Assembly: GCA_030595125.1 (NCBI GenBank) | Contig: JAUVDV010000008.1 | Span: 1 to 64,000, forward strand | Length of the DNA stretch: 64,000 nt | Source of the DNA: Deltaproteobacteria bacterium | GTDB taxonomy: Bacteria > Myxococcota_A > Polyangia > JAAYKL01 | Reading direction: 5' to 3' | Part shown: piece after piece, positions 1-64,000 of the stretch | Layout: the number at the start of each line of letters is the position of its first letter | Position numbering within the stretch: the first letter of the stretch is position 1 | Position numbers and translations under genes: made by a program | Notes under the pieces: model-generated | Told to the model about the DNA's origin: nothing | Databases searched by the model: none | What the model saw: the letters and a program-made list of their open reading frames with translations, nothing else

Positions 1-494
1 ACAGAGCCTGCTGTGCTGTCTCGGGAAGTTTCTTCGATGGTCTCTTCTTGGGATAACTTCTTGAGTTGCTCATGCAGACCAATATACCACACATGCCATA
101 TACTTCAAACTATGCTTCGGGTAGAAAAGCGACACCCTCCCCGGCGAAGGAGGGAAGGGCCGAAGCAGGACTTCTAAAGAGTGGGAGTCATTATTTTGGG
201 ATTATTTTGGGGCTCGCCCAACGCGTAAGGCCGGTAAAAAGCAGGCCGGGTCAGATCTCCGAGCCCGACGCCGGTGGTTCGGCTCTCTGAAATACCCTTC
301 CGAAGCGCTCCAGACGCGATTTCAGAATTTGAAATGCCTTCTGGAGTGCTCCAAACACGATTTCAGACGTGTTTTTACAGTACAGCTGCAACCAGAGTCT
401 TGAAACGGCCCCAAATAGCCCAGAAAAAAAAGTGGCACAACGACTAATGACTGGGACTCTTGTTGTAGGCGGCGTAGGCGAAAACTCTTTTTTT
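1..494. other. left-edge non-coding stretch with a two-copy 42-bp tandem repeat
   Basis: I find no convincing gene here. The only long open frames are low-complexity and lack a ribosome binding site. An imperfect two-copy tandem repeat with a 42-bp period lies at about 288-371: each copy starts with TGAAAT and contains a GCTCCA...CGATTTCAG block. A short GC-rich inverted element (CCTCCCCGGCGAAGGAGGG-like) lies near 136-156. Confidence 0.5.
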
Positions 495-1910
495 TTAATT
501 GCCGTTTTGGGGAGTACTTTGAACACCGTTTGGTTTTGAGACACGTTTACGCGGTTTGGTTTTAAGCCATGTCGATGTGTACTGTTTACGGATTCTCTTC
601 ATATCGAAAAGTGTTGATACAAACTGCTTTTGGGGTCCGGCACGATTGGGGCTTAAATACTCCCAGACTACCTCCTTGCTTTGGGTCACTTCAAACGCCC
701 TGCCGTTGTCCGATTCGACAATCAACGTATTGCCGTTGGGCAGCCGATAGCTCAAACCACATGTACGAGAATAAAACGGAGCTTTCTTGGAACCGGTGTA
801 GTCCCAGAGCATCTTTTTCGTCAGTGGATCGAACTCCAGCACCCTGGACCAGGGAGCAAGTCCCTTATTGTCGAAGAGCAACATTGAGCCGCTTTTAATA
901 ATTTGGGGATCATGTTGCGCTTTGAACTCGTGTTTGTAACCCCAGACGAACTTCCCCATTTGCATATCCACTACGCCAATCGCGTTGAGCACCCGCATTG
1001 AGGTCAGGATGTTTCCCTTTTTCAAAGCGGGAATCCTTTTCGCAATTCTCCCGTCCAACACGCTCAAAGTGTTAGTATGAAAAATATCCCCACCGCGCCT
1101 TGGAGATTTCTTGAACCATTTCCACCAGGGCGTTCCCACCAGGGCTTCGAGCACAGAGAGACTCCTGATCTCCTCACCTTCGGGATTCAAAAGAGTAATA
1201 AAATCCTCCGATATCGGGCGCTCCTTGTTGATACGGGGAATCATATCAGCCTTGCGGGTTAGGACGTATATGTTCCCGTTTGGCAATATCTCCAAATCAT
1301 GGTGTGCGCGATTTGATACTGCCCAGATGAGATTTGAATCCTTGTCCAACTTAATCAGTCCACACCCTTCGAAGATTGCCAAGATGTCGCCGTTTTTATA
1401 GAGATAAGCTTTGCGAAAGTATTTTGTTTTCGCATTTTTCTTCGAAATCTCGTATTTGGGCCAAACTTTCCAAAAATCATATTTCCATTCGTGGAGAATC
1501 TTCCCATTCATATTCATCAGATAGGCGGCCGGAGCGTGTCCCGACGTAAAGAAGTTATATCCCTTGTATGTTTTGCCCTTCTTGTGGGTAATGACGCCAT
1601 TTTTCGCTTGGGCTTTGTTGACGCCGTCCATATACCCGAGGGCCTCAAGCTGTTTGATCATCCTCTCTTGCTCTTGGGTGTATGGTAAATTAGCACCGTC
1701 AACTCTGGATTTTTTCCATCTTCCTGCCTTATTGACTTTCTTTTTTTTCTTTTTTCTTTTGTTAGAAACTTTGCGCGTCTGCGCCGGTTTCGCTTTGGCG
1801 GCCGAGTCAACTGTCTCGTTGGTCTTTGGGTCCGCTTCGGGTATGGATTCACAACCTGCAAACCAGAATATCAACATCACCCACGAGATGAGATATTGAA
1901 CCCAGATCAT
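495..1910 (-). CDS. arylsulfotransferase-like (ASST family) lipoprotein
   Basis: This 471-residue protein resembles the arylsulfotransferase/ASST beta-propeller family. It carries the recurrent 'DLEILPNGNIYVL', 'HDPQIIKSGSMLLFDN' and 'YRLPNGNTLIVES' blades and ends in a basic tail. I start it at the ATG at 1910 rather than the longer frame, because this places a hydrophobic segment and a lipobox (FAGC, Cys about residue 19) at the N-terminus. A very Lys-rich linker follows (residues about 50-65), then the propeller. Family members transfer sulfate between phenolic compounds, but many bacterial homologues have no tested activity, so the substrate is unknown. It is alone on the minus strand, with 462 bp of non-coding DNA upstream. 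The ribosome binding site (GAAGG) lies almost against the ATG, so the start is not certain. Confidence 0.7.
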   Translation of the reverse strand: MIWVQYLISWVMLIFWFAGCESIPEADPKTNETVDSAAKAKPAQTRKVSNKRKKKKKKVNKAGRWKKSRVDGANLPYTQEQERMIKQLEALGYMDGVNKAQAKNGVITHKKGKTYKGYNFFTSGHAPAAYLMNMNGKILHEWKYDFWKVWPKYEISKKNAKTKYFRKAYLYKNGDILAIFEGCGLIKLDKDSNLIWAVSNRAHHDLEILPNGNIYVLTRKADMIPRINKERPISEDFITLLNPEGEEIRSLSVLEALVGTPWWKWFKKSPRRGGDIFHTNTLSVLDGRIAKRIPALKKGNILTSMRVLNAIGVVDMQMGKFVWGYKHEFKAQHDPQIIKSGSMLLFDNKGLAPWSRVLEFDPLTKKMLWDYTGSKKAPFYSRTCGLSYRLPNGNTLIVESDNGRAFEVTQSKEVVWEYLSPNRAGPQKQFVSTLFDMKRIRKQYTSTWLKTKPRKRVSKPNGVQSTPQNGN

Positions 1911-2372
1911 CCTTCGTCGTACAATCACGCCGCAGCCCGCATCTTCATTAACCAGAGTCTGACGGTGTAAAGCGGCCGGTCCCTTTCGAGGGCTTACACA
2001 AAGTGATAGCCACATGGTTGTAATTACCAAACATGCTCAAAGGCACTGAGAAGTGAACGACCATGCATTACATGTGTAGGACGGATAAACGTCCTGTTCG
2101 TTTCGCCTATCCTCCCTTGAATCATGCTCGGCTCCGTGTCCATTTTCTTTATTCTCGACAATTCTCGGCGAGAAATCAAAGGAATTACCGTCTTGGCGAA
2201 CGCACGTGCACACTGAGTCTTCACTTCGCCGGGCGGTTCGCTGGACAGTCCCCCCCAAAAGTGGCACCGCCTTAACCCCCTTTGCTAAAAGGTAAAACCG
2301 GAATCTGCACCCGGCTAGAATCGCAATCCCGAGAAAAAAGTGTCTGACACCTCCAGTCGGTCGCGCGACCGA
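1911..2372. other. intergenic stretch with REP-like element
   Basis: There is no supported gene in these 462 bases; the overlapping short frames on both strands lack start signals and homology. The right end (about 2334-2374) holds a compact element: AAAAAAGTGTCTGACACC followed by a perfect 20-bp palindrome at 2355-2374. It overlaps the end of the next gene. Confidence 0.6.
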
Positions 2373-2374
2373 CT
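2355..2374. repeat. perfect 20-bp palindrome overlapping a stop codon
   Basis: AGTCGGTCGCGCGACCGACT is its own reverse complement. It overlaps the TAG stop (2373-2375) of the minus-strand 892-residue gene and follows a GTGTCTGACAC palindrome at 2339-2350. It could be a terminator stem or a REP-type element; it has no clean T-run on either side. Confidence 0.7.
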
Positions 2375-5051
2375 AGAAAAAGCTCTCCAGAACCAGCACG
2401 ATCAGAGACGGGAAGGTCCGCCCCGGGGTCACGTCGCAGGCGCAATCCCCCGAGGTAGCTGCGAAACCATAGCAACTGTCGATCACTCCATCGCAGTCGT
2501 CGTCGATGCCATTGTCGCAGATTTCCTGCGCGCTCGGGTTAACGGCCGGATTCCCGTCGTCGCAATCCTCGCACGCGAGAAACCCGTCCTCGTCTCCGTC
2601 CGTCTCGACAGGGTCATCGGGATCGCAGTTGACGTCAACGCCGTCGCACTCATCGAGGGCGCCGGGGTAGATGGTCTTGTCGTGGTCGTCGCAGTCGGTC
2701 TCGCAGTCCACCCCGTCCCCGTCGTAGTCCTGCACCGGGTAGCAACCCAGGTGGTCGGGATCGAGACGATAGTCCCAGATTCCGCGTCCATATGTGCCAA
2801 AGCGCATGGTGTTCTCCGCGGTGAGGGCTTCGATGCTCCAGTAGATGGTGATGGGCGCCGTGTTGCCGGTGATGTCGTACCATTCATCGCTGTCGGGATC
2901 CCGCTGGTAGGCTGACGTCTCCACCCCTGCGAAGACGCGGCCGCTCCCATCCGGAGCCTCGCCCAGGCAGTAGACCAGGGTATCGGGCAGTCCCTGTCCG
3001 TGGGGCTCCCAGGTCTGGCCGCCGTCGGTGCTCATGTAGACTGCGGGTGATCCGTAGCCGCTGCCTCCCACCCACACCGTGTCCGCGTCGGTGATCGACG
3101 CGAGCAGCGCCGTTCCGTAGAAGTAGTGGGCCTCCGGACCCGTGCTCGCCGACTGGGTCCAGGTGACGCCCCGATCGCTGGAATAGAACAGGCGCCCACG
3201 GTTGGTGGCCATGTAGGCCTTGAGTGGATTCACCGGTGAGAATTCCAGAGCGCTGATGTACTCGTCGGGGTCTTCGGTGCTCACGTCGAGGCTGGACCAC
3301 AATACGTGTGTCCAGGTGCTGCCCTCGAGTTCGTAATGATAGAGGTGCGTCCCGCAGAAGAAGAAATCTTCGTTGTTTTGTGGATCGGCGACCACCGGGG
3401 GTAGCCAGGCGAAGTTTTCGTTTGCGGGGAAGTCCATAAAGATGATGGCCGGGGGATCAGTCAGCCCCACCTGGGCAAGGATGAAACCGGGATAGACGGA
3501 GAAGACGTACTCGTGGGTGCCGTCTCCCGAGGTGAGGTGACCATAGTCGCCGCTCATCACCTGATCGAACTCTATCAGATCCTCCGTGTAGATATCCGGA
3601 CCGCATATCTGGTAGCCCTGGTCCTGGGAGCCTGCGGAGACACGCTCCGGATCCTCGGCGTTGGTGAGGGTAGAGTAATACTGGCTTACCCGGAGGCCAT
3701 CCGTGGAGAGGTTGTAGACCGTCGCCAGCAGGTCGATGGAGTGATAGAGACCGCCGTCGGTGGAGATGTACCACAGCTCCTGCCCCGCGCCGTCCAGCAA
3801 CACGTCGATGCCCGGCACGTCCGCATGCAGCATGTTGACGGGATCGGCATAGTACTCTCCCCAGCTGTTCACCAGTTCGAAGGTGGCGCCCCCGTCGTCG
3901 GTTCTGAAGACCTCCACCCCACCCCAGACGAACACGTCCTGATTGGTGATGGAGGCGGCGAGGGAACGCCAGTAATCTTCGATGATGGTTACAAATGTCC
4001 ATGTAGCGCCGGCGTCGTCGGAGCGATGGAGGTTGAGGACGTTACCATCGTGGAGCACTGCCCACAGGCGTGGGGCGCCGGCCTCTGAGCCAACGAGTTC
4101 GGCCTCGTCGGACGACGCGCCCACGTCGCCGACCGGTGTCCAGTTGTCTCCAAGATCGTCGCTGCGAAGGATCTGCCCCGCGTCGATGATGTACAGGGAG
4201 TTGTTGCCGCCGTCCCTCGCGGTCCAGACGTCTCCGGGATATTCGTCAAAGTCGTAAACGGAGGTGAAGCTGGTCGCCCCGTCGGTGGATCGCATCAGGA
4301 GCATCTCCCAGTAGGTGTTCATCAAAACGAACACCGTCTCGCTTCCCTCGGAGGTCTTCAGAATGCGGCGGTTATTCCACGAGTCTTCCAGGCCCCCGGG
4401 TACCTCCCATGTCTGGCCGTTGTCGGTGGTGCGGTGGATCGCGCCCCAGTCGGCGGCCGCGAGGACTATGTCCGGATCTTCCGATCCTTCGCCCGACAGG
4501 GTCACCATATGGTGTGCTCCACCGAACAGGTTATCCCCGATGGGTGTCCAGTCGGAGCCGTCCATCTCGCCTATCCAGATCCCGCCCATGGCCGACCCGG
4601 CGTAGAGGAGGGTCTGGTTGCTGGAGTGGGTGGCCACGTGCATGCGTCCCGCCTGGTTGGAGCTGCCTCGCTCCGCCCACTCGGGGATCGGGGCGTCGGT
4701 GTCCATGGCCGTCGCAGGCGCCAGGGCTAACTGGTTGCGCTTCTCGGTCTGCATCAGCCCGTTGATTCGCTCCACCTGCTTGTAGTCAACGCGGGGAGGG
4801 GCCCGATGGCGCTCCGAGAACCAGGCCTTGCGGCGTTTCTTGTTCAGCTTCTCCGAGCCATCCTCCAGCACGTGACCGATGGGTTGGGGAAAGAAGTCCC
4901 GGTTCTGGTGAACGGTGTTCCAGTCGACGGGGCTCATCGCCTTCGCAAGCCCGGGAGGGGGAGCGTCTGAATAGTCTCTGGTCAGCGCCACGGTGATCAC
5001 CAGCGCGATGAGCGCAGCGGCGACCGGTAGATAGGTTACGGTAGATTTCAT
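2373..5051 (-). CDS. secreted BNR/sortilin-type propeller with MopE-like metal-binding tail
   Basis: The 892-residue exported protein has a hydrophobic N-terminal segment (residues about 6-24). A long region of BNR/Asp-box repeats follows ('SxDxGxTW' as in 'STDGGQTW', 'SSDRGVTW', 'TTDNGQTW'), typical of sortilin/YCF48-like propellers. From about residue 790 comes an Asp-rich MopE-type putative metal-binding region (PF11617-like) with the pattern DxDxDGxxxxxDCDD repeated three times. The end has a CxC pair and a hydrophobic stretch (PSLIVLVLESFF), resembling a MYXO-CTERM sorting signal without its usual Arg-rich end. It is probably a surface or extracellular protein. Its last codons run into a 20-bp palindrome, so the C-terminus may have been cut by insertion of that element. 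Confidence 0.8.
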   Translation of the reverse strand: MKSTVTYLPVAAALIALVITVALTRDYSDAPPPGLAKAMSPVDWNTVHQNRDFFPQPIGHVLEDGSEKLNKKRRKAWFSERHRAPPRVDYKQVERINGLMQTEKRNQLALAPATAMDTDAPIPEWAERGSSNQAGRMHVATHSSNQTLLYAGSAMGGIWIGEMDGSDWTPIGDNLFGGAHHMVTLSGEGSEDPDIVLAAADWGAIHRTTDNGQTWEVPGGLEDSWNNRRILKTSEGSETVFVLMNTYWEMLLMRSTDGATSFTSVYDFDEYPGDVWTARDGGNNSLYIIDAGQILRSDDLGDNWTPVGDVGASSDEAELVGSEAGAPRLWAVLHDGNVLNLHRSDDAGATWTFVTIIEDYWRSLAASITNQDVFVWGGVEVFRTDDGGATFELVNSWGEYYADPVNMLHADVPGIDVLLDGAGQELWYISTDGGLYHSIDLLATVYNLSTDGLRVSQYYSTLTNAEDPERVSAGSQDQGYQICGPDIYTEDLIEFDQVMSGDYGHLTSGDGTHEYVFSVYPGFILAQVGLTDPPAIIFMDFPANENFAWLPPVVADPQNNEDFFFCGTHLYHYELEGSTWTHVLWSSLDVSTEDPDEYISALEFSPVNPLKAYMATNRGRLFYSSDRGVTWTQSASTGPEAHYFYGTALLASITDADTVWVGGSGYGSPAVYMSTDGGQTWEPHGQGLPDTLVYCLGEAPDGSGRVFAGVETSAYQRDPDSDEWYDITGNTAPITIYWSIEALTAENTMRFGTYGRGIWDYRLDPDHLGCYPVQDYDGDGVDCETDCDDHDKTIYPGALDECDGVDVNCDPDDPVETDGDEDGFLACEDCDDGNPAVNPSAQEICDNGIDDDCDGVIDSCYGFAATSGDCACDVTPGRTFPSLIVLVLESFF

Positions 5052-5113
5052 CGATCCTCATGGTCATTGTACATTTGACAGGGGAAAATCGCAGAAAAAT
5101 CTCATTGAACGAC

Positions 5114-5190
5114 AGGGCAACCACGGGGGGTTGCCCCTACAGGCGATGACATATCATAATGTGTAGGGGCGGGTCTCCGTGCCCGCCCTG
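5114..5190. repeat. pair of REP-like hairpins
   Basis: Two GC-rich hairpin units sit between genes: GGGCAACC...GGTTGCCC at 5115-5137 and GGGGCGGG...CCCGCCC at 5165-5188. They are separated by the AT-rich CATATCATAATG. They resemble the '(T)GTAGGGGC' type of intergenic palindromic repeat common in many bacterial genomes. No other copy is seen in this window. Confidence 0.6.
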
Positions 5191-5210
5191 ATATATAGAC
5201 AGGCAGGAGC

Positions 5211-5474
5211 TTAAGCGAAGTCGGCGACTGCGGGGCCGGGTGGCTCCATGGCCGTGCGCATTTGCGCGCGTAGGGCCGAGCCGCGACGCTCGTCGTTCAC
5301 GACCGACAGAAGCTCCCTGTCTTCGAGAACGGCCATGTCCCCAAGGGCCTGCATGTATCCGTCTGCGTAACCCTGCATCCGGGCGTAGCTTGCTCCGTCT
5401 GTTCCCGTGAACCGAACGTCAAACAATTTTGCCAGATAGGGCCGGAGTTGTTCGATGGCTTCTTTTTTATTCAT
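5211..5474 (-). CDS. small hypothetical protein
   Basis: This is an 87-residue soluble protein starting MNKKEAIEQL. I do not recognise the family. The start at 5474 is chosen over the longer frame because a strong ribosome binding site (GGGAGGA) lies 7 nt upstream. It contains Gly/Tyr-rich 'YARMQGYADGYMQAL' and a helical middle, with no membrane segment. It lies just downstream of the VapBC pair on the same strand with a gap of about 95 bp, so it may or may not be co-transcribed. Confidence 0.6.
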   Translation of the reverse strand: MNKKEAIEQLRPYLAKLFDVRFTGTDGASYARMQGYADGYMQALGDMAVLEDRELLSVVNDERRGSALRAQMRTAMEPPGPAVADFA

Positions 5475-5568
5475 GAAGAGTTCCTCCCTCGCACAAAGGT
5501 TAAATTGCACAGGCTCTCCATGGCAAATTATCGGCAGTATTTTCATGGCGACGTAGAAAATTAACAGG

Positions 5569-5970
5569 CTAGCTTGTCCAGTTTTGAATCTTGAGGCCCT
5601 TCACCTTCTCAAATTCCTTCTCGTTGTTTGTGACCAGGGTGCCCTTGTGTGCCAGGACAACAGCGGCAATAAGCATGTCATTTGCTCCGATTGGAGTTCC
5701 CTGACTTTCCAGTTGATACCTGATTTTCGCATAGATCGCACATTCGGTGTTTCCGAATGGCGACAACTTGAAGGGCGAGAGAAAGCCAAGAATTTTCTCT
5801 CTGTTCTCGACCACCTTCAAGCTTTTTTCCGCACCGAACAACAGCTCAGCCTTCACGACAGAGGGAATCATTATGTCGCCTGGTTTCTTCTTTCGGAGTT
5901 TCTTCTTTATGGATGGGTACTCACCCTTGAGGAAGTAAATGCATATGTTGGTATCCAGGAAATATTTCAT
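5569..5970 (-). CDS. vapC: VapC-type PIN-domain ribonuclease toxin
   Basis: This 133-residue PIN-domain protein is almost certainly the RNase toxin of a type II toxin-antitoxin pair. The acidic metal-binding residues are visible: D6 in 'FLDTNI', E42 in 'KAELLFG' and D98 in 'GANDMLIAA'. The conserved end 'TNNEKEFEKVKGL' completes the domain. The ATG overlaps the stop of the antitoxin gene by 4 nt (ATGA), the usual translational coupling. VapC toxins cut tRNA or rRNA when free of VapB; the exact target cannot be read from the sequence. Confidence 0.92.
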   Translation of the reverse strand: MKYFLDTNICIYFLKGEYPSIKKKLRKKKPGDIMIPSVVKAELLFGAEKSLKVVENREKILGFLSPFKLSPFGNTECAIYAKIRYQLESQGTPIGANDMLIAAVVLAHKGTLVTNNEKEFEKVKGLKIQNWTS

Positions 5971-6197
5971 ATTTGTTCTCTGGGAGTCGCATTGATCCTC
6001 TCTGGTTCTGCGGGAGCATCGAGAGATGAGTCCGCAACGGCGCCGAAAAGATCAAAATAGCCATCCGGCCACTCGTTTTTCAGTGACTGCAGCACTTTGC
6101 TTCTGACCCATTTGGAAATACTGGTGTTTTTCAACTTTGCGGCTCTCTCAACCAGCTTTAGCGTTCCATCATCAAGATACAGCGACAATTGCGGCAT
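5967..6197 (-). CDS. vapB: VapB-type antitoxin (ribbon-helix-helix-like)
   Basis: This 76-residue protein starts MPQLSLYLDD. An N-terminal beta strand followed by two helices ('LVERAAKLKNTSISKWVRSKV') fits a ribbon-helix-helix DNA-binding fold. The C-terminal part would wrap the PIN toxin. It overlaps vapC by 4 nt. A very strong ribosome binding site (AAAGGAGG) lies 6-7 nt upstream. Such antitoxins normally repress their own promoter together with the toxin. Confidence 0.88.
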   Translation of the reverse strand: MPQLSLYLDDGTLKLVERAAKLKNTSISKWVRSKVLQSLKNEWPDGYFDLFGAVADSSLDAPAEPERINATPREQI

Positions 6198-6249
6198 ACT
6201 CCACCTCCTTTAGAGCCTATCCCAGCAGGCTCTTAACCAAAACACTTAT

Positions 6250-6278
6250 ATTATATAACATAGTGGTTTTTCCGACAA
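6250..6278 (-). promoter_or_regulatory. predicted sigma70-type promoter of vapBC
   Basis: Read on the minus strand: -35 TTGTCG (6273-6278), a 17-bp spacer, and a perfect -10 TATAAT (6250-6255), about 50 bp before the vapB ATG. The flanks AACACT...AGTGGTT around the -10 box form a loose inverted repeat that could be the VapB operator. Confidence 0.7.
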
Positions 6279-6302
6279 GTGCAAATTGCCGTTATGAAAC
6301 CT

Positions 6303-7547
6303 TCAAGTTGAAGATGATAAAAGAACACTTCTGGCTGCCTCGATGCGAACTCCTGCGCGATCATCCTTCAGCAATGAAACGAAGTTGTCGTAGAGCATCA
6401 CCCCGCGCGCGACCCTCTTCAGCGAAGTGACAATCTCTTCTTCGTCCCCCTGTTCGAGCACTTCCTGGACCTCCGCTACAGCCGCCGGCTCTCCGACCAC
6501 CGCCAGCATGTCCCTGGCACGTGGCGCCTGCATACTCCCTTCCTCGACTATCCGCCGCAGTGCACGGGACACCGGCCCCCTTGAATCGTCAGCCCCGGTG
6601 AGCAGCGCTGCGGCGGCCGTCAACACTACCGAGGGATCATCATCGTCGAGCATGCCCAGCCGGATTTTATCGGGATTTTCGACCCGCGCGCGATCGAGAT
6701 GGACAAGCGCGGTGGCGCGGATGTTTGGACGACGGTTTTTCAATGCTTCACGGAAACGGCCTTTTCCATCTTTGTGATCCAGCCGCGCAAGCTCGGCGGC
6801 GGCCACCACCGTGACCTCGGTCATGGGGCCGGCCATCCGATCGCGAATCAACTCAACGGCCGCATCGCTTCCAAGATCCGATAGCCCTCGCAGCGCCGCG
6901 TTCCGCACGCCCATGTTGTCGTCAGAAAGGGCGTTCCTGCACACATCCAGCGCGTCCACGCCCAGGGACTTCACCTGCGTGACGGCGCGAGCTCGAACTC
7001 TGGGATCAGGGTCAAGTCTGGCAGTTTGCGCAAGGATGCCCGCTGTTTTTTCTCCCTCGAACCTCCCGAGGCCGGCCGCGGCCTCGACCCTGACCCCGGG
7101 ATCCGGATCCAGGATCATCTCTTCGAGTCGTTTCCGGTCGATCTTGCGCGACCAGGTCCGCGCCGCCGCCACCCTGACATCGGACCATGAATCGGACAGA
7201 TAACTGTCCAGCTCCCGATCCGACGGGAGCGAAGATCTGCCAAGGGCGATACCGGCAAGACGTGAGGCGACTCCGGTGGACTGAGCAAGCCTCTTGAGCG
7301 CGTACTTTCCCGGTTTCCTGCTACCCGCGAGATAGTTGACCATCACAGCCGCCTGATCTGAATGCTCTGTCGCCTCACGTTCGAGAATCAACGCCGCCAG
7401 ATGTGCGATCATGGCCGGATCGTTTCGGGCCTCCTCGAGCGCCAGATCGTAGGCGCCTTTTTCAAGGTGGCGATTCAATGAACTCACATTCGGCGCGCAA
7501 CCGATGCAGAGAATCGCGCAGATCATTATCGCGGTGGTTTTCTTCAT
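6303..7547 (-). CDS. HEAT-repeat lipoprotein
   Basis: The 414-residue protein has an N-terminal lipoprotein signal (MKKTTAIMICAILCIGCAP; lipobox IGC with Cys17). It is followed by about ten HEAT-like helical hairpins with the recurring pattern 'DPDPGVRVEAAAGLG', 'DPDPRVRARAVTQV' and 'DDNMGVRNAALRGL'. HEAT repeats make protein-protein scaffolds; no enzymatic motif is visible. It is the last gene of a tight minus-strand run, starting 10 nt after the stop of the ROK kinase gene. The ribosome binding site is GAAGGAA. A second HEAT lipoprotein lies at 19.7-20.7 kb. Confidence 0.82.
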   Translation of the reverse strand: MKKTTAIMICAILCIGCAPNVSSLNRHLEKGAYDLALEEARNDPAMIAHLAALILEREATEHSDQAAVMVNYLAGSRKPGKYALKRLAQSTGVASRLAGIALGRSSLPSDRELDSYLSDSWSDVRVAAARTWSRKIDRKRLEEMILDPDPGVRVEAAAGLGRFEGEKTAGILAQTARLDPDPRVRARAVTQVKSLGVDALDVCRNALSDDNMGVRNAALRGLSDLGSDAAVELIRDRMAGPMTEVTVVAAAELARLDHKDGKGRFREALKNRRPNIRATALVHLDRARVENPDKIRLGMLDDDDPSVVLTAAAALLTGADDSRGPVSRALRRIVEEGSMQAPRARDMLAVVGEPAAVAEVQEVLEQGDEEEIVTSLKRVARGVMLYDNFVSLLKDDRAGVRIEAARSVLLSSST

Positions 7548-7557
7548 GATTCCTTCA

Positions 7558-8454
7558 TTATATCAGAAGCGTCGCGCCGATCACCCCCGCCGAGTCTGCG
7601 ATCCGATGACGCAGGATCGGCGTGGTCAACTCGTCGGAAAAAATATGTTCGGCAACCCTGGCCGCGCCCTCATCGTAAAGGCAATCCGCGTTGGATACAC
7701 CTCCTCCGAGCACCACCACATCCGGATCGAGAATATTGATCACGTTGGCCATCGCTCGTCCGTAGGCATCCAGCCACGTCTCGACGCAGCGTTGCGCAAC
7801 GGGATCCCCACCCCGCCGTCGCTCGATTATGTCGGGCAGGCGCAGCTCGCCGCCGCCCATGCTAGCATGGTCGCGCTCGATCCACGGACCCGCCAGGTAC
7901 GTCTCGACACACCCCGTCGCACCGCAATAGCAACGCCGGTCGCTCGAAGGCCACAGGACCATATGTCCCCACTCGCCGCAGATCGATTGGGGCCCCTCCC
8001 TCATCGAACCGTTAATTACCAGCCCTCCCCCGGTTCCCGTCCCCATGATCACGCCGAAGACCATATCGTACCCGACACCCGCGCCCAATGTTGCCTCGGC
8101 CAGGGCGAAACAGTTGGCGTCGTTGGCGAACGCGATATTCCTTCCCACGCGTCGGCTGAGGTCTTCGCGAAAGCGCGTCCCGTTGAGGCAGACCGTGTTG
8201 GAGTTCTTGACCAGGCCCCCTGCGGTTATGCTTCCGGGCATGCCGACCCCGATGGGCGCCTTTTCGCCGATCCGGTCGTCGAGCCTTTCCACCAGCCGCG
8301 CAACCCGTTCGAGAATGTGATCGTATCCTGCGGTCGCCTCCGTGGGGATTCGCTCACGTTCGACAATCCGGGTCGCCTTGTGCGCACCGGATACCACCAC
8401 GCCCTCGATCTTCGTGCCGCCCAAATCGATGCCGATGCGTGGCCCGGTTGTCAA
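7558..8454 (-). CDS. ROK-family sugar kinase (glucokinase/fructokinase-like)
   Basis: This 298-residue kinase has the ASKHA phosphate-1 motif 'GIDLGGTKIEG' at the N-terminus, the catalytic 'FANDANCFALAE', and the ROK zinc site 'GEWGHM...CYCGATGCVETYLAG'. The length and motifs fit ATP-dependent glucokinase or fructokinase; the exact sugar cannot be decided. The only workable start is a TTG at 8454, with AGGAG about 10 nt upstream and 6 nt after the previous stop. It sits between a zinc-ribbon gene and a HEAT lipoprotein gene and is probably co-transcribed with them. Confidence 0.88.
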   Translation of the reverse strand: MTTGPRIGIDLGGTKIEGVVVSGAHKATRIVERERIPTEATAGYDHILERVARLVERLDDRIGEKAPIGVGMPGSITAGGLVKNSNTVCLNGTRFREDLSRRVGRNIAFANDANCFALAEATLGAGVGYDMVFGVIMGTGTGGGLVINGSMREGPQSICGEWGHMVLWPSSDRRCYCGATGCVETYLAGPWIERDHASMGGGELRLPDIIERRRGGDPVAQRCVETWLDAYGRAMANVINILDPDVVVLGGGVSNADCLYDEGAARVAEHIFSDELTTPILRHRIADSAGVIGATLLI

Positions 8455-8460
8455 AGTACG

Positions 8461-8964
8461 TCAGCTCCTGCGGATGCCAGGGTCTCCACCACAGATGAAA
8501 CAGCCCACAACTTTGCCCTTGGTGTTGTGTTGCAGGTTGTAGGAATTGACGGTTCTACCGCAGACGGGGCATTGGGCCGCGCTGTTGAAAGTGCTCACCT
8601 CAGGCTCTGTAGAATCTTCCTTCGGATTCGGAGCATCGTCGGGAAATTCGGACAAAGGCGAATCCTTGAATACCGGAACAGGCGGCGGAACCACGTAGAA
8701 CCGGATGTTTTCCATCCTGATGCGCTGCCGGGACTCCAGGGCGATCAATTTTGCCAGAACCTCAGCGCAGACCTCGGTCACCCGTACAAAAGAAATCGCC
8801 GTACCCACGCGGGCGCCGGCAATCCAGTCCTTTGGCCCCACGGGAGTCAGCTCCAGCCCGGCCGATTCCGCTCCGGCTTCGTCCACTGCCGTGCGTACCT
8901 CGTCCCGTAGCGACTGTTCCGCCTTGATACCTACCAGGAGTTCCAGTTTGCTCACGTTGCCCAT
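8461..8964 (-). CDS. hypothetical protein with C-terminal zinc ribbon
   Basis: The 167-residue protein is of unknown function. The N-terminal 110 residues look like a compact alpha/beta domain. A Pro/Glu-rich linker follows, then a four-Cys zinc ribbon 'CPVCGR...CFICGG' near the end. I choose the ATG at 8964 (MGNVSKLELLVG); an in-frame TTG at 9003 would add 13 residues but has no better ribosome binding site. It lies between a glycosyltransferase and the ROK kinase, 6 nt before the kinase start. Confidence 0.65.
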   Translation of the reverse strand: MGNVSKLELLVGIKAEQSLRDEVRTAVDEAGAESAGLELTPVGPKDWIAGARVGTAISFVRVTEVCAEVLAKLIALESRQRIRMENIRFYVVPPPVPVFKDSPLSEFPDDAPNPKEDSTEPEVSTFNSAAQCPVCGRTVNSYNLQHNTKGKVVGCFICGGDPGIRRS

Positions 8965-9016
8965 ACTGGTAAGAGAGATAAACCAAACCCGGATTTTGCG
9001 CAATGATTACAGCAGA

Positions 9017-10066
9017 TCAGGCGGCCACACGACGCAGGATTTCCATCAACTTGTCCATCTCCTTGCGGGCCGAGAATTTCTGCACGTGCCGGCTCCCTGC
9101 CTCGATCATCTCTTCGCGCTTGTCGGGATCGTCGAGGATCTCGATGGCTTCCGCCCAGAGGTCCACGTTGCTCCCGTCGTCTATGAGCATTCCCCCATCT
9201 CCCACGGACTCCAGCAGCCCGCCTGTCCTCGATGCGATTACCGGAACCTTGTTGTACATCGCTTCGAGGGCCACTCGCCCGAACGGTTCCTCCCACTGGG
9301 AGGGCACTATGAGGGTTCGCGTCATCATGTAAATGGTGGCAATATTGGGTGATCTTCGAGCGTGGACAAGGTTTCCGGAACGGGACAGGGCTATTCCGTG
9401 GGCCTCCGGATCGATGAAGCCCTCTACAAAGAGGAACGGCCGCTTGGGGAACTTCTTCATGACCAGGGTGTGGGCGACATTCAGTCCCTTGTGGGGCAAC
9501 GGGTTGAAAAATGTCACGTACGGCCCGGTGACTCCTCCCGAATCCACGTCATTCCAGTCGGGTACCGGATAGACGACCTCGCAATCTACGGACCAGAGAT
9601 CCCTCACGCGTCCGGCCATGAACTTGCTGTTGGATACGACAGCGGCGAGCCGGTTCTTGACATTGTCGAACAGGGGGAGGGTTCCATCGATATCGTGTAC
9701 GTAGAGCACCACCGGCAGATCAAATTGCCCGAACAGTCTCACCATGCGAGAGATATCGTCCGCTCCGCAACTCGGCTCCGGGCAGGATGTCAAAACCACA
9801 TCGGGCTTGAACTCCTTTACCGTTTTCTCCAACTGGCGGATGAAATCGCTGGAAACGAGACACACCTGTATCCCCTCTGCCTTGTAGTCTCGCTGCCTCG
9901 TTCTGTTGTCAATATCCGGCGCCACGATACCCTGGACTCGAACCTCGACACCACGGGCCTTCAACCGCCTTGCAAATTCGTGATTGGCGATATCCGCCCC
10001 GCTCACCGAGGTGGGGTACCACCATCTGTGTTGCGCGATGAGAACTTTCAGCCTGGTTTTGGACAA
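9017..10066 (-). CDS. GT4-family glycosyltransferase
   Basis: About 349 residues long, this is a GT-B fold glycosyltransferase of group 1 (GT4). The N-terminal Rossmann half opens 'KVLIAQHRWWYP...GADIANHEFARRL'. The C-terminal half has the donor-binding E-x7-E motif in 'EEPFGRVALEAMYNKVPVIAS' and 'TGGLLESVGDGG'. The sugar donor and acceptor are unknown. Two TTG starts are possible: one overlapping the upstream stop (10084), and one at 10066 with GGAGGG four nt before it, which I prefer. It is co-directional with the MTHFR fusion upstream. Confidence 0.85.
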   Translation of the reverse strand: MSKTRLKVLIAQHRWWYPTSVSGADIANHEFARRLKARGVEVRVQGIVAPDIDNRTRQRDYKAEGIQVCLVSSDFIRQLEKTVKEFKPDVVLTSCPEPSCGADDISRMVRLFGQFDLPVVLYVHDIDGTLPLFDNVKNRLAAVVSNSKFMAGRVRDLWSVDCEVVYPVPDWNDVDSGGVTGPYVTFFNPLPHKGLNVAHTLVMKKFPKRPFLFVEGFIDPEAHGIALSRSGNLVHARRSPNIATIYMMTRTLIVPSQWEEPFGRVALEAMYNKVPVIASRTGGLLESVGDGGMLIDDGSNVDLWAEAIEILDDPDKREEMIEAGSRHVQKFSARKEMDKLMEILRRVAA

Positions 10067-10080
10067 AAGACCCTCCGAAT

Positions 10081-11949
10081 TCAACGATTCCGAACTGCTT
10101 CAAGGACTCTGATGGCCGACTTGATCCGTCCGAACGGCGCCGTTACCTGTATCCCCTGTATGTGATCTTCCACCTTCGCGAGAATCTCCTTGGCGATGCG
10201 CTCGCCCTCCTCCCGCTCGTCTTTTCTTGTGTGGGCGGCTGCCATACGTTCGAGCACCGCCTTTGGAACCGACACCCCGGGAACTTCGTTTGCGAGAAAC
10301 TCCGCGTTCCGAAGGCTTTGCAGCGGCCAGATTCCGGCGATCACCGGGATTTTCAGGTCGTCGTCGAGCCTTTCGAGGAACGCGAGTAGTTGATCAGCGT
10401 CAAAGACCGGCTGCGTGACGGCCATGTGGGCCCCGGCCTCGACCTTCCATCTGAAGCGCGCGATCTCCTTTTCCAGATTGATAGCAGTCGGATTGATCCC
10501 GACCGCCACGAAGAACCCGGTGGGCTGTCCGATGGGGCGCCCGCTCAGATCCATCCCGTTGTTCAGCCTGGTTACCATGTTGGTCAGGCCGATGGCGTCC
10601 ACGTCGAACACCGCCGTTGCCTGCGGGTAGTCGCCCATGATGGGCGGATCACCCGTTATAACCAGCAGGTTGTGAAGCCCCAGGGCGTACGATCCGAGAA
10701 GATCGGACTGCATCCCCATCAAATTCCTGTCCCTGCAGGCGTAGTGCATGACTGTTTCGATGCCGACCTCCCGCTGGATCAACGTCGCCATGGCGAGGGG
10801 CCCCATGCGAGCCGAAGCGCGCGGTCCGTCGGGGATGTTGATCGCGTCGAAGCCGGCGTAGTGCATTGTGGTGGCGCTCTTGAGGATCTTTTTCAGATCC
10901 CAGCCCCTGGGCGGCGCCAGCTCGACGGTCGCGACGAACTTACCTGACTTTATCATGCTGGCGAGCCGGGAGCGCTGCGCCACCGGAACTGTTTCCCGGG
11001 GCTCCGCCGTCTTGTCTGCCTTCTCGATGGTCGGGACGCTCAGAGAGCGCTCCTCCCCGGTTACCTGGCGTATCGACGCGGCCATGGCGCGGATGTGTTC
11101 GGGAGTAGTCCCGCAGCACCCGCCTATTATCCTGGCGCCAAGCCTGGCGAAGCGGCGAGCGTAGTTTGCCATGTAGTCGGGCGAGCAGACGTAGATCGTG
11201 CGGCCCTCCACCTCCGTGGGCAGGCCGGCGTTAGGCATTACCAATATGGGGACTTTGACCGCCGCGCGCATCTTCTCCAGCGGTTCGAGCAGCTGTCTGG
11301 GACCGACGGAGCAATTGACTCCAACCACATCGGCGCCGCTACTTTCCAGGATCCGGGCGAAGCTGCCGGGATCAGCGCCGAACAGAGTGTTGCCCTGCTG
11401 ATCCACGGTCATGGATGCGATGACCGGAAGATCGATCCCCGCTTTTTCCCTCAGCTCGCGCACCGCAACAAGGGCCTGTCGGATCTCGTTGAGGTCCGTG
11501 AAGGTCTCCAGGATGATGGCGTCCACGCCTCCCTCGACGAGCCCTTCGATCTGCTCTTTGAACGCGTCAGTTGCCTCAACAAGAGAGGTGGGACCCCACG
11601 GTTCAACACGGACTCCGAGGGGGCCGACGGATCCGGCCACGAGCACATTGTCGCCGGCCGCCTTGCGGGCGAGCTGCGCCCCGACGCGGTTTATCTCGAC
11701 AACCCGGTCCGACAGGTCGTGCGACGCCAGCTTGTAGCGATTGGATCCGAAGGTGTTGGTCTCCAGGACCATGGCCCCTGCCTTTGCGAACTCGGAGTGG
11801 ATCTGCAGGATCATGTCGGGATCGGTGAGGTTGAGCTGATCGAAACAACGGTTGATGAAAACACCCTTGTCGAACAGGGTCGTTCCCATCCCGCCGTCAA
11901 AGACGATTATGGTGCCTTCCTCGAGCAATTTGCGAAATCGATTGTCCAT
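10081..11949 (-). CDS. bifunctional homocysteine S-methyltransferase / methylenetetrahydrofolate reductase
   Basis: This 622-residue two-domain protein is like Bacillus YitJ. Residues 1 to about 300 form a homocysteine methyltransferase barrel with 'FDGGMGTTLF' and the zinc ligands in 'GVNCSVGP' and 'GGCCGTTPEH'. Residues about 335-620 form an MTHFR domain with 'VELAPPRGWDLKK', 'HYACRDRNLMGMQSDLLG' and 'VITGDPP'. It would reduce 5,10-methylene-THF and pass the methyl group to homocysteine, making methionine. It is the first gene of the minus-strand run down to 6.3 kb. Confidence 0.93.
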   Translation of the reverse strand: MDNRFRKLLEEGTIIVFDGGMGTTLFDKGVFINRCFDQLNLTDPDMILQIHSEFAKAGAMVLETNTFGSNRYKLASHDLSDRVVEINRVGAQLARKAAGDNVLVAGSVGPLGVRVEPWGPTSLVEATDAFKEQIEGLVEGGVDAIILETFTDLNEIRQALVAVRELREKAGIDLPVIASMTVDQQGNTLFGADPGSFARILESSGADVVGVNCSVGPRQLLEPLEKMRAAVKVPILVMPNAGLPTEVEGRTIYVCSPDYMANYARRFARLGARIIGGCCGTTPEHIRAMAASIRQVTGEERSLSVPTIEKADKTAEPRETVPVAQRSRLASMIKSGKFVATVELAPPRGWDLKKILKSATTMHYAGFDAINIPDGPRASARMGPLAMATLIQREVGIETVMHYACRDRNLMGMQSDLLGSYALGLHNLLVITGDPPIMGDYPQATAVFDVDAIGLTNMVTRLNNGMDLSGRPIGQPTGFFVAVGINPTAINLEKEIARFRWKVEAGAHMAVTQPVFDADQLLAFLERLDDDLKIPVIAGIWPLQSLRNAEFLANEVPGVSVPKAVLERMAAAHTRKDEREEGERIAKEILAKVEDHIQGIQVTAPFGRIKSAIRVLEAVRNR

Positions 11950-12036
11950 GGCGAGCCGTTTACTACCACGAAAACAAGTGGACGACCAATGAGTAAAGGA
12001 AGTGACGCTTCTTCAAATAAGAGCTTGCTGAAATCC

Positions 12037-13179
12037 TTACCCGCCGTGCACCACGGCCCACGCCCACCCATCGAAATGGAGCACGACCGGCGCGACCTCA
12101 GAGTTCCCGGTTGCAATGCCCCCCACAGCGTAAACGTCGTTGGTCCCACCATCCTGGCCAGTCGCCGATTCCGTCCCCCAGACGTCAATCAGACAAACCG
12201 GTTCGTCGAGTTGGGTTACCGTCCAGGCGACACCATCGTAATGTGCGACTGTACCCTTGTCGCCAACGACAAACACGTCATCTGAAGTGCGTGCCCAGAC
12301 GCCGTAGAGCGGGATATCGGTTGCGATGGAATCGACGCTCCATGTCGATCCGTCGAAGCGGTAGATCTGGCCGTGCTTTGAAGGAGCGAACAGCGCGCTT
12401 CCCGCTCCCCGGATGCCGTAGGACATCTCCCGTTCGCCGGACGCGCCGAACACCTCGGTCCAGGTATTCCCGTCGTACCTGATCACTCCACCACACCTGC
12501 TCTCTAGATCCGAAACACATGGTTCTCTACTACCAGCGACGAACACAGCACCGTCCCCGTTATCCCAGACGCCGGTCAAGAAACTGTCCTCGTACAACTC
12601 ATGGGCATCGACCTTGCTCCATGTCGATCCGTCGAAACGCTGAATCATACCCCACCACCCCACGGCCCATACATCGTCCGGCACGCCGCTCCAGACTCTG
12701 ACAAACCTACCCGCCCCGGTCCCGCCGGCCAGGTCGCTGGCGGTCCAGGTTGCCCCATCGAAGTGATTGGCGATCGGCGACTGCGTCCCCACGTCGTCTG
12801 GACTGTAGAATGTGGCATTGATCCCCACCGCCCAGACATCGTCTGCCTCCGAGCCCCAAATCCCAAAGATGTCATCGCCGACTTCGGTTTCGGTCCACAC
12901 GTCACCATTGAAATGAGCCATGACACGCCTGCCACCGACCCAAACATTATCTGTTGCGCTACTCCAGACGGCCTGGAAACCATTATAACACTCCGTAGAC
13001 ATCGGCGGATCGGTTGTACCTGTCCCTGTGTCGCTGTCCGTCTCTGTACCCGCATCAATACTCAAGGAGGCGCTACTCCAACAGCCCACTGTTGCTATAG
13101 CTTGCAACAGCAACACGATAACTGGCTTCACAGCGCTGGTTCGTGGACAGACGTAGTTTGGGAATGGCGTCAGCGACAA
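12037..13179 (-). CDS. secreted lipoprotein with WxxxxDDVWAVG propeller repeats
   Basis: The 380-residue lipoprotein has a long N-region, a hydrophobic core and the lipobox 'ATVGC' (Cys33), then a Ser/Thr/Asp/Gly-rich stalk. About six repeats of the type 'GIWGSEADDVWAVG...HFDGATWT' follow, a beta-propeller-like repeat common in Myxococcota lipoproteins. No catalytic motif is seen. The start is a TTG at 13179 with GGAGGGG five nt upstream; a GTG at 13131 would give a shorter signal peptide but has no ribosome binding site. It is probably an outer-membrane surface protein. Confidence 0.75.
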   Translation of the reverse strand: MSLTPFPNYVCPRTSAVKPVIVLLLQAIATVGCWSSASLSIDAGTETDSDTGTGTTDPPMSTECYNGFQAVWSSATDNVWVGGRRVMAHFNGDVWTETEVGDDIFGIWGSEADDVWAVGINATFYSPDDVGTQSPIANHFDGATWTASDLAGGTGAGRFVRVWSGVPDDVWAVGWWGMIQRFDGSTWSKVDAHELYEDSFLTGVWDNGDGAVFVAGSREPCVSDLESRCGGVIRYDGNTWTEVFGASGEREMSYGIRGAGSALFAPSKHGQIYRFDGSTWSVDSIATDIPLYGVWARTSDDVFVVGDKGTVAHYDGVAWTVTQLDEPVCLIDVWGTESATGQDGGTNDVYAVGGIATGNSEVAPVVLHFDGWAWAVVHGG

Positions 13180-13487
13180 AGTTGCCCCTCCAGAAGGTAT
13201 TGTATCGAAAGATGAGGTTGGAGGCAGGCGAAATTTCAGCTCAGTCCGCTAAATAGAGCCATACATATGAAAGGCGGCCCCCCTCGCCCTGAAAAGGTGC
13301 CAGTCATCTTTATTCTTTTTTTATTACGCGATGTTAGACCCCTGTTAGTCTTGTGTTGTCAAACGTCCAGGTCACCCGCCCAGAATTTTTCGACGAGCAT
13401 GCGCCAGGGAAAGACATTGATTTCACCGCCGATGATTTGACCTATCGGGACAAATTATCGGCGCCAGGACGTCCTGGTGGGTCAAAA
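13180..13487. other. intergenic region with an inverted copy of the GGCACC repeat
   Basis: There is no gene in these 308 bases. Positions 13288-13320 match, on the minus strand, the right half of the 67-bp repeat at 22.5 and 23.0 kb (GAATAAA..TGACTGGCACC..TTTCAGG). A perfect 14-bp palindrome CCAGGACGTCCTGG lies at 13464-13477, just beyond the stop of the next minus-strand gene. Confidence 0.6.
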
Positions 13488-15719
13488 TTAAAGAACGCAG
13501 CGGCCGCCGATGACGGGTGAGGTGTCAGCTGGATCGTGCTTGTCGCGTTTGGCTGTTCTGAAGGACGAGTCGAACATGCTGATGAATGATCCGCCACGGA
13601 TGATCTTGTCGGTGCCGGTGGCCGGGCCCGTCGGATCGGAACATGTTCCAATTCCGCAATCCCCCAGAGCGCCGGAATACCAGTCCAGGGTCCATTCGGA
13701 GACGTTGCCCGCCATATTCTTCATGCCGAATGACGTGGTGGGTTTTGTTCCGACCGAGTCGGTGCCGTTGTTGCCACATCCGGGAATGGTCTCCGTCATG
13801 ACCGCGAGAGTGCAGTCGGGGGCCGGAACGCCGCCCCATGGGTAAATCCAGTAAGTGTCAGCAATGCCGTCGTGGTCTCCGCGCATCGTACGTTCCCACT
13901 GGGCTTCCGTGGGAAGGTCTCCACCCAGATACTGGCAGAATTCCCGCATTCCGTCCCAGTCGATGCAGTTGATCGGATGATCGCCCTTGGAGGAGACTCC
14001 GAAAGTGCACTCTGCGCTCGAGCCCAGATGGGTCGTAGAGCACACGCCGGCGGTTACGCAGGTCTGATACATGTCGGCGGTAACTTCGGTGTCCATTATC
14101 CAAAAGCTGCTCAGGCTGACGGAATGGCGTTGTTCGTCGAAATCACACGCGGAGTCGAAACTCGAGTTGCAACCAAGCGTGTGGTTTCCGGCGGGGACAT
14201 TGATCCAATTCACTCCGGGCAAGGAGATCGGGGCACATTCGTTTGCCGTGTTGCAAGTAAATCCCGCTCCACAGGTGCCGCAGTTGAATCCCAGGACAGT
14301 TCCACACTCGGCATCTTCACAGGCGTTCACGCATGTGCCGCTCGCATCGCATCCGAACTCCGAGCCGTATGAGGAGCATTCTCCACAGTCGATTCCCAGG
14401 AAGGTTCCGCACTCGGCGTCTTCGCAAGCGTCGACACAAGTGTGTTCCTCGCAGGCGAAGGTATCGCCGAGGAATGTGCATTCGCCGCAATTGACGCCCA
14501 TGACGAAGCCGCATTGCGCCTCCTGGCAGACGTTGACGCACTGGTTGTTCTCGCAGGTGAAGTCGTCACCCATGGTGGAGCAATCTCCGCAGTCTACGCC
14601 GTGTGCGTAGCCGCACTCTATGTCAGGGGTACACGCTTCCTCGCATACGAAATCACCGGTGCAGAATTCCATTGAATTGCAGGCTCCGCAGGGGATCCCT
14701 TCCACCGAGCCACACTCCTTGTCACCGCACGGAAACGCCACCAGCTCCGGATCACAGCCCACGATGTCAAATCCGGTCGCGTTGTAATAGACATCCAGGC
14801 TGCCGGTGGCGCCTTCTCTTGTTGCCTTGATGGTGAGACTCCGTTCGCCCGAGACTCGCGGACTGCAAAGCGCCAGCAGGTAATGAGAGTTGGCGTGATC
14901 CTGGATTTGTTGTGTCACGGCAGCGAACGCAGCAGCGAGCTTGTCGGCGTTCTGGGCCCATTCGAACCCGGTCTTGCCGAAGGCCAGGAGCTCCTCCTGG
15001 TTTACGTCGCCACCCAGCCCGACGGTGTACACAAGCGAGTCGCTGTTGTTGACGGTGGTTTTGGCCGCGTCGAAAGTCGAGGCCATCGCCTCGTCTGTTC
15101 CGTCGGTGAAGAGCACCAGGGCGCTGCCCCCCAGAGTGTCGTCGATCTCCACCGTATCGAGTATCTGTATTGCCTTCTGAATGGACCCATAGAGGTCGGT
15201 CGTGCCGAGCCCTCCACTTTCTCCGAGGTCGTCCAGGGTCGTATCAAGGAGTGTTTCGTTGACAGTGAAATCCTGCATCAGGGTGAAGTACGCGGGGCCG
15301 GCGAACCGGTAGATAGCTACATTGTGTCCCTGATTTATGAGCGAGTGAACCAGGTTTCGTGCCGCGCTCAGCATCGGCTGCAGGTTGCCGCTCGAAACGA
15401 TAGAGTCCGACATGTCCAGCAGGAGCAAGGTGTGCATTTCAAAATCTATCTGCTGGGTCAAAATGGGCGCCACGTCACCTTCTGACTTGAGCGCCTGGTC
15501 GTCCAGCTTGAGGCTGATGTTACTGTCGGTCAGGTCGGCGATGGGTTGTCCGTCGCACGTGGAAGCCTGGAAGACAGTGCGCACTCCCGCCGGGGCAACA
15601 GTGTTTGTCTGGAGTTCGGTGAGTTTGATACAGCCGCCGCCGGATCCATCCTCCTTGCCACACCCGCAAAGAGCCGCGGACAGGACCAGGATAGTAGTCA
15701 TGATAAGTTGGGTTTTCAT
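13488..15719 (-). CDS. VWA / Cys-rich repeat / FGE-like lipoprotein
   Basis: This is a 743-residue mosaic lipoprotein. It has a signal and lipobox 'ALCGC' (Cys20). A VWA domain covers residues about 95-280, with MIDAS 'LLDMSDS', 'GTTDLYG' and 'LFTDGTDE'. Five Cys-rich units of about 34 residues follow (pattern ECGxxxGxxCGxC...C....CVxxC, about 330-500). A C-terminal formylglycine-generating-enzyme-type domain covers about 505-743 ('GDLPTEAQWE', 'MAGNVSEWT', 'IIRGGSF', final 'GGRC'). The two copper-binding Cys of true FGE, after GGS near the end, are Ser here, so the domain is probably a binding module. The ribosome binding site GGGAGGA supports the start. Confidence 0.85.
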   Translation of the reverse strand: MKTQLIMTTILVLSAALCGCGKEDGSGGGCIKLTELQTNTVAPAGVRTVFQASTCDGQPIADLTDSNISLKLDDQALKSEGDVAPILTQQIDFEMHTLLLLDMSDSIVSSGNLQPMLSAARNLVHSLINQGHNVAIYRFAGPAYFTLMQDFTVNETLLDTTLDDLGESGGLGTTDLYGSIQKAIQILDTVEIDDTLGGSALVLFTDGTDEAMASTFDAAKTTVNNSDSLVYTVGLGGDVNQEELLAFGKTGFEWAQNADKLAAAFAAVTQQIQDHANSHYLLALCSPRVSGERSLTIKATREGATGSLDVYYNATGFDIVGCDPELVAFPCGDKECGSVEGIPCGACNSMEFCTGDFVCEEACTPDIECGYAHGVDCGDCSTMGDDFTCENNQCVNVCQEAQCGFVMGVNCGECTFLGDTFACEEHTCVDACEDAECGTFLGIDCGECSSYGSEFGCDASGTCVNACEDAECGTVLGFNCGTCGAGFTCNTANECAPISLPGVNWINVPAGNHTLGCNSSFDSACDFDEQRHSVSLSSFWIMDTEVTADMYQTCVTAGVCSTTHLGSSAECTFGVSSKGDHPINCIDWDGMREFCQYLGGDLPTEAQWERTMRGDHDGIADTYWIYPWGGVPAPDCTLAVMTETIPGCGNNGTDSVGTKPTTSFGMKNMAGNVSEWTLDWYSGALGDCGIGTCSDPTGPATGTDKIIRGGSFISMFDSSFRTAKRDKHDPADTSPVIGGRCVL

Positions 15720-15751
15720 TGCATCCTCCCTTCGGAAGTCCGTATCCCTTG

Positions 15752-17431
15752 TTAAGGCGTGAAGACGTCTCGGTATGTGAGAAGAAGACCGGCGATTTCA
15801 TTGAGATCAGAGTCCGAGCCGAGACTCGCCGATGCCGTCAATACATCGGCCTGGGCGCTGTCGATCATCGCGACTATCGTGGTGTAATTGGCCGGGTTGT
15901 ACATGAGTGTCTGGATTTCCTTCAGCGTCTGCGCGTACCGGATGATCGCGTCACCTTTTGTCATTTGCTGGCTTGTACTTACGAGCAGAGCACCGACAGT
16001 GTCTGTCGTCGTCTCCGAACTTGGCATGAGAGATATGGGATCCTTGTAAGTGGCAGTCGCCGTAATCTGATCGCCTGGGCTGACAGGAAGCGGTCCACAG
16101 AGATCGATGAGCTGATGGAATACCATCGTGTCATTGGGAGAAAGGTGCTGCGGTTCCACTGCCGATGAGCTCGTGGAGTAGGATTCGCCGTGGAACTCTT
16201 CGATGAACCAGCCGGTGGGAAGGGTTAGCGCAACCTGAACATCTTTCGATGCGACCTCCAGGTTGGCGAGGAACCTCGATTCGTCGCCGAACATGGCGGC
16301 TGCTTCGGTTGTAGTGTCAACGTAAATGTAGGCGCCCTTGCCCGCGTCGGTGACGTCGTCCATGAGAGTGTCGTTGTAGCCAAGGCCGGTGCCGACGCCT
16401 GTCAGGTAGATGCCCTGGGTCATGGAGTCGTCGGCCATCTGCGCGATTAGGGTCTGGGTGAGGATGCCCGCCGTCGCGACCCCGTCACTGATGAGGACGA
16501 CCCGGTTGATCCTGGAGTTGGAGAAGCTGGCTTGCGCTTTGAGGTAAGCGGTCTGCAGGCCCTGGTGCAGGTCGGTTCCGCCACCGCCTGCGGTGATGCC
16601 GTTGATGACAGTGAGGAAAGTGGGATCGTCGGGGCCGATGACTATGTGAGAGTCGAGAAGTACGGTGGTTAAAGTATTCCACTTGATAATGGAGACCGTG
16701 TCGCCGTCTATCAGGTTGCCCGCGATGGCTGTGCACACTGCCTTGAGCCTGGTCAGGGGGGGGCCGTTCATGGAACCGGATGTGTCCAGCGAGAAAACGA
16801 GGTTGAAAGGGCGTCGCGTGGCGTTGGTCATTTCCGGAGAGCTGACGCCGATTTGAAGTGCGTAGGAACCGCTTTCGCCGGGGTTGGTGACCCGGAGATC
16901 CTGGACGACGTTCACATGGCCCGGGGCTGCGGGGGTGTAGTCGAAATTGTAGTAATTGAGGTATTCCCAGGTGCGAACTTCGGTGTTTACCCAGGAGCCG
17001 GCGTTGATCAACTTTCTGGCGATGACCGGTGAGGCCATGGAGTTGGAGTCGTCGGCGGACAGGTAATATGTGAACTGAACTGTGGGATCGCAGGATGAAT
17101 CGGTGTCGGTATCCGTGTCGGTGGATGTGTCGGTATCAGTATCGGTATCAGTATCGGTATCAGTATCGGTATCAGTGTCTGAATCAATATCGATGTCGGT
17201 ATCTGTGTCAATATCCAGATCAGAGCCGGAGTCAGTGTCCGTGTCCGTGTCGGAATCGGAATCCGTGTCGGTGTCTACGTCCATGTCAGAATCCGAGTCG
17301 CTATCCCCGTCCGAACCGGTGCCGAACAGTGAACTCCCCGTTTGAGAGTCCGAGTTATCGGAACATCCCAGTACAATGAGGGACAGAAAAACGGTTACTG
17401 CCAGAATGGCCGTTGATTGTATGTGTTTCAT
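15752..17431 (-). CDS. YfbK-like VWA lipoprotein with Asp-Ser/Thr stalk
   Basis: This 559-residue lipoprotein starts at 17431, where AAGGAG lies 6 nt upstream and a lipobox 'LIVLGC' (Cys23) follows. Residues about 39-112 are almost only Asp alternating with Ser/Thr/Ile/Val, an extended acidic stalk. After it come a YfbK-type N-terminal region ('YLSADDSNSMASP', 'VRTWEYLNYYNFDY'), a VWA domain with intact MIDAS 'FSLDTSGSMNG' (about 213), 'GGGGTDLHQGL' and 'LISDG', and the DUF3520-like tail. A close paralogue lies at 20.9 kb with the same order of parts. The function is unknown; VWA domains bind ligands through the metal site. Confidence 0.85.
   Translation of the reverse strand: MKHIQSTAILAVTVFLSLIVLGCSDNSDSQTGSSLFGTGSDGDSDSDSDMDVDTDTDSDSDTDTDTDSGSDLDIDTDTDIDIDSDTDTDTDTDTDTDTDTDTSTDTDTDTDSSCDPTVQFTYYLSADDSNSMASPVIARKLINAGSWVNTEVRTWEYLNYYNFDYTPAAPGHVNVVQDLRVTNPGESGSYALQIGVSSPEMTNATRRPFNLVFSLDTSGSMNGPPLTRLKAVCTAIAGNLIDGDTVSIIKWNTLTTVLLDSHIVIGPDDPTFLTVINGITAGGGGTDLHQGLQTAYLKAQASFSNSRINRVVLISDGVATAGILTQTLIAQMADDSMTQGIYLTGVGTGLGYNDTLMDDVTDAGKGAYIYVDTTTEAAAMFGDESRFLANLEVASKDVQVALTLPTGWFIEEFHGESYSTSSSAVEPQHLSPNDTMVFHQLIDLCGPLPVSPGDQITATATYKDPISLMPSSETTTDTVGALLVSTSQQMTKGDAIIRYAQTLKEIQTLMYNPANYTTIVAMIDSAQADVLTASASLGSDSDLNEIAGLLLTYRDVFTP
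17095..17317. repeat. low-complexity hexamer-type repeat encoding the Asp-Ser/Thr stalk
   Basis: About 220 bp of GTCGGT/ATCAGT/GTCCGT-type units encode Asp-Thr and Asp-Ser dipeptides on the minus strand. Such arrays expand and shrink by slippage, so stalk length probably differs between strains. The antisense SVSVSV frame is a by-product. Confidence 0.85.
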
Positions 17432-17748
17432 GGCTGACTCCTTCTCACGATGGCAAGTTGCTCGCTCCGTGCTCATGCAATTAAGCAGGATGTGTGCCAT
17501 TGAGATTGCCGAACCGGCATGCAGGGAAAAAGGTTCAACATAACATGTAGATGGCGACGGGAAGAGCCGCGTTAGACCGTGCCAAAGTGTGCCACTGAAC
17601 CTGGCACAGTGCTGAGATCGTGTTGTCGTCGGTGCTCGTCCACTGATTGCACGGTGCCGGTTCACCGATTGTACGGTACCGGTTCAGTGATTGCGGACAA
17701 CAGATGGATCCGTTGACCGATGGTGATTGCGCACTTATGGTGTGCTCG
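17432..17748. promoter_or_regulatory. divergent intergenic region with 22-bp tandem direct repeats
   Basis: This lies between the minus-strand VWA lipoprotein and the plus-strand ribF operon. Two full copies and a partial third copy of a 22-bp direct repeat (YGATTGYACGGTRCCGGTTCA plus one base) start at 17644, 17666 and 17688. Such helically phased direct repeats upstream of an operon look like a regulator site. A GTGCCAAAG...CTGGCAC element lies at 17580-17608. Confidence 0.55.
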
Positions 17749-18678
17749 ATGAGGCTTTTTCACGATTACCGGGAGCTCGTCGACAAGAACGATTCGGACA
17801 GAATTGTCACCATCGGGAACTTCGACGGCGTTCATTCCGGTCACCGGGCCGTGCTCGACATGGGACGCCGGCACGCGACCCGCTTGGGTCTCGATCTGAC
17901 CGTTCTGACTTTCGAGCCGCACCCGGCGCAGATCCTCAAGGTAGATGAGCCCCCCCTTCGACTCGTGGAGCCGGCACGAAAAATCGAGCTGCTCGATGAG
18001 TGCGGCGTCGATGAGGTGCTGGCCCAGCGCTTCGATATGGAGTTCGCATCCCTCGATGCGACCGGCTTCGTCACGGAGATCCTGGTCCGTGCGCTGCGTG
18101 CCAGGCTGGTGATCGTGGGAAAAAACTTTCGGTTCGGGGCCGGCAGGAAAGGCGACATCAAGTTACTGTCCGCGCTCGGCGACCGACTCGGGTTCGATGT
18201 GATGGGCCTGGACCTGGTCGCATCGGGAACCGCCGGCATATCCTCCTCGCGCATTCGCGATCTTGTCATTCGAGGCGAGGTCGCGCGGGCCGGACAAGTC
18301 CTCGGTAGATATCACGAGGTGCCCGGGACCGTGATTCGAGGGAAGGGGAAGGGCGCCTCCATGGGATTTCCCACCGTCAATCTCGATGAAGTGGAGGTGC
18401 TCTCACCGGGCCCCGGAGTATACGCGGCGTGGTGCGATCTCCCGGGGAAAACAGTCGCGGCGGCAGCCTACACCGGCTCGCGGCCCACCCTCGAGCACGG
18501 GAAAACGCTGGAGGCTCACCTCCTGGATTTTGAGGGTGACCTCTATGGACAACGCCTTGGACTCCGTTTTGTGGAGCAGGTGCGAAAAGAGATCAAGTTT
18601 GCCGATCTGGACGAGCTCGTGGCCCGTATTGCCACGGACGTGGCGCAAATTCGCAGCATTCTGGAGCATGGCCCATGA
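17749..18678 (+). CDS. ribF: bifunctional riboflavin kinase / FAD synthetase
   Basis: About 309 residues long. The N-terminal FAD synthetase (nucleotidyltransferase) domain shows 'IGNFDGVHSGHR', 'FEPHP' and 'SSSRIRDLV'. The C-terminal riboflavin kinase domain shows 'GKGKGASMGFPTVNL' and the closing helix 'EQVRKEIKF'. It makes FMN and then FAD from riboflavin. I start at the ATG at 17749 (MRLFHDYREL) because homologues begin there. ATGs at 17704 and 17737 are possible, and none has a good ribosome binding site. It is the first gene of a plus-strand operon in which all four reading frames overlap or touch. Confidence 0.93.
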   Translation: MRLFHDYRELVDKNDSDRIVTIGNFDGVHSGHRAVLDMGRRHATRLGLDLTVLTFEPHPAQILKVDEPPLRLVEPARKIELLDECGVDEVLAQRFDMEFASLDATGFVTEILVRALRARLVIVGKNFRFGAGRKGDIKLLSALGDRLGFDVMGLDLVASGTAGISSSRIRDLVIRGEVARAGQVLGRYHEVPGTVIRGKGKGASMGFPTVNLDEVEVLSPGPGVYAAWCDLPGKTVAAAAYTGSRPTLEHGKTLEAHLLDFEGDLYGQRLGLRFVEQVRKEIKFADLDELVARIATDVAQIRSILEHGP

Positions 18679-19202
18679 GCGACGCGACAAGCTCGGAGAT
18701 ACCCTTCTTCACGGTAGCCATGGCGGAGATTCTTCTCGGCCAGGATATGATCGCCGAGGCCGCCGAGGTAATCGATCGTCTTGTCGATGAACAAGGAGAT
18801 GACGCGAGGGTTCAGGAGCTGCTCGAACGCGTCCGTGATCGCTGCGCCCAGGGCGAGGTTTCGCAGGACTCTATTGCGCGCATGATGGTCGACCGCATGG
18901 AGATCGAGTCGAGGGACGGCGTGTTGCGCATCTCGTTCGAGCTGACGGACCAGGGACTGGCCATAGCCAGGAGGAAGGTCCGGTATTCGGGGCATTCCAT
19001 CGTGCGGCTCTTCACAGCATCCACTGGGCCGCGAGGCGTGAGGAAGAACACACGGGACATCGAGATCCTCCACCCGGCGGCGCAGTTCGATATCCACGGT
19101 CTGCCGAAATCCTCGGTGCACGTGGCGGCCATAGGTTTTCTTGGACGAAACGGAGCGTTTGTCCCGCTGGCACGCTCAGGAATCAAGGGCACTGCGAGTT
19201 GA
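18675..19202 (+). CDS. TPR-hairpin / DUF4912-like protein
   Basis: This 175-residue protein overlaps ribF by 4 nt (ATGA). Residues about 10-55 form a TPR-like helical hairpin ('AMAEILLGQDMIAEAAEVIDRL'). The C-terminal half resembles DUF4912: 'IVRLFTAST', 'VHVAAIGFL' and the characteristic end 'GAFVPLARSGI'. The molecular role is unknown. Similar N-terminal hairpin plus DUF4912 layouts occur in deltaproteobacterial genomes. Translational coupling on both sides suggests steady co-expression with ribF and trmL. Confidence 0.65.
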   Translation: MSDATSSEIPFFTVAMAEILLGQDMIAEAAEVIDRLVDEQGDDARVQELLERVRDRCAQGEVSQDSIARMMVDRMEIESRDGVLRISFELTDQGLAIARRKVRYSGHSIVRLFTASTGPRGVRKNTRDIEILHPAAQFDIHGLPKSSVHVAAIGFLGRNGAFVPLARSGIKGTAS

Positions 19203-19210
19203 GACTGCGA

Positions 19211-19705
19211 ATGAAAGCGCCCTCGCCGGGCTTCCACGTGATCCTGGTCAATCCGGAGATTCCGCAGAACACCGGTAACATTGCACGACTCTGCGCGGCA
19301 ACCGGTTCCACTCTTCACCTGGTGGGCGAGATCGGCTTCTCCACCGACGAAAAGGCAGTTCGTCGCGCCGGCCTGGACTACTGGCACCTTGTAAAAGTGA
19401 TGAAGCACCCGGATCTCGACTCATGCCTGGAGGAAACGGGCCTGAGCGAGCCGCTCCTGTTCACAACCGGATCGGGTAAAAAATACACGGACGCGCCTTT
19501 CGAAAAGGGGTGCGCCCTTGTCTTCGGCGCCGAGAGCGTCGGCCTTCCCGGTGAGATCCACCAACGATTTGCGCACCGCAGTTACGGGATTCCTACACGC
19601 TCCGAATCGGTGAGATCCCTGAACCTGGCCAACGCGACGGCAATTGTGCTTTACCGCGCCCTCGAAGTGACCGGCGCCCTTGACGATCCTTTTTTGGAGG
19701 AGTGA
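19211..19705 (+). CDS. trmL: tRNA (cytidine/uridine-34 2'-O)-methyltransferase, SPOUT family
   Basis: About 164 residues, the usual length of TrmL. The SPOUT motifs are clear: 'VILVNPEIPQNTGNIARLCAATG' near the N-terminus (motif 1), 'LVFGAESVGLP' (motif 2) and 'SVRSLNLANATAIVLYRAL' (motif 3, trefoil knot). It would methylate the ribose of the wobble base in tRNA-Leu using SAM. A TTG at 19199 overlaps the upstream stop; I prefer the ATG at 19211. The gene end overlaps the next ATG. Confidence 0.9.
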   Translation: MKAPSPGFHVILVNPEIPQNTGNIARLCAATGSTLHLVGEIGFSTDEKAVRRAGLDYWHLVKVMKHPDLDSCLEETGLSEPLLFTTGSGKKYTDAPFEKGCALVFGAESVGLPGEIHQRFAHRSYGIPTRSESVRSLNLANATAIVLYRALEVTGALDDPFLEE

Positions 19706-20679
19706 TGAAACGCGGGGCGATCATGGTCTTTTCGATAATGATATGCTGCGGTTGTGGTTCGGACAAACCGCGAACCGTGCTCGTGGAGACCGACGGAGCA
19801 GATGCGGCGCCTGCATCAACCGAGCTTGACGACATTGTGCGGCGTGATGCCCTGTTGGCGTTAGAAATCCTGGACGAAGCTTTGAAGGGCGATGACGCCG
19901 ACCTGGCCGGATGGGCTGCGGTTCATATCCTGAGGCTCGGCGTGAAGCACGATGCGGATGCGGTGAAGGCCACCCTTGCCGGGTGTGTTTACCGGGCCGA
20001 TCCCATGCTAGCCGGCCTGTGCTGGCGTTGGTTTGCCACTGGTAACTACGGGGATGTTCCGGGGTGGAAGAAAAGAGCCAGGAGTGAACCGATACCCGCC
20101 GTGATGGCCGCCGTCGCGCTGGCACGGGGTGGGAAGATACCCACTCCTCTGGCCGATGCTCTCGGACTGTCCGAGGAACCGGTTAGAGGTTCAAAGCAGG
20201 AGCGGCAAGAGGATCGGGAGGCCGCCACTCTGGCCCTTATCGCTCCCTATGACAACGGTCCCCTGGCGCTGGCCGTGTCCTTCGTGGAGTCGCGCCGCAA
20301 CGGATGGGTGGATGAAGACGGTAAACAAAGCGCAGTGCGCCTGAGGACCCGGTTGCTGGATGCGCTGGCTCGCGAAGATGTGGAAGTTGTCCGGGCGATC
20401 GAGAATAGCAAACCTTCCGCAAACCCGCCGAGCACCCGACTCAACGATCGGCTCAAGATCGGTCTGATCGTGCAACCGCCGAAAATGATCCGCAAGATCG
20501 TGCTCGAGGGTTCCGGTTCGCTTCGGGTGGAGGCGCTTCGGGCGATGGCCATCACGGTGGACGATCCGGTTGCTGGCGATTTTGGCGCTGCCGCTGCTGC
20601 CCTGCATTCGGAGGATCCCCTGACTCGCGTCGAAGCCGCACGCACTTTCCTGTTGCTCGCGGCGAGGGCAACGGAATAG
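19705..20679 (+). CDS. HEAT-like lipoprotein
   Basis: The 324-residue protein has an N-terminal lipoprotein signal ('MVFSIMICCGCGS', Cys about 17) and an alpha-helical repeat body ('PAVMAAVALARGG', 'SLRVEALRAMAITVDD', 'EDPLTRVEAARTFLLLA'), consistent with HEAT-like repeats. No catalytic motif is visible. GGAGGAGTG directly precedes the ATG, which overlaps the trmL stop. It is a relative in design, but not an obvious close paralogue, of the HEAT lipoprotein at 6.3-7.5 kb. Confidence 0.72.
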   Translation: MKRGAIMVFSIMICCGCGSDKPRTVLVETDGADAAPASTELDDIVRRDALLALEILDEALKGDDADLAGWAAVHILRLGVKHDADAVKATLAGCVYRADPMLAGLCWRWFATGNYGDVPGWKKRARSEPIPAVMAAVALARGGKIPTPLADALGLSEEPVRGSKQERQEDREAATLALIAPYDNGPLALAVSFVESRRNGWVDEDGKQSAVRLRTRLLDALAREDVEVVRAIENSKPSANPPSTRLNDRLKIGLIVQPPKMIRKIVLEGSGSLRVEALRAMAITVDDPVAGDFGAAAAALHSEDPLTRVEAARTFLLLAARATE

Positions 20680-20691
20680 CGATTTCGACCT

Positions 20692-20804
20692 GACATTAAT
20701 GTCTGATTAATCCGGGGCGTCAGGTACCCCCAAATACGGGAGCATGAGCTCCTGGCTTTCCAAGCTGTAGTTATAATTGGCATTTCTGGATTCGTCCCGA
20801 ATCC
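20692..20804. promoter_or_regulatory. two inverted repeats upstream of the VWA lipoprotein gene
   Basis: A perfect 12-bp palindrome GACATTAATGTC lies at 20692-20703, inside a wider ACCTGAC...GTCAGGT inverted repeat. A perfect hairpin GGATTCG-TCC-CGAATCC lies at 20788-20804. Neither is followed by a T-run, so I favour operators or RNA structure over a terminator. Confidence 0.4.
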
Positions 20805-20857
20805 GGCCGTGTTGGCACGTATCCTGCTCCATTACAGGAGAATAACGGGAGGATACA

Positions 20858-22423
20858 ATGAACTATTTGACTACATTTATACAAGGCACGCTGCTCCTTG
20901 CTGCTTCGCTGGTCTTGTACATGGCGATGGGCTGTAGCGGCCTGGGCCTCGCCGACGAATCTGCCGGTTCATACGTCGATGGCGATGTGGATATGGACGC
21001 GGATGGCGATACGGATGGCGATACGGATGGCGATTCGGACAGCGATTCCACGATAATCGAAGATCCGGAGGAGTGGGACACCGATACGGAGGCCGATCCT
21101 TGCGATACCGTCAACGAGGTGGTGCTCTATCTCTCGGCCGACGATTCGAACTCGATGGCCAGTCCTGTAGAGGCCCGGGCGGTTATCCTGTCCGGCGCCA
21201 AGTATATGAACGCAGTTCGGACCTATGAGTTCCTCAACTACTACACCTTTGACAATGCTCCGGCGCTCGCCGGCGCTGTTGCCGTGACCGCCCAGATGAC
21301 GCCCAATGCTGAGGTTGGTGAAGGTGATGAAACCTACGACTTCCAGATATCGGTCCAGGCTCCAGCCCTGTCCAACGCCGCGCGGAGACCGGTGAACCTG
21401 ACGTTGTCGCTCGATACGTCCGGATCCATGGGCGGGCATCCCATCGAAATGGTCAGGCAGAGCTGTCTCGCTATCGCGGGATCGTTGAAAGAGGGCGACA
21501 TCGTCTCGGCAGTCACCTGGAGCACGGTTCAGAGCGTCTTGCTCAACTCCCACAGCGTTGTTGGACCTGACGACGCCACGCTGGTTTCCATATGTAACGG
21601 AATCACTGCCACCGGAGGCACCAACCTCAATGTGGGGCTGGCTACGGCCTACAGCCTCGCCGAGGCCAATTTTTCCGAAAACCGGATCAACCGTGTGGTG
21701 TTGATGTCGGACGGTGGCGCCAACGTGGGCGTCACCGACAAGGATCTCATAGCGCAGCATGCGTACGACGCCAACGGAGAGGGAATATACTTGATTGGTG
21801 TGGGGATGGGTGGCCTGGGTTACTTCAACGACGTATTGATGGACACCATTACCGATGAGGGTAAGGGCGCGTACATCTTCATCGATACCGCTGCTGAAGC
21901 ACAACTCATGTTCGGTTCGAGGTTCGTTTCGAACATCGAAGTGGCCGCGCGTGACGTGCAGGTTGAGATGACCCTCCCCGCGACCTTTGAGATGATCGAA
22001 TTTCACGGAGAAGAATACTCGGAAAACCCCGACGAGGTCGATCCGCAGCACCTGGCTCCCAACGACGCGATGATCTACCATCAGATCATAGGGTCATGCG
22101 ATTCATCGGTGGTGGATCACACAGATCCGGTGATCATCACTGCGACGTACTACAACCCCATTTCACTCACACCGCTATCCACAACCCTGAACACTTCCAT
22201 GGCCACCCTCCTCGCCGCCGACAACGCATTGATTCTGAAGGGAAACGCTATTGTCGCCTACGCGGAGGCTCTCAAGAAACTGAAGACTCTGATCGGGCCG
22301 GATGCGACGGGCCTCATCGACGTCGTCATCGTCAAGGTCCAGATAGCCCAGGCGGCGTCTCCGGGTGACCCCGATCTCGCCGAAGTTCTGAACCTGCTCC
22401 AGACCTACCGAACGGTCTTCTAA
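20858..22423 (+). CDS. YfbK-like VWA lipoprotein, paralogue
   Basis: This 521-residue lipoprotein has the lipobox 'MAMGC' (Cys26) and a shorter acidic stalk (about 35-75, DGDTDGDSDSDS). It then has the same order as the 559-residue paralogue: 'YLSADDSNSMASP', 'VRTYEFLNYYTFDN', a VWA domain with MIDAS 'LSLDTSGSMGG', 'GGTNLNVGL' and 'LMSDGG', and the DUF3520-like end. GGGAGG lies 6 nt upstream of the ATG. It is probably anchored in the outer membrane and acts as a metal-dependent adhesin or scaffold. The two copies flank the ribF-trmL operon, suggesting an old local duplication. Confidence 0.85.
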   Translation: MNYLTTFIQGTLLLAASLVLYMAMGCSGLGLADESAGSYVDGDVDMDADGDTDGDTDGDSDSDSTIIEDPEEWDTDTEADPCDTVNEVVLYLSADDSNSMASPVEARAVILSGAKYMNAVRTYEFLNYYTFDNAPALAGAVAVTAQMTPNAEVGEGDETYDFQISVQAPALSNAARRPVNLTLSLDTSGSMGGHPIEMVRQSCLAIAGSLKEGDIVSAVTWSTVQSVLLNSHSVVGPDDATLVSICNGITATGGTNLNVGLATAYSLAEANFSENRINRVVLMSDGGANVGVTDKDLIAQHAYDANGEGIYLIGVGMGGLGYFNDVLMDTITDEGKGAYIFIDTAAEAQLMFGSRFVSNIEVAARDVQVEMTLPATFEMIEFHGEEYSENPDEVDPQHLAPNDAMIYHQIIGSCDSSVVDHTDPVIITATYYNPISLTPLSTTLNTSMATLLAADNALILKGNAIVAYAEALKKLKTLIGPDATGLIDVVIVKVQIAQAASPGDPDLAEVLNLLQTYRTVF

Positions 22424-22457
22424 TTTTTCTGGATATTTTTCCTCTTCAAATGCCTCT

Positions 22458-22524
22458 GGCACCGTTTAGTACGGCTAACACCATGAAATAAATGAAGAAT
22501 AAAAGTGACTGGCACCGTTTCAGG
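22458..22524 (+). repeat. 67-bp intergenic repeat, copy 1
   Basis: It starts and ends with GGCACCGTTT and has an AT-rich centre (TAACACCATGAAATAAATGA..AATAAAAGTGACT). It differs from copy 2 at 22948-23014 by a single base (22496). It lies just downstream of the VWA lipoprotein stop. Confidence 0.85.
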
Positions 22525-22604
22525 AATATTCGGCCGAGCGTGTGCTATGATTACGTTTGCGTCGCCTGGTCAATGTGGTGGCGACACGAACAAGGAGTAT
22601 CCAA

Positions 22605-22937
22605 TTGGGTTGGAAGATAGTGATCGCGATGCTGATTCTATCTGGTGGGTGCTATTTCTTTTATCTCAGACAACAAGAGCAGCAGCGTTTGGATTTCTGT
22701 ACCGCCATTGAGGAGTGTCTTTCGCAGCGGGAGTTCGAACGGGATTTCGTGTCGGTGGATCGTTGCATGGAAAGTGCCGCTGGCGAGCAGGTCATGAGTG
22801 ACTTTGAAGACTGCGATGAAGATTTGGGGTGTGATAATTGGCTGGCGTGTGGCTACAAATTGGAGTTGAATAAAATCAAGCGCGAGAAACTCAAGTCCGA
22901 TTTCGAGAAGATTCTTCCTCACTTGGAAGTGGAATAA
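22605..22937 (+). CDS. small single-pass membrane or lipoprotein-like protein between two 67-bp repeats
   Basis: This 110-residue protein of unknown family is predicted from a TTG start at 22605 with AAGGAG 7 nt upstream. It begins with a hydrophobic segment 'KIVIAMLILSGGCYFFYL' (signal anchor or weak lipobox). A periplasmic, Cys-containing helical part follows ('CTAIEECL', 'CMESAAG', 'CDEDLGCDNWLAC'), which could form three disulfides. A longer frame back to 22557 lacks a start signal. The gene is bracketed by two almost identical 67-bp direct repeats, as if it were a cassette. Confidence 0.6.
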   Translation: MGWKIVIAMLILSGGCYFFYLRQQEQQRLDFCTAIEECLSQREFERDFVSVDRCMESAAGEQVMSDFEDCDEDLGCDNWLACGYKLELNKIKREKLKSDFEKILPHLEVE

Positions 22938-22947
22938 GCAACTACCC

Positions 22948-23014
22948 GGCACCGTTTAGTACGGCTAACACCATGAAATAAATGAAAAATAAAAGTGACT
23001 GGCACCGTTTCAGG
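22948..23014 (+). repeat. 67-bp intergenic repeat, copy 2
   Basis: It matches 66 of 67 bases of copy 1 in the same orientation and lies just after the stop of the 110-residue gene. Related fragments of the family occur at 13288-13320 (inverted), 23634-23655 and 54976-55000. Confidence 0.85.
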
Positions 23015-23138
23015 CGGGGTTAACCAAATGGGAAATCACTGTTGAACAGAAAACGTGCTGACGCTACGATTCACACGTACACGAAACCACCGGTCGCCCG
23101 GGGCGCTAGTCCTGACAACCGAGAAGGGGAGACTCGAG

Positions 23139-23618
23139 ATGGCTGACGAAGATCACTTGTTGAAACAACTCGAAGACCTCGGGATCAACAAGGAAAACTA
23201 CCGTGTGTTGGCCTTGCTGCCGCTAGTGCTTGTGGCGTGGGCCGACGGAAAAGTGCAACCGGCCGAATTGGACCGGATACTCGAAATTGCGCGCCGCAGG
23301 GTTTTTCTGCCTGCCTCAGCGATGGAGGTGTTCGAGGGCTGGCTGGCGAACAAGCCATCCGACGACTACGTCAAGAAGAGCCTTGCGGCATTGGTTGAAC
23401 TGGGTCGCCGTAAGCGCGGCGTCGGTGCTGACCTCAGCGCCAGGGACCTGCGCAAACTCTTGGATCTGAGCTTCGATATTGCGGTTTGCGCTGGAGGCCT
23501 GTGGGGCGACGTGTTCTCGGTCACCGACGATGAGGAGCAGATAGTGGACGAGCTGGCTCAGGTGTTGAACATCGACGACGGTCAGTCCTGGAAAGAGATG
23601 CTCGAAGATCTGGGCTGA
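23139..23618 (+). CDS. TerB-like protein
   Basis: The 159-residue soluble all-helical protein resembles the TerB/DjlA N-terminal family. It has the hallmark 'AWADGKVQPAELDRILEIARR' near residue 35 and a second Asp-rich helix pair at the end ('VTDDEEQIVDELAQVL'). The start at 23139 (MADEDHLLKQL) has GAAGGGGAG about 7 nt upstream. TerB-like proteins are linked to tellurite resistance and to stress-related membrane complexes, but no other ter gene is nearby, so the role is open. Confidence 0.7.
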   Translation: MADEDHLLKQLEDLGINKENYRVLALLPLVLVAWADGKVQPAELDRILEIARRRVFLPASAMEVFEGWLANKPSDDYVKKSLAALVELGRRKRGVGADLSARDLRKLLDLSFDIAVCAGGLWGDVFSVTDDEEQIVDELAQVLNIDDGQSWKEMLEDLG

Positions 23619-23655
23619 GAACTAACCTGTATACTTCAAATGCCTCTGGCACCTT

Positions 23656-24549
23656 TCAATCGGCTTTCAATCGTGCACCGGTGGAAGTAACCTCCATCGC
23701 CACTGTTCCCCCGTGGATGAACGGTGCATTGCGGCCGCCGTGGGCAGCGGGGTACGACCCTGCCACGGGGATGCGCAGGGGGGTGAGATGTTCCTTCAGC
23801 ACATCCGTCACGGTGACACCATCTTCTCCGGACTCGCAATCGGTGAACTCGCCCAGAAGCACCCCCGCCAGGCGCGGGAGAATGCCCGATCGTTTGAGCT
23901 GCACCAGGCAGCGGTCTATTCTGTAGGGCTTCTCGCCCACGTCCTCGATAAAGAGAATCGCACCATCTGCGTAACCGGGATCGACGGCGCCGCACAGATG
24001 AGCCAGGATTGTGAGATTTCCACCGATCAGGGGACCGTTTGCGGTTCCGTGGCATACGGGTTCGAGTCCATCGGGCGCGGACCAGGCGCCGCCTTCGAGC
24101 AGGCGGAAGAGATCATCGACGTCTTCATCCTCGGTGGCGTCGAATCGCGCGACCATGGGACCGTGGATCGAGAGCATTCCGAGATCCGTCCACAGGCGAA
24201 GGAGCAGGGTGGTCAGATCGGAGGAACCGACGATCCACTTTGGCCGGGTGGACAATCCTGTCAGATCCAGAGAATCCAGAATGCGCGTGGTTCCGTAACC
24301 TCCGCGAGCGGCGATGACCACGGCTGCGTTCGTTTGATCGAGGGCGTCCTGCAGCCCTGACAGGCGAACGAAATCCGAACCGGCCAGGTATCCGTTTCGA
24401 TCGGTCAGGCGGTCGTCGTGGTGGACCGCGTAACGAGAGGCCAGGCGATCCAGCCCCGAGCGCAGCAGATCCGGCGGTACCGGACCGGCGGGTGCCGTCA
24501 CACAAGCCCAATCGCCGCGTTGCAGCGGCGCCGGACGAACGATGGTCAT
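23656..24549 (-). CDS. ldcA: muramoyltetrapeptide LD-carboxypeptidase (peptidase S66)
   Basis: About 297 residues, matching LdcA/MccF-type serine peptidases. The nucleophile Ser is in 'GSSDLTTLLL', the oxyanion-side Gly-rich motif is 'ARGGYGTTRIL', the catalytic Glu is in 'FIEDVGEKPYRIDR' and the His is in 'YPAAHGG'. It would remove the terminal D-Ala from L,D-tetrapeptides during murein recycling. No signal peptide is seen, consistent with cytoplasmic action. The ATG at 24549 lies 4 nt after the stop of the upstream lipoprotein gene. Confidence 0.9.
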   Translation of the reverse strand: MTIVRPAPLQRGDWACVTAPAGPVPPDLLRSGLDRLASRYAVHHDDRLTDRNGYLAGSDFVRLSGLQDALDQTNAAVVIAARGGYGTTRILDSLDLTGLSTRPKWIVGSSDLTTLLLRLWTDLGMLSIHGPMVARFDATEDEDVDDLFRLLEGGAWSAPDGLEPVCHGTANGPLIGGNLTILAHLCGAVDPGYADGAILFIEDVGEKPYRIDRCLVQLKRSGILPRLAGVLLGEFTDCESGEDGVTVTDVLKEHLTPLRIPVAGSYPAAHGGRNAPFIHGGTVAMEVTSTGARLKAD

Positions 24550-24553
24550 CGTA

Positions 24554-25675
24554 TTATTTGACGGGATCGCCACAGGTGTCGAGCAACCCGACGACAAAGC
24601 TGTCGACGAGCTTGGCCATCTCGGGGTCCTCCCCGATACAGGTCATCTCTTTTTCCATGATCCCGTTGGCGCCGGGAGCCGTTGACAACCGATCGAGAGC
24701 CGCGAACAACTCGTTGTCCACCACCGGGAGTTTTACGATCTTCTCGATGCTCGCGCGTATGGCTTTCTCACTTTTGTCGAAAGCGGTGTTCTCGTAGGCC
24801 TTGATCATGGCCTTGTTCGCTTCCTTGTCCTTCATGATGTTGCTCATCATGGTGACAAACTCAGTCTTTGTGCGATCGTGCGCGACGATGCGAACCACTA
24901 TTCCCTGCAACGCCGTTTCGACGGATTTCAGATCGGCGATTCCCCGGAACAGCTTCTCTATCTCTGTCTCCACATGGCCGTCGCATTTCTGTATCCAGGT
25001 CTCCACCTTCTTGGAGGTCTCGTCGGATTTGCCGGTCACGGAGAGCGTGAGCGCGATGCCGAGGATCTTCTTGGATGCCACAGGAGAGAGATTGTCCGCG
25101 AGGGATATCGCGGTGATCTTGGCCTGTAGTTGAAGGAGCGGCACGAAGCCCTTTATCAGCTCGGTCATGCGCGGATCTTTCATCACCTGGTTATCGAGAT
25201 GTTCGTTGATCACCTCCATGGCGATTCGGGTGGTCTTTTCCTTGACCTTCTTTTTGTAGGCGTCGACACCGCCGGCCTGAATTGCTTTCCAGCCCAGCTT
25301 GACCTTGTTGAGGAACCCGGACGTGGCCTTGTCGGCGATCTTGTCCGTTTTACTCTTCACCGACTTGTCCTTGAGAATCTTGGACGTGAGCTTGCCGATC
25401 TCGGCCTTTACCTTTTCATCGTTGGAGATCTTGATCCCCAGCTCCTTGGCCAGATCCCCGCCAAGCTGTGAGATCTTCGCCGCGGCCTCCTTGCCGAGCC
25501 AATCGGTGATCTGGCTCTTTGCCTCGCCGGTCTCCTTTTCCCCAACGTCCTTCTGAGCCGGCTTTCCGTCGGGCTTGGCGTCACCGCCGCCCTTGGCGTC
25601 GGGCTTCTTGTTTCCGCACGAGACAGCCAGGGCCATCATGAGTACCAATAGTAATCTGGTGCTCTGAACTTTCAT
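24554..25675 (-). CDS. helical lipoprotein of unknown function
   Basis: The 373-residue lipoprotein has the lipobox 'LAVSC' (Cys20), then a Lys/Gly/Asp-rich linker (about 22-60) and a long, almost wholly alpha-helical, Lys-rich body. I do not recognise the family. GGGAGGA lies upstream of the ATG. It precedes ldcA with a 4-nt gap, so the two are likely co-transcribed; a periplasmic envelope role is a reasonable guess only. Confidence 0.72.
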   Translation of the reverse strand: MKVQSTRLLLVLMMALAVSCGNKKPDAKGGGDAKPDGKPAQKDVGEKETGEAKSQITDWLGKEAAAKISQLGGDLAKELGIKISNDEKVKAEIGKLTSKILKDKSVKSKTDKIADKATSGFLNKVKLGWKAIQAGGVDAYKKKVKEKTTRIAMEVINEHLDNQVMKDPRMTELIKGFVPLLQLQAKITAISLADNLSPVASKKILGIALTLSVTGKSDETSKKVETWIQKCDGHVETEIEKLFRGIADLKSVETALQGIVVRIVAHDRTKTEFVTMMSNIMKDKEANKAMIKAYENTAFDKSEKAIRASIEKIVKLPVVDNELFAALDRLSTAPGANGIMEKEMTCIGEDPEMAKLVDSFVVGLLDTCGDPVK

Positions 25676-25741
25676 CTGATTCCTCCCGCCAATCGTTGTA
25701 GTAGTCGGCCATTCTAGTAACGGACGTTCATTTAGGCCAGG

Positions 25742-26239
25742 CTATTCTTGACTCCCGGGGTTTTCCTCATCGATGTTCAACGACATGATGACGGCATCCT
25801 CCCCGGTGTCCGAGTAGTACCCCGTCCTCCTTCCCGTCTGTGCGAAACCCAGGCTCGAGTACAATGCGCGGGCCTCCCGATTCAGTTCCCTCACTTCAAG
25901 CATGACCTTCGAAGGCACGTCTCTTTGCGCCTCGTCGAGCAGGTGGTCCATCATCATACGCGCCACGCCTCTGGATCTCCAGGCGGGCGCGGTTGCTATG
26001 TTCTGGAGATGTCGCTCGCGATTGATCACCCAGCAGATCGTGAAACTCACCACCTCTTTTCCGTGAGTGGCAACCATCACCCTCGAAAAAGGATTCGCGG
26101 TGATCTCGTTGACCATTACTTCGCGTGGCCAGGGCGTGGTGAAGCTGGCCTCCTCTATCTCCATGATGCCGTTGAGATCTCTGGTGGTTGCTCGCCTGAT
26201 CTCGATGTCCAACCGGGGTTTCGCGAGGGTGGGGATCAT
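25742..26239 (-). CDS. rimI: ribosomal protein S18-alanine N-acetyltransferase-like GNAT
   Basis: About 165 residues, a GNAT acetyltransferase. RimI-type features are 'IMEIEEASFTTPWPREVM', the acetyl-CoA loop 'APAWRSRGVARMMMDHLL', and 'MLEVRELNREARALYSSLGF' with the closing 'RTGYYSDTGEDAVIMSL'. These match the enzyme that acetylates the N-terminal alanine of S18, although related RimI paralogues have other targets. The ATG at 26239 overlaps the stop of the upstream gene by one base (TGATG). Confidence 0.85.
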   Translation of the reverse strand: MIPTLAKPRLDIEIRRATTRDLNGIMEIEEASFTTPWPREVMVNEITANPFSRVMVATHGKEVVSFTICWVINRERHLQNIATAPAWRSRGVARMMMDHLLDEAQRDVPSKVMLEVRELNREARALYSSLGFAQTGRRTGYYSDTGEDAVIMSLNIDEENPGSQE

Positions 26240-26931
26240 CAATGAACAATCCTGATCCATCGATGCTTGAGCGCGTTTACGAGCTCCTCTTCGAGCATTC
26301 GCTCAACCTGCTTGTTCATGAGCCATCGTCTGAAATCGGATCGCACGTCCGCCAGTTCGCGCCCCGTGAACGGATGGCCACCGGCGGCGAAACGCGTGGA
26401 TGTTTCCAGATCCGAGGGCGGCTCAATCCTCTCTTCGAGATAGGTGAGCTTGATAATCGCCAGGGTCGCATCGACAGCCCAGGCTTCCAGGTCGTCCCGA
26501 TCGGTCCCGCTTTGGCGGAGCAGGTCCGCCATCTGGTCTTCACCTCCGGCCAGTAGTGTGAGCCTGTCCACCAGCGCATCCCGGTCGGTCGGGTTGATAG
26601 CTTCCCCCATTTGTCTGGCCTGTCGGGCCAGTAACTTGATGAACGCGGCGGATCGCCGGGCCGCCACGCGGACGGGTTCGTCGAGGGGTTGGCTTTTCCA
26701 GAGGGGACCATGCCGGCGAACAAGTAACAACCTCGCCTCCAGCTCCAGATCGCTCTTCAGAATGGGAATGGCCGCGCTTTCATCCGAGGGAAGTCCGGCG
26801 GTGAGCACGGCGATGCCATCGAGCATCGTGGCGCCGGCGGGGACCTCAGCGTGGGAAACGATCCCCGACAGGAACGCGCATGCGAGCACAGCGAGGTGCA
26901 CGGCGGGTCTCCTTGTCGCTGGTTGGAACAT
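26239..26931 (-). CDS. exported SurA-N-like chaperone domain protein
   Basis: About 230 residues with an N-terminal signal peptide ('AVLACAFLSGIVSHAE'). The body resembles the SurA N-terminal helical domain: 'IPILKSDLELEARLLLVRR', 'LARQARQMG', 'DLEAWAVDATLAIIKL', and a long closing helix ending 'IRIVH'. No PPIase domain is present. Periplasmic handling of outer-membrane proteins is a plausible role. I use the ATG at 26931; a GTG at 26940 is also possible. It is translationally linked to rimI. Confidence 0.65.
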   Translation of the reverse strand: MFQPATRRPAVHLAVLACAFLSGIVSHAEVPAGATMLDGIAVLTAGLPSDESAAIPILKSDLELEARLLLVRRHGPLWKSQPLDEPVRVAARRSAAFIKLLARQARQMGEAINPTDRDALVDRLTLLAGGEDQMADLLRQSGTDRDDLEAWAVDATLAIIKLTYLEERIEPPSDLETSTRFAAGGHPFTGRELADVRSDFRRWLMNKQVERMLEEELVNALKHRWIRIVH

Positions 26932-26945
26932 CACCCCCACTTATC

Positions 26946-27779
26946 CTAGGTATAGCGCGAACGTCGAAAACCCCTTCGGCTGCGGAGAAATTCCAGGAAT
27001 GCCACCGCAGTGGGGAGTTCCCGAGAAGGAATCAGGTTGACGAGATCCTGGCATAGCTGCCGCAAATCAGTGCCGGCAGCGCCCTCCGGCCGGGTGTCCT
27101 CATCGTTTTCGCTGTCCCTGTCGTCGTCTGCCTGGTAGTTCGAATCCGCTTCCCACGGAGGAGTGTTGATGGGCTCGACGCCCTTTGATGACAGCCATTC
27201 GGTCATGTGGGCGCGCAACTTGACGGATCTTTTTGCAAACCACCGCTCTCTCTCGCCGGGGTAACCCACCAGCACGTCCTTGAATCTGCGGAAGGCGCCC
27301 TTCCCGTCGATTGCGATGTTCAGCTTGTCTTTGAGGCTGGGCTCCTGTGCGATCTCGATGAACTCCTCCATCCAGCGGTACTGTTCGCGTGACGAAATCG
27401 GTTCGACATAAAGGAAATTCGGATCGTTCTCCATCTCGCGCAGTTTCGTTTCGGAGTCCTCGGCGCCCCGAAAAACGCGGATCACGTCTCCTGTTATTTT
27501 GTGCAGAAAGCTGTGCAACTCCGGCGAGTTGTTTTCCAGAGCACCCTCCAGTTCGACCCAGTCGATTGCAACCCTGGCGATTTCCTGATTCTCGTCCGTG
27601 GCATTCTCGGGGTCGTCTTCTTCCGCAGCTTCCGTGACGTCGTCGAATTTCGGCTCGTCGTCCAGGGGAGGCTTGGTATCACGTTCGTCGAAATCGGAAT
27701 CGAGATCGGGATCTGGATCGGAATCGGGATCCGATCGTTCGTTATCCAAATATGGATTATCGTTGTTCAAGTCGTCCAT
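26946..27779 (-). CDS. UPF0158 family protein with acidic N-terminal tail
   Basis: This 277-residue protein starts with about 60 residues of Asp/Pro/Glu-rich low-complexity sequence ('DPDSDPDPDLDSDFDE'). The UPF0158 core follows: 'DWVELEGALENN', 'EQYRWMEEFIE', 'KGAFRRFKDVLVGYPGERERWF'. The function of the family is not known. The C-terminal part adds another linker and a short helical end. The ribosome binding site is AGGAG. Confidence 0.8.
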   Translation of the reverse strand: MDDLNNDNPYLDNERSDPDSDPDPDLDSDFDERDTKPPLDDEPKFDDVTEAAEEDDPENATDENQEIARVAIDWVELEGALENNSPELHSFLHKITGDVIRVFRGAEDSETKLREMENDPNFLYVEPISSREQYRWMEEFIEIAQEPSLKDKLNIAIDGKGAFRRFKDVLVGYPGERERWFAKRSVKLRAHMTEWLSSKGVEPINTPPWEADSNYQADDDRDSENDEDTRPEGAAGTDLRQLCQDLVNLIPSRELPTAVAFLEFLRSRRGFRRSRYT

Positions 27780-27957
27780 GTTTATGTCTCCTGTCTATTT
27801 AATAGGTCAAGAAAACCAACCCGCCACCCGATTGCCCTGTGACGGATCGCGCCCAAACCTGCATGATTTGCCATTATGCAAGCTAAATAACTGATTGATA
27901 TTACCCAATAATGCGATAATTGACAATAGTTGGAATCCTCTGAAAGAAAGGACGAAG

Positions 27958-29097
27958 CTATCGGTCTTTGAGCCGGAGGAATTCACGGATCAGGATCTGC
28001 GCAGCCGAGGCAATCTGTTCGGCAGTGGTGTACCTTCCGAGGGTCAGCCGCACCGCTCCGAGCGCTTCTTCTGTGGGGATTCCCATGGCCGAAAGCACCC
28101 TGGACGGAACCTCCTTACCGCCCTCGTGGCAGGCGGCGCCGGTGGAGGCCGCGATATCATCACACCGGGCCAGGAGTAGGCTTCCGCGAATCCCTGGAAA
28201 AATGACGTTCAGAGTGTTGGGTAGCCTCTCATCTGCGTGACCGTTTACCCGTATGTCCGGGATGGCCGCCGTCAGGCGCGCCAGGAGATCATCACGCAGC
28301 TCGCGCTCCTGTGCCGCCTGTGAAATCATATTCTCCTGCGCGATGGCGCTGGCCTCTCCGAGAGCAGCAATGCCTGCCACGTTTTCGGTCCCCGGCTTGA
28401 GGCCTCTCTCCTGACCGGCTCCCCTCAGAACAGGCATGAGTTCGAGGCCCGCTCTGATGTAGAGGGCGCCGACGCCCTTGGGCGCGTAAAGCTTGTGCCC
28501 GGCGATGGAAAGCAGATCCACGCCAAGCTCGTCCACCTTTACCGGAACCTTGCCGAGGGATTGGGCCGCGTCCGTATGAACCGGAATCCCCAGATTTCTC
28601 GCTGCTGTCGAGACCTCGCTCACGGGTTGTAACGAGCCGGTCTCGTTGTTGGCGTGCATGATCGTGACCAGGGCCGCCCCTCTTGAGATCTCCTCTCGCA
28701 TTTCGTCGATTTCGAGTTGGCAAAGGGAATCAACGGGTACGCGGGTTACCGTCCAGCCGTTTCTCTCCAGGTGTGCGCACGGTTCGTCGGTGGCCGGGTG
28801 CTCGATGGTAGTGGTGACGATGCGTCCGGGCTCTTTGTGGTTTCCGGCAACCCCCAGGATGGCCAGGTTGTTGGCTTCCGTTCCGCCGGAGGTGAACAGG
28901 ATCTCTGATTTGTCGCATCCGATCAGGCTCGCCACCTGAGCCCTGGCGACTTCTATCGCCTCTGCGGCGTCGCATCCGATGGAGTGACCGCTGGAGGGGT
29001 TGCCCCATTTTTCTTGTAGAAAGATCGTCATGCGTTCGAAGACGCGCGGGTCCACGGGGGTGGTGGCGTTGTAATCCAGGTAGATGAGTTCTCTCAT
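27958..29097 (-). CDS. iscS: cysteine desulfurase (NifS/IscS class)
   Basis: This 379-residue PLP enzyme opens with 'YLDYNATTP'. The PLP lysine is K202 in 'IAGHKLYAPKG', and the catalytic persulfide Cys is C323 in 'STGAACHEGGKE'. 'TSGGTEANNLAI' and 'HTDAAQ' complete the fold type I signature. It releases sulfur from cysteine for Fe-S clusters and thiolation. The loop around C323 is of group I type. No iscU, iscR or sufBCD is adjacent, so nifS- or iscS-type naming is provisional. It starts 2 nt after the response-regulator stop. Confidence 0.93.
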   Translation of the reverse strand: MRELIYLDYNATTPVDPRVFERMTIFLQEKWGNPSSGHSIGCDAAEAIEVARAQVASLIGCDKSEILFTSGGTEANNLAILGVAGNHKEPGRIVTTTIEHPATDEPCAHLERNGWTVTRVPVDSLCQLEIDEMREEISRGAALVTIMHANNETGSLQPVSEVSTAARNLGIPVHTDAAQSLGKVPVKVDELGVDLLSIAGHKLYAPKGVGALYIRAGLELMPVLRGAGQERGLKPGTENVAGIAALGEASAIAQENMISQAAQERELRDDLLARLTAAIPDIRVNGHADERLPNTLNVIFPGIRGSLLLARCDDIAASTGAACHEGGKEVPSRVLSAMGIPTEEALGAVRLTLGRYTTAEQIASAAQILIREFLRLKDR

Positions 29098-29099
29098 AC

Positions 29100-29786
29100 C
29101 TACACCAGCTTGTAGCCCTGTCCGTATACTGTGAGGATGTGTCTCGGCTGGGCTGGATCCTCCTCGAGTTTCCGCCGCAGCTTCATTATGAAGTTGTCCA
29201 CGGTTCGATTGGTCGGGTTCACGTCCATACCCCAGACTACATCGAGGATCTCATCTCTGGAGACCGGCTCCCCGCGTCGCTCGTCCAGAAGCTGCAGGAT
29301 AGCCGTCGCATAGAAACCCAGATCGACCTGTTTACCGTGCACGAGGGCGTTGTGGGCGTCCAGGTCCACCTGTGCTTCCCCCACCGTGACGGTGGAGCCT
29401 CGTTGTTTGGCCGCGTCCACCCGGCGAAAGATGGTTCTCACACGAGCCAGCAGCTCGCCGAAGGAAAACGGTTTGGTGACGTAATCGTCGGCGCCCGCCT
29501 CGAGACCGCGGATGATGTCGTTCTCTTGGGATCGCGCGGAAAGGATAAGAATGGGCGCCATCTGGTCCTTTGCCCGAAGCTCCTGACACACCTGGAAGCC
29601 GTTCTTCCCCGGGAGCATCAGATCGAGCACGACGAGATCCGGGTTAATCTGCTCCGCCAGCTCAATGCCCTTTTCTCCGGTATCCGCCGAGCTGACTTCG
29701 AATCCCTCGAAGGTAAACGCGTCGGTGAGTCCGAGGATCAGATCCTTCTCATCTTCAATCACCAGAATGCGGCGCTTGGTCGGCAT
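29100..29786 (-). CDS. OmpR/PhoB-family response regulator
   Basis: The 228-residue protein has a receiver domain with acidic pair E11/D12, phospho-acceptor D55 in 'VVLDLMLPGKNG' and Lys in 'YVTKPFS'. A winged-helix DNA-binding domain ends 'RTVDNFIMKLRRKLEEDP...VYGQGYKL'. No histidine kinase is adjacent, so it is an orphan in this window. It is followed 2 nt later by the cysteine desulfurase gene, which suggests co-transcription. Confidence 0.93.
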   Translation of the reverse strand: MPTKRRILVIEDEKDLILGLTDAFTFEGFEVSSADTGEKGIELAEQINPDLVVLDLMLPGKNGFQVCQELRAKDQMAPILILSARSQENDIIRGLEAGADDYVTKPFSFGELLARVRTIFRRVDAAKQRGSTVTVGEAQVDLDAHNALVHGKQVDLGFYATAILQLLDERRGEPVSRDEILDVVWGMDVNPTNRTVDNFIMKLRRKLEEDPAQPRHILTVYGQGYKLV

Positions 29787-29870
29787 GGATTGAAAGGTAC
29801 CAAAGGCTCGCTTCGAGGTCTACCCGTCTTGGAACATGACAATAAAACCAACTGTTGCTATTGAAGGTAG

Positions 29871-31001
29871 ATGTCGCGCTACACGTCTTTTGTTGTCACG
29901 GTGGTCTGCATGGCTCTCGCCGGGTGCGGCGGAGGCGGCCGAGTGCTGGACACGAAGCAAGCTACCGTGAACCTGGAGATCGGCAGGTCAGAGGCAAGAA
30001 CATACGGCTCTTACGCTTCGTATGAGCACATGGTGCGCGCGGACATTCTGGCGAGCAGGGGAGACTTCGAAGGAGCGGCGGATGAGATGAAGGAGGCCCT
30101 GTTCTCGGATCCCGACGATTTTCTTCTGCGTACCGAGTACGCCGAAATACTGATGAACCTCGGAGAGTACGGGAGGGCCAAAAGACACCTGGCCCGCGCT
30201 GTTCTCATAGAGCCGACCGCGCAAGTCGCCTGGCTCGCGCTGGCTCGGTTGTACGCCGCGATGGGCGAAGAGGAAAAAGCCGTCGACGCAGCTCGACACG
30301 GTCTGCGCGTGGAGCCGGAGGGGGTCGAGTCGGCCATGTGGCTCGCCGATCACCATCGACATGCCGGCGATCTTCCAAAAGCCGCCGAGATGTACAGGAA
30401 GGTGCTCGCGGTTGCGCCCCGTAACCTGGGCGCCCTCAAGGCGCTGGGCGAGGTGGCTGATGAGGCGGGGGATCACGAAGAGGCGGTGGCTCGCCTGACA
30501 TCGTACATGGAATCGGGCGGCGACGACACATCGGTGCTCGTCAGGTTGGCGCGCGTTCATCTGGAGGAGGGGGCCACGGAAAAGGGGATCGATTTTCTGG
30601 AAACGGCGGTCCGCATGGATCCTGAGGGTTCGGAAGTTCGTCTCGAGTTGATCCGAGCGCTATGTGGTGCGCGGCTCGCGGACAGGGTCGTGCGTAACGT
30701 GCGCTCCTTGCCGGCCTTGAGCCACGGGGATGTGGAGGGCGCCACGCAGAGGGCCGCGTGGCTCGAACAGGCGGGGCGGCCCTACGAGGCCAGGTCGTTG
30801 TTGGTGGCCGGCGCGGGCAGGTCACCGAGCGATCCGCGGGCGCGGTTGGCCCTGGCAGAGATCGAGATGAACCTCGGGCGGATCGAGATCGCGAGGATTC
30901 TACTCGAAGGTGGTTCGGACGTGTGGCCGGAGGATTCGATGGAACGGGTGGGGCAGCTTCTGGAAATTATCAATCGTGCGAAAACCGGAGGGGAAAAATG
31001 A
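29871..31001 (+). CDS. TPR-repeat lipoprotein
   Basis: The 376-residue protein has a lipoprotein signal ('MSRYTSFVVTVVCMALAGC', Cys19) and a Gly-rich linker. About eight TPR-like units follow: 'YGRAKRHLARAVLIEPTAQVAW', 'LPKAAEMYRKVLAVAPRNLGA', 'EEGIDFLETAVRMDPEG'-like. It probably acts as an envelope scaffold. The ribosome binding site GAAGG lies very near the ATG. It is divergent from the response-regulator gene. The next gene starts inside its last codons. Confidence 0.8.
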   Translation: MSRYTSFVVTVVCMALAGCGGGGRVLDTKQATVNLEIGRSEARTYGSYASYEHMVRADILASRGDFEGAADEMKEALFSDPDDFLLRTEYAEILMNLGEYGRAKRHLARAVLIEPTAQVAWLALARLYAAMGEEEKAVDAARHGLRVEPEGVESAMWLADHHRHAGDLPKAAEMYRKVLAVAPRNLGALKALGEVADEAGDHEEAVARLTSYMESGGDDTSVLVRLARVHLEEGATEKGIDFLETAVRMDPEGSEVRLELIRALCGARLADRVVRNVRSLPALSHGDVEGATQRAAWLEQAGRPYEARSLLVAGAGRSPSDPRARLALAEIEMNLGRIEIARILLEGGSDVWPEDSMERVGQLLEIINRAKTGGEK

Positions 31002-31198
31002 AGAAGTGGGAGTACAAGGTGGTGGACTCGAAGGACATCCGGCGCGACGGGCTGTTCAGGGGCAAGACCCGGGAGTCCATCGAGAAATACCTGAACGAGC
31101 TCGGCGAGCAGGGATGGGAACTGGTGAACATGGATTTCCGGGAGCTGGAGAGCCGATCTTCGTTCAGCGGAGTCATGAAGAGGGTATTGAGCGAGTAG
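30998..31198 (+). CDS. DUF4177-like small protein
   Basis: This 66-residue protein starts MKKWEYKVV and contains 'LNELGEQGWELVNM', the signature of DUF4177. The family is a small alpha/beta fold of unknown role. Its ATG overlaps the end of the TPR lipoprotein gene by 4 nt, and GGAGGGG lies just upstream. It ends 8 bp from the stop of the convergent mevalonate operon. Confidence 0.8.
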   Translation: MKKWEYKVVDSKDIRRDGLFRGKTRESIEKYLNELGEQGWELVNMDFRELESRSSFSGVMKRVLSE

Positions 31199-31206
31199 GC
31201 AGGGCC

Positions 31207-32190
31207 TTAGATTAGCTGCGCGCCGGAAGTGAGCTTGCAACGGATTATGTCTGTTATTCCAGACAATTGTGAAAGAGCTTCAACGATAGATAATTCATCG
31301 CGTGGCGAACATAATATCTTGGGTTGAGGTCCCGCGTCGCAGGTGAACCAGGCCTGATATCCTTTCGCCCGGAGCTCACGAACCAGGTGCAGAGCCTCCA
31401 CCGTTACCCCGTTCCAGAACAAGATCGCCGGCCGGGCGGCGAGGGCAGCCCCGTGCATGGCCAGGGCCGATCTCTCGGTAATCTCCCCGAGTTTTTCGAG
31501 ATTTCGGTCATTAACAGCCGTGATCGCCTCTCCGAGGTCCACCCTCGTCGATTCGATCCACCCGGCGTAGTAAGGCGAGGTTTTCCTGGTGTGCTCCATG
31601 GCTTCAGTGGAGCCGATCTTTTTGGGACCGGGATCGGTGACTCCCGCGATCAGTCTCAGATCCCAGTCTCCCGGGTCCGCGATGGATCGGGCCGTGCTGT
31701 CGAGGCCGTCTTGTCGTTCTCCTTTTTCCCATACGACGATCCCGCCGGGGATGGATCGCGCGGCGGAACCGGATCCCCTGCGAGCCAGGGCGCTCATACG
31801 CGACTCGTCCAGGGACAGATCGTACGCCTCGGCGCCGGCAACCGCGAGGGCGGCGAACCCCGATGCTGACGATGCGAGCCCGGCCGCCGTGGGGAAATTG
31901 TTCTCCGTTCGAACCCGGGCGTAAATGCCGGCTCCAGCCATTTCCCGAACCAGATCCAGAAATCCGGATACTCTCTTTGAAAAGGACGGATCGGCGATCT
32001 TGCCGTCCATGAAAATCTCATCGGCCCCAAGAGAGGGATCCGTCTGAACCTTCGTCATTGTTTCGAGGGGCGCGAGGGTCAGTGAAAGGCTTCCGGCTGC
32101 CGGCAGGTTCAGAGCGACATCCCGTTTTCCAAAGTACTTGACGAGGGCCACGTTGGCAGGCGCCCGCGCGGTAGCGATCTTCTCGTTCAT
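31207..32190 (-). CDS. mvaD: diphosphomevalonate decarboxylase
   Basis: About 327 residues of a GHMP-superfamily enzyme. Diagnostic motifs are 'ANVALVKYFGKRD' at the N-terminus, 'NNFPTAAGLASSASGFAALA' (nucleotide-binding region), 'RRGSGSAARSIPGG' and 'FTCDAGPQPKIL' (catalytic Asp). It converts mevalonate diphosphate to isopentenyl diphosphate with ATP. The ATG at 32190 overlaps the stop of the isomerase gene by 4 nt, and GGGGAG abuts it. It is the last gene of the mevalonate operon. Mevalonate kinase and phosphomevalonate kinase are not in the window. Confidence 0.92.
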   Translation of the reverse strand: MNEKIATARAPANVALVKYFGKRDVALNLPAAGSLSLTLAPLETMTKVQTDPSLGADEIFMDGKIADPSFSKRVSGFLDLVREMAGAGIYARVRTENNFPTAAGLASSASGFAALAVAGAEAYDLSLDESRMSALARRGSGSAARSIPGGIVVWEKGERQDGLDSTARSIADPGDWDLRLIAGVTDPGPKKIGSTEAMEHTRKTSPYYAGWIESTRVDLGEAITAVNDRNLEKLGEITERSALAMHGAALAARPAILFWNGVTVEALHLVRELRAKGYQAWFTCDAGPQPKILCSPRDELSIVEALSQLSGITDIIRCKLTSGAQLI

Positions 32191-33251
32191 CTCCCCTGCC
32201 AGCCGGTTTCGATCCAGCGGGAGAGATCGGGTCCCAGAACCCGTGGAACAGAGGAGAGAGCAGCAAGATCGGCGGCGCCGCAACCGACCATTGTAACCTT
32301 CAGGCCGAAGATCAGATCGTCGAGATACTCTCGCACTAATTTAACGCCGCCCTTCTCGCGGGCCTGGATAAGAGGCGCGGCCACGCCGGTGAGCCCGGCG
32401 CCCATGGCGACAGCCCGGGCCATATCGAGCCCGCTGCGGATACCGCCGGAGGAGATGACAGTGAAGCCCTGATCCGCCATCCACGCGGTGGAGACTGCGG
32501 TGGGAATTCCCCAATCCCACATGATCTTTCCGATCCTCTCCGCGGCGCCCTCGGATCTGAGCGCTTCGACGCCGACCCAGGATGTTCCGCCGGCGCCCGC
32601 CACCTCCACGACCCTGACCCCAGCTTTTTTCAGGTTCTCTCCGTCCCTCCACGAGAGGCCGCAACCCGTCTCCTTGACAAATACCGTCAGGTCATCCCCC
32701 GCCGCCTGTACGAGCGCGGCAATCGCGTCGATGACGCCCGTGAAGTCTGTGTCACCCCCCGGCTGGATCAACTCCATCATCGGGTTGAGGTGAACGCCAA
32801 TGCCGTCGGCGCCGATTTTTTTGAGGGCCTCCAGCACGGGTTCCGGGCCGGTTCGTGCGATCTCGGTGGCGCCGATGTTCCCCATCACCAGGGCGTCAGG
32901 AGCTACATCACGCACCTGGAAATCGGTCGCGCGCGCCGAATCGCTCAACATGGGACGCATGCTTCCGAGGCAAAATCCAATTTCCAGCTCTTGCGCCATG
33001 GCGGCCAGCTCTTTGTTGATGGCAACGGACTCCGAGCTACCACCGGTCATCGCGCTTATCCACAGGGGTGCCCCAAGAGGTTTACCCGCGATGCTCGTGC
33101 TTGTGTCCACGTCTTGCATCGCGAGATCCGGCAAGGCCCTCGGGAGAAGCTCCATCTGCTCGAACAAGGTGGTCTTGTTTTTAAATGCAACTTCGTTTGT
33201 GGCGCAGAGGGAAAGGTGATCAGCTTTTCTTTTCTCGCTGGTCGACGGCAT
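32187..33251 (-). CDS. fni: type 2 isopentenyl-diphosphate delta-isomerase (FMN-dependent)
   Basis: About 354 residues, starting MPSTSEKRKADHLSLC, the usual 'RK.DHL' opening of Fni/IDI-2. Other hallmarks are 'APLWISAMTGGS', 'MGNIGATEIA', 'HLNPMMELIQPGGD', 'VKETGCGLS' and 'ISSGGIRSGLDMARAVAMGA' (FMN phosphate site). It interconverts IPP and DMAPP using reduced FMN. The ATG lies one base after the DUF35 gene stop, with GGAGGG inside the end of that gene, so translation is coupled. Confidence 0.94.
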   Translation of the reverse strand: MPSTSEKRKADHLSLCATNEVAFKNKTTLFEQMELLPRALPDLAMQDVDTSTSIAGKPLGAPLWISAMTGGSSESVAINKELAAMAQELEIGFCLGSMRPMLSDSARATDFQVRDVAPDALVMGNIGATEIARTGPEPVLEALKKIGADGIGVHLNPMMELIQPGGDTDFTGVIDAIAALVQAAGDDLTVFVKETGCGLSWRDGENLKKAGVRVVEVAGAGGTSWVGVEALRSEGAAERIGKIMWDWGIPTAVSTAWMADQGFTVISSGGIRSGLDMARAVAMGAGLTGVAAPLIQAREKGGVKLVREYLDDLIFGLKVTMVGCGAADLAALSSVPRVLGPDLSRWIETGWQGR

Positions 33252-33252
33252 T

Positions 33253-33651
33253 TCAGCCCTCCAGTTCGGGTGTGAACTTGTAGGCGTAGATAATGGGACC
33301 GTCATCCCCATGGGCGATAATTCGGCGCGTGACCATGGTGACCTTGTCACCCACCGAGGCGTCCTTCTGATCCACGTCCGTGAGCATTGCGCAAATAATG
33401 GGCCCCTCTTCGAGTTCGACCAGCGCAGCGAAGTAGGGGACCTGCGACCCGAACCCGCGAGGCGCTTCGAATACCCTGGTAACAGTGAAAATGGTTCCGC
33501 GCCCGCTCAACCGGTGATCTTTGAGTTCGGTGGAGCCGCATTGTGTGCAGCGAATCCGCTCGGGAAACGAGATCTTTTTGCAAGATGTGCACTGGCTCCC
33601 GACGAGCCTGAGGTTCGCTGCTTGCTGTCTCCACGAGCGGGCAAAATGCAT
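33253..33651 (-). CDS. DUF35 zinc-ribbon/OB-fold protein, scaffold of thiolase-HMGCS complex
   Basis: This 132-residue protein has a rubredoxin-like zinc ribbon with 'CTSCKKISFPERIRCTQCG' (Cys 21, 24, 36, 39), followed by an OB fold ('GRGTIFTVTRVFEAP', 'GPIICAML'). In methanogenic archaea the DUF35 protein bridges acetoacetyl-CoA thiolase and HMG-CoA synthase and shares their CoA site. The gene order here (HMGCS, thiolase-like, DUF35) mirrors that complex. GGGAGG lies about 7 nt upstream of the ATG, directly after a dispersed palindromic repeat. Confidence 0.88.
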   Translation of the reverse strand: MHFARSWRQQAANLRLVGSQCTSCKKISFPERIRCTQCGSTELKDHRLSGRGTIFTVTRVFEAPRGFGSQVPYFAALVELEEGPIICAMLTDVDQKDASVGDKVTMVTRRIIAHGDDGPIIYAYKFTPELEG

Positions 33652-33667
33652 GAACGTACCTCCCTAA

Positions 33668-33723
33668 AAGCTGGCCTCCATCACCTTCCCCTTCCCCTCG
33701 CAGGGGAAGGCCGGGATGGGGTT
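33668..33723 (-). repeat. dispersed palindromic repeat, copy A (inside the mevalonate operon)
   Basis: It holds the core inverted repeat with 9-bp arms CCTTCCCCT/AGGGGAAGG around GCG, preceded (minus strand) by AACCCCATCCCGG and followed by a GGCCAGCTTTTAGGG end. It fills the 73-bp gap between the thiolase-like gene and the DUF35 gene and runs straight into the DUF35 ribosome binding site. Confidence 0.8.
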
Positions 33724-33724
33724 C

Positions 33725-34867
33725 TTATCCCAACACGTGCGCGACCGCCGTCGCGCCGAAGCTTCCGAGGCACTGCACGAGAGCCCGGTCAGCGCCGTCG
33801 ATCTGGCTTTTTCCGGCGTCACCTCTCAGCTGGAGCGTCGCTTCCACTACCTGGTAGAGGCCGTTGGCGCCGGGTGCGTTTCCCCTGGCCTTGAGCCCTC
33901 CGAATGTCCAGAGGGGCGCAGGGCCGTCGAATCGGAAATGGCCGTCCCTGGCCAGAAGCAAGGCCTCTCCGCGCTTTGCGAGGCCCACCGCCTCGATGGA
34001 AAGCGCTGCGATGAACGAACTGGAATCGTGAAGATCCAGGAACGAGAGATCGCCGAGGCTCAACTCGGCGTCGCGAAGAGCCAGCGTCGCGCATTGAGCC
34101 GCAGCAGGGAGCGACAGAGAGGCAATTGGTTCCGAGATTCCCGTGGGCACCGACACGGATGACGATCCGAGGATGTTGACCAATGACGACGATCTGCCGG
34201 ATCCCTTTCGGATCAGAACCGCCGCGCCGCCGTCGCAGTTGGGCGCCAGATCACAAACTGTGAGCGGATCGGCCACCACCGGTGAGTGGATGTATTGATC
34301 GAATGAGAGCTCCCACGGCAGGAAGGCGAACGGGTTTTTTGCCCCGTGCAGGTGGGCCGTGGAAGCAAGATGATAGAACAGGTTTCTGTCGATCCCGTAC
34401 TCGGCCTGATACCGCTGCATCCCGAGACCGGAGGCGACGGCCGGCCCAAATCCGAATCCGGCTTCGCGCGTGGCATCCAACCCGTTTGCGCGGACGCCTT
34501 CCAGCTCATCAGGCAGAGCGTCGCTCGTTTTTTCGGCGCCCACGACCAGCACAGCCTCGTGCATCCCCGCCCCCACCAGCGCGGAAGCCAACCTCAACGC
34601 TGCGCCGCCCGAAGCTTCGTCACTGGAAACCGAGTGGGCCTCCACCTTTCCCAGGCCCATGCGGGAAGCCGTGAAAGTGCCCAGATTCTGCTGATCTCCA
34701 AGGGCGCCGCCCAGGGCGTTGCTCACTATCACCGCAGACGGAGAAACACTGCCCCCATCATCGAGGGCAGCTCCGGCGGCCTCAACCGCGAGATCCACAA
34801 GGCCCCGCGTCCAGCGCTCTTTTGCGCAGGTTCTTCCAATGCCGACTATTTCGATCCGGTCTCCCAT
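33725..34867 (-). CDS. thiolase-fold protein lacking the nucleophilic Cys and GHP His
   Basis: This 380-residue protein has the SCP2-type thiolase fold found next to HMG-CoA synthase in archaea ('IEIVGIGRTCAKERW', 'VLVVGAEKTSD', 'FLDLHDSSSF', 'FGGLKARGNAPGANG', 'GSFGATAVAHVL'). The nucleophile position of 'ACASGGAAL' reads 'SSDEASGGAAL', giving Glu84 for Cys. The catalytic His motif GHPxGATG reads 'GNAPGANG', giving Asn330 for His. His280-Asp281 and Cys366 are kept. The DNA reads cleanly with no frameshift. It probably cannot make acetoacetyl-CoA by the usual mechanism and may serve as a structural partner of DUF35/HMGCS or catalyse something else. Confidence 0.85.
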   Translation of the reverse strand: MGDRIEIVGIGRTCAKERWTRGLVDLAVEAAGAALDDGGSVSPSAVIVSNALGGALGDQQNLGTFTASRMGLGKVEAHSVSSDEASGGAALRLASALVGAGMHEAVLVVGAEKTSDALPDELEGVRANGLDATREAGFGFGPAVASGLGMQRYQAEYGIDRNLFYHLASTAHLHGAKNPFAFLPWELSFDQYIHSPVVADPLTVCDLAPNCDGGAAVLIRKGSGRSSSLVNILGSSSVSVPTGISEPIASLSLPAAAQCATLALRDAELSLGDLSFLDLHDSSSFIAALSIEAVGLAKRGEALLLARDGHFRFDGPAPLWTFGGLKARGNAPGANGLYQVVEATLQLRGDAGKSQIDGADRALVQCLGSFGATAVAHVLG

Positions 34868-34918
34868 TAATTATCTCTTGCCAGTTCCTCAGTGACCCCA
34901 TCCCGGCGGGGTCTGTGT

Positions 34919-35965
34919 CTAGTTGGGCCGCAGCTTGCCGCGGTATCTTGCGTACATTGCGTAATCCACTGATTTTGTGCGCCGCAGGTAGCGCTCAATG
35001 GGAACGCCCCTCTTGCGAGCCTCAATAATATTGTCGGTGACCTCGTAGGAGAAAGCATCAGACCCGGCCCCGGATCCGTACGATGCGAGCAGGATCCGAT
35101 CTCCGGGAGAAGCAATATCCAGCGCCTTCGCAAAGCCGAGCATCGCGGCGCCGGAATAAGTGTTACCCACCATGTTGGTCAGGACGAAGGGTTCTACACG
35201 ATCGCGGGCGAACCCGAGCTCCGCCGCCACACGCAGTGGAAACTGAGAGTTGGGCTGGTGGAAAACTGCGAATGTGAAGTCTCCGGGACCCGCGCCGATA
35301 TCTTCCATTAACTGCGTTACCGATGAGCGAATGTGGTGAAAGTACGCGGGTTCACCGGTGAACCGCTGGCCATGGTTCGGATATTCTTGCCCCTCCCTGC
35401 GGAAGAAGTCAGTTGTGTTGGTGACGTATGACGTGGACGCCTGCAATACCGCCACGCTCTCCTGTCCCGGTCCGAGGATGAAGGCAGCGCCCCCGGCGCC
35501 GGTGGTGTATTCGAGCACATCCCCTGGCTTCGCCTGTGCCGTATCGGCGCCGCCGCACATGGCGTATCGGGCCATTTCACTCCCCACCATGCCGATGGCC
35601 GCCTGCATGGCTTCTGTCCCCGGTTTGCAGGCGAACTCCCAGTCCGCCGCGTTCGCGTGGGGCAGCGCGCCGATGGCGTCGGCCACGATGGTGGAGGTGG
35701 GCTTTACCGCGTAGGGTTTCGATTCCGTTCCGAACCACACGGCTCGCAGCTCATTCGGATCAATGGAGGCCATGTCCATGGCGTTGCGGGCAGCCTGGAT
35801 GGCGATTGTGGTGGTGTCCTCGTCCGGTCCGGGAACCGCCTTGAAGGATTGGCCCTCCTTCCTGCCGGATCCCCTCCACACTCGATCTACCTCGGCAGCG
35901 TCAATTCTGTATCGGGGAATATATCCGCCGTAACCGATCACGCCGACAGCCCTCGTGGGCTTCAT
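34919..35965 (-). CDS. hydroxymethylglutaryl-CoA synthase, archaeal type
   Basis: This 348-residue thiolase-superfamily enzyme is of the short archaeal HMGCS class. It starts 'VGVIGYGGYIPRYRI'. The catalytic residues are present: E81 in 'FGTESKPYAVKPT', C113 in 'WEFACKPGTEAMQ' and H236 in 'VFHQPNSQFP'. It condenses acetyl-CoA with acetoacetyl-CoA to HMG-CoA, the first committed step of the mevalonate route. GGGAGG is well placed. It is the promoter-proximal gene of the five-gene operon. HMG-CoA reductase is not in the window. Confidence 0.93.
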   Translation of the reverse strand: MKPTRAVGVIGYGGYIPRYRIDAAEVDRVWRGSGRKEGQSFKAVPGPDEDTTTIAIQAARNAMDMASIDPNELRAVWFGTESKPYAVKPTSTIVADAIGALPHANAADWEFACKPGTEAMQAAIGMVGSEMARYAMCGGADTAQAKPGDVLEYTTGAGGAAFILGPGQESVAVLQASTSYVTNTTDFFRREGQEYPNHGQRFTGEPAYFHHIRSSVTQLMEDIGAGPGDFTFAVFHQPNSQFPLRVAAELGFARDRVEPFVLTNMVGNTYSGAAMLGFAKALDIASPGDRILLASYGSGAGSDAFSYEVTDNIIEARKRGVPIERYLRRTKSVDYAMYARYRGKLRPN

Positions 35966-36231
35966 GAGATACCTCCCACCGAAACACCGGGAAAAAGAAA
36001 AGTGTCTTCACAGTAACTAAACAACGTTAACCAAATACAAATATAATCCATAAATGGCAAGGCGTCCACCATTTCTTTCGCCAGGTTTCAAGCAATGATG
36101 AATACAATTCAGTTTTTTCTGAAACCAAACCAGTTGACGCGGTTTCCAACATCTTCCCCTTCCCCTTGCAGGGGAAGGCCGGGATGGGGTTAACGAAAAA
36201 CAATGGTTTTCGATTCCCGATGGACACTTTT
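35966..36231. other. intergenic region between the mevalonate operon and a small acidic gene
   Basis: No gene is supported. The minus-strand frames of 77 and 92 codons overlap a dispersed repeat and lack starts. It contains palindromic repeat copy B at 36150-36193. The promoter of the mevalonate operon should lie here on the minus strand, but I cannot pick convincing boxes. Confidence 0.5.
36150..36193 (-). repeat. dispersed palindromic repeat, copy B
   Basis: It has the same AACCCCATCCCGG plus CCTTCCCCT/AGGGGAAGG core as copies A, C and D, here with TGCA in the loop. The distal GGCCGGCTTTTA end is not conserved in this copy. Confidence 0.75.
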
Positions 36232-36260
36232 TTGACACATGAACGCACATGTCCTACATT
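36232..36260 (+). promoter_or_regulatory. strong predicted sigma70 promoter of the 55-codon gene
   Basis: -35 TTGACA (36232-36237), 17-bp spacer, -10 TACATT (36255-36260). The predicted transcript starts about 65-70 nt before the ATG at 36335. Confidence 0.72.
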
Positions 36261-36334
36261 GTGGGTGAAGGTAAGATATTTCACGGAATGAACTGCAACT
36301 GGCAAAAATCTAAAGTGGAACTAAAGAGGGCAAA

Positions 36335-36502
36335 ATGAAATCGGAAGCAACCTACCGCACATGGAAAGAATTTGAGGAGATGGAACGTCGCAGAGTCGGA
36401 ACGTTCCAGCTATGCGTGGATGATCTGGCAAGGGATCTCTATGTCGACACTTATAAAGATGATGATGAAGACGAAGTTTCAGAGTTGAACTTCGACGAAT
36501 AG
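36335..36502 (+). CDS. small acidic protein, stand-alone gene
   Basis: This is a 55-residue open frame starting MKSEATYRTWKEFEEMERRR and ending in a very acidic tail ('YKDDDEDEVSELNFDE'). AAGAGGG lies 4 nt before the ATG, a consensus-like promoter lies upstream, and a textbook terminator lies 55 bp after the stop, so it looks like a well-expressed monocistronic gene. I do not recognise the family. The amphipathic, charged sequence would suit a small protein-binding or regulatory factor, which is only a guess. Confidence 0.65.
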   Translation: MKSEATYRTWKEFEEMERRRVGTFQLCVDDLARDLYVDTYKDDDEDEVSELNFDE

Positions 36503-36556
36503 ATAAAGCTTATTCAATATCTTTTGGGTCCCAAATCCCTCCCGGGACCAAGCCAC

Positions 36557-36600
36557 GCCCCGATCCGGACCGCCTCTCCGGATCGGGGCTTTTTATTTTT
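36557..36600 (+). terminator. Rho-independent terminator
   Basis: A perfect 12-bp stem GCCCCGATCCGG / CCGGATCGGGGC (36557-36568 and 36578-36589) with a 9-nt loop is followed by TTTTTATTTTT. It ends the small acidic gene's transcript before the rpsB operon. Confidence 0.92.
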
Positions 36601-36870
36601 ACGCGAACCCTTGGTTCCCATTTCAGAAATGGAAACTGGTTGTTTTTTGCAAATCCTTGAGTGCTTGCCTGCCTGACGCGGTCGTGTTACACGACTCGGC
36701 CCCGGTGATGTTGCCGGGAGAATACTCACGCCCCGTCCGCGATTTGTTTCGCGGCCGTGCTCGAGGGTGTCCGTCAACGCAAAAAATGCAACGGCGGATT
36801 GAGCGCGGGTAAAGGGGCGGTGGTGGGCGCGTGGACAAAGGTTCCGAGCCCTTTCAACCCGGAGGAAAAA
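36601..36870 (+). promoter_or_regulatory. rpsB operon promoter and leader region
   Basis: This 270-bp non-coding stretch lies between the terminator and rpsB. A possible promoter is TTGCCT (36665-36670), 16-bp spacer, TTACAC (36687-36692); the match is modest. A short hairpin GTCGTG-TTA-CACGAC lies at 36681-36695. A leader of roughly 170 nt would remain, enough for S2-type autoregulation as known for rpsB in other bacteria, but I cannot draw the conserved structure. Confidence 0.4.
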
Positions 36871-37779
36871 ATGACCGATACCCCCAAGGCCGACAAGGCC
36901 GTAACCACCAATCCAGCTGAAACCGCTCCCGAGGTTGCCGCCGCGCCGGTTGCCGAGTCGACCGGAAAGAAAAAGGACATTGTGTCCTTGCGAGAGCTCC
37001 TCGAGTCCGGCGTTCATCTGGGCCACCATGCCAAGCGCTGGAACCCCAAGATGCAGCGGTACATCTTCGGAATTCGCAACGGCATTCACATCGTGGATCT
37101 GCGCCTCACGCAGCAGTTATTCAACCAGGCTTATGAGTCAGTGGTGAACCTCGTCGGAAAGGGCGGACAAGTCCTTTTCGTGGGCACCAAGCGTCAGGCG
37201 ATGGAGGTATTGGCCGAGGAGGCCGAGCGCGCAGGGATGCATTCGGTCACCAACCGATGGCTTGGCGGCACACTTACCAACTTCCGCACCATCAAGAATA
37301 CCATCGAGCGGATGCGCGCCATCGAGGTCATGCGCACGGACGGCACGTTCGAGGCCCTGGTCAAGAAGGAGCGCCTCAAGCTCGACAAGGAGCACGCCAA
37401 GCTCATCAAGTTCGTGGGTGGGATCAAGGATATGGAACAGCTGCCCTCCGCCGTTTTTGTGGTGGATCCAAATAAGGAGTCCATCGCCGTAGCCGAGGCA
37501 AAGAAGCTGGGCATCACGCTCATCGCCCTGACCGACACCAACTGTGACCCGGACGGGATCGATATCCCTATCCCCGGCAACGACGACGCCATCCGCGCCA
37601 TCAAGCTCGTGACCTCCAAGATGGCGGACGCGTGCCTCGAGGGTGTCAAACGGCGGCGTGAGTTCTCCAAGGGCGGCGGGGCTGCGGTCAGCCAGGCGAG
37701 CAGCGGGCCGAAGGTCGAAGTGGCACGCAGGCCCAGGTCCGGCGGGGATCGCAAACCCAGGGCGGATTCAAAGAAATAG
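36871..37779 (+). CDS. rpsB: 30S ribosomal protein S2
   Basis: About 302 residues, with the S2 core '[38 protein letters not shown]', 'FVGTKRQA', '[15 protein letters not shown]' and '[26 protein letters not shown]'. An Ala/Pro/Thr-rich N-terminal extension of about 35 residues and a basic C-terminal tail make it longer than the usual 230-260. The start at 36871 has GGAGG 6 nt upstream; the longer frame does not. It leads the conserved rpsB-tsf-pyrH cluster. Confidence 0.97.
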
Positions 37780-37804
37780 ACTGTTCGAGAAAGGAACATG
37801 AGCC

Positions 37805-38461
37805 ATGGCGAAGATCAGCATGGAATTAATCAAGGAATTGCGCGAGCGCACCGGCGCCGGCGTAGTTGACTGCAAGAACGTATTGGCCGATGTCGAGGGC
37901 GATATGGAAAAGGCCGTTGAGGAGATGCAGAAGCGAGGCATCGCAAAGGCGGCAAAGAAGACGGGACGAATCGCAGCCGAGGGCAAGATAGGAACCTACA
38001 TTCACGACGGTGGGCGAATTGTCACAATTGTCGAAGTCAATTGTGAAACCGACTTCGTGGCGCGCGGCGAAGAGTTCGTACAGCTTTGCGAGGACGTGGC
38101 GATGCACGTGGCGGCCATGAACCCGTCCTATGTGAGTCAGGAGGAGATTTCCGCGGCGGACCTGGCCAAACAAGAGGAGATCTTCACCGCTCAGGTGATC
38201 ACCGAGGGCAAGCCCGAGAAGATCGTTCCCAAGATCGTTCAGGGCAAGCTCGCCAAGTGGAAGAAGGAGAACTGTCTCCTGGATCAGATTTTCGTCAAGG
38301 ACTCGGAGATCACCGTGGGGCAACTCGGCACCAACTTGACCGCCTCCACCGGAGAAAAGATCACCATCCGCCGTTTTGTCCGGTACGAGGTGGGTGAGGG
38401 TATGAAAAAGCGCGAACACGATATAGCCGCCGAGGTGGCCGAACTCGCCGGTACCAACTGA
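37805..38461 (+). CDS. tsf: elongation factor Ts
   Basis: The 218-residue EF-Ts has the UBA-like N-terminal domain 'IKELRERTGAGVVDCKNVL', the EF-Tu-contacting 'CETDFVARGEEF' motif, and the single-core C-terminal part with 'FVRYEVGEGMKK'. It is the short form (about 200-220 residues) found in many phyla, rather than the 280-residue E. coli form. It recycles EF-Tu-GDP. It sits 25 bp after rpsB. Confidence 0.96.
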   Translation: MAKISMELIKELRERTGAGVVDCKNVLADVEGDMEKAVEEMQKRGIAKAAKKTGRIAAEGKIGTYIHDGGRIVTIVEVNCETDFVARGEEFVQLCEDVAMHVAAMNPSYVSQEEISAADLAKQEEIFTAQVITEGKPEKIVPKIVQGKLAKWKKENCLLDQIFVKDSEITVGQLGTNLTASTGEKITIRRFVRYEVGEGMKKREHDIAAEVAELAGTN

Positions 38462-38469
38462 CAGATCCG

Positions 38470-39180
38470 ATGTCTGCAATACCACGCGTGATTCTCAAGC
38501 TGTCCGGGGAGGTCCTCGCGGGATCCGGCGGCACGGGCCTTGATCCAGAGGTTCTCGACACGGTTGCGGCACAAATTGCAAGGGCGCTCGATGACGGAGC
38601 CCGGGCGGGCGCGGTTCTGGGAGGTGGAAACATCTTTCGCGGGATCAAGGCGGCCGCCGGGGGTATGGATCGGGTAACCGCCGACGAGATTGGCATGCTG
38701 GCCACAGTCATCAACGGGCTGGCTCTGCGAGACGCGGTCAGGAGAGCGGGCAGCTCGGCCGGGTTGTTCACCGCGCGACCAATGGGCCCCATCGGGCAGC
38801 TCTACACACGGGATGGGGCGCTGGAGATCATTAACTCCGGGGGACTGGCCATCTTTTGCGGGGGCACCGGCAACCCGTTCTTTTCAACGGATTCCGGCGC
38901 CGCGCTGCGTTGCGCTGAGCTCGGTTGCGATCTCCTGCTCAAGGGCACCAAGGTCGACGGGGTCTACGACAAGGATCCGGTGAAACACGCGGACGCATCC
39001 AGGTTCGACACGCTCACCATAGACGACATGGTGGAACGCAAACTGGGTGTGATGGACCTGACCGCTGCTACCCTGTGCCGTGAGAACAACGTGGACATTC
39101 TCGTTTACAAGATGACCGAGCCCGACGCCATCTACAACGCCGCCCTCGGCAAGTCCCGGGGCACCCGCGTGACAGCCTGA
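38470..39180 (+). CDS. pyrH: UMP kinase
   Basis: This 236-residue amino-acid-kinase-family UMP kinase shows 'VILKLSGEVLAG', 'LGGGNIFRG', 'ADEIGMLATVINGLAL', 'GGTGNPFFSTDSGAALRCAE' and 'GTKVDGVYDKDP'. It phosphorylates UMP to UDP. It starts 8 nt after tsf. In most bacteria frr follows pyrH; here an unrelated convergent lipoprotein gene comes next, so frr must be elsewhere. Confidence 0.96.
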   Translation: MSAIPRVILKLSGEVLAGSGGTGLDPEVLDTVAAQIARALDDGARAGAVLGGGNIFRGIKAAAGGMDRVTADEIGMLATVINGLALRDAVRRAGSSAGLFTARPMGPIGQLYTRDGALEIINSGGLAIFCGGTGNPFFSTDSGAALRCAELGCDLLLKGTKVDGVYDKDPVKHADASRFDTLTIDDMVERKLGVMDLTAATLCRENNVDILVYKMTEPDAIYNAALGKSRGTRVTA

Positions 39181-39198
39181 GCTTTCTGCGCAGCAGAG

Positions 39199-40302
39199 CT
39201 ACTCAATGATTTCGGTGGGACATCCCCAGGTTGCCTTGATGTTGTTAACGCTGCCGTCCTGGAGCTGATCGCAGGCGTCCGGACAGAACTCCACCTGGGT
39301 GTGCGCGGCATCGACCCAGGTCCAGCCCGATCCCACGGCGCAGTCCTCATCGTAGTACACGATTACCCCATCGAAATAGAAGTTGACGTCGTCGGGGTTG
39401 GCAGACGCGTCCGGGGTGCCGATGTTGTAGATGCAGGTGATCACCTGGGAGGCGATCTCGTTGAGGGCGCCCTCGAGGGTCGTCTGGTTGTTTGCCGGGA
39501 TGAACTGGTCGTACGGCGCCGGGAGCCCGCCGTTGGATGCGATGGCGTTGAGCTGATCGGCGTCCACGCCCGAGCCGAAGCCGATCACGAAGACGCCGAT
39601 GCCCGCGGCGACGAGATCCTGGGTGAGCAGTTCGAGCTCGTTCTCGGTGGTCACGCACTCTGGGTGGGCGAAGGGGTTCAAGGTCGTGCAGCAGTCCTCG
39701 CCGCAAAGGCCCTGACCGTCCGATACCACCAGCATGTAGCTGGCCGCCGCAGTGTCCTGGAAAAGAGGTGAATAGCCTGTATCCAGGAAATTGGCCATGC
39801 CGCAATACAGCGGCGTCGATGCTCCGTCCGGGGTGTTGCTGTTGATGTACGAGGAAATGGCGGCCTCGTTTCCCGGGGCCGTGTCGATCTGAACCGGCTC
39901 GTCCACGTGGCAACCCTGGAATGACGTGGAGCTGCCGTCCGGGAAGATGTCCCACCCGAATTCGATCTGCGTCGCGGTCCAGTTGGTGAGCATGGTGTTC
40001 AGCGCCGGAACCGCATGGGACCAGTTGGTCGGATCTGCCACGGTTGGGTCCGCCATGGAATAGGACATGTCCTGGAGGATCATGAGACGCACCGGCGCCA
40101 GCTCGATGGAAAAATCCGTCTCGTCACAGATGGCGTCACCGGTATCCGAGTCGGAGTCAGTGTCGGAGTCGGTGTCGGCATCAGTATCGGAGTCGGTGTC
40201 CGTGTCCGTATCTGTGTCACTGCCGCGATCGGCGTCACTGGACGATTCGCATCCGAGGGACGCGACGAAAATGAGAACAATCAGTATTAGAGCGCTTTTC
40301 AT
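39199..40302 (-). CDS. VWA-like lipoprotein with Asp-Thr/Ser stalk
   Basis: This 367-residue lipoprotein has the lipobox 'ASLGC' (Cys18), a 30-residue Asp-Thr/Asp-Ser stalk (encoded at about 40139-40222), and a VWA-like domain with MIDAS 'ILQDMSYSM', 'GASTPLYCGM' and 'LVVSDGQGLC'. Many Cys in the C-terminal half suggest disulfides. It is not closely similar to the YfbK-like pair but shares the stalk design. GGGAGG precedes the ATG. It is convergent with pyrH, with an 18-bp gap. Confidence 0.8.
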   Translation of the reverse strand: MKSALILIVLIFVASLGCESSSDADRGSDTDTDTDTDSDTDADTDSDTDSDSDTGDAICDETDFSIELAPVRLMILQDMSYSMADPTVADPTNWSHAVPALNTMLTNWTATQIEFGWDIFPDGSSTSFQGCHVDEPVQIDTAPGNEAAISSYINSNTPDGASTPLYCGMANFLDTGYSPLFQDTAAASYMLVVSDGQGLCGEDCCTTLNPFAHPECVTTENELELLTQDLVAAGIGVFVIGFGSGVDADQLNAIASNGGLPAPYDQFIPANNQTTLEGALNEIASQVITCIYNIGTPDASANPDDVNFYFDGVIVYYDEDCAVGSGWTWVDAAHTQVEFCPDACDQLQDGSVNNIKATWGCPTEIIE

Positions 40303-40317
40303 GACAAACCTCCCTTA

Positions 40318-41907
40318 TTAACCGGTATAGAAGGCGATGGTGAAGACCGTCCCCTTGCCGACCTCGCTTTCCACGGTGATCTCGCTTTCGTGGTTGCGCA
40401 ATATATTTCGTACGATCGAAAGGCCCAGGCCGGTTCCATCGCCATGATCCTTGGTCGTAAAGAACGGCTCGAAGACCTGCGATAAATCTTCTTTGGGGAT
40501 GCCCTTTCCCGTATCCGCAAACCGGACCTCGATTCGATCGTCGCCCAGGGGCCGCGCCGAGATGGCGATAGTGCCGCCCTGTGGAGGGAGCGCGTGGCAC
40601 GAGTTGGTGAGCAGGTTGACGAAGACCTGCTCCAGCTGCCCGTGGATTCCATAAATCGGTTCGAGATTTTCATCGACATCGAGAGACACGATGGCGTTGT
40701 GCTGGCCTACGAGATGTTCGCAAAACGAGAGGGCGCGCTCCATGAGCTCACCGATCCTGATGAGCGTCGGCTCCTCGCCCGACGGCCTGGCGTAGGTCAC
40801 GAGGTCCTTGGTGAACAACTGGATCCGTTCCGCGGCCTCGATAATTCGTTCCAGCTTCGACATGTCGCCCTCGTCGATGGAACCTGCGAGTTTTCTCGAC
40901 AGATAGTTTGCGTAGACCGTGACCGAGGTGAGCGGGTTGTTCAGCTCGTGGGCCACACCGGCGGCCACCTGTCCGAGGGTGGCGAGCTTCTCCGTGTGGA
41001 TGACCTGTTTCTGGAGGTTGCGGATCTCCGTAAGATCCTGGCCGGTGAAGATCACTCCCTCCACCTCGCCGAATGAGGACACGATGGAAGCGGTGTTGAA
41101 AGAGATGTGAGCCATCGATTTTCCGCCTGTCTTCGGGATCTTCACCTCGATGTTTGTGGCGGACTCGCCCCGGAGGGCGTTGATGACCATGGGGAGCAAG
41201 CGCGCGTGATCCGATTCCGGGATGAGTGACATCAAGTCCTCGCCGAGAATATCGTTTCGATTGAAGCCGGTCTGATTTTCCATGGCCTGATTGAAAACGG
41301 TTATCGTGCCGTTCTTGTCGCACACCAGCATGGGCGCGTTGGCCCGATCCAATAACTTCTCGAGGTAGTTCTTCAGGAAAACAGTTTCCGAGATCAGCTT
41401 GGTGTTCCTGATCGCGGCGCCCAGCTGATGGGCCAGGGGGAGGACCACCCTGCGATCCGCGTCCATGGACACCGGCATGGATTCCTCCGGGTACTCGAAA
41501 TTGAGCATTCCGTAGAACTTCTTTCGATCGCAAAGCGCCACTTCGAACCCGCTTGTGCCATCCACGAAGATGGGCTTGTACTCCTCGACCTTTTCCAGCT
41601 TCGCATTGGAGATCAGATACTCGACCTCGGCTTTCGATAGCTTGAGGCCCTCGAAGGCGGCTGCGGTAATGCGAAACCGATCCCGCCCGTTGTCGGTCAG
41701 GCGCCCGTTTGCGTAGACCAGTTGCAGGCTGGAGGCCTTCGCGTCTATCAGCCTGATGGCGAAGCGACGTTCGGGAAGGAGCTCCTCGAAGATATCGGAG
41801 AATATCTTGACCAGCTCATCTTCCCGGAGCGTGAGGTTCAGCTCATGTGACAGGGTGATCAGAGCATCGAGAAATTTGGCGTCGCTGGGTAACCCGTCTG
41901 GGCTCAT
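40318..41907 (-). CDS. sensor histidine kinase (GAF-like, PAS, HisKA, HATPase)
   Basis: This 529-residue cytoplasmic histidine kinase has an N-terminal GAF-like region to about 170 and a PAS domain at about 185-300 ('NGTITVFNQAMENQTGF'). The HisKA phospho-acceptor is in 'VAAGVAHELNNPLTSV'. A complete HATPase has N-box 'VNLLTNSCHAL', G1 'FADTGKGIP', F-box 'FEPFFTT' and G2 'GTGLGLSIV'. Its ATG overlaps the stop of the upstream sensor gene, so the two are made together. No membrane segment and no response regulator gene adjoins it. Confidence 0.92.
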   Translation of the reverse strand: MSPDGLPSDAKFLDALITLSHELNLTLREDELVKIFSDIFEELLPERRFAIRLIDAKASSLQLVYANGRLTDNGRDRFRITAAAFEGLKLSKAEVEYLISNAKLEKVEEYKPIFVDGTSGFEVALCDRKKFYGMLNFEYPEESMPVSMDADRRVVLPLAHQLGAAIRNTKLISETVFLKNYLEKLLDRANAPMLVCDKNGTITVFNQAMENQTGFNRNDILGEDLMSLIPESDHARLLPMVINALRGESATNIEVKIPKTGGKSMAHISFNTASIVSSFGEVEGVIFTGQDLTEIRNLQKQVIHTEKLATLGQVAAGVAHELNNPLTSVTVYANYLSRKLAGSIDEGDMSKLERIIEAAERIQLFTKDLVTYARPSGEEPTLIRIGELMERALSFCEHLVGQHNAIVSLDVDENLEPIYGIHGQLEQVFVNLLTNSCHALPPQGGTIAISARPLGDDRIEVRFADTGKGIPKEDLSQVFEPFFTTKDHGDGTGLGLSIVRNILRNHESEITVESEVGKGTVFTIAFYTG

Positions 41908-43538
41908 TGATCGTTCTCCGTGCCGGATTCGCCGTCATCTGATACCGCGTTCAGATCGATGATTCGGGCCTTTCCGACGTACGTTTTTGTAGTGTATTCG
42001 GTCAGCTTTGAAAGCCTGCGGATGATCGAGGCCATGCGTTCGGATTCTTTTTCTATGGTTTCGACCAGCCGCAAAGGGCTGTCCTTGATGTTCGTCATCA
42101 GTCGGCGAAGCATGGTGGTACTGGCCATCACCGAGGTCAACGGCTGGTTCAGCTCGTGGGCAGCCCCTCCCGCTACCTCCATCATGGCCGATTTTTTCTC
42201 ATGTTCGATGATGCGTGCCTGAGCGTCGATCAGCCGGCGTGCGGTGATGCGTTCTTCGGTGACGTCCCGCATGGTGAGGAGGGTCATACCGTCCTCTCCG
42301 AGGCCGCCTGCGGAGATCGCTATTATCAGCTCGCTTTCTTCGGCGCCGAAGGTGAAGTCCACTGCCCGGCTTTGCTGATCGGGATTCAGTGTCAGGGCCT
42401 CGAGTTGTCGGCGCTCGCCGGGGGTGACCATCTCGGAGAAGAGATATCCCCGGATGGAGGATTCGGGCATGCCCAACATGGCGACCCCTTTGGGGTTGGC
42501 GAAGAGCACAACGCCGGTATCGCTGAGGACGATCATCCCGTCCACGGATCCGCGAAAGAACCCCTCGTAGGGCGCAAGAGCGCGCAACTGGGATTCGGCC
42601 TGGTTCTGAACCTGCACGACCTCCTGGGTCTTGGCCCTCAGAGATTCAAGTATCTCGTTGTTGCGCAAGGCGATGGCCGTTGCGTTTGCGACGGTTTGAC
42701 AGAAGACGAGCTCCCGATCCTGAAACGAGCTGCGTATCTTGGCAAACCTCAGGAAGATCACGCCTATGACATCCTCGTTTCGGACGATGGGGAAAAGGGC
42801 TACCGAGGCCACCTCCACCGAGCGAAGGCTGGGCAACACCTCCTCGTGCAGCTTGGAGTCGGTGACGTCCGACACCACGAGGGGCTTTTGCTCCTTGACG
42901 ACCCGCTGGATTTCCGGGTAGCGCCTGAGATCGATCGGGAGGTCCCGCACGAGGGGATCGTCGCTGGATGCGATGACCAGGCCATAGTCGACTTCCGGTC
43001 GCACTAGAACCACGGAGCACCGGGCGACATCCAGCTCGGCGGACAGAAGCCCGGTGATGGCGAAGAGGTTGTCAGATAGCTCTCCGGCGCCGACCAGTCG
43101 CGAGGTTATATCTATCAGTGTGTCGGAATCCTTCACCTTGAGCGCCAGGTCGTGTGTGGTCTCGAGCCTGCGGATCTGGGAGGTGACTCTGATCCTGAAC
43201 CTGTACGGCTTGATCTTTCGGAACACAACGTCGTCGGCGCAGCTGTTCAACAGGGCGGCGGCCAGGTCGTCATCCACATCCGTCACCAGAGCGAGGATGG
43301 CGATACGGGAACCCGAATCCGAACGCCGCAGCTCGTTGCACATGTCGAGGAGGGTCTTCTCCCCGAGCTTGGCGTCCAGGAGAACCAGCCGGGTGATCTC
43401 CTCGCGCATGGACTTCATCGCATTGACGGGATCGTCGGTCCTTTGCATGCGAAGATCAGTGGAATCAAGCGCCGCGTTCACGTCAGCGACAAGCGCGTCG
43501 TCTTTTGTAACAAGAAGTACCTGTGAATCGTCTTGCAT
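41904..43538 (-). CDS. REC-GAF-PAS-HisKA sensor protein without a kinase ATPase domain
   Basis: This 544-residue protein contains an N-terminal receiver-like domain ('VLLVTKDDALV', Asp in 'VLLDAKLGEK', 'FRKIKP'), a GAF domain (about 145-310), a PAS domain (about 325-440) and a HisKA helix pair with the phospho-acceptor motif 'GGAAHELNQPLTSV'. It then ends after about 70 residues with no N, G1, F or G2 boxes. The next gene, which overlaps it by 4 nt, encodes a complete kinase. It may be phosphorylated in trans or form mixed dimers. A TATAAT box sits only about 8 bp before the ATG. Confidence 0.88.
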   Translation of the reverse strand: MQDDSQVLLVTKDDALVADVNAALDSTDLRMQRTDDPVNAMKSMREEITRLVLLDAKLGEKTLLDMCNELRRSDSGSRIAILALVTDVDDDLAAALLNSCADDVVFRKIKPYRFRIRVTSQIRRLETTHDLALKVKDSDTLIDITSRLVGAGELSDNLFAITGLLSAELDVARCSVVLVRPEVDYGLVIASSDDPLVRDLPIDLRRYPEIQRVVKEQKPLVVSDVTDSKLHEEVLPSLRSVEVASVALFPIVRNEDVIGVIFLRFAKIRSSFQDRELVFCQTVANATAIALRNNEILESLRAKTQEVVQVQNQAESQLRALAPYEGFFRGSVDGMIVLSDTGVVLFANPKGVAMLGMPESSIRGYLFSEMVTPGERRQLEALTLNPDQQSRAVDFTFGAEESELIIAISAGGLGEDGMTLLTMRDVTEERITARRLIDAQARIIEHEKKSAMMEVAGGAAHELNQPLTSVMASTTMLRRLMTNIKDSPLRLVETIEKESERMASIIRRLSKLTEYTTKTYVGKARIIDLNAVSDDGESGTENDQ

Positions 43539-43546
43539 GTGAACTC

Positions 43547-43575
43547 ATTATATCCTGCTATTTTTTTTCTAACAA
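43547..43575 (-). promoter_or_regulatory. predicted promoter of the sensor pair (leaderless layout)
   Basis: On the minus strand: -35 TTGTTA (43570-43575), 17-bp spacer, -10 TATAAT (43547-43552). The ATG at 43538 follows 8 bp later, so the transcript would have almost no 5' leader. Confidence 0.55.
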
Positions 43576-43603
43576 TGAGCGGGTGTGTGGAAATGCGGTT
43601 TGA
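43550..43603. repeat. 54-bp duplicated intergenic element, copy 1
   Basis: ATATCCTGCTA, a run of eight or nine T, CTAACAATGA..GGGTG.GTGG, then AAATGCGGTTTGA. It is 52/54 identical to 46665-46718 in the same orientation. Confidence 0.85.
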
Positions 43604-43660
43604 TCCACCGTATCCGCCGAGGTGGTCTATGAAGCGTGACGAGGTCTACCTTATAATCGG

Positions 43661-44644
43661 TCACTTCCAACATTCGTATGAATTGATCTCGCGGCGATCG
43701 ACGGTTCCGTCGCCGTCCCTGTCAAAGTTCTCTTCCAGGCAGTTTCCGGCGTCGTCGTACCGATATTGCCAGACCGCGTCGGGCTTGCCGTCGTTGCCCT
43801 CGTCATAAACTTTGGATACCCGGTTGCCGTCGGGGTCGTAGGTGAAGGTTACAGTACGGGGCGCGTCTCCGGTGACGACCTCACTGATCAAGTTGTCCTC
43901 TTCGTCGTAGAGAAAGCGTGTCTCGGTGTCTTCTGTCACTCCTTTTCCGTGGAGGATCGTGCGGGTTTTCCTCGCTACCAGATTCCCGCTTGCGTTGTAG
44001 ATATATCTATTGTCGACGTCGACAAACGTTGAGGTGATTTTGCGTGCAAGCAGGTTACCGAAATCGTCGTAGATGCTCTCGGCGGTGGAGTCGATCTTAC
44101 CGTCGCCCTGCCAATCGAACTTTATCTCCAAAACGTTCCCGTCATCATCGTACTTTCGCTCGGCATTGAAGCCCTGCTCGCCGTTCTTGATGGTCCTTGA
44201 GATCTTCCCGTGTTCGTCCATGTAGTTCTCGGTACGCCTGTCCACCTGTCCATCTACATACCTGTCGATCTCGACCAGGGCGAGCACACCGTCATCGTTG
44301 TAGGTGTTCTTGATGATTTCGTCGGGACGCCCGTCGCCGTCCGTGTCGACTTTTGTTCGGCAGGGACCGGGGAATAACTGTCGACCGGATGCGTCTTCCT
44401 CCGCACCGGGCTTGATCCACTTGCCCTCCAGAATTGCCTCGATGCGCTTCCCGGCCAGTGCCCGTCTGCGCCGAGCGGATTCGTCCGTTTTTGTGGTGCC
44501 GATTTTGTTCTTTGCGTCGAAACCGGTCACGCCGGTGTCTTTCCGGTCCGCCGCACCGTTCATCAGCAGGAAGACGCAGATCGCCCCGGCGACTGCTACA
44601 GCCAGCAGAACCACCACCAATCGAACCGAGCGCCTTTTCGTCAT
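43661..44644 (-). CDS. membrane-anchored protein with YD/DxDGD-type repeats
   Basis: This 327-residue protein has an N-terminal transmembrane anchor ('LVVVLLAVAVAGAICVFLLM') followed by about ten short repeats of the kind 'YDDDGNVLEIKFDWQGDGKID' and 'YDPDGNRVSKVYDEGNDGKPD'. These resemble RHS-like YD repeats mixed with DxDGDG calcium-site-like loops. It is probably periplasmic or surface-exposed; no toxin or enzyme domain is attached. The start at 44644 has GGAGG 4 nt upstream. Confidence 0.7.
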   Translation of the reverse strand: MTKRRSVRLVVVLLAVAVAGAICVFLLMNGAADRKDTGVTGFDAKNKIGTTKTDESARRRRALAGKRIEAILEGKWIKPGAEEDASGRQLFPGPCRTKVDTDGDGRPDEIIKNTYNDDGVLALVEIDRYVDGQVDRRTENYMDEHGKISRTIKNGEQGFNAERKYDDDGNVLEIKFDWQGDGKIDSTAESIYDDFGNLLARKITSTFVDVDNRYIYNASGNLVARKTRTILHGKGVTEDTETRFLYDEEDNLISEVVTGDAPRTVTFTYDPDGNRVSKVYDEGNDGKPDAVWQYRYDDAGNCLEENFDRDGDGTVDRREINSYECWK

Positions 44645-45021
44645 CCGACCTCCAAGTTGTTCCATCCTGAGATTGCAGAATCATTTTACAAGGTTTTGAT
44701 GCTTCGCGCACCCGCGAGTGGCAAATTGAGAGTCACGACTCATCGGATCGACCTCGCGAGGGGCAAATCGAGAGTCGCTACCGCACGATATGGCCTTCGC
44801 GAGTGGCAAATCGAGAGTCGTTACTCCCCGATATGGCCTTCGCGAGGGGCAAATCGAGAGTCGCTACTCACCGGATCGGCCCTGGCGAGGCGGAAATGGA
44901 GACCCTTGGGTCTGTCGATTGATGGTGTTTAACCCCATCCCGGCCTTCCCCTGCGAGGGGAAGGGCCCTGCTCCGCTCGCCAGCGAGCTACGGCAGGGTG
45001 GCACGATGATGGCGGCCGGCT
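44645..45021. other. intergenic region with tandem and palindromic repeats
   Basis: There is no gene in these 377 bases. The region holds about five tandem 43-bp units (44712-44900) followed directly by an interrupted copy of the dispersed palindromic repeat (44930-45026). The plus-strand frame through it is a by-product of the repeat. Confidence 0.65.
44712..44900. repeat. 43-bp tandem repeat, about five units
   Basis: GCGAG landmarks fall at 44714, 44756, 44799, 44842 and 44885 (period 42-43). Each unit contains GGCAAATCGAGAGTCG and a GATATGGCCTT- or GGATCGGCC-type end; the last copy is degenerate. No spacer diversity of CRISPR type is present. Confidence 0.88.
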
Positions 45022-45026
45022 TTAAG
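44930..45026 (+). repeat. dispersed palindromic repeat, copy C (interrupted)
   Basis: AACCCCATCCCGG and the CCTTCCCCT/AGGGGAAGG core are followed, after about 38 inserted bases, by the conserved end GATGATGGCGGCCGGCTTTAAG. The insertion contains GCTCGCCAGCGAGC, itself a small inverted repeat. Confidence 0.75.
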
Positions 45027-45750
45027 CGGTCACGGGGGGAGGCTTGGGCTTTGCGCCGCGGTCCTCGCGGGTCTCGCCGATCTGGTCGTAGTAGGCGAAG
45101 ACCTTGTTAACAAGGCTGTCGTCCAGCTCGCCGTTCATGGAGACCTCGTCGTCCATGGCCTCGCGCAGGCGGTTGAGCATCCCGATGGTGACCGGGCGTA
45201 TCGTCCTGGCTTCCTTGAGCTTGGCGGCATCTTCATCGGCCGTTGTGTCGGCGCGCTTGGCAAGGAGGGTGTCGATCTTCTCGCCCGCGCCGATGTGCGC
45301 ATCGAGGAGATCGTACAGGGTCATGTCGGGCGCCACGGGAAACGCCGACAGCTCCTTCTTCATGTCGGCTATCAGGTCGCGCTTCTTCATCGCGGACGAC
45401 GCCTCGTCCTCGTAGCTCCTGGTGAAGTCGCCCAGGGCCGGAACGAATCGCTCGGAAACGGTGGAGAGCAGGTCGCGCTTCTCCTTCGCGAGGATGGAGA
45501 GCGATGACATGCCCTTGCAGATGAAATACACGGCGCGGCCGGTGGAGTCGTGAAGGTCGTCGGCGTCCTTGAGTTCCTCCGTCAACGGCTTGCGTCCCAT
45601 GATCTCGACGATACTGTTCAGCTTGTCGCGCTTCTCGATGAGGGAGCGCTCATATATTTTAAAGGAAATGGTCTTATTCAGAAGATCCAGCTTTGTCTTG
45701 AACATTTCGTTGAGAACAAGGCTCAAATCGCCGGTGGTCATGTGTCTCAT
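45022..45750 (-). CDS. hypothetical helical protein
   Basis: This 242-residue soluble, mostly alpha-helical protein of unknown family begins 'MRHMTTGDLSLVLNEMFKT' and ends in a Pro/Lys tail. It contains no Cys pairs, membrane segment or signal peptide apart from a single Cys in the middle. GAAGGGG lies 7 nt before the ATG at 45750. It stands alone between repeats and a toxin-antitoxin pair. Confidence 0.68.
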   Translation of the reverse strand: MRHMTTGDLSLVLNEMFKTKLDLLNKTISFKIYERSLIEKRDKLNSIVEIMGRKPLTEELKDADDLHDSTGRAVYFICKGMSSLSILAKEKRDLLSTVSERFVPALGDFTRSYEDEASSAMKKRDLIADMKKELSAFPVAPDMTLYDLLDAHIGAGEKIDTLLAKRADTTADEDAAKLKEARTIRPVTIGMLNRLREAMDDEVSMNGELDDSLVNKVFAYYDQIGETREDRGAKPKPPPVTA

Positions 45751-46010
45751 TTCAAATCCCCTTCATTGAAAATGTAGTGTTAACGGAACGGCAGATTATT
45801 CAACTTCGGATCTCAAGGCAAGTTCGGGGATGAAAAAAGGTGATTTGGGTTCAGAAGCCATTCACGGAATACAATCGCTTTTGCCAAAGAAGGTGTCGAT
45901 TCTCCAGGCCAGACCCCTTGCCCTTTCTGCTCTGATCCGTCTCAATCGGATCGCCGTTCTGATGCAAAGTGTGCTAACTTATGCTTCTTAAAACATGATA
46001 GGAGAGTGAT

Positions 46011-46250
46011 ATGGAAGTAAACTTCGACCGCATCACCATCGACCCTCGCCGTTGCGGCGGTCAACCAACGGTGCGCGGCCTGCGCATCCCGATAGCGACT
46101 ATCGTCCGCGACCTCGCCGTCGGCAAGACTATTGTTGAAATACTCGACGCCTACCCCGAGTTGGAACCCGAGGACGTTCGGCAAGCTCTCGCGTACGCGG
46201 CTTGGCTTGCGACAGGCGCTTTCAGCCCCCTTCCGGTCGAGGCGGCGTGA
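46011..46250 (+). CDS. DUF433-type antitoxin
   Basis: This 79-residue DUF433 protein contains 'DRITIDPRRCGGQPTVRGLRIPIATIVRDL' and 'EILDAYPELEPEDVRQALAYAAWLA', the standard helix-turn-helix-like antitoxin partner of DUF5615 PIN-like toxins. GGAGAGTG precedes the ATG. The stop overlaps the GTG of the toxin gene. Expected to bind and repress its own promoter. Confidence 0.9.
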   Translation: MEVNFDRITIDPRRCGGQPTVRGLRIPIATIVRDLAVGKTIVEILDAYPELEPEDVRQALAYAAWLATGAFSPLPVEAA

Positions 46251-46612
46251 GGATTCTTTTGGACGTGAATTTGCCTCGGCTTCTCGTCCCGGCTCTGAGA
46301 TCCATGGGGTGGAAGGCGGAACGGACAACTGAGCATCTTCCCGCTGATGCATTGGATGAAGAAATCCTCACTCTGGCGTTGGAACAAGAAGCTGTCGTAG
46401 TAACCCGCGATCAGGATTTCTCCTTCCTGGCATCACGTCCCGGACGAACCAAACCAAGTGTCATCAACCTGCGCCATAGCGCCGTCGATGTCGAAATCCT
46501 GGCCCGGCTCCTCGATTACGTCCTGCGCGAGCACGGCACGCATATCGAACAGGGAGCAATCCTGTCTGTAGGAGATAGCGGCGTTCGGGTACGGCGCCTG
46601 CCTGTCCAGTAA
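46247..46612 (+). CDS. DUF5615 PIN-like toxin
   Basis: This 121-residue PIN-like protein (Mut7-C/DUF5615 class) starts MRILLDVNLPRLLVPAL from a GTG that overlaps the antitoxin stop (GTGA). Conserved acids are D6 in 'LLDVNLP' and those in 'VVTRDQDFSFL', with 'PSVINLRHSAVD' following. It is expected to be an RNase. The pair is separate from the VapBC pair at 5.6-6.2 kb. Confidence 0.88.
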   Translation: MRILLDVNLPRLLVPALRSMGWKAERTTEHLPADALDEEILTLALEQEAVVVTRDQDFSFLASRPGRTKPSVINLRHSAVDVEILARLLDYVLREHGTHIEQGAILSVGDSGVRVRRLPVQ

Positions 46613-46664
46613 GTGACAACTGATCACGCTTTCTTCTTCCACTCCCCGCCGGAGCTTGAACCCC

Positions 46665-46718
46665 ATATCCTGCTATTTTTTTTCTAACAATGAACGGGTG
46701 CGTGGAAATGCGGTTTGA
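46665..46718. repeat. 54-bp duplicated intergenic element, copy 2
   Basis: Same orientation as copy 1 with two differences (AAC for AGC; GCG for GTG). The base context beside it does not give the TATAAT that copy 1 has. It lies 28 bp before the GTG of the polytopic protein gene. Confidence 0.85.
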
Positions 46719-46745
46719 GTCCGTTGGTTCGTGTTAGGGTGAGGC

Positions 46746-49040
46746 GTGCACAGTCGCGATCACCGCCCGGAGATTTTCGGCCTGGCCCTCGGCGTGTACG
46801 CCACGACGGGCCAGGTGGTGCTCCTGCGGGAGGCGCTGACCGTCAGCGGGGGAAACGAACTTTCCCTCGGTCTGTCGCTCGCCGTGTGGCTCGTCGCGGT
46901 CGGGATCGGCGCATGGATCGGGAATCGCCTCGATAATCCAGGCTCTTTGCTCGTGGGTGCTTCCGTCGCCGCGGGTCCGGTCGTGGTCGGTTCTCTTGCC
47001 TTCTTGAGACTTCACAGAGGTATCCTCGGGCTCTTGCCCGGGGGAGATCCCTCCCTCGGCGAGATGGCCGTTATCCACGGTGGAGGATTGCTGTTGGGAG
47101 CGGCTACCGTGGGTTTCCTGTTCACCACGGCGTCGAGGGCGTTCCCCGGGGATTCGAAAAATCCCGCGAGCAGGCTGTATCTGGCGGAGGCGATAGGAGC
47201 GCTCGTCGCGGGGCTCGCTTTCACATTTGTTGTGGCCGGAAACGTGGAGCATCTCACCGCCCTCGGGATATCGGCGGGCGGCCTGGCCGTGGGCGCTGCC
47301 TTCATGGTGAGCGGGAAGGCGGGCAGGCTTGTTGCAACCGCGACCGCTGTCGTGTTGCTCGCGGTTTCGCTCATGGGCACGCTCGCAGCGCTGGATCGCC
47401 ATCTGGGGAGAATCGCCTTCGATCAGCTCGCGGCGGGAGGGGAGATGGTCGCTGCGGCGGACAGCAAGTACGGCCGCCTGGCAATCGGCCTGCGGGAGGA
47501 TCAGTATCAGCTCTTTTCGGACGGACGAATCTCCCACGTATTTCCAGATCCATTCGATCGCCCCGTGCCGGTCCACATCGCCCTGACCCAGCATCCGGGC
47601 CCGCGCAGGATCCTTCTTCTGGGAGGAGGGGCCCCGGATCGGCTCGAGGCCGCCCTTGCCCATGAGCCGGAGCTAGTGGTTCTGACCTACCTCGACGAGG
47701 AGGCCCACACCCTGAGCGAGCAATTCTGGCCGGACTCCACACGGCTTGCGGTCCGCGATCCCAGGGTCTCGGTGGTCCTGAACGATGGTCGTCAGTACGT
47801 GTTCAACGCGAAGGAGAAGTTCGACAGCGTTATTGTGTCGAGTCCGCCACCTCGGAGCGGTCGGGAGAACCGCTACCACACGCGGCAGTTTTTCGAGGCG
47901 GTTTCGCGGATTCTGGCGAAGGGCGGAACCATGTCGGTGATCGCTCCGGGCGGAGCGAACGTCCTTTCCGACGAGGCGGCCCGGGCTGCGGCCGTTACTT
48001 TGAGTACGGTCAGGGCGGTCTTTCCTCACGTGCTGGTCGTTCCCGGGATCGAGCTGTCCATCCACGGGACCTCGACGGACGGCGTGCTCAGCGATGATCC
48101 CCACGTTCTGGCGCGGCGTTTCTCGAGTCGAGTGCGCAAGGGCGGCTCTTTTTTTGCCGGTCGTTTCGAGAGCATCTTCGAGCCGTCCCGCGTGGCCGCG
48201 GTTTCCAGGCAACTGGATCGACGCCCCGCCCGGGTGAACGAGGATCTGGAACCCGGCGGCTACCTGGCAAATATTCAGCTTTGGGAGAGGGAGGTTTCAA
48301 CCGGCGGCCAGACCTCCGCGTGGACATGGACTGGTCTTGCACAGCGAACGGCCTGGATCTGGCTCGTCGTGCCCCTGCTCATCTGGGCGGTCTGGAGGTT
48401 GGTTGCAGCGGCGCGAAGATCTGCGGGTCAGGGGGACACGATCTTTTCTCTGGCTACCACCGGCGCTGTGGGGATGGGTGTCGAGGTGATGGTGCTGTAC
48501 GTGTTCCAGGCGGCCTCCGGGGTCCTGTATTCCGGTATCGCGGCGATAATCGCGCTGTTCATGGCCGGGCTGGCTGTGGGAGCTCTCGTGGGCAAGCGGT
48601 TTCTCGTTTTGCGTGGTCGTCTGGCGGGAGTGATTTGTGACGTGTTGGCGCTGGTCTTCCTGCTGGCCACCGGGCCGTTCCTCGAAACTTTTTACCAATA
48701 TTTGCTACCCGTTGCCGCGTGGTCCTGTGCGGCGGGGCTGGTAACCGGTGTCGCGTTTCCCGTTTTTCTTAAGCTAGCGGCCATGGCCCACGGCAATGAC
48801 GAGCGCCTTGCGGCCGGAAGCATGGAGAGCGCGGATCACGTGGGCGCCGCATTCGGGGCGCTAGTTACGGGTATTGTGTGGCTTCCCGTGTTCGGGTTGG
48901 TAGCCACCAGCCTCATGTTCGCCGCCCTGAAGGTCGCCTCCCTGGTCGGTCAGGTTGTTCAGAGGTTTCACGCGATTCCGGCGGATCGATACCACTCGCA
49001 GGCGACTTCCAGAGTTTCGCGCAAGGGACGAGGACTGTAG
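46746..49040 (+). CDS. polytopic membrane protein with spermidine-synthase-like domain
   Basis: This 764-residue protein has about six N-terminal membrane segments, a cytoplasmic Rossmann methyltransferase-like domain (about 275-475, 'RRILLLGGGAPDRLEAAL', 'DPRVSVVLNDGRQYV'), then about six C-terminal segments. It matches 'fused MFS/spermidine synthase' proteins. The site where spermidine synthase has its catalytic D-x-x-D/P loop reads 'VIVSSPPPRSG', so normal aminopropyl transfer is unlikely. The start is a GTG at 46746 with a weak ribosome binding site. Its 3' end overlaps the convergent SDR gene by 73 bp. Confidence 0.8.
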   Translation: MHSRDHRPEIFGLALGVYATTGQVVLLREALTVSGGNELSLGLSLAVWLVAVGIGAWIGNRLDNPGSLLVGASVAAGPVVVGSLAFLRLHRGILGLLPGGDPSLGEMAVIHGGGLLLGAATVGFLFTTASRAFPGDSKNPASRLYLAEAIGALVAGLAFTFVVAGNVEHLTALGISAGGLAVGAAFMVSGKAGRLVATATAVVLLAVSLMGTLAALDRHLGRIAFDQLAAGGEMVAAADSKYGRLAIGLREDQYQLFSDGRISHVFPDPFDRPVPVHIALTQHPGPRRILLLGGGAPDRLEAALAHEPELVVLTYLDEEAHTLSEQFWPDSTRLAVRDPRVSVVLNDGRQYVFNAKEKFDSVIVSSPPPRSGRENRYHTRQFFEAVSRILAKGGTMSVIAPGGANVLSDEAARAAAVTLSTVRAVFPHVLVVPGIELSIHGTSTDGVLSDDPHVLARRFSSRVRKGGSFFAGRFESIFEPSRVAAVSRQLDRRPARVNEDLEPGGYLANIQLWEREVSTGGQTSAWTWTGLAQRTAWIWLVVPLLIWAVWRLVAAARRSAGQGDTIFSLATTGAVGMGVEVMVLYVFQAASGVLYSGIAAIIALFMAGLAVGALVGKRFLVLRGRLAGVICDVLALVFLLATGPFLETFYQYLLPVAAWSCAAGLVTGVAFPVFLKLAAMAHGNDERLAAGSMESADHVGAAFGALVTGIVWLPVFGLVATSLMFAALKVASLVGQVVQRFHAIPADRYHSQATSRVSRKGRGL

Positions 49041-49951
49041 CCGAGCTCTGTTTGCGCCTTGTCGCAGCTGATGTTTTGGTGGTTGCGAAGGGCGCGGAGC
49101 GAGTCTGCGGTGTAGAGCGGGCTCGTGCTTGTCAGTTTGCTCCATAAAGTGATGAACGGCACACCGATGCGCGCCAGCCACCAGGGAGTGACTATTCGCG
49201 GTACGGCCACTCCCGTCACCTCTCCGATCAGCGCGGCGAGATCGCGCACGGATCGCCACTCTCCTCCCAGGAGATAACTCTCACCGGCTTTCCCTTTCTT
49301 TTCGGCTGCCAGAGCTCCGTTCACAACGTCGCGCACGTCGACCCAGTTGAAACCGCCGTCCACCAGCGCGGGCAGCTCGCCTCGCATTATCCCCACCACG
49401 GCCGCGCCTGCGGCAGACTGATTGTAGTCGTACGGCCCGAGGATCGCCGTGGGGTTGATGATCACCGCGTCGAGTCCGCGTTCGATGCCTGTGAAAACCT
49501 CTCGTTGTCCGTCGCTCTTGGTCCGGTCGTAGATCGGGAGTCGGCTGCGATCTTCTGCGGCCAGCGGTCGATGTTCGTCGATCGACTCGTCTGTAGGGGA
49601 TGATGACAGAGCGTGAATCGAGCTGAAATGCACCAGGCGTTTTACCCGGGCGTCGAGACACGCCGAGACCACATTTCGCGGCCCCTCGATATTCGTTCGC
49701 GCTACGTTTCCACCCGGATCCCCCGCAATGGTGATCCTCGCCGCGAGATGGTAGACGACGTCAACACCGTCGAAAGCCTCCCGCAAAGACGCCGGATCGA
49801 GCACGTCTGCCCGGATTGTCTCAACGTCGAGTCCGTCCACTCCCCGCGTGTCATCACGCACCAGAGCACGCACGGAACGTCCCTCCGCGAGCAAGGCTCG
49901 CACAAGATTGGCTCCCACGTGGCCGGCTGCACCTGTGACCGCTACCGTCAT
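48968..49951 (-). CDS. NAD(P)-dependent SDR epimerase/dehydratase (3-beta-HSD/DFR-like)
   Basis: This 327-residue extended SDR has the Rossmann motif 'TGAAGHVGANLV', 'VVYHLAARITIAGD', the active site Ser region 'LVHFSSIHALS' and 'YDRTKSD' (YxxxK). 'NPTAILGPYDY' and 'NWVDVRDVV' place it near dihydroflavonol-reductase/3-beta-hydroxysteroid-dehydrogenase-like enzymes. The substrate is unknown. The last 73 bp overlap the 3' end of the plus-strand polytopic protein gene. Confidence 0.88.
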   Translation of the reverse strand: MTVAVTGAAGHVGANLVRALLAEGRSVRALVRDDTRGVDGLDVETIRADVLDPASLREAFDGVDVVYHLAARITIAGDPGGNVARTNIEGPRNVVSACLDARVKRLVHFSSIHALSSSPTDESIDEHRPLAAEDRSRLPIYDRTKSDGQREVFTGIERGLDAVIINPTAILGPYDYNQSAAGAAVVGIMRGELPALVDGGFNWVDVRDVVNGALAAEKKGKAGESYLLGGEWRSVRDLAALIGEVTGVAVPRIVTPWWLARIGVPFITLWSKLTSTSPLYTADSLRALRNHQNISCDKAQTELGYSPRPLRETLEVACEWYRSAGIA

Positions 49952-50063
49952 GATTGAAAACTTATTAACACAGGTGGCTTACAAGTTTGCCGGATTGTGA
50001 TAAATTGCCGGACGATTTTGTAAAAAGAAAACGAATTCACCTTTTGAGCAAGGAGCCGTGAAA

Positions 50064-50711
50064 ATGAAACGAACCGTTCTTTTCTGCCTGACGGGGCTGG
50101 CGTGCGTGGTCTTCCTCTTTGCTTGCGAAGAAGAAGAAACGACAACTTTGGTGGTGGAGCAGATCGACGGATACCAGGCGGATCTGCCCCCGGTGCCCAA
50201 GATTCCCACGCCAAATGTGCCGGAAACGTATAGCGACGGCAGCTATTCGGTCCATGGCATTCGAAAAAATGTTTCGAAGACTATGGACACACCCGTTACG
50301 GTGACGGCGTACATCGCCAACATTTATCAAAAACCGGTGTGCCCGGAGGGAATCACCTGCCATACGCTCATGCCGCACCTCTTCCTCGCTGACGATCCCA
50401 ACGAGTCGATGCACAGGCGATATCTGCGCCTGGTGGGATACGCCCAGAGCTTCAAGGAGATGGAGGACGAGCAGGCGAACGACGAGGCGGGCAAAGAGAG
50501 GGAGCTTCCCGAGGGAGTTTTCCTGCCGCCGGTAATTTGGGATTGGCGACAGGGTCACAAGTACAAGATCACAGCCAGTTTCTCTCGCCAGTCGGGCGCC
50601 GGGTTCATGGACACCGACGGACTGCTCGAGTACGACAAGCACGAGTGCCTCGACTGCCCCACAGAGGAAGAGGACGAAGCCGCCGCGAAGGAAGCCGCCA
50701 AAACGAAGTAG
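50064..50711 (+). CDS. lipoprotein of unknown function
   Basis: This 215-residue lipoprotein has the signal 'TVLFCLTGLACVVFLFAC' (Cys about 21) followed by an acidic EEEE stretch. The middle part 'MDTPVTVTAYIANIYQKPVCP' and 'YLRLVGYAQSF' suggests an OB-like beta domain, and the tail is Glu/Ala/Lys-rich after a 'CLDC' pair. AAGGAG lies 8 nt before the ATG at 50064. It is not a family I can name. It ends 4 bp from the convergent epimerase gene. Confidence 0.72.
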   Translation: MKRTVLFCLTGLACVVFLFACEEEETTTLVVEQIDGYQADLPPVPKIPTPNVPETYSDGSYSVHGIRKNVSKTMDTPVTVTAYIANIYQKPVCPEGITCHTLMPHLFLADDPNESMHRRYLRLVGYAQSFKEMEDEQANDEAGKERELPEGVFLPPVIWDWRQGHKYKITASFSRQSGAGFMDTDGLLEYDKHECLDCPTEEEDEAAAKEAAKTK

Positions 50712-50715
50712 GTGG

Positions 50716-51672
50716 CTAGCCCCGGTTGTTGTTCGACGTCTCGAGCCAGGTGCAGAAGGCGTCGATGCCCTCCTCAAGTTGTACCGTGGGTTCGTAGTCC
50801 AATAACTCCCTCGCCAGGGTGATATCAGCCAGACCGTCCTTCATGTCTCCGGGTTGCGAAGACAAAAACTCGAGTTGCGGCTCCACGCCCAGTCGCTTGC
50901 CCAGGATCGTTATCAGGTCGTCGAGGTGAGTGGGCCTCGATGTTCCCAGGTTGATCACTTTGAAACCCTCGCAACGTTCCACGGAGCGGGCTATCCCGTC
51001 TGTAACGTCGTCGATGAAGGTGTAGTCGCGGCTTGATCGCCCGTCGCCGAACACCTTGACCGGTTGGTTCTTGAGCATCTTTTTCGCGAATACGTGGATG
51101 GCCATTTCCGGTCGTTGACGGGGCCCGTAGACGGTGAACAACCGCAGCACGTGCATGGAGATGCCGAACAGGTGATGGTAGGTGTGGCACAGAGCCTCTC
51201 CGGCAACCTTGGTGGCGGCATACGGGGAGAGGGGGCGCAGCATGACCTCGTCCTCCGTGAGAGCGACGTCCGAGTGTCCGGGGTACACAACCGACGAGGA
51301 GGCGAAGATGAATCGGGGAACCTTGTATCGGCGGCAGTGCTCCAGGACGTTCAATGTCCCTTGCACGTTGACGTTCGTGTAGAGTTCGGGAAGCGCGATG
51401 GACTGTCGGACCCCTGCGTAGGCAGCCAGGTGGACAACGGCGTCGAAGGCTTCCTCGAAGACCCGGTCCAGGAAATCGCAGTCCAGAATGTCACCGGTCA
51501 GCACCGTATGCTTGCGGCTGGCCAGCGCCTTCTCGATGTTCCGATTCTTGATCTCGGGGTCGTAGAAATTGTTGAAGTTGTCGAGGCACACGACATCGCA
51601 ATCGAGTGCGATGAGCCGTTCCGCCAGATGAGAACCGATGAAACCCGCGCCGCCTGTGATGAGAACTCTCAT
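50716..51672 (-). CDS. NAD-dependent nucleotide-sugar epimerase (UDP-glucuronate 4-epimerase-like)
   Basis: This 318-residue extended SDR has 'LITGGAGFIGSHLAERL', 'VVHLAAYAGVRQSI', 'FASSSVVYP', 'YAATK' (YxxxK), 'RLFTVYGPRQRPEMAIHVFAKKM' and 'FGDGRSSRDYTFIDDV'. The RPxMA and YAGVR motifs are typical of UDP-glucuronate 4-epimerases and related capsule-sugar epimerases. It lies near panD and a lipoprotein, so genomic context does not fix the substrate. Confidence 0.9.
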   Translation of the reverse strand: MRVLITGGAGFIGSHLAERLIALDCDVVCLDNFNNFYDPEIKNRNIEKALASRKHTVLTGDILDCDFLDRVFEEAFDAVVHLAAYAGVRQSIALPELYTNVNVQGTLNVLEHCRRYKVPRFIFASSSVVYPGHSDVALTEDEVMLRPLSPYAATKVAGEALCHTYHHLFGISMHVLRLFTVYGPRQRPEMAIHVFAKKMLKNQPVKVFGDGRSSRDYTFIDDVTDGIARSVERCEGFKVINLGTSRPTHLDDLITILGKRLGVEPQLEFLSSQPGDMKDGLADITLARELLDYEPTVQLEEGIDAFCTWLETSNNNRG

Positions 51673-51682
51673 GGCTCCAATT

Positions 51683-52081
51683 TCAGGACGTGGGTACGGC
51701 CCTGAGGGGTCCGGGGATCTCCGTGTGACCCGGGTCGGTGATGTGGTTCTTCTCGTCGACGAGCACGATATCGGGTTGGTACTCGGCCAGCTCGGCCTCG
51801 TTATAATCGCCGAAGGTTGCGATTATCACGAGATCGCCGGGGCTGTTCTGGTGAGCGGCCGCCCCGTTGATGCATACCACCCCTGATCCCGCAGGGCCTT
51901 TCAGGGCGTATGTCTCTACTCTGGTGCCTCTGGTTATGTTCCAGATGTGTACGTGCTCGTTGGGAAGTATGTCTGCCGCCTCGAGAAGGTCCGAGTCGAT
52001 GGTCACGCTCCCCTCGTAGTCGAGATCTGCGTGGGTTACGGTTGCTCGGTGTATCTTGGACTTGAACATCGTCCGTCGCAT
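51683..52081 (-). CDS. panD: aspartate 1-decarboxylase
   Basis: This 132-residue proenzyme starts '[25 protein letters not shown]'-like, with the self-cleavage site Gly24-Ser25, which yields the pyruvoyl group on Ser25. Other conserved parts are '[13 protein letters not shown]', '[17 protein letters not shown]' and 'DEKNHI'. It makes beta-alanine for pantothenate and CoA. GGAGA precedes the ATG. It lies 10 bp upstream of the epimerase gene on the same strand. Confidence 0.96.
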
Positions 52082-52289
52082 GGGATCTCCTTATGCCCTG
52101 CCGCGTGCCGTTCCGTGAACGAATACAGCCGCTTTGGGCTCATTGCCCCCAGCCAATCGCGTATATACCGCCTGGAGGTCACGGGTGCAATATGATTTAT
52201 GTCATTTCAAATTGACAAACCGGCGGCCCAGCCCATAAAGTCTGCCACCTCAAAAAGCGGCCCAAGGTCCGTTCACCAGGATAAGGAAA

Positions 52290-53900
52290 ATGGATTTAAA
52301 AAGACTGGATACGGAAGATCTGGAGATGATACTCGGCACCCTCAAGGAATTCGCCGAGCGGGAGATGACTCTCGAAAAGAGGTTGAAGTGGGACAAGGAA
52401 GACGTGTGTCCCGTGGATCTCGTGCGGGAGATGATGGGGGTAGACGTGGGTCTGCACCTGGTGTTCATCCCCGAGAAATACGACGGGATGGGCGGCGGAG
52501 CCTACGATATCTACCGCCTGTGTTGTGAGTTTGCGAGGGTGGATCTGGGCATCGCCACGTCAATGCTGGCAGTGGCCCTGGGCACCGACCCCCTCCGTGT
52601 CGGCTGCACCCATGAGCAGAAGCAGAACTGGATGACCCGCATCGCCAACGAGGGGCTCCTGGTGGCTTACGGGGTGACCGAACCCGAGGCGGGTTCCAAC
52701 GTGGAGAGCCTCAAGACCAAGGCGGAGCGGATCACCGATGACAATGGGAACGTGACCCACTACAAGCTCAACGGGGTGAAGCAATTCATCTCCAACGGCG
52801 CCATCGCCGACCTGATCACCATTCTCGCAAAGGCCCCGGACGGCCCCACGTTCTTCGTGGTGGAGGCCGGCACCGAAGGGCTCAGCGCGGGCAAGCAAGA
52901 GGAGAAACACGGCATCCGCCTGTCAAACACTTCCCAGGTTATCCTGGAGGACGTGGTGGTCCCTGCCGAGAATATCGTGGGAACGAAAGAGGGCGAGGGT
53001 ATCAAGCAGTCCAACGAGGTGTTCGGATTCACCCGGCTCATGGTCGCGGCGTTCGGTCTCGGTTGCGGAGTCTCGGCCCTGGAGAAGGCAATTGTCTACT
53101 CCAAGGAGCGGAAAGCATTTGGCACGTACCTTTGCGAAAAGCAGGGGTACACCCACAAACTGCTGGTTCCAGGGAGTGTGAAGCTCGCCGTGTCCAAAGC
53201 TTATATCGAGTTCGTGGCCGATCTGCTCGATACGAGTGATGTGGATCGACAGGTGGAGGGCTCGATAGCCAAGCTCTTTGCCACGGAGGCTGGGAACTTC
53301 ACCGCCGAGTGCTCGATCCAGGCTTTTGGTGGATACGGCTACTGCGCCGAGTACGAGGTGGAGAAGATCAAGCGGGACGTCCGGATCCTCACCATTTACG
53401 AGGGCACCTCCGAGATCCAGCAGAACATCATCGGAGTGTTCCGGATGCGTCAGAACGTAAAGAGCAAGGGCGCCTTTTACAACGACATGGCCGACGAAGT
53501 AGAGGGTCTCGAGGGTGTAGGGGGCAAGGCTGTCGCCTCGGCGGCGCGGTTTCTCTCCGAGTGCTCGGTGGCGGCTTTTCGGAACAAGCTAACGCGAAAG
53601 CAGCACGGAGTGTTCGAGCTGGCCCTCGCCATGGCGGACGTGGAGACCGCGGTGGCAATGTGCAAGACGGCGGCCGCGGGCGATGATGAGTTACTCCAGG
53701 CCCAGTCGCGCATCTGGGCGGCGGAGGTTGGGTTGTCCGTTCCCACCAGGCTGCTCAAGCTGTTTGCCGGGTCGGGCCTCATCGACGACGAGAAGATGAA
53801 GGAATTCACTCAGAAGGCCGACCTCTCCGGCGCCATCACCCTCCAGGCCGGGACCATGAACGACATGGATATCGTCGCAAAGATCATCACCGCCGACTGA
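52290..53900 (+). CDS. acyl-CoA dehydrogenase
   Basis: This 536-residue FAD enzyme of the acyl-CoA dehydrogenase superfamily has 'YGVTEPEAGSNVESL' and 'GVKQFISNG' (FAD/substrate side), 'KERKAFGTYL' and 'QAFGGYGYCAEYEVEKIKRDVRILTIYEGTSEIQ'-type sequence in which the Glu of 'IYEGTSE' is the catalytic base. An extra C-terminal helical domain of about 130 residues makes it longer than the 380-residue core. No ETF or other beta-oxidation gene is adjacent, so chain length is unknown. AAGGAAA precedes the ATG. Confidence 0.93.
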   Translation: MDLKRLDTEDLEMILGTLKEFAEREMTLEKRLKWDKEDVCPVDLVREMMGVDVGLHLVFIPEKYDGMGGGAYDIYRLCCEFARVDLGIATSMLAVALGTDPLRVGCTHEQKQNWMTRIANEGLLVAYGVTEPEAGSNVESLKTKAERITDDNGNVTHYKLNGVKQFISNGAIADLITILAKAPDGPTFFVVEAGTEGLSAGKQEEKHGIRLSNTSQVILEDVVVPAENIVGTKEGEGIKQSNEVFGFTRLMVAAFGLGCGVSALEKAIVYSKERKAFGTYLCEKQGYTHKLLVPGSVKLAVSKAYIEFVADLLDTSDVDRQVEGSIAKLFATEAGNFTAECSIQAFGGYGYCAEYEVEKIKRDVRILTIYEGTSEIQQNIIGVFRMRQNVKSKGAFYNDMADEVEGLEGVGGKAVASAARFLSECSVAAFRNKLTRKQHGVFELALAMADVETAVAMCKTAAAGDDELLQAQSRIWAAEVGLSVPTRLLKLFAGSGLIDDEKMKEFTQKADLSGAITLQAGTMNDMDIVAKIITAD

Positions 53901-54041
53901 TCCGGCTCCCCTATCGCTCTCTTGGTTGAACAGGTTTCGTCCGGCGAGTATACTCACGCGACACAGTCAAGCGAAGCTACCCCAATTGTTTTTTGGACAC
54001 GACCCCATCGGAGGCCGCGTCCATTGTAAGGAGGAATCAGT

Positions 54042-54965
54042 ATGGGACTCTTTGGAGGAATCTCTCTTATCCTGGTAGGCGTACTCGGCGCGGCGAGCCT
54101 GATCATCGCCCGCAAGCCGGAGGCGAAGCAGCTCATCGACAAGATCGCCCCCTACCAGGGCTGGATCGGCGTGGGCGCGGCCCTTTGGGGGTTGACCTGG
54201 GTTACCAACGCAGTCCTGAGTCTCGGCTGGCTGGCATACCAGCCCATCTACTGGATCATTTATCTGGTTGCCGGCGTGCTCCAGACTGCTCTGGGCATCC
54301 TGCTGGGCATCAACACCATGAAGATGTTCGTCAAGCAGCCTGCGGCTGTCGAGAAGATGGACAAGCTGGTGGCAAAGCTGGCTCCCAAACAGGGAATTCT
54401 CGGATTCGCGGCCATCGGGACCGGCATGTTCATGATAGTGGCCGGGTTCGTGTTCACCGTTTCCGCCGTTGATGTCCTCGACGACTACGGCGATCTATAC
54501 GCGCAAAACGCGGGCGCGCTCGTGGCGGGACAGATGGCGGGACAGATGGCGATGGCCCAACAACAGGCTGCCATGGCGCAGGCACAGGCGGCGGCGCAAC
54601 AGGCAGCTCTGACGGCGGGCCAGGTTCCTGTGGCGCCCAATCCTCTGGCGCAGCCCGGCATGATCCAGGGGCAGGTTCCCGTCGCGGCTCCTGTTGGAGT
54701 TCCCGCTCCAGTTGCCGCCCCCGCACCGGTGGGCACAATGGCCACGGCCCTGGTCCAGCAATCCTGGGCAGCCGGGATCGACGCGCAGCAAACACCGCTA
54801 ATGGGCATGGACCTCTACGTGACACCCCCATCGGGAGCACCCTACCAGGTGCGGATCCCGAGTCACCCTGTACCAGCGGTCAAGCAGGCCCTGTTGCAAC
54901 CCCAGGCGACCATCAACGTGTCCATAGATCCCGCCAATCCCCAGAAGGTCACACCGGTTCTATAA
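54042..54965 (+). CDS. four-TM membrane protein with Gln/Ala/Pro-rich linker
   Basis: This 307-residue protein has four predicted membrane segments (about 5-23, 40-60, 68-92, 120-145). A low-complexity Gln/Ala/Met then Pro/Val/Ala linker follows (about 165-235), then a short soluble domain ending 'IPSHPVPAVKQALLQPQATINVSIDPANPQKVTPVL'-like, with 'NVSIDP' suggestive of a small beta domain. AAGGAGG lies 6-7 nt before the ATG. The family is not recognised. Confidence 0.75.
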   Translation: MGLFGGISLILVGVLGAASLIIARKPEAKQLIDKIAPYQGWIGVGAALWGLTWVTNAVLSLGWLAYQPIYWIIYLVAGVLQTALGILLGINTMKMFVKQPAAVEKMDKLVAKLAPKQGILGFAAIGTGMFMIVAGFVFTVSAVDVLDDYGDLYAQNAGALVAGQMAGQMAMAQQQAAMAQAQAAAQQAALTAGQVPVAPNPLAQPGMIQGQVPVAAPVGVPAPVAAPAPVGTMATALVQQSWAAGIDAQQTPLMGMDLYVTPPSGAPYQVRIPSHPVPAVKQALLQPQATINVSIDPANPQKVTPVL

Positions 54966-54975
54966 TAGTTTCCCC

Positions 54976-55000
54976 CTCCAAATGACTCTGGCACCCTTTG
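54976..55000 (+). repeat. GGCACC-type repeat fragment
   Basis: CTCCAAATGACTCTGGCACCCTTT lies about 10 bp after a stop codon. It resembles CTTCAAATGCCTCTGGCACC found 13-20 bp after stops at 22444 and 23634. Confidence 0.6.
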
Positions 55001-55053
55001 AAGCAGACGGCGAACTCGAAAACCCCGACGATAGCTAAAGTCTAGAAAAGGCT

Positions 55054-55081
55054 TTGACTTTTCACTTTCCTCTCATATAGA
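55054..55081 (+). promoter_or_regulatory. predicted promoter of the S74-type surface protein gene
   Basis: -35 TTGACT (55054-55059), 16-bp spacer, -10 TATAGA (55076-55081), with a 5' leader of about 50 nt before the ATG at 55137. Confidence 0.65.
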
Positions 55082-55136
55082 ACACATTCCGTTGACAATG
55101 CATACTTCTTCAACCACGTAAAAGGAGAACCTGAAC

Positions 55137-57266
55137 ATGAGAACCAGAATGTTTATTGTTCTGTGGGCGGCTCTGTCGGCGATGATTTCCACCGGCGCTT
55201 TTGCCACGGTTCCGGATCTGATTCCGGTACAGGGAGTGTTGGCGGATTCCGCCGATCTGCCCATCGACGCGCTCACCGACCTCACGTTCACCCTGTACGA
55301 CGGCGAGTCGAGCAGCACGGTGCTGTGGACCGACACCTTCGTCGATGTCGATGTGGTGGAAGGTTTCTTCACGGTTTACCTGGGCGACAACACGGCGCTG
55401 GACTTCGCGTCTCTGATTACAAACGCGGAGGTGTGGGTAGGCATCACTGTTGAGACCGATCCCGAGATGGACCGTTTCCAGCTCGCGACGGTTCCGTTTG
55501 CCATCGAGGCGCAGGTTTCCCAGCAGGTCGGTTCGCTGACCGAAACGGACATCAACAACAACTTCGTATCCTCCTCCTCCCCCGCAGCGGGAGTCACCGC
55601 AACGCAGGTTTCCAACTGGGACACTGCTTACGGATGGGGTGATCACGGTTCAGCAGGCTACCTGACCACCGAGTCAGACCCGGTCTTCGGCGCTTCCGCC
55701 GCTTCCGGCATCGCCGCAGGCGACATCACCAACTGGGACACCGCCTACGTCTGGGGCGACCACGCGGGGCTGTACTCCCCGGTGAGCCACGACCACGACG
55801 CGGACTACGTGAACGTGACCGGTGATACTATGACCGGCGACCTCACCGTCCAGGCGAACGTGATGGGAGGAATCGGCCACGAGGTCGACACCACCGTGGA
55901 CAACTATTTCTTCGGAGGGGGCAGCTACAACAAGATCCGCAACGACTACACGGAGCTCTCCGCCATTGCCACCGGCCGGGGCAACTTCATTGGCCTGGAA
56001 TGTACCGAACGCTGCGTAGACGGTGTCAATTGCCCTGTTGATAATGCTGACGCGTGTATCACCGAAGGCGTCAGCAACAGCTCGCCGTACAGTTTCATCG
56101 GCGCGGGACGCAGCAACACCGTCAACAACGACTACGGGTTCATCGGCTCGGGAAGGGAGAACCACATCTCCCGCCTCTACTCTTTCATCGGCAGTGGAAG
56201 AAACAACGTTATCAAAGACGACAGGAGCGTCATCGTCGGCGGCAGAGACAATATGATCAACGAGTATGGCGAGTATGGGTTTATCGGCGGTGGATACAGT
56301 CACCTGATTCGGTCCTACAATCCGTCCGACATGTACAACACCATCGTCGGCGGATTCAATAGCCACCTCCTCAATTCCTACGACGCATTCATCGGCGGCG
56401 GCTCGTGGAACCAGATATTCTACGGCCCGTTTTCGACCATCGCGGGCGGTCAGAAGAACCTCAGTTTCGAAAAAGGTACGACCATCGCGGGTGGACGAGG
56501 AAATCACATTGTAGGTGAATACAGCACAATCGGCGGCGGTTGGCTCAATCTGATCGACAATTACAGCTACGCCAGCACGATCCCCGGCGGGATGAACAAC
56601 CAGATAGTTGCCGCCAACAATAGTTTCGCTGGGGGCACCAACGCGCGCGTCTATCACGACAACACGTTTGTCTGGTCCAGCAGCTCGTGCACATATGACT
56701 ACACGACCGGAAACAACATGGGAAACCATGGCGTTGCGCAGAACGATGAAACAGGGGGAGCCCTTCTAGATCAATACTGCGATCATGTCAGCCCTTGCTC
56801 GGCCGCGACCAACAATCTCACCGAATCCACAGCGGACAATCAGTTCATGGTTCGCGCCAGCGGCGGGGTCGTCTTCTTCTCCGCGGCAACGGGTACGACG
56901 AACGGCGTGCAGCTCCCCGCCGGTTCGGGGGCGTGGTCGTCGTTGAGCGACCGCAACGCCAAGGAGAACATCAACGAGATCGACGGCGGCGAAGTTCTCG
57001 ACAAGATCTGCGATATGGAGATCAGCACCTGGAACTACTTGACCCAGGACGACTCCATTCGTCACGCCGGGCCCATGGCTCAGGACTTCTATGCGGCATT
57101 CGGGCTGGGCGAAAGCGATCGCCGTTTAAGCTCAGTCGATATGGACGGTATTGCCTTTGCCGCGATCAAGGAGCTGAAACAGCAGAAGGATTCCGAAATC
57201 GCAGCCCTGAAAGAGACCATCGAACACCTCGTGGAACGCCTCGAAGATCTGGAAGGAAAACAGTAG
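55137..57266 (+). CDS. secreted head-repeat protein with peptidase S74 autochaperone end
   Basis: This 709-residue exported protein has a signal peptide 'MRTRMFIVLWAALSAMISTGAFA' and an N-terminal beta domain to about 130 (also seen in tail-fibre-like bacterial proteins). 'SNWDTAYGWGDH' repeats follow, then about ten copies of a YadA-head-like unit ('YSFIGSGRNNVI', 'STIGGGWLNLI', 'TTIAGGRGNHI'). The C-terminal intramolecular chaperone of peptidase S74 type reads 'SLSDRNAKENINEI...MEISTWNYL...HAGPMAQDFYAAFG', ending in a coiled coil. S74 domains trimerise the fibre and cut themselves off at the Ser. No phage gene is nearby. Confidence 0.85.
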   Translation: MRTRMFIVLWAALSAMISTGAFATVPDLIPVQGVLADSADLPIDALTDLTFTLYDGESSSTVLWTDTFVDVDVVEGFFTVYLGDNTALDFASLITNAEVWVGITVETDPEMDRFQLATVPFAIEAQVSQQVGSLTETDINNNFVSSSSPAAGVTATQVSNWDTAYGWGDHGSAGYLTTESDPVFGASAASGIAAGDITNWDTAYVWGDHAGLYSPVSHDHDADYVNVTGDTMTGDLTVQANVMGGIGHEVDTTVDNYFFGGGSYNKIRNDYTELSAIATGRGNFIGLECTERCVDGVNCPVDNADACITEGVSNSSPYSFIGAGRSNTVNNDYGFIGSGRENHISRLYSFIGSGRNNVIKDDRSVIVGGRDNMINEYGEYGFIGGGYSHLIRSYNPSDMYNTIVGGFNSHLLNSYDAFIGGGSWNQIFYGPFSTIAGGQKNLSFEKGTTIAGGRGNHIVGEYSTIGGGWLNLIDNYSYASTIPGGMNNQIVAANNSFAGGTNARVYHDNTFVWSSSSCTYDYTTGNNMGNHGVAQNDETGGALLDQYCDHVSPCSAATNNLTESTADNQFMVRASGGVVFFSAATGTTNGVQLPAGSGAWSSLSDRNAKENINEIDGGEVLDKICDMEISTWNYLTQDDSIRHAGPMAQDFYAAFGLGESDRRLSSVDMDGIAFAAIKELKQQKDSEIAALKETIEHLVERLEDLEGKQ

Positions 57267-57591
57267 ACTCCGCTCTCTTTTTCTGCCTGAGCCGAAAATT
57301 CGGGCTGTCTCTCATCTTACGACATAATACCTTTCGAAGCCGCACCTTCTCTCTCCTGGTGAGGCCTTTCGAGACCAGTTTGGTCTGTTCACGCAAACGT
57401 GAACAAGTCATATTCCATGAACAGCTCTCCCCATTTCTAAATGCGGTAATTATTGCTTGTCATTGGCACACACTGGCACATCCCACATCGGGAATCACAA
57501 GAATAACGTAATGAAATCAACCTGAAGCTACCTGCTAATGGTTGGCCCCAGAATTGCATTTTTACCCTCGGGACATGCCGGGAGGTGCACC
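57267..57591. other. intergenic region with an 8-bp-arm hairpin
   Basis: There is no gene in these 325 bases. TGTTCACG-CAAA-CGTGAACA (57386-57405) is a perfect hairpin with no T-run after it, and GACCA-GTT-TGGTC lies just before it. They may be an operator or an RNA structure between the surface protein gene and the next lipoprotein gene. Confidence 0.5.
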
Positions 57592-58716
57592 ATGGTGAAG
57601 ATGACGTCACGTTCTTTTGTTCTGATCTGGTTGTTGATCGCTTCGGCGTTATTGCTGCTCACCAGCTGTGACGACTCTCGGGATGTCGATGATCAAACGG
57701 ACGGCGATGGCGACGGCGGTGGTGTCGAAGGTCCGGTATGTCATGCCGCGCCTCTGGACTGCCCGGAACTCGTGTGCACCGACGAATTGTCTACTTTGTA
57801 CGCGTCCACAAGCGGCGCGTTATCCCAGTGCACGACAATTGAGGGTGACCTGACTGTGCATTCCCAAATGAACACCGCCATAGAGCCTCCCCGATGTCTC
57901 CGTACGGTCACCGGCGACCTGACAATCCAGGGTGATCCATGGGGCGATGATCTGTCGAGCTTTCAGAGCCTGGAGTATGTTGGAGGACGTTTGGTGATTG
58001 GTCATTTGTGGGATCATGGCGGTTCCTGGGGAATCAAGAACCTCGACGGATTGAGCAATTTGAGAGAGATCGATGAGTTTCTGACGATCTATGGAAACCA
58101 CAATCTGGAGAACGTCGACGGTCTGTGTAACATGGAACACGCGGCTTCTATCGGTTTCTCTGACAATCCGTCCCTCCGCGATGTCGATGGTCTCGAAAAA
58201 CTCACCCATGTCCCCAGATCCCTTGTTTTCATCAGCGACTCAAAAGGGGTCGGACATCCGTCTCTTGAGGATCTGGAAGGGCTCCGCAACCTGATCTCGG
58301 TCGGCGAGGATCTGCTTATCGGGTGGTGGTTTGGTATCTATTTCGACTCTCTCTCGGATCTGTCGGGGCTTCGCAGCCTGACCCACGTCGGGCGTACAAT
58401 GTACATCAGAAACGCACCATTGCTGCAGGATCTCGATGGTCTCGACGCCCTGGTCACCATCGGAGAGGGCTTGTCGATCTCCAATAATGAACGCTTGCAC
58501 GACATCTCGGGATTGTCTTCCTTTGAGAAGGGTGGTCACCTGTTGTGGATTACGGGCAACGCGGCTTTGCCGGACTGTCAGGCCACGGATCTTGTCGACC
58601 AGCTTGGGCTTCATGCGAATTCGACTGAGGACAATGTTTGCATTCAGGAAAATCTTGACGACGGATGCACTGTCCCGGACTGGTCGGGTGACTGCGGGGG
58701 CACGGACTATGACTGA
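57592..58716 (+). CDS. lipoprotein with Receptor-L/LRR-like repeats
   Basis: About 374 residues. It has a lipoprotein signal with 'LLLTSC' (Cys about 28) and an Asp/Gly stalk 'DGDGDGGG'. Leucine-rich Receptor-L-domain-like repeats follow: 'LEYVGGRLVIG', 'LDGLSNLREIDEFLTIYGNHNLENVDGL', 'LTHVGRTMYIRNAPLLQDLDGL'. Such domains bind ligands at the cell surface. The end has paired Cys. The start at 57592 has GGAGG 6 nt upstream; the longer frame does not. Confidence 0.75.
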   Translation: MVKMTSRSFVLIWLLIASALLLLTSCDDSRDVDDQTDGDGDGGGVEGPVCHAAPLDCPELVCTDELSTLYASTSGALSQCTTIEGDLTVHSQMNTAIEPPRCLRTVTGDLTIQGDPWGDDLSSFQSLEYVGGRLVIGHLWDHGGSWGIKNLDGLSNLREIDEFLTIYGNHNLENVDGLCNMEHAASIGFSDNPSLRDVDGLEKLTHVPRSLVFISDSKGVGHPSLEDLEGLRNLISVGEDLLIGWWFGIYFDSLSDLSGLRSLTHVGRTMYIRNAPLLQDLDGLDALVTIGEGLSISNNERLHDISGLSSFEKGGHLLWITGNAALPDCQATDLVDQLGLHANSTEDNVCIQENLDDGCTVPDWSGDCGGTDYD

Positions 58717-58727
58717 AGAATAGATAC

Positions 58728-59367
58728 ATGTTGAAATGGAAAGCAGCGTCCGCCCGTGTTTTTTTGGTATTGCTTGGCACAATGTCAATGCAGATGGTCT
58801 GTGGATGTGAATCAGGATTTGAAAACGCTGTTGAAAAAGTAAACGAGAACGCACCAGAATATTGTCGACCGGCATGTACTGAAAAAACAACCTGCGAGTG
58901 GGAGTATTCCGAGCAATTGTCCGACGAAGCTCTTGAAGAAGAAATCGATAGCGGTGTACGACTGTACCTATCCTTACAACTCCTGTGACAAAGAAGACGC
59001 GGCGTCTCGCTACCGGAGTTGGTGCGAGATTGACTGTGATTTATACACAACCCAGGGACCATATTTTTGCAGATACGTTTCGTCGGATGTAGGGCCGCCT
59101 TTCAAACAGATTACGGATTTTATTGAACCGGTACGATTTACAAATTTTTTGGAATGCCTTCATGAGAAACAACTCTTTACCTGCTCTTCTACAGGTACTT
59201 TCAGTTTGAGCGAGGGAGTAACGCAGGCAATTTGCGAACAAAAATCGGAGTGCTTCGACTTGTTGAAAAATCAGATTGTGTTCGGCTATTACTGGGAAGA
59301 CGACGAGTGTGTGCCCGTCGACGCCCACTATGAAATTCTTTTTCCGTGGATGTCTGTCCGCTTTTAG
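58728..59367 (+). pseudogene. Cys-rich lipoprotein split by a frameshift
   Basis: Two overlapping frames together look like one protein. 58728-58988 gives a lipoprotein signal ('VCGC') and a Cys-containing start ('YCRPACTEKTTCEWEY...EALEEEIDSG'). 58933-59367 continues in the +1 frame with 'VYDCTYPYNSCDKEDA' and more Cys. The switch lies at about 58935-58965, near GAAGAAGAAATCG. A real mutation, a sequencing error or a programmed +1 shift could explain it. The joined product would have about 210 residues; the family is not recognised. Confidence 0.55.
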
Positions 59368-59530
59368 GGGAGACCTCACAATGACACCTCACAATGACTC
59401 TGATGGGAGACGTCCCCCATTTTCCCGTTTCGGCTTTTCTGCAGCTGATCGACGGATCTGAGAGCTGAGGATCTGACGTGTAGTCCAAACAAATGCCAAG
59501 CACGAGGACGTTTGAGGATGGGGTTCCGGA

Positions 59531-61966
59531 TCAGAGATTTCTGTCCAGCGCGGTGCCGGGGGCCGTCTTGATGACCTCCACCAACTCCGTCAGGCGCTTC
59601 TGCACACGGTCGTTGATGCTCCCTGGTGTCCAGGTTCCGTCCTTGCGATAGCTGCCGGCCGCCACGCCGGTGAGCACCTCGATCCCCTCGTCGATGGACG
59701 ATACGGCCCATATATTGAACTTGCCCAGGCGAACCGCGTCGATAACCTCCCGTTTGAGGACCAGATTGCGCACGTTGGCGGAGGGGATCATCACACCCTC
59801 TTTCCCGGTCAGGCCCCGGTTCTTGCAGATCTGGTACACCCCTTCGATCTTGTCGTTCACACCGCCGATGGGCTGGATCTCGCCGAGCTGGTTCACCGAC
59901 CCGGTAACCGCTATTCCCTGGTAAATGGGACACCCGGACAGCGAAGAAAGGAGGGCGTAGAGTTCGGACGATGATGCCGAGTCACCGTCAATCTCGTCGT
60001 ACGACTGCTCGAAGGTGATCGATGCGGAGAATCCGAGAGTTTGTTTCTGGGCGAAGCGCCCGCCCATGTATCCGATGAGGATCAGCGCGCCCTTGTCGTG
60101 CACCGCTCCGGACAGCGCGACCTCCCGATCGATGTTCACAACTCCGCGCCGGCCCGCGTAGGTTCGGGCGGTGATGCGTACCGGGACGCCGAACAGGCTG
60201 CCCGCAACGTCGTACAGGGCGATGCCGTTGATCTGCCCCACCGTGGCCCCCGTGGTCTTGATGAGTATGGTGCCGGACTCGATTTCCCGTTCCATGGCGT
60301 CCGGGATCGATCCGCAGCGAAGATCGGCCTCGACAAGCGCCTGCTCCACATCCTGCTCCCGAATGGATCTGGCTCTGGCCGTCCGCGCGAACATGTTCGC
60401 CTCCGCGAGGAGATCCAGGAGCTCTGCTCTCCTGGTGATCAGACGATCTTTGTTCTCGGCGCGACGCGAGGCAAACTCGAGAATGCGCACCATCCCGGAT
60501 CTGTGGAGCGGGAGATATTCTTCCTCCACGCACACCTGGCCTGCGAACTGGGCCAGCTGCATCACGTTGGTCTCGTTGCGCTCCATGGATGTCTCGAAAT
60601 CGGCCAGGATCTTGAAGAGTCGCTGGAAATCCTCATCCTCGGTCTTGAGCACGTAGTAGATTTCATGGCTCCCGATGAGGATGACCTTCACGTTCAGCGG
60701 CACGGCTCCCGGCTTGAGCGCGCCGGCGAGCCGGGGCCTGGAGTCTCCCATCCCCATCCCTTCTTCTATGCGGATCTCCTTGTGCCGGAGGGCCCGCTTG
60801 AGGGAGTTCCAGGCGCTCTCCTGGCTGAGGAGATCGCCCGCCTGGATGACCAGGTAGCCGCCGTTGGCCTGGTGCAAGGCGCCGGAGCGGATCATTGTGT
60901 GATCGGTGACCATTCCGCCCGCCGTCTCGCGATACTCGAAGAGGCCGCAGAGATTGGAGGCCGCGGGCACGCGTTCCACGATAACCGGAGCTCCGGATTC
61001 GACGTTGCGATCGACGAGGACGTTCACGTGAAAGAGCACCCTGGGATCCACGGCCGGAATCGGGTTGTCCTCCTCACAGCCGTTTTCCTCGTTGTCGTTT
61101 TCCTCCCGTGAAACAAAGACACGGTGGTTCTTGATGACGTGTTCCTCGACTTGCTCGAAGTATTCCCGGACATCTTCGCCCATCCCCTTGTACCGGGAGG
61201 TCACCTCTCCGAGGAGTTCCTTGATCAATGGCGACACCGCCCGCACCTCTGCCGCCAGCAGCCGGGAGTCGTGGTCCAGCTCGATCTGCCGCCGGGCGTA
61301 GGCGAACGAGTCAATGTGTTTTTGGAACTCGAGCATCTTCGCCTCGATGCGCTTTTGTGCCCTCTGGGGAAGTTTGTCGATATTCTCTTCGTCCAGGGGT
61401 TCTCCCTTCCAGGTCGGGATGATGCGAAGGTGGTCTTCGCCCTCCTCCAACTTGAGGCCCAGCCGCTTGGCTATCTGGGATGTTCGACGGTTGAGATTGT
61501 CCACCTTGCGCCTGGTCTCGGAGATGATCCCCGCCCGTATGTGCCCGAACGTGCCCTCCGACAAAACGCGGGAGATCATACGGTCGAGCTCCCCCACCAC
61601 TCGCTCCATATCACCGGCCAGTGCGCGGCCCTTGCCGGACGGCAACATCAGTGGTCTCGGCCTGTCCGTCGATTGGAAGTTGTACACGTAGCACACGTCC
61701 TGGGAGGCAGGCTCGCCCTTTGCGCGTTCCTTCAGCATGCGTACCAGAGTTGAGGTTTTCCCGGAGCCGGGCTCTCCCACGGCGAAGAGGTTGTAGCCCC
61801 GCGTGCCTATCTTGAGACCGACCTCCACCGCGCGCATGGCCCGGTCCTGGCCTATCATGCCGTCGTGTCTCTTGAGATCCGTTGTCGTCTTGAATTTCAT
61901 CCACCTGGAGGGGAGTGTAACGGTCAGGTCCCTGGTCGAAAGTCGACTGCTTTTTTTATTACTCAT
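59531..61966 (-). CDS. LonH/YcbZ-type ATP-dependent protease
   Basis: About 811 residues. The N-terminal AAA region has Walker A 'GEPGSGKTST' (near 60), a long coiled-coil insert with LonP-domain features, and a Walker B-like 'QANGGYLVIQAGD'. The C-terminal S16 protease domain has the catalytic Ser in 'DGDSASSSELYALLSSLSG' and Lys in 'GGVNDKIEGVY', with 'PSANVRNLVLK' after it. This order fits the LonH/YcbZ (AAA_32) class rather than LonA or LonB. I start at the ATG at 61966 (MSNKKSSRLS); an upstream extension runs through a repeat and is unlikely. Confidence 0.9.
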   Translation of the reverse strand: MSNKKSSRLSTRDLTVTLPSRWMKFKTTTDLKRHDGMIGQDRAMRAVEVGLKIGTRGYNLFAVGEPGSGKTSTLVRMLKERAKGEPASQDVCYVYNFQSTDRPRPLMLPSGKGRALAGDMERVVGELDRMISRVLSEGTFGHIRAGIISETRRKVDNLNRRTSQIAKRLGLKLEEGEDHLRIIPTWKGEPLDEENIDKLPQRAQKRIEAKMLEFQKHIDSFAYARRQIELDHDSRLLAAEVRAVSPLIKELLGEVTSRYKGMGEDVREYFEQVEEHVIKNHRVFVSREENDNEENGCEEDNPIPAVDPRVLFHVNVLVDRNVESGAPVIVERVPAASNLCGLFEYRETAGGMVTDHTMIRSGALHQANGGYLVIQAGDLLSQESAWNSLKRALRHKEIRIEEGMGMGDSRPRLAGALKPGAVPLNVKVILIGSHEIYYVLKTEDEDFQRLFKILADFETSMERNETNVMQLAQFAGQVCVEEEYLPLHRSGMVRILEFASRRAENKDRLITRRAELLDLLAEANMFARTARARSIREQDVEQALVEADLRCGSIPDAMEREIESGTILIKTTGATVGQINGIALYDVAGSLFGVPVRITARTYAGRRGVVNIDREVALSGAVHDKGALILIGYMGGRFAQKQTLGFSASITFEQSYDEIDGDSASSSELYALLSSLSGCPIYQGIAVTGSVNQLGEIQPIGGVNDKIEGVYQICKNRGLTGKEGVMIPSANVRNLVLKREVIDAVRLGKFNIWAVSSIDEGIEVLTGVAAGSYRKDGTWTPGSINDRVQKRLTELVEVIKTAPGTALDRNL

Positions 61967-62132
61967 CCGGCGAGTCTTCCGTTTTTTCTTTTTTTTCGCA
62001 ACCGAAGAAGAAAACGACCGATTAAACGGGTGTGAACCCGGCTGTTCAATTTCCGGGGGCAACCCCATCCCGGCCTTCCCCTGCGAGGGGAAGGGGAAAA
62101 TGATAGCGGCCGGCTTTTAAAGGAGGTGAACG
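61967..62132. promoter_or_regulatory. divergent region between protease and secretin genes
   Basis: This 166-bp stretch contains palindromic repeat copy D at 62061-62120 and a poly-Lys-encoding A/T-rich run near 61980-62010. Promoters for both genes should lie here, but no clear boxes are seen. Confidence 0.4.
62061..62120 (+). repeat. dispersed palindromic repeat, copy D
   Basis: AACCCCATCCCGG, the CCTTCCCCT/AGGGGAAGG core, then GGGGAAAATGATAGCGG and CCGGCTTTTAA, which runs directly into AAAGGAGG, the ribosome binding site of the secretin gene. Confidence 0.82.
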
Positions 62133-63380
62133 ATGAAATCCAGGACAATGTTGGGTGCAATCCTCGGAGCTGCAGTGCTGCCTGTCGTTCTTGCGGCGGG
62201 GACCGTTCGCGGAGATCGGGCGATAGAGGAGAACAGCGGCCCCGAGCGTGAGCTGATGCTGGTGATGGGTGAGCAGCGCGTGATAGATGTGTCCGAGGTG
62301 GCCAGTTTCTCCGAGAGCGCCCGGGGCGTTATCGAGGTGAAGATCCCGAGGGACGGCAAGAAGATGGTGATCACCGCGGTGAGGCCGGGCAGGACTTCCC
62401 TTTTGCTGATCAAGAAGCACGGCGGGCAGCGAAATCTTCTCATAATTGTTTTCGCCCGACGTCCGGAGATGATCGAGACGGAAATCAACGATCTGCTGGG
62501 GGATCTGGAGGGGCTGACGCTCCGCAGGGTCGGTCCTCGTATCTTTATCGACGGCACGGTTCCGGACGAATCAGCCATGAGCAGGGTCGAGCGGGTGGCG
62601 GAGCTCTATCCAGGCCAGGTGGAGGCCCTGGCGCAGGTCGATCCGTTTAGGGTGCGGCCGCGCACCAATGTCAGGCTTGATCTCACGTTTATAGAGATGC
62701 GCAAGAGCTCCGTGTGGGGAGCCGGCGTGAACTGGCCCGGCCAGATCGGCGGGACCCAGAGTTTCAACATGAGCTGGGACATGCTCGGCGGCGGCGCGGC
62801 GGCGACTTACCAGGTGGTCGACCAGGCGTTGCCCTCCATCGAGGCCGCTGCCCAGGCGGGGTGGATAAAGATCAGAAAGCGCGCCACCCTCATCACCACA
62901 AGCGGAAACCGCGCCACTTACTCGTCGGGCGGAGAGGTGAACGTCGCCGTCGCCGGATCCCAGGCTGCGGAATTGCGCACGGTCTCCTACGGTTGCAGTC
63001 TCCGGGTGTTGCCCCGTCTGGATCCCCAGGCGGGCCTGCTGGATCTGGAGGTCGACGCAGAGGTGGCCGATCTGGCAGAGACCTCCCAGGACGTGCCGGG
63101 GCGGACCATCTCGCGGGTGGAGACCCTCATCCACCTGGGTCTGGGCCAGTCGATCATTCTCTCCGGGCTGGACGCGGAGTCGGAATCGCGCTCCAAGAAG
63201 GGGTTGCCGGGTCTTTCCCGGATACCGATCATCGGGATGCTCTTCGGTGTTCATTCGGGGCGAAAGGAGCAGGTGGACGGCATGATAGCCATCACCCCGA
63301 CCGTGCTGGACAACCTGGACCGGGAAGGCAAGCGGCTCCTCGAAGAAGCCCTGAAGAAGTTTGAGAAGTGGAAGGGCTAG
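62133..63380 (+). CDS. CpaC-like secretin (pilus/type II secretion family)
   Basis: This 415-residue exported protein has a signal peptide to about residue 27. An N-terminal pilus-assembly domain follows ('LMLVMGEQRVIDV', 'ITAVRPGRTSLLLI'), then a BON-like segment ('LRRVGPRIFIDGTVPDES'). The secretin core has 'VRLDLTFIEMRKSSVWGAGVNWPG', 'TTSGNRATYSSGGE' and the closing 'GLPGLSRIPIIGMLFG'. Its length matches CpaC/RcpA-type outer-membrane secretins of Tad pili. No other tad or gsp gene is in the window, so its partners are elsewhere. AAAGGAGG is optimally spaced. Confidence 0.85.
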   Translation: MKSRTMLGAILGAAVLPVVLAAGTVRGDRAIEENSGPERELMLVMGEQRVIDVSEVASFSESARGVIEVKIPRDGKKMVITAVRPGRTSLLLIKKHGGQRNLLIIVFARRPEMIETEINDLLGDLEGLTLRRVGPRIFIDGTVPDESAMSRVERVAELYPGQVEALAQVDPFRVRPRTNVRLDLTFIEMRKSSVWGAGVNWPGQIGGTQSFNMSWDMLGGGAAATYQVVDQALPSIEAAAQAGWIKIRKRATLITTSGNRATYSSGGEVNVAVAGSQAAELRTVSYGCSLRVLPRLDPQAGLLDLEVDAEVADLAETSQDVPGRTISRVETLIHLGLGQSIILSGLDAESESRSKKGLPGLSRIPIIGMLFGVHSGRKEQVDGMIAITPTVLDNLDREGKRLLEEALKKFEKWKG

Positions 63381-63402
63381 TCGGCATAATTCGCAAGCCT
63401 GC

Positions 63403-64000
63403 CTACCAGTACTCGTATGCCCCATGATCGATAACCGTTCCGCCGGGAATTTCGTCGTTGCGTGGATTGCCGAGCAAGTCGGTCAACGGACCGAATGAAT
63501 CATTGCCGGCGTCCACACATGGTGAGGAAACACTGAGGCGGAGATCGATAATCGAGTAAATGTCCCCAATGGAGAAATCGGCGCCGAAGTGGCCCCAGAT
63601 GAAGACCGTGTCCTCCGTATTGGACGCGATATAGTGCCAATCTCCGGCCTGGTTGACGAGCAACAGGCCAGACAGCGCGCCCGACGTCCATAGCGGTCCC
63701 GAGTTCGTGGTCAGCTCTGTCTGCCAGGTCGCGGCATTCTCCTGGACATCGCTCCACGTCCCGTCGACTGCGGCCGGATAGCTCAGGAAGGCGGGATCTA
63801 TATCGATGTTCTGTGCAAGCGGGGAGCCCCAATCGCCCTGGATGTCGTTGTACGTTACTTCGGGGTAGTCGGTGTCGAACGTGATCTCTTGATCATTGTC
63901 CCAGAGGATGCAGTTGGCGACATTGTTGTCGGCTTGCCCTAGCTCGACGTTGTGGATCGCCGTGGTGTTTGCCACGAACGTATTGTTGGCTGTTTCGAAG
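63403..64000 (-). CDS. C-terminal part of a secreted parallel beta-helix protein (runs off the window)
   Basis: The visible 199 or so codons are open to the window edge on the minus strand; the N-terminus lies beyond 64000. The sequence shows the end of a right-handed beta-helix ('NNTFVANTTAIHNVEL', 'NCILWDN', 'VTYNDIQGDW') and the typical closing motif 'CVDAGNDSFGPLTDLLGNPR...DHGAYEYW', as in choice-of-anchor Q or pectate-lyase-like surface proteins. A GTG at 63975 is not the real start because the same fold continues upstream. Confidence 0.75.
   Translation of the reverse strand, partial: FETANNTFVANTTAIHNVELGQADNNVANCILWDNDQEITFDTDYPEVTYNDIQGDWGSPLAQNIDIDPAFLSYPAAVDGTWSDVQENAATWQTELTTNSGPLWTSGALSGLLLVNQAGDWHYIASNTEDTVFIWGHFGADFSIGDIYSIIDLRLSVSSPCVDAGNDSFGPLTDLLGNPRNDEIPGGTVIDHGAYEYW

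Follow-up and report, generated by a model that had tools for sequence, protein, structure and literature searches.

Results

Gene organization of the mevalonate locus

The window analyzed here, a 64,000-nucleotide stretch of a Deltaproteobacteria contig, carries a mevalonate gene cluster on its minus strand. At its head stands an archaeal-type HMG-CoA synthase (HMGCS; 34919..35965, minus strand) that scores 470 bits against TIGR00748 (cut-off 353) and whose best PDB match is 6ESQ_I (1e-109). The thiolase-like gene (33725..34867, minus strand) lies between it and the gene for a DUF35 bridge protein (33253..33651, minus strand), a zinc ribbon plus OB fold matched above cut-off by PF01796 and PF12172 and best matched in the PDB by 6ESQ_E (4e-27). 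Two genes with coupled or overlapping starts follow: the ATG of type 2 isopentenyl-diphosphate isomerase (IDI-2; 32187..33251, minus strand; TIGR02151, 330 bits against a cut-off of 281) is one base past the DUF35 stop, and the start of diphosphomevalonate decarboxylase (MvaD; 31207..32190, minus strand; TIGR01240, 281 bits against a cut-off of 171) overlaps the IDI-2 stop (ATGA). The HMGCS catalytic residues E81, C113 and H236 and the four DUF35 cysteines are intact, as had been read originally, and in its catalytic HMGCS, its Cys4 DUF35 protein and the adjacency of the three genes the locus matches the archaeal thiolase-DUF35-HMGCS complex. All ten family genomes examined keep the order HMGCS-thiolase-DUF35, and in most of them MvaD and IDI-2 lie alongside; the HMG-CoA reductase gene is found on a separate contig of the window's genome. 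The window also contains four copies of a near-palindromic repeat, CCTTCCCCTCGCAGGGGAAGG, where none is expected (33690-33710, 36158-36178, 44944-44964 and 62074-62094); one copy falls between the thiolase-like gene and DUF35 and one upstream of HMGCS.

The open reading frame of the thiolase-like gene is intact and encodes 380 residues, as first described, but it runs on the minus strand, from 34867 to 33725. The protein matches PF22691 (7e-28) and PF00108 (1e-6), both above cut-off; NF004720 is its top NCBIfam match, yet at 241 bits against a cut-off of 420. The AlphaFold (AF2) model has a pLDDT of 96.6 with 108 sequences and 70.5 with 11 sequences, and the predicted fold superposes on the 6ESQ/6ET9 thiolase with a TM-score of 0.95. 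A fold search ranks the Pyrococcus furiosus thiolase 7YVY first and also returns the Trypanosoma brucei SLP (TbSLP), which has been solved with malonyl-CoA and acetoacetyl-CoA.

Active-site residues of the thiolase-like protein

In fold and sequence family the protein belongs with the catalytic archaeal acetoacetyl-CoA thiolases, and it has neither their Cys nucleophile nor their GHPxG His. When the protein is aligned with 7YVY (E 3e-65) and 6ESQ, both solved thiolases, Glu84 (codon GAA, 34616..34618, minus strand; motif DEASGG) falls on the Cys of ACASG and Asn330 (codon AAC, 33878..33880, minus strand) on the GHP His, which bears out both replacements named in the original prediction. That prediction also had the fold motifs preserved, and this stands only in part: His280 of HDxF (codon CAC, 34028..34030, minus strand) is retained, but residues 280-283 are HDSS, without the HDxF Phe, and the C-terminal N-x-GG loop has lost its Asn. 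This Phe and Asn are nearly invariant among Cys-bearing relatives. No conserved Cys that would substitute near the active site was found in the 11-member family alignment.

In ten orthologues, 48-93% identical and drawn from further genomes of this family, the nucleophile position is Glu (nine) or Asp (one), so that Glu is found in 10/11 members, Asp in 1/11 and Cys in 0/11. Those relatives that carry a name are metagenome assemblies of Deltaproteobacteria/Myxococcota; JAUVAN010000059, at 93%, is one example. Conservation of a Glu/Asn pair, raised at the outset, is not seen: position 330 varies across the family (N, L, H, I), and only the replacement of the nucleophile by Glu/Asp is fixed. His280 is invariant in all 11 members. 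Because the GAA codon differs from either Cys codon at all three bases, a single sequencing error does not explain Glu84, and this difference, together with the ten orthologues, contradicts the idea that a corrected sequence might restore Cys84.

Comparison with known thiolase-fold systems

The thiolase/DUF35/HMGCS complex of Methanothermococcus thermolithotrophicus (6ESQ, 6ET9) consists of the same three components that are encoded side by side here. In 6ESQ, DUF35 holds thiolase and HMGCS together and CoA is bound at the interface of all three proteins (PMC6392133, PMC12329534). This structure is the best PDB match for both the HMGCS and the DUF35 protein of the window and shares the fold of its thiolase-like protein; however, the M. 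thermolithotrophicus thiolase is catalytic (Cys85), whereas the window protein has Glu at this position and has lost other active-site positions too. The closest solved sequence and top fold match, P. furiosus PFC_04095 (7YVY), retains ACASGG and GHPVGATG, neither of which is intact in the window protein.

The PhlABC acyltransferase (5M3K, 5MG5), a homologous complex that likewise has three parts, contains one catalytic half that is without its residues and apparently structural (PMC6392133): the HMGCS-like PhlA has no catalytic Cys/Glu, and its presence is thought necessary only for a functional complex or its assembly (PMC6392133). There the HMGCS-like half is dead and the thiolase-like half works, the reverse of the window locus, whose intact HMGCS E81/C113/H236 and missing thiolase Cys place it outside the PhlABC type. 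The steroid aldolases Ltp2 and Sal (6OK1, 9MYR) share with the window protein a thiolase fold, a DUF35 partner and the lack of a Cys nucleophile, and catalyze retro-aldol cleavage (PMC12329534). They use the Tyr of YDxF, whereas the window protein has HDSS, with a family-invariant His in place of that Tyr, and is set in a mevalonate operon; on the missing motif we reject an aldolase of the Ltp2/Sal type. Thiolase-like folds without the usual nucleophile are also found in Sulfolobus tokodaii ST0096 (4YZO), which has Ser-Gly-Ser aligned at the ACAS motif, and in TbSLP (5AB4-7). Unlike the window gene, the ST0096 homologue in Sulfolobaceae (L071) is unlinked to HMGCS and TbSLP has no associated DUF35 (PMC12329534).

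Loss of the nucleophile across archaeal operons

In a survey anchored on HMGCS rather than on thiolase, in which classes were assigned by sequence alignment and some sampled genomes are incomplete, 83 of 100 Thermoproteota HMGCS loci have a thiolase nearby and 17 have none. The nearby thiolase has Cys at 40/83 loci and lacks it at 43/83, with Asp (29), Glu (6), Gly (5), Gln (2) or Leu (1) instead; Sulfolobaceae carry the Asp form (L170). Of the 50 Thermoplasmatota loci, Cys is present at 20 and absent at 30, and every copy examined in the Caldarchaeum-containing class, 28 of them HMGCS-confirmed, is without it; one Caldarchaeum locus (L061) shares the gene order of the window and has Gly in place of the nucleophile and Asn in place of the GHP His. 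ACAS-type motifs are retained in Patescibacteria copies beside HMGCS and in one Thorarchaeota copy. Pooled, the HMGCS-linked copies comprise 89 Cys-bearing and 115 Cys-less proteins. The nucleophile position is acidic (Asp/Glu) in 69/115 of the latter, and other Cys-less lineages have Gly, Ala, Thr, Ser, Asn, Gln or Leu in the same operon with HMGCS intact. We found no report of Cys-less operon thiolases in the open-access literature searched, although prior mention elsewhere is possible.

Several variant arrangements were seen in the survey. The 17 thiolase-free Thermoproteota loci are L225, L232, L234, L235, L237-L244, L246, L247, L250, L256 and L272; about ten of them retain DUF35, and the subunit may have been lost or moved. 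In one Thermoproteota group (L248, L251, L261, L264-L266, L268, L269, L271 and L273-L277) thiolase and DUF35 lie upstream of HMGCS and the nucleophile position is Asp. At L283 and L291-L293 a divergent long HMGCS frame of about 500-530 aa adjoins a Cys-bearing thiolase (ACASSSS), and no DUF35 was found within the stretch. A further Cys-less group, unlinked to HMGCS, has Pro at the nucleophile (L021 of G014, ENGPASG; L169 of the Thorarchaeota genome G410, ETGPSSG).

Loss of the Cys is a repeated outcome in archaeal-type HMGCS complexes, having occurred in several archaeal lineages; the original prediction treated it as a single oddity, and it proves to be both family-wide and recurrent. At minimum, the Cys state changes 7 times on the full thiolase tree (164 rows), 6 times when the count is confined to operon rows, and 9 times on the HMGCS tree, and the nucleophile position switches between acidic and other residues 11 times. 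One ancient loss, which would place all Cys-less copies in a single clade, is rejected on a 51-row tree (delta lnL 247, p-AU 0.0004).

Within the phylum (379 genomes), the archaeal HMGCS cut-off is passed only by the three sampled members of this family, and in the HMGCS tree the bacterial family falls among Thermoproteota sequences on a long stem (0.82, SH-aLRT 91). Both observations make a Thermoproteota-like archaeon the probable source of the operon. In the thiolase tree the family groups with mostly Cys-less Thermoproteota (39 rows, SH-aLRT 95), so the family may have inherited the Cys loss from its donor, a placement made tentative by the long stem of 1.38. With stems of this length in both trees, the donor is tentatively pinned no closer than Thermoproteota-like.

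Relaxation at the active site and constraint on the protein

Other catalytic residues erode along with the nucleophile. In the HMGCS-linked copies the GHP His is present in 86/89 Cys-bearing and 53/115 Cys-less proteins, and the HDxF His in 89/89 and 92/115, respectively. When positions at least 90% conserved in Cys-bearing copies are compared with Cys-less copies, many that lie within or close to catalytic motifs (51, 83, 84, 129, 142, 280, 283, 330, 335 and 366) are relaxed in the latter, while K113, H172, D212-G213, G323-G324, K326 and G329 are fixed in both. The partner proteins at Cys-less loci keep their residues: the HMGCS catalytic E/C/H are intact in 115/115 and the DUF35 cysteines in 110-112/112. 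At an HMGCS identity of 0.50-0.55, thiolase identity is 0.335 for Cys-less and 0.465 for Cys-bearing copies, the Cys-less ones being more diverged. Among congeners, dN/dS is 0.09-0.14 for the thiolase-like gene, 0.05 for HMGCS and 0.14-0.19 for DUF35. By these sequence-based measures, the thiolase-like protein is relaxed at its active site and still under purifying selection as a protein.

Canonical thiolases in the same genomes

A catalytic thiolase elsewhere in the genome had been foreseen, and two canonical ones are found, on contigs C3 and C27, both with Cys/NEAF/GHP/Cys intact; that on C3 adjoins a 3-hydroxyacyl-CoA dehydrogenase-like ORF. A single protein search located a canonical-type thiolase in 13/14 family genomes. 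A second Cys-bearing archaeal-type thiolase in the window's genome was considered and rejected, the only matches being a short partial one and a Cys-less fusion on contig C105 (L050, 179-2452). This 757-aa protein, a thiolase-like domain fused to two DUF35 zinc-ribbon/OB units, is without the Cys motif (RHYVGGGTGI), and its YDPF resembles the YDxF of the Ltp2/Sal steroid aldolases.

We also searched 36 archaeal genomes, nearly all chosen for a Cys-less operon copy, counting matches with E <=1e-50 as canonical. A canonical thiolase with all catalytic residues (Cys/His/Cys) intact is present in 29/36. Of the remaining seven, six either carry an operon copy with the Cys or have further archaeal-type thiolase matches apart from the operon copy; the seventh, metagenome assembly G419, gave no thiolase match beyond the operon copy, possibly through incompleteness of the assembly. 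The five genomes of the Caldarchaeum class that were searched gave no canonical AtoB-type thiolase; four of them have other archaeal-type thiolase matches.

Discussion

The evidence favors the pseudo-thiolase beside intact HMGCS and DUF35 that was first proposed: the protein is probably retained as a structural or CoA-site subunit of the HMGCS-DUF35 complex, with acetoacetyl-CoA coming from a separate thiolase. The archaeal-type HMGCS would work as a thiolase-DUF35-HMGCS assembly whose CoA site is built from all three proteins, and the need for this site would keep the thiolase-fold subunit in place after it has ceased to make acetoacetyl-CoA, the supply of which would pass to a separate canonical thiolase. 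That the same Cys has been lost several times across archaea suggests that the protein now serves HMGCS as a structural partner. PhlABC, with its dead HMGCS-like half, provides the mirror image, and it is by this likeness that we infer a structural role for a dead thiolase half that would still complete the HMGCS complex. Assembly of the complex, the CoA-site or scaffold role and the absence of thiolase activity are all inferred.

Four observations sit less easily with a pseudo-thiolase. Replacement is biased toward acidic residues, with Glu/Asp fixed in 11/11 family members, and pure loss does not obviously predict either the bias or the family-fixed Glu. His280 is retained family-wide. Moreover, about one-sixth of the surveyed Thermoproteota HMGCS loci have no thiolase nearby, and HMGCS there may need none, unless the gene lies elsewhere. 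Finally, the search of five Caldarchaeum-class genomes gave no AtoB-type candidate for the separate canonical thiolase, although four of them have other archaeal-type matches.

The unexplained excess of acidic replacements is the main reason for keeping a reading in which the chemistry has changed, which we consider unlikely. Here the Glu/Asp carboxylate, together with His280, would be the general base in a reaction of a CoA thioester inside the HMGCS complex, for example aldol/retro-aldol chemistry, hydrolysis or malonyl-CoA decarboxylation. The 11 acidic/other switches on the tree and the retention of His280 are consistent with such a role, as are the precedents of Ltp2 and Sal, Cys-less DUF35-partnered retro-aldol enzymes (PMC12329534), and the appearance among the fold matches of TbSLP with its malonyl- and acetoacetyl-CoA complexes. 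However, other lineages place Gly, Ala, Thr, Ser, Asn, Gln or Leu at this position in the same operon beside an intact HMGCS, the GHP His and HDxF Phe have been lost alongside the Cys, the window protein has His where the aldolase YDxF has Tyr, and a mevalonate operon offers no obvious substrate. It is somewhat less probable still that the Glu/Asp marks an acid-base thiolase-fold subunit, repeatedly acquired in archaeal HMGCS complexes, that performs or gates a new CoA-thioester step such as enolisation or the hand-over of acetoacetyl-CoA to HMGCS.

We regard as improbable a relay in which the dead site would bind acetoacetyl-CoA from a separate thiolase and swing it across the shared CoA site into HMGCS, a channeling without catalysis. 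The invariance of K113, H172, K326 and the glycine motifs across Cys-bearing and Cys-less copies would fit such binding, as would the shared CoA site of 6ESQ (PMC6392133; PMC12329534) and the crystallization of TbSLP with acetoacetyl-CoA, but positions 129, 142, 283, 330 and 366 are not maintained and no evidence points to docking with the canonical thiolase. That the protein has remained a thiolase, with another nucleophile or rearranged residues, is very unlikely: its fold is complete and some Cys-less relatives keep the GHP and HD His, but no conserved Cys near the site replaces the lost one, Glu/Asp is unable to form an acyl-thioester, the intermediate of the standard mechanism, and intact thiolases are present elsewhere in the genome. 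Lastly, although the assembly is fragmented (203 contigs), we reject a sequencing or assembly error and a decaying pseudogene as next to impossible, given the same residue class in 11 genomes, a codon three bases from Cys and a dN/dS of about 0.1.

Whether archaeal HMGCS needs the thiolase body to complete its CoA site becomes directly testable, since nature provides complexes both with and without the Cys. Annotation probably labels the gene as encoding the enzyme that opens the mevalonate (isoprenoid) pathway. If the nucleophile is missing from over half of the sampled Thermoproteota and Thermoplasmatota operon copies, and from one whole bacterial family, then annotation of acetoacetyl-CoA synthesis would point to the wrong gene, and a separate canonical thiolase would likely be the right one.
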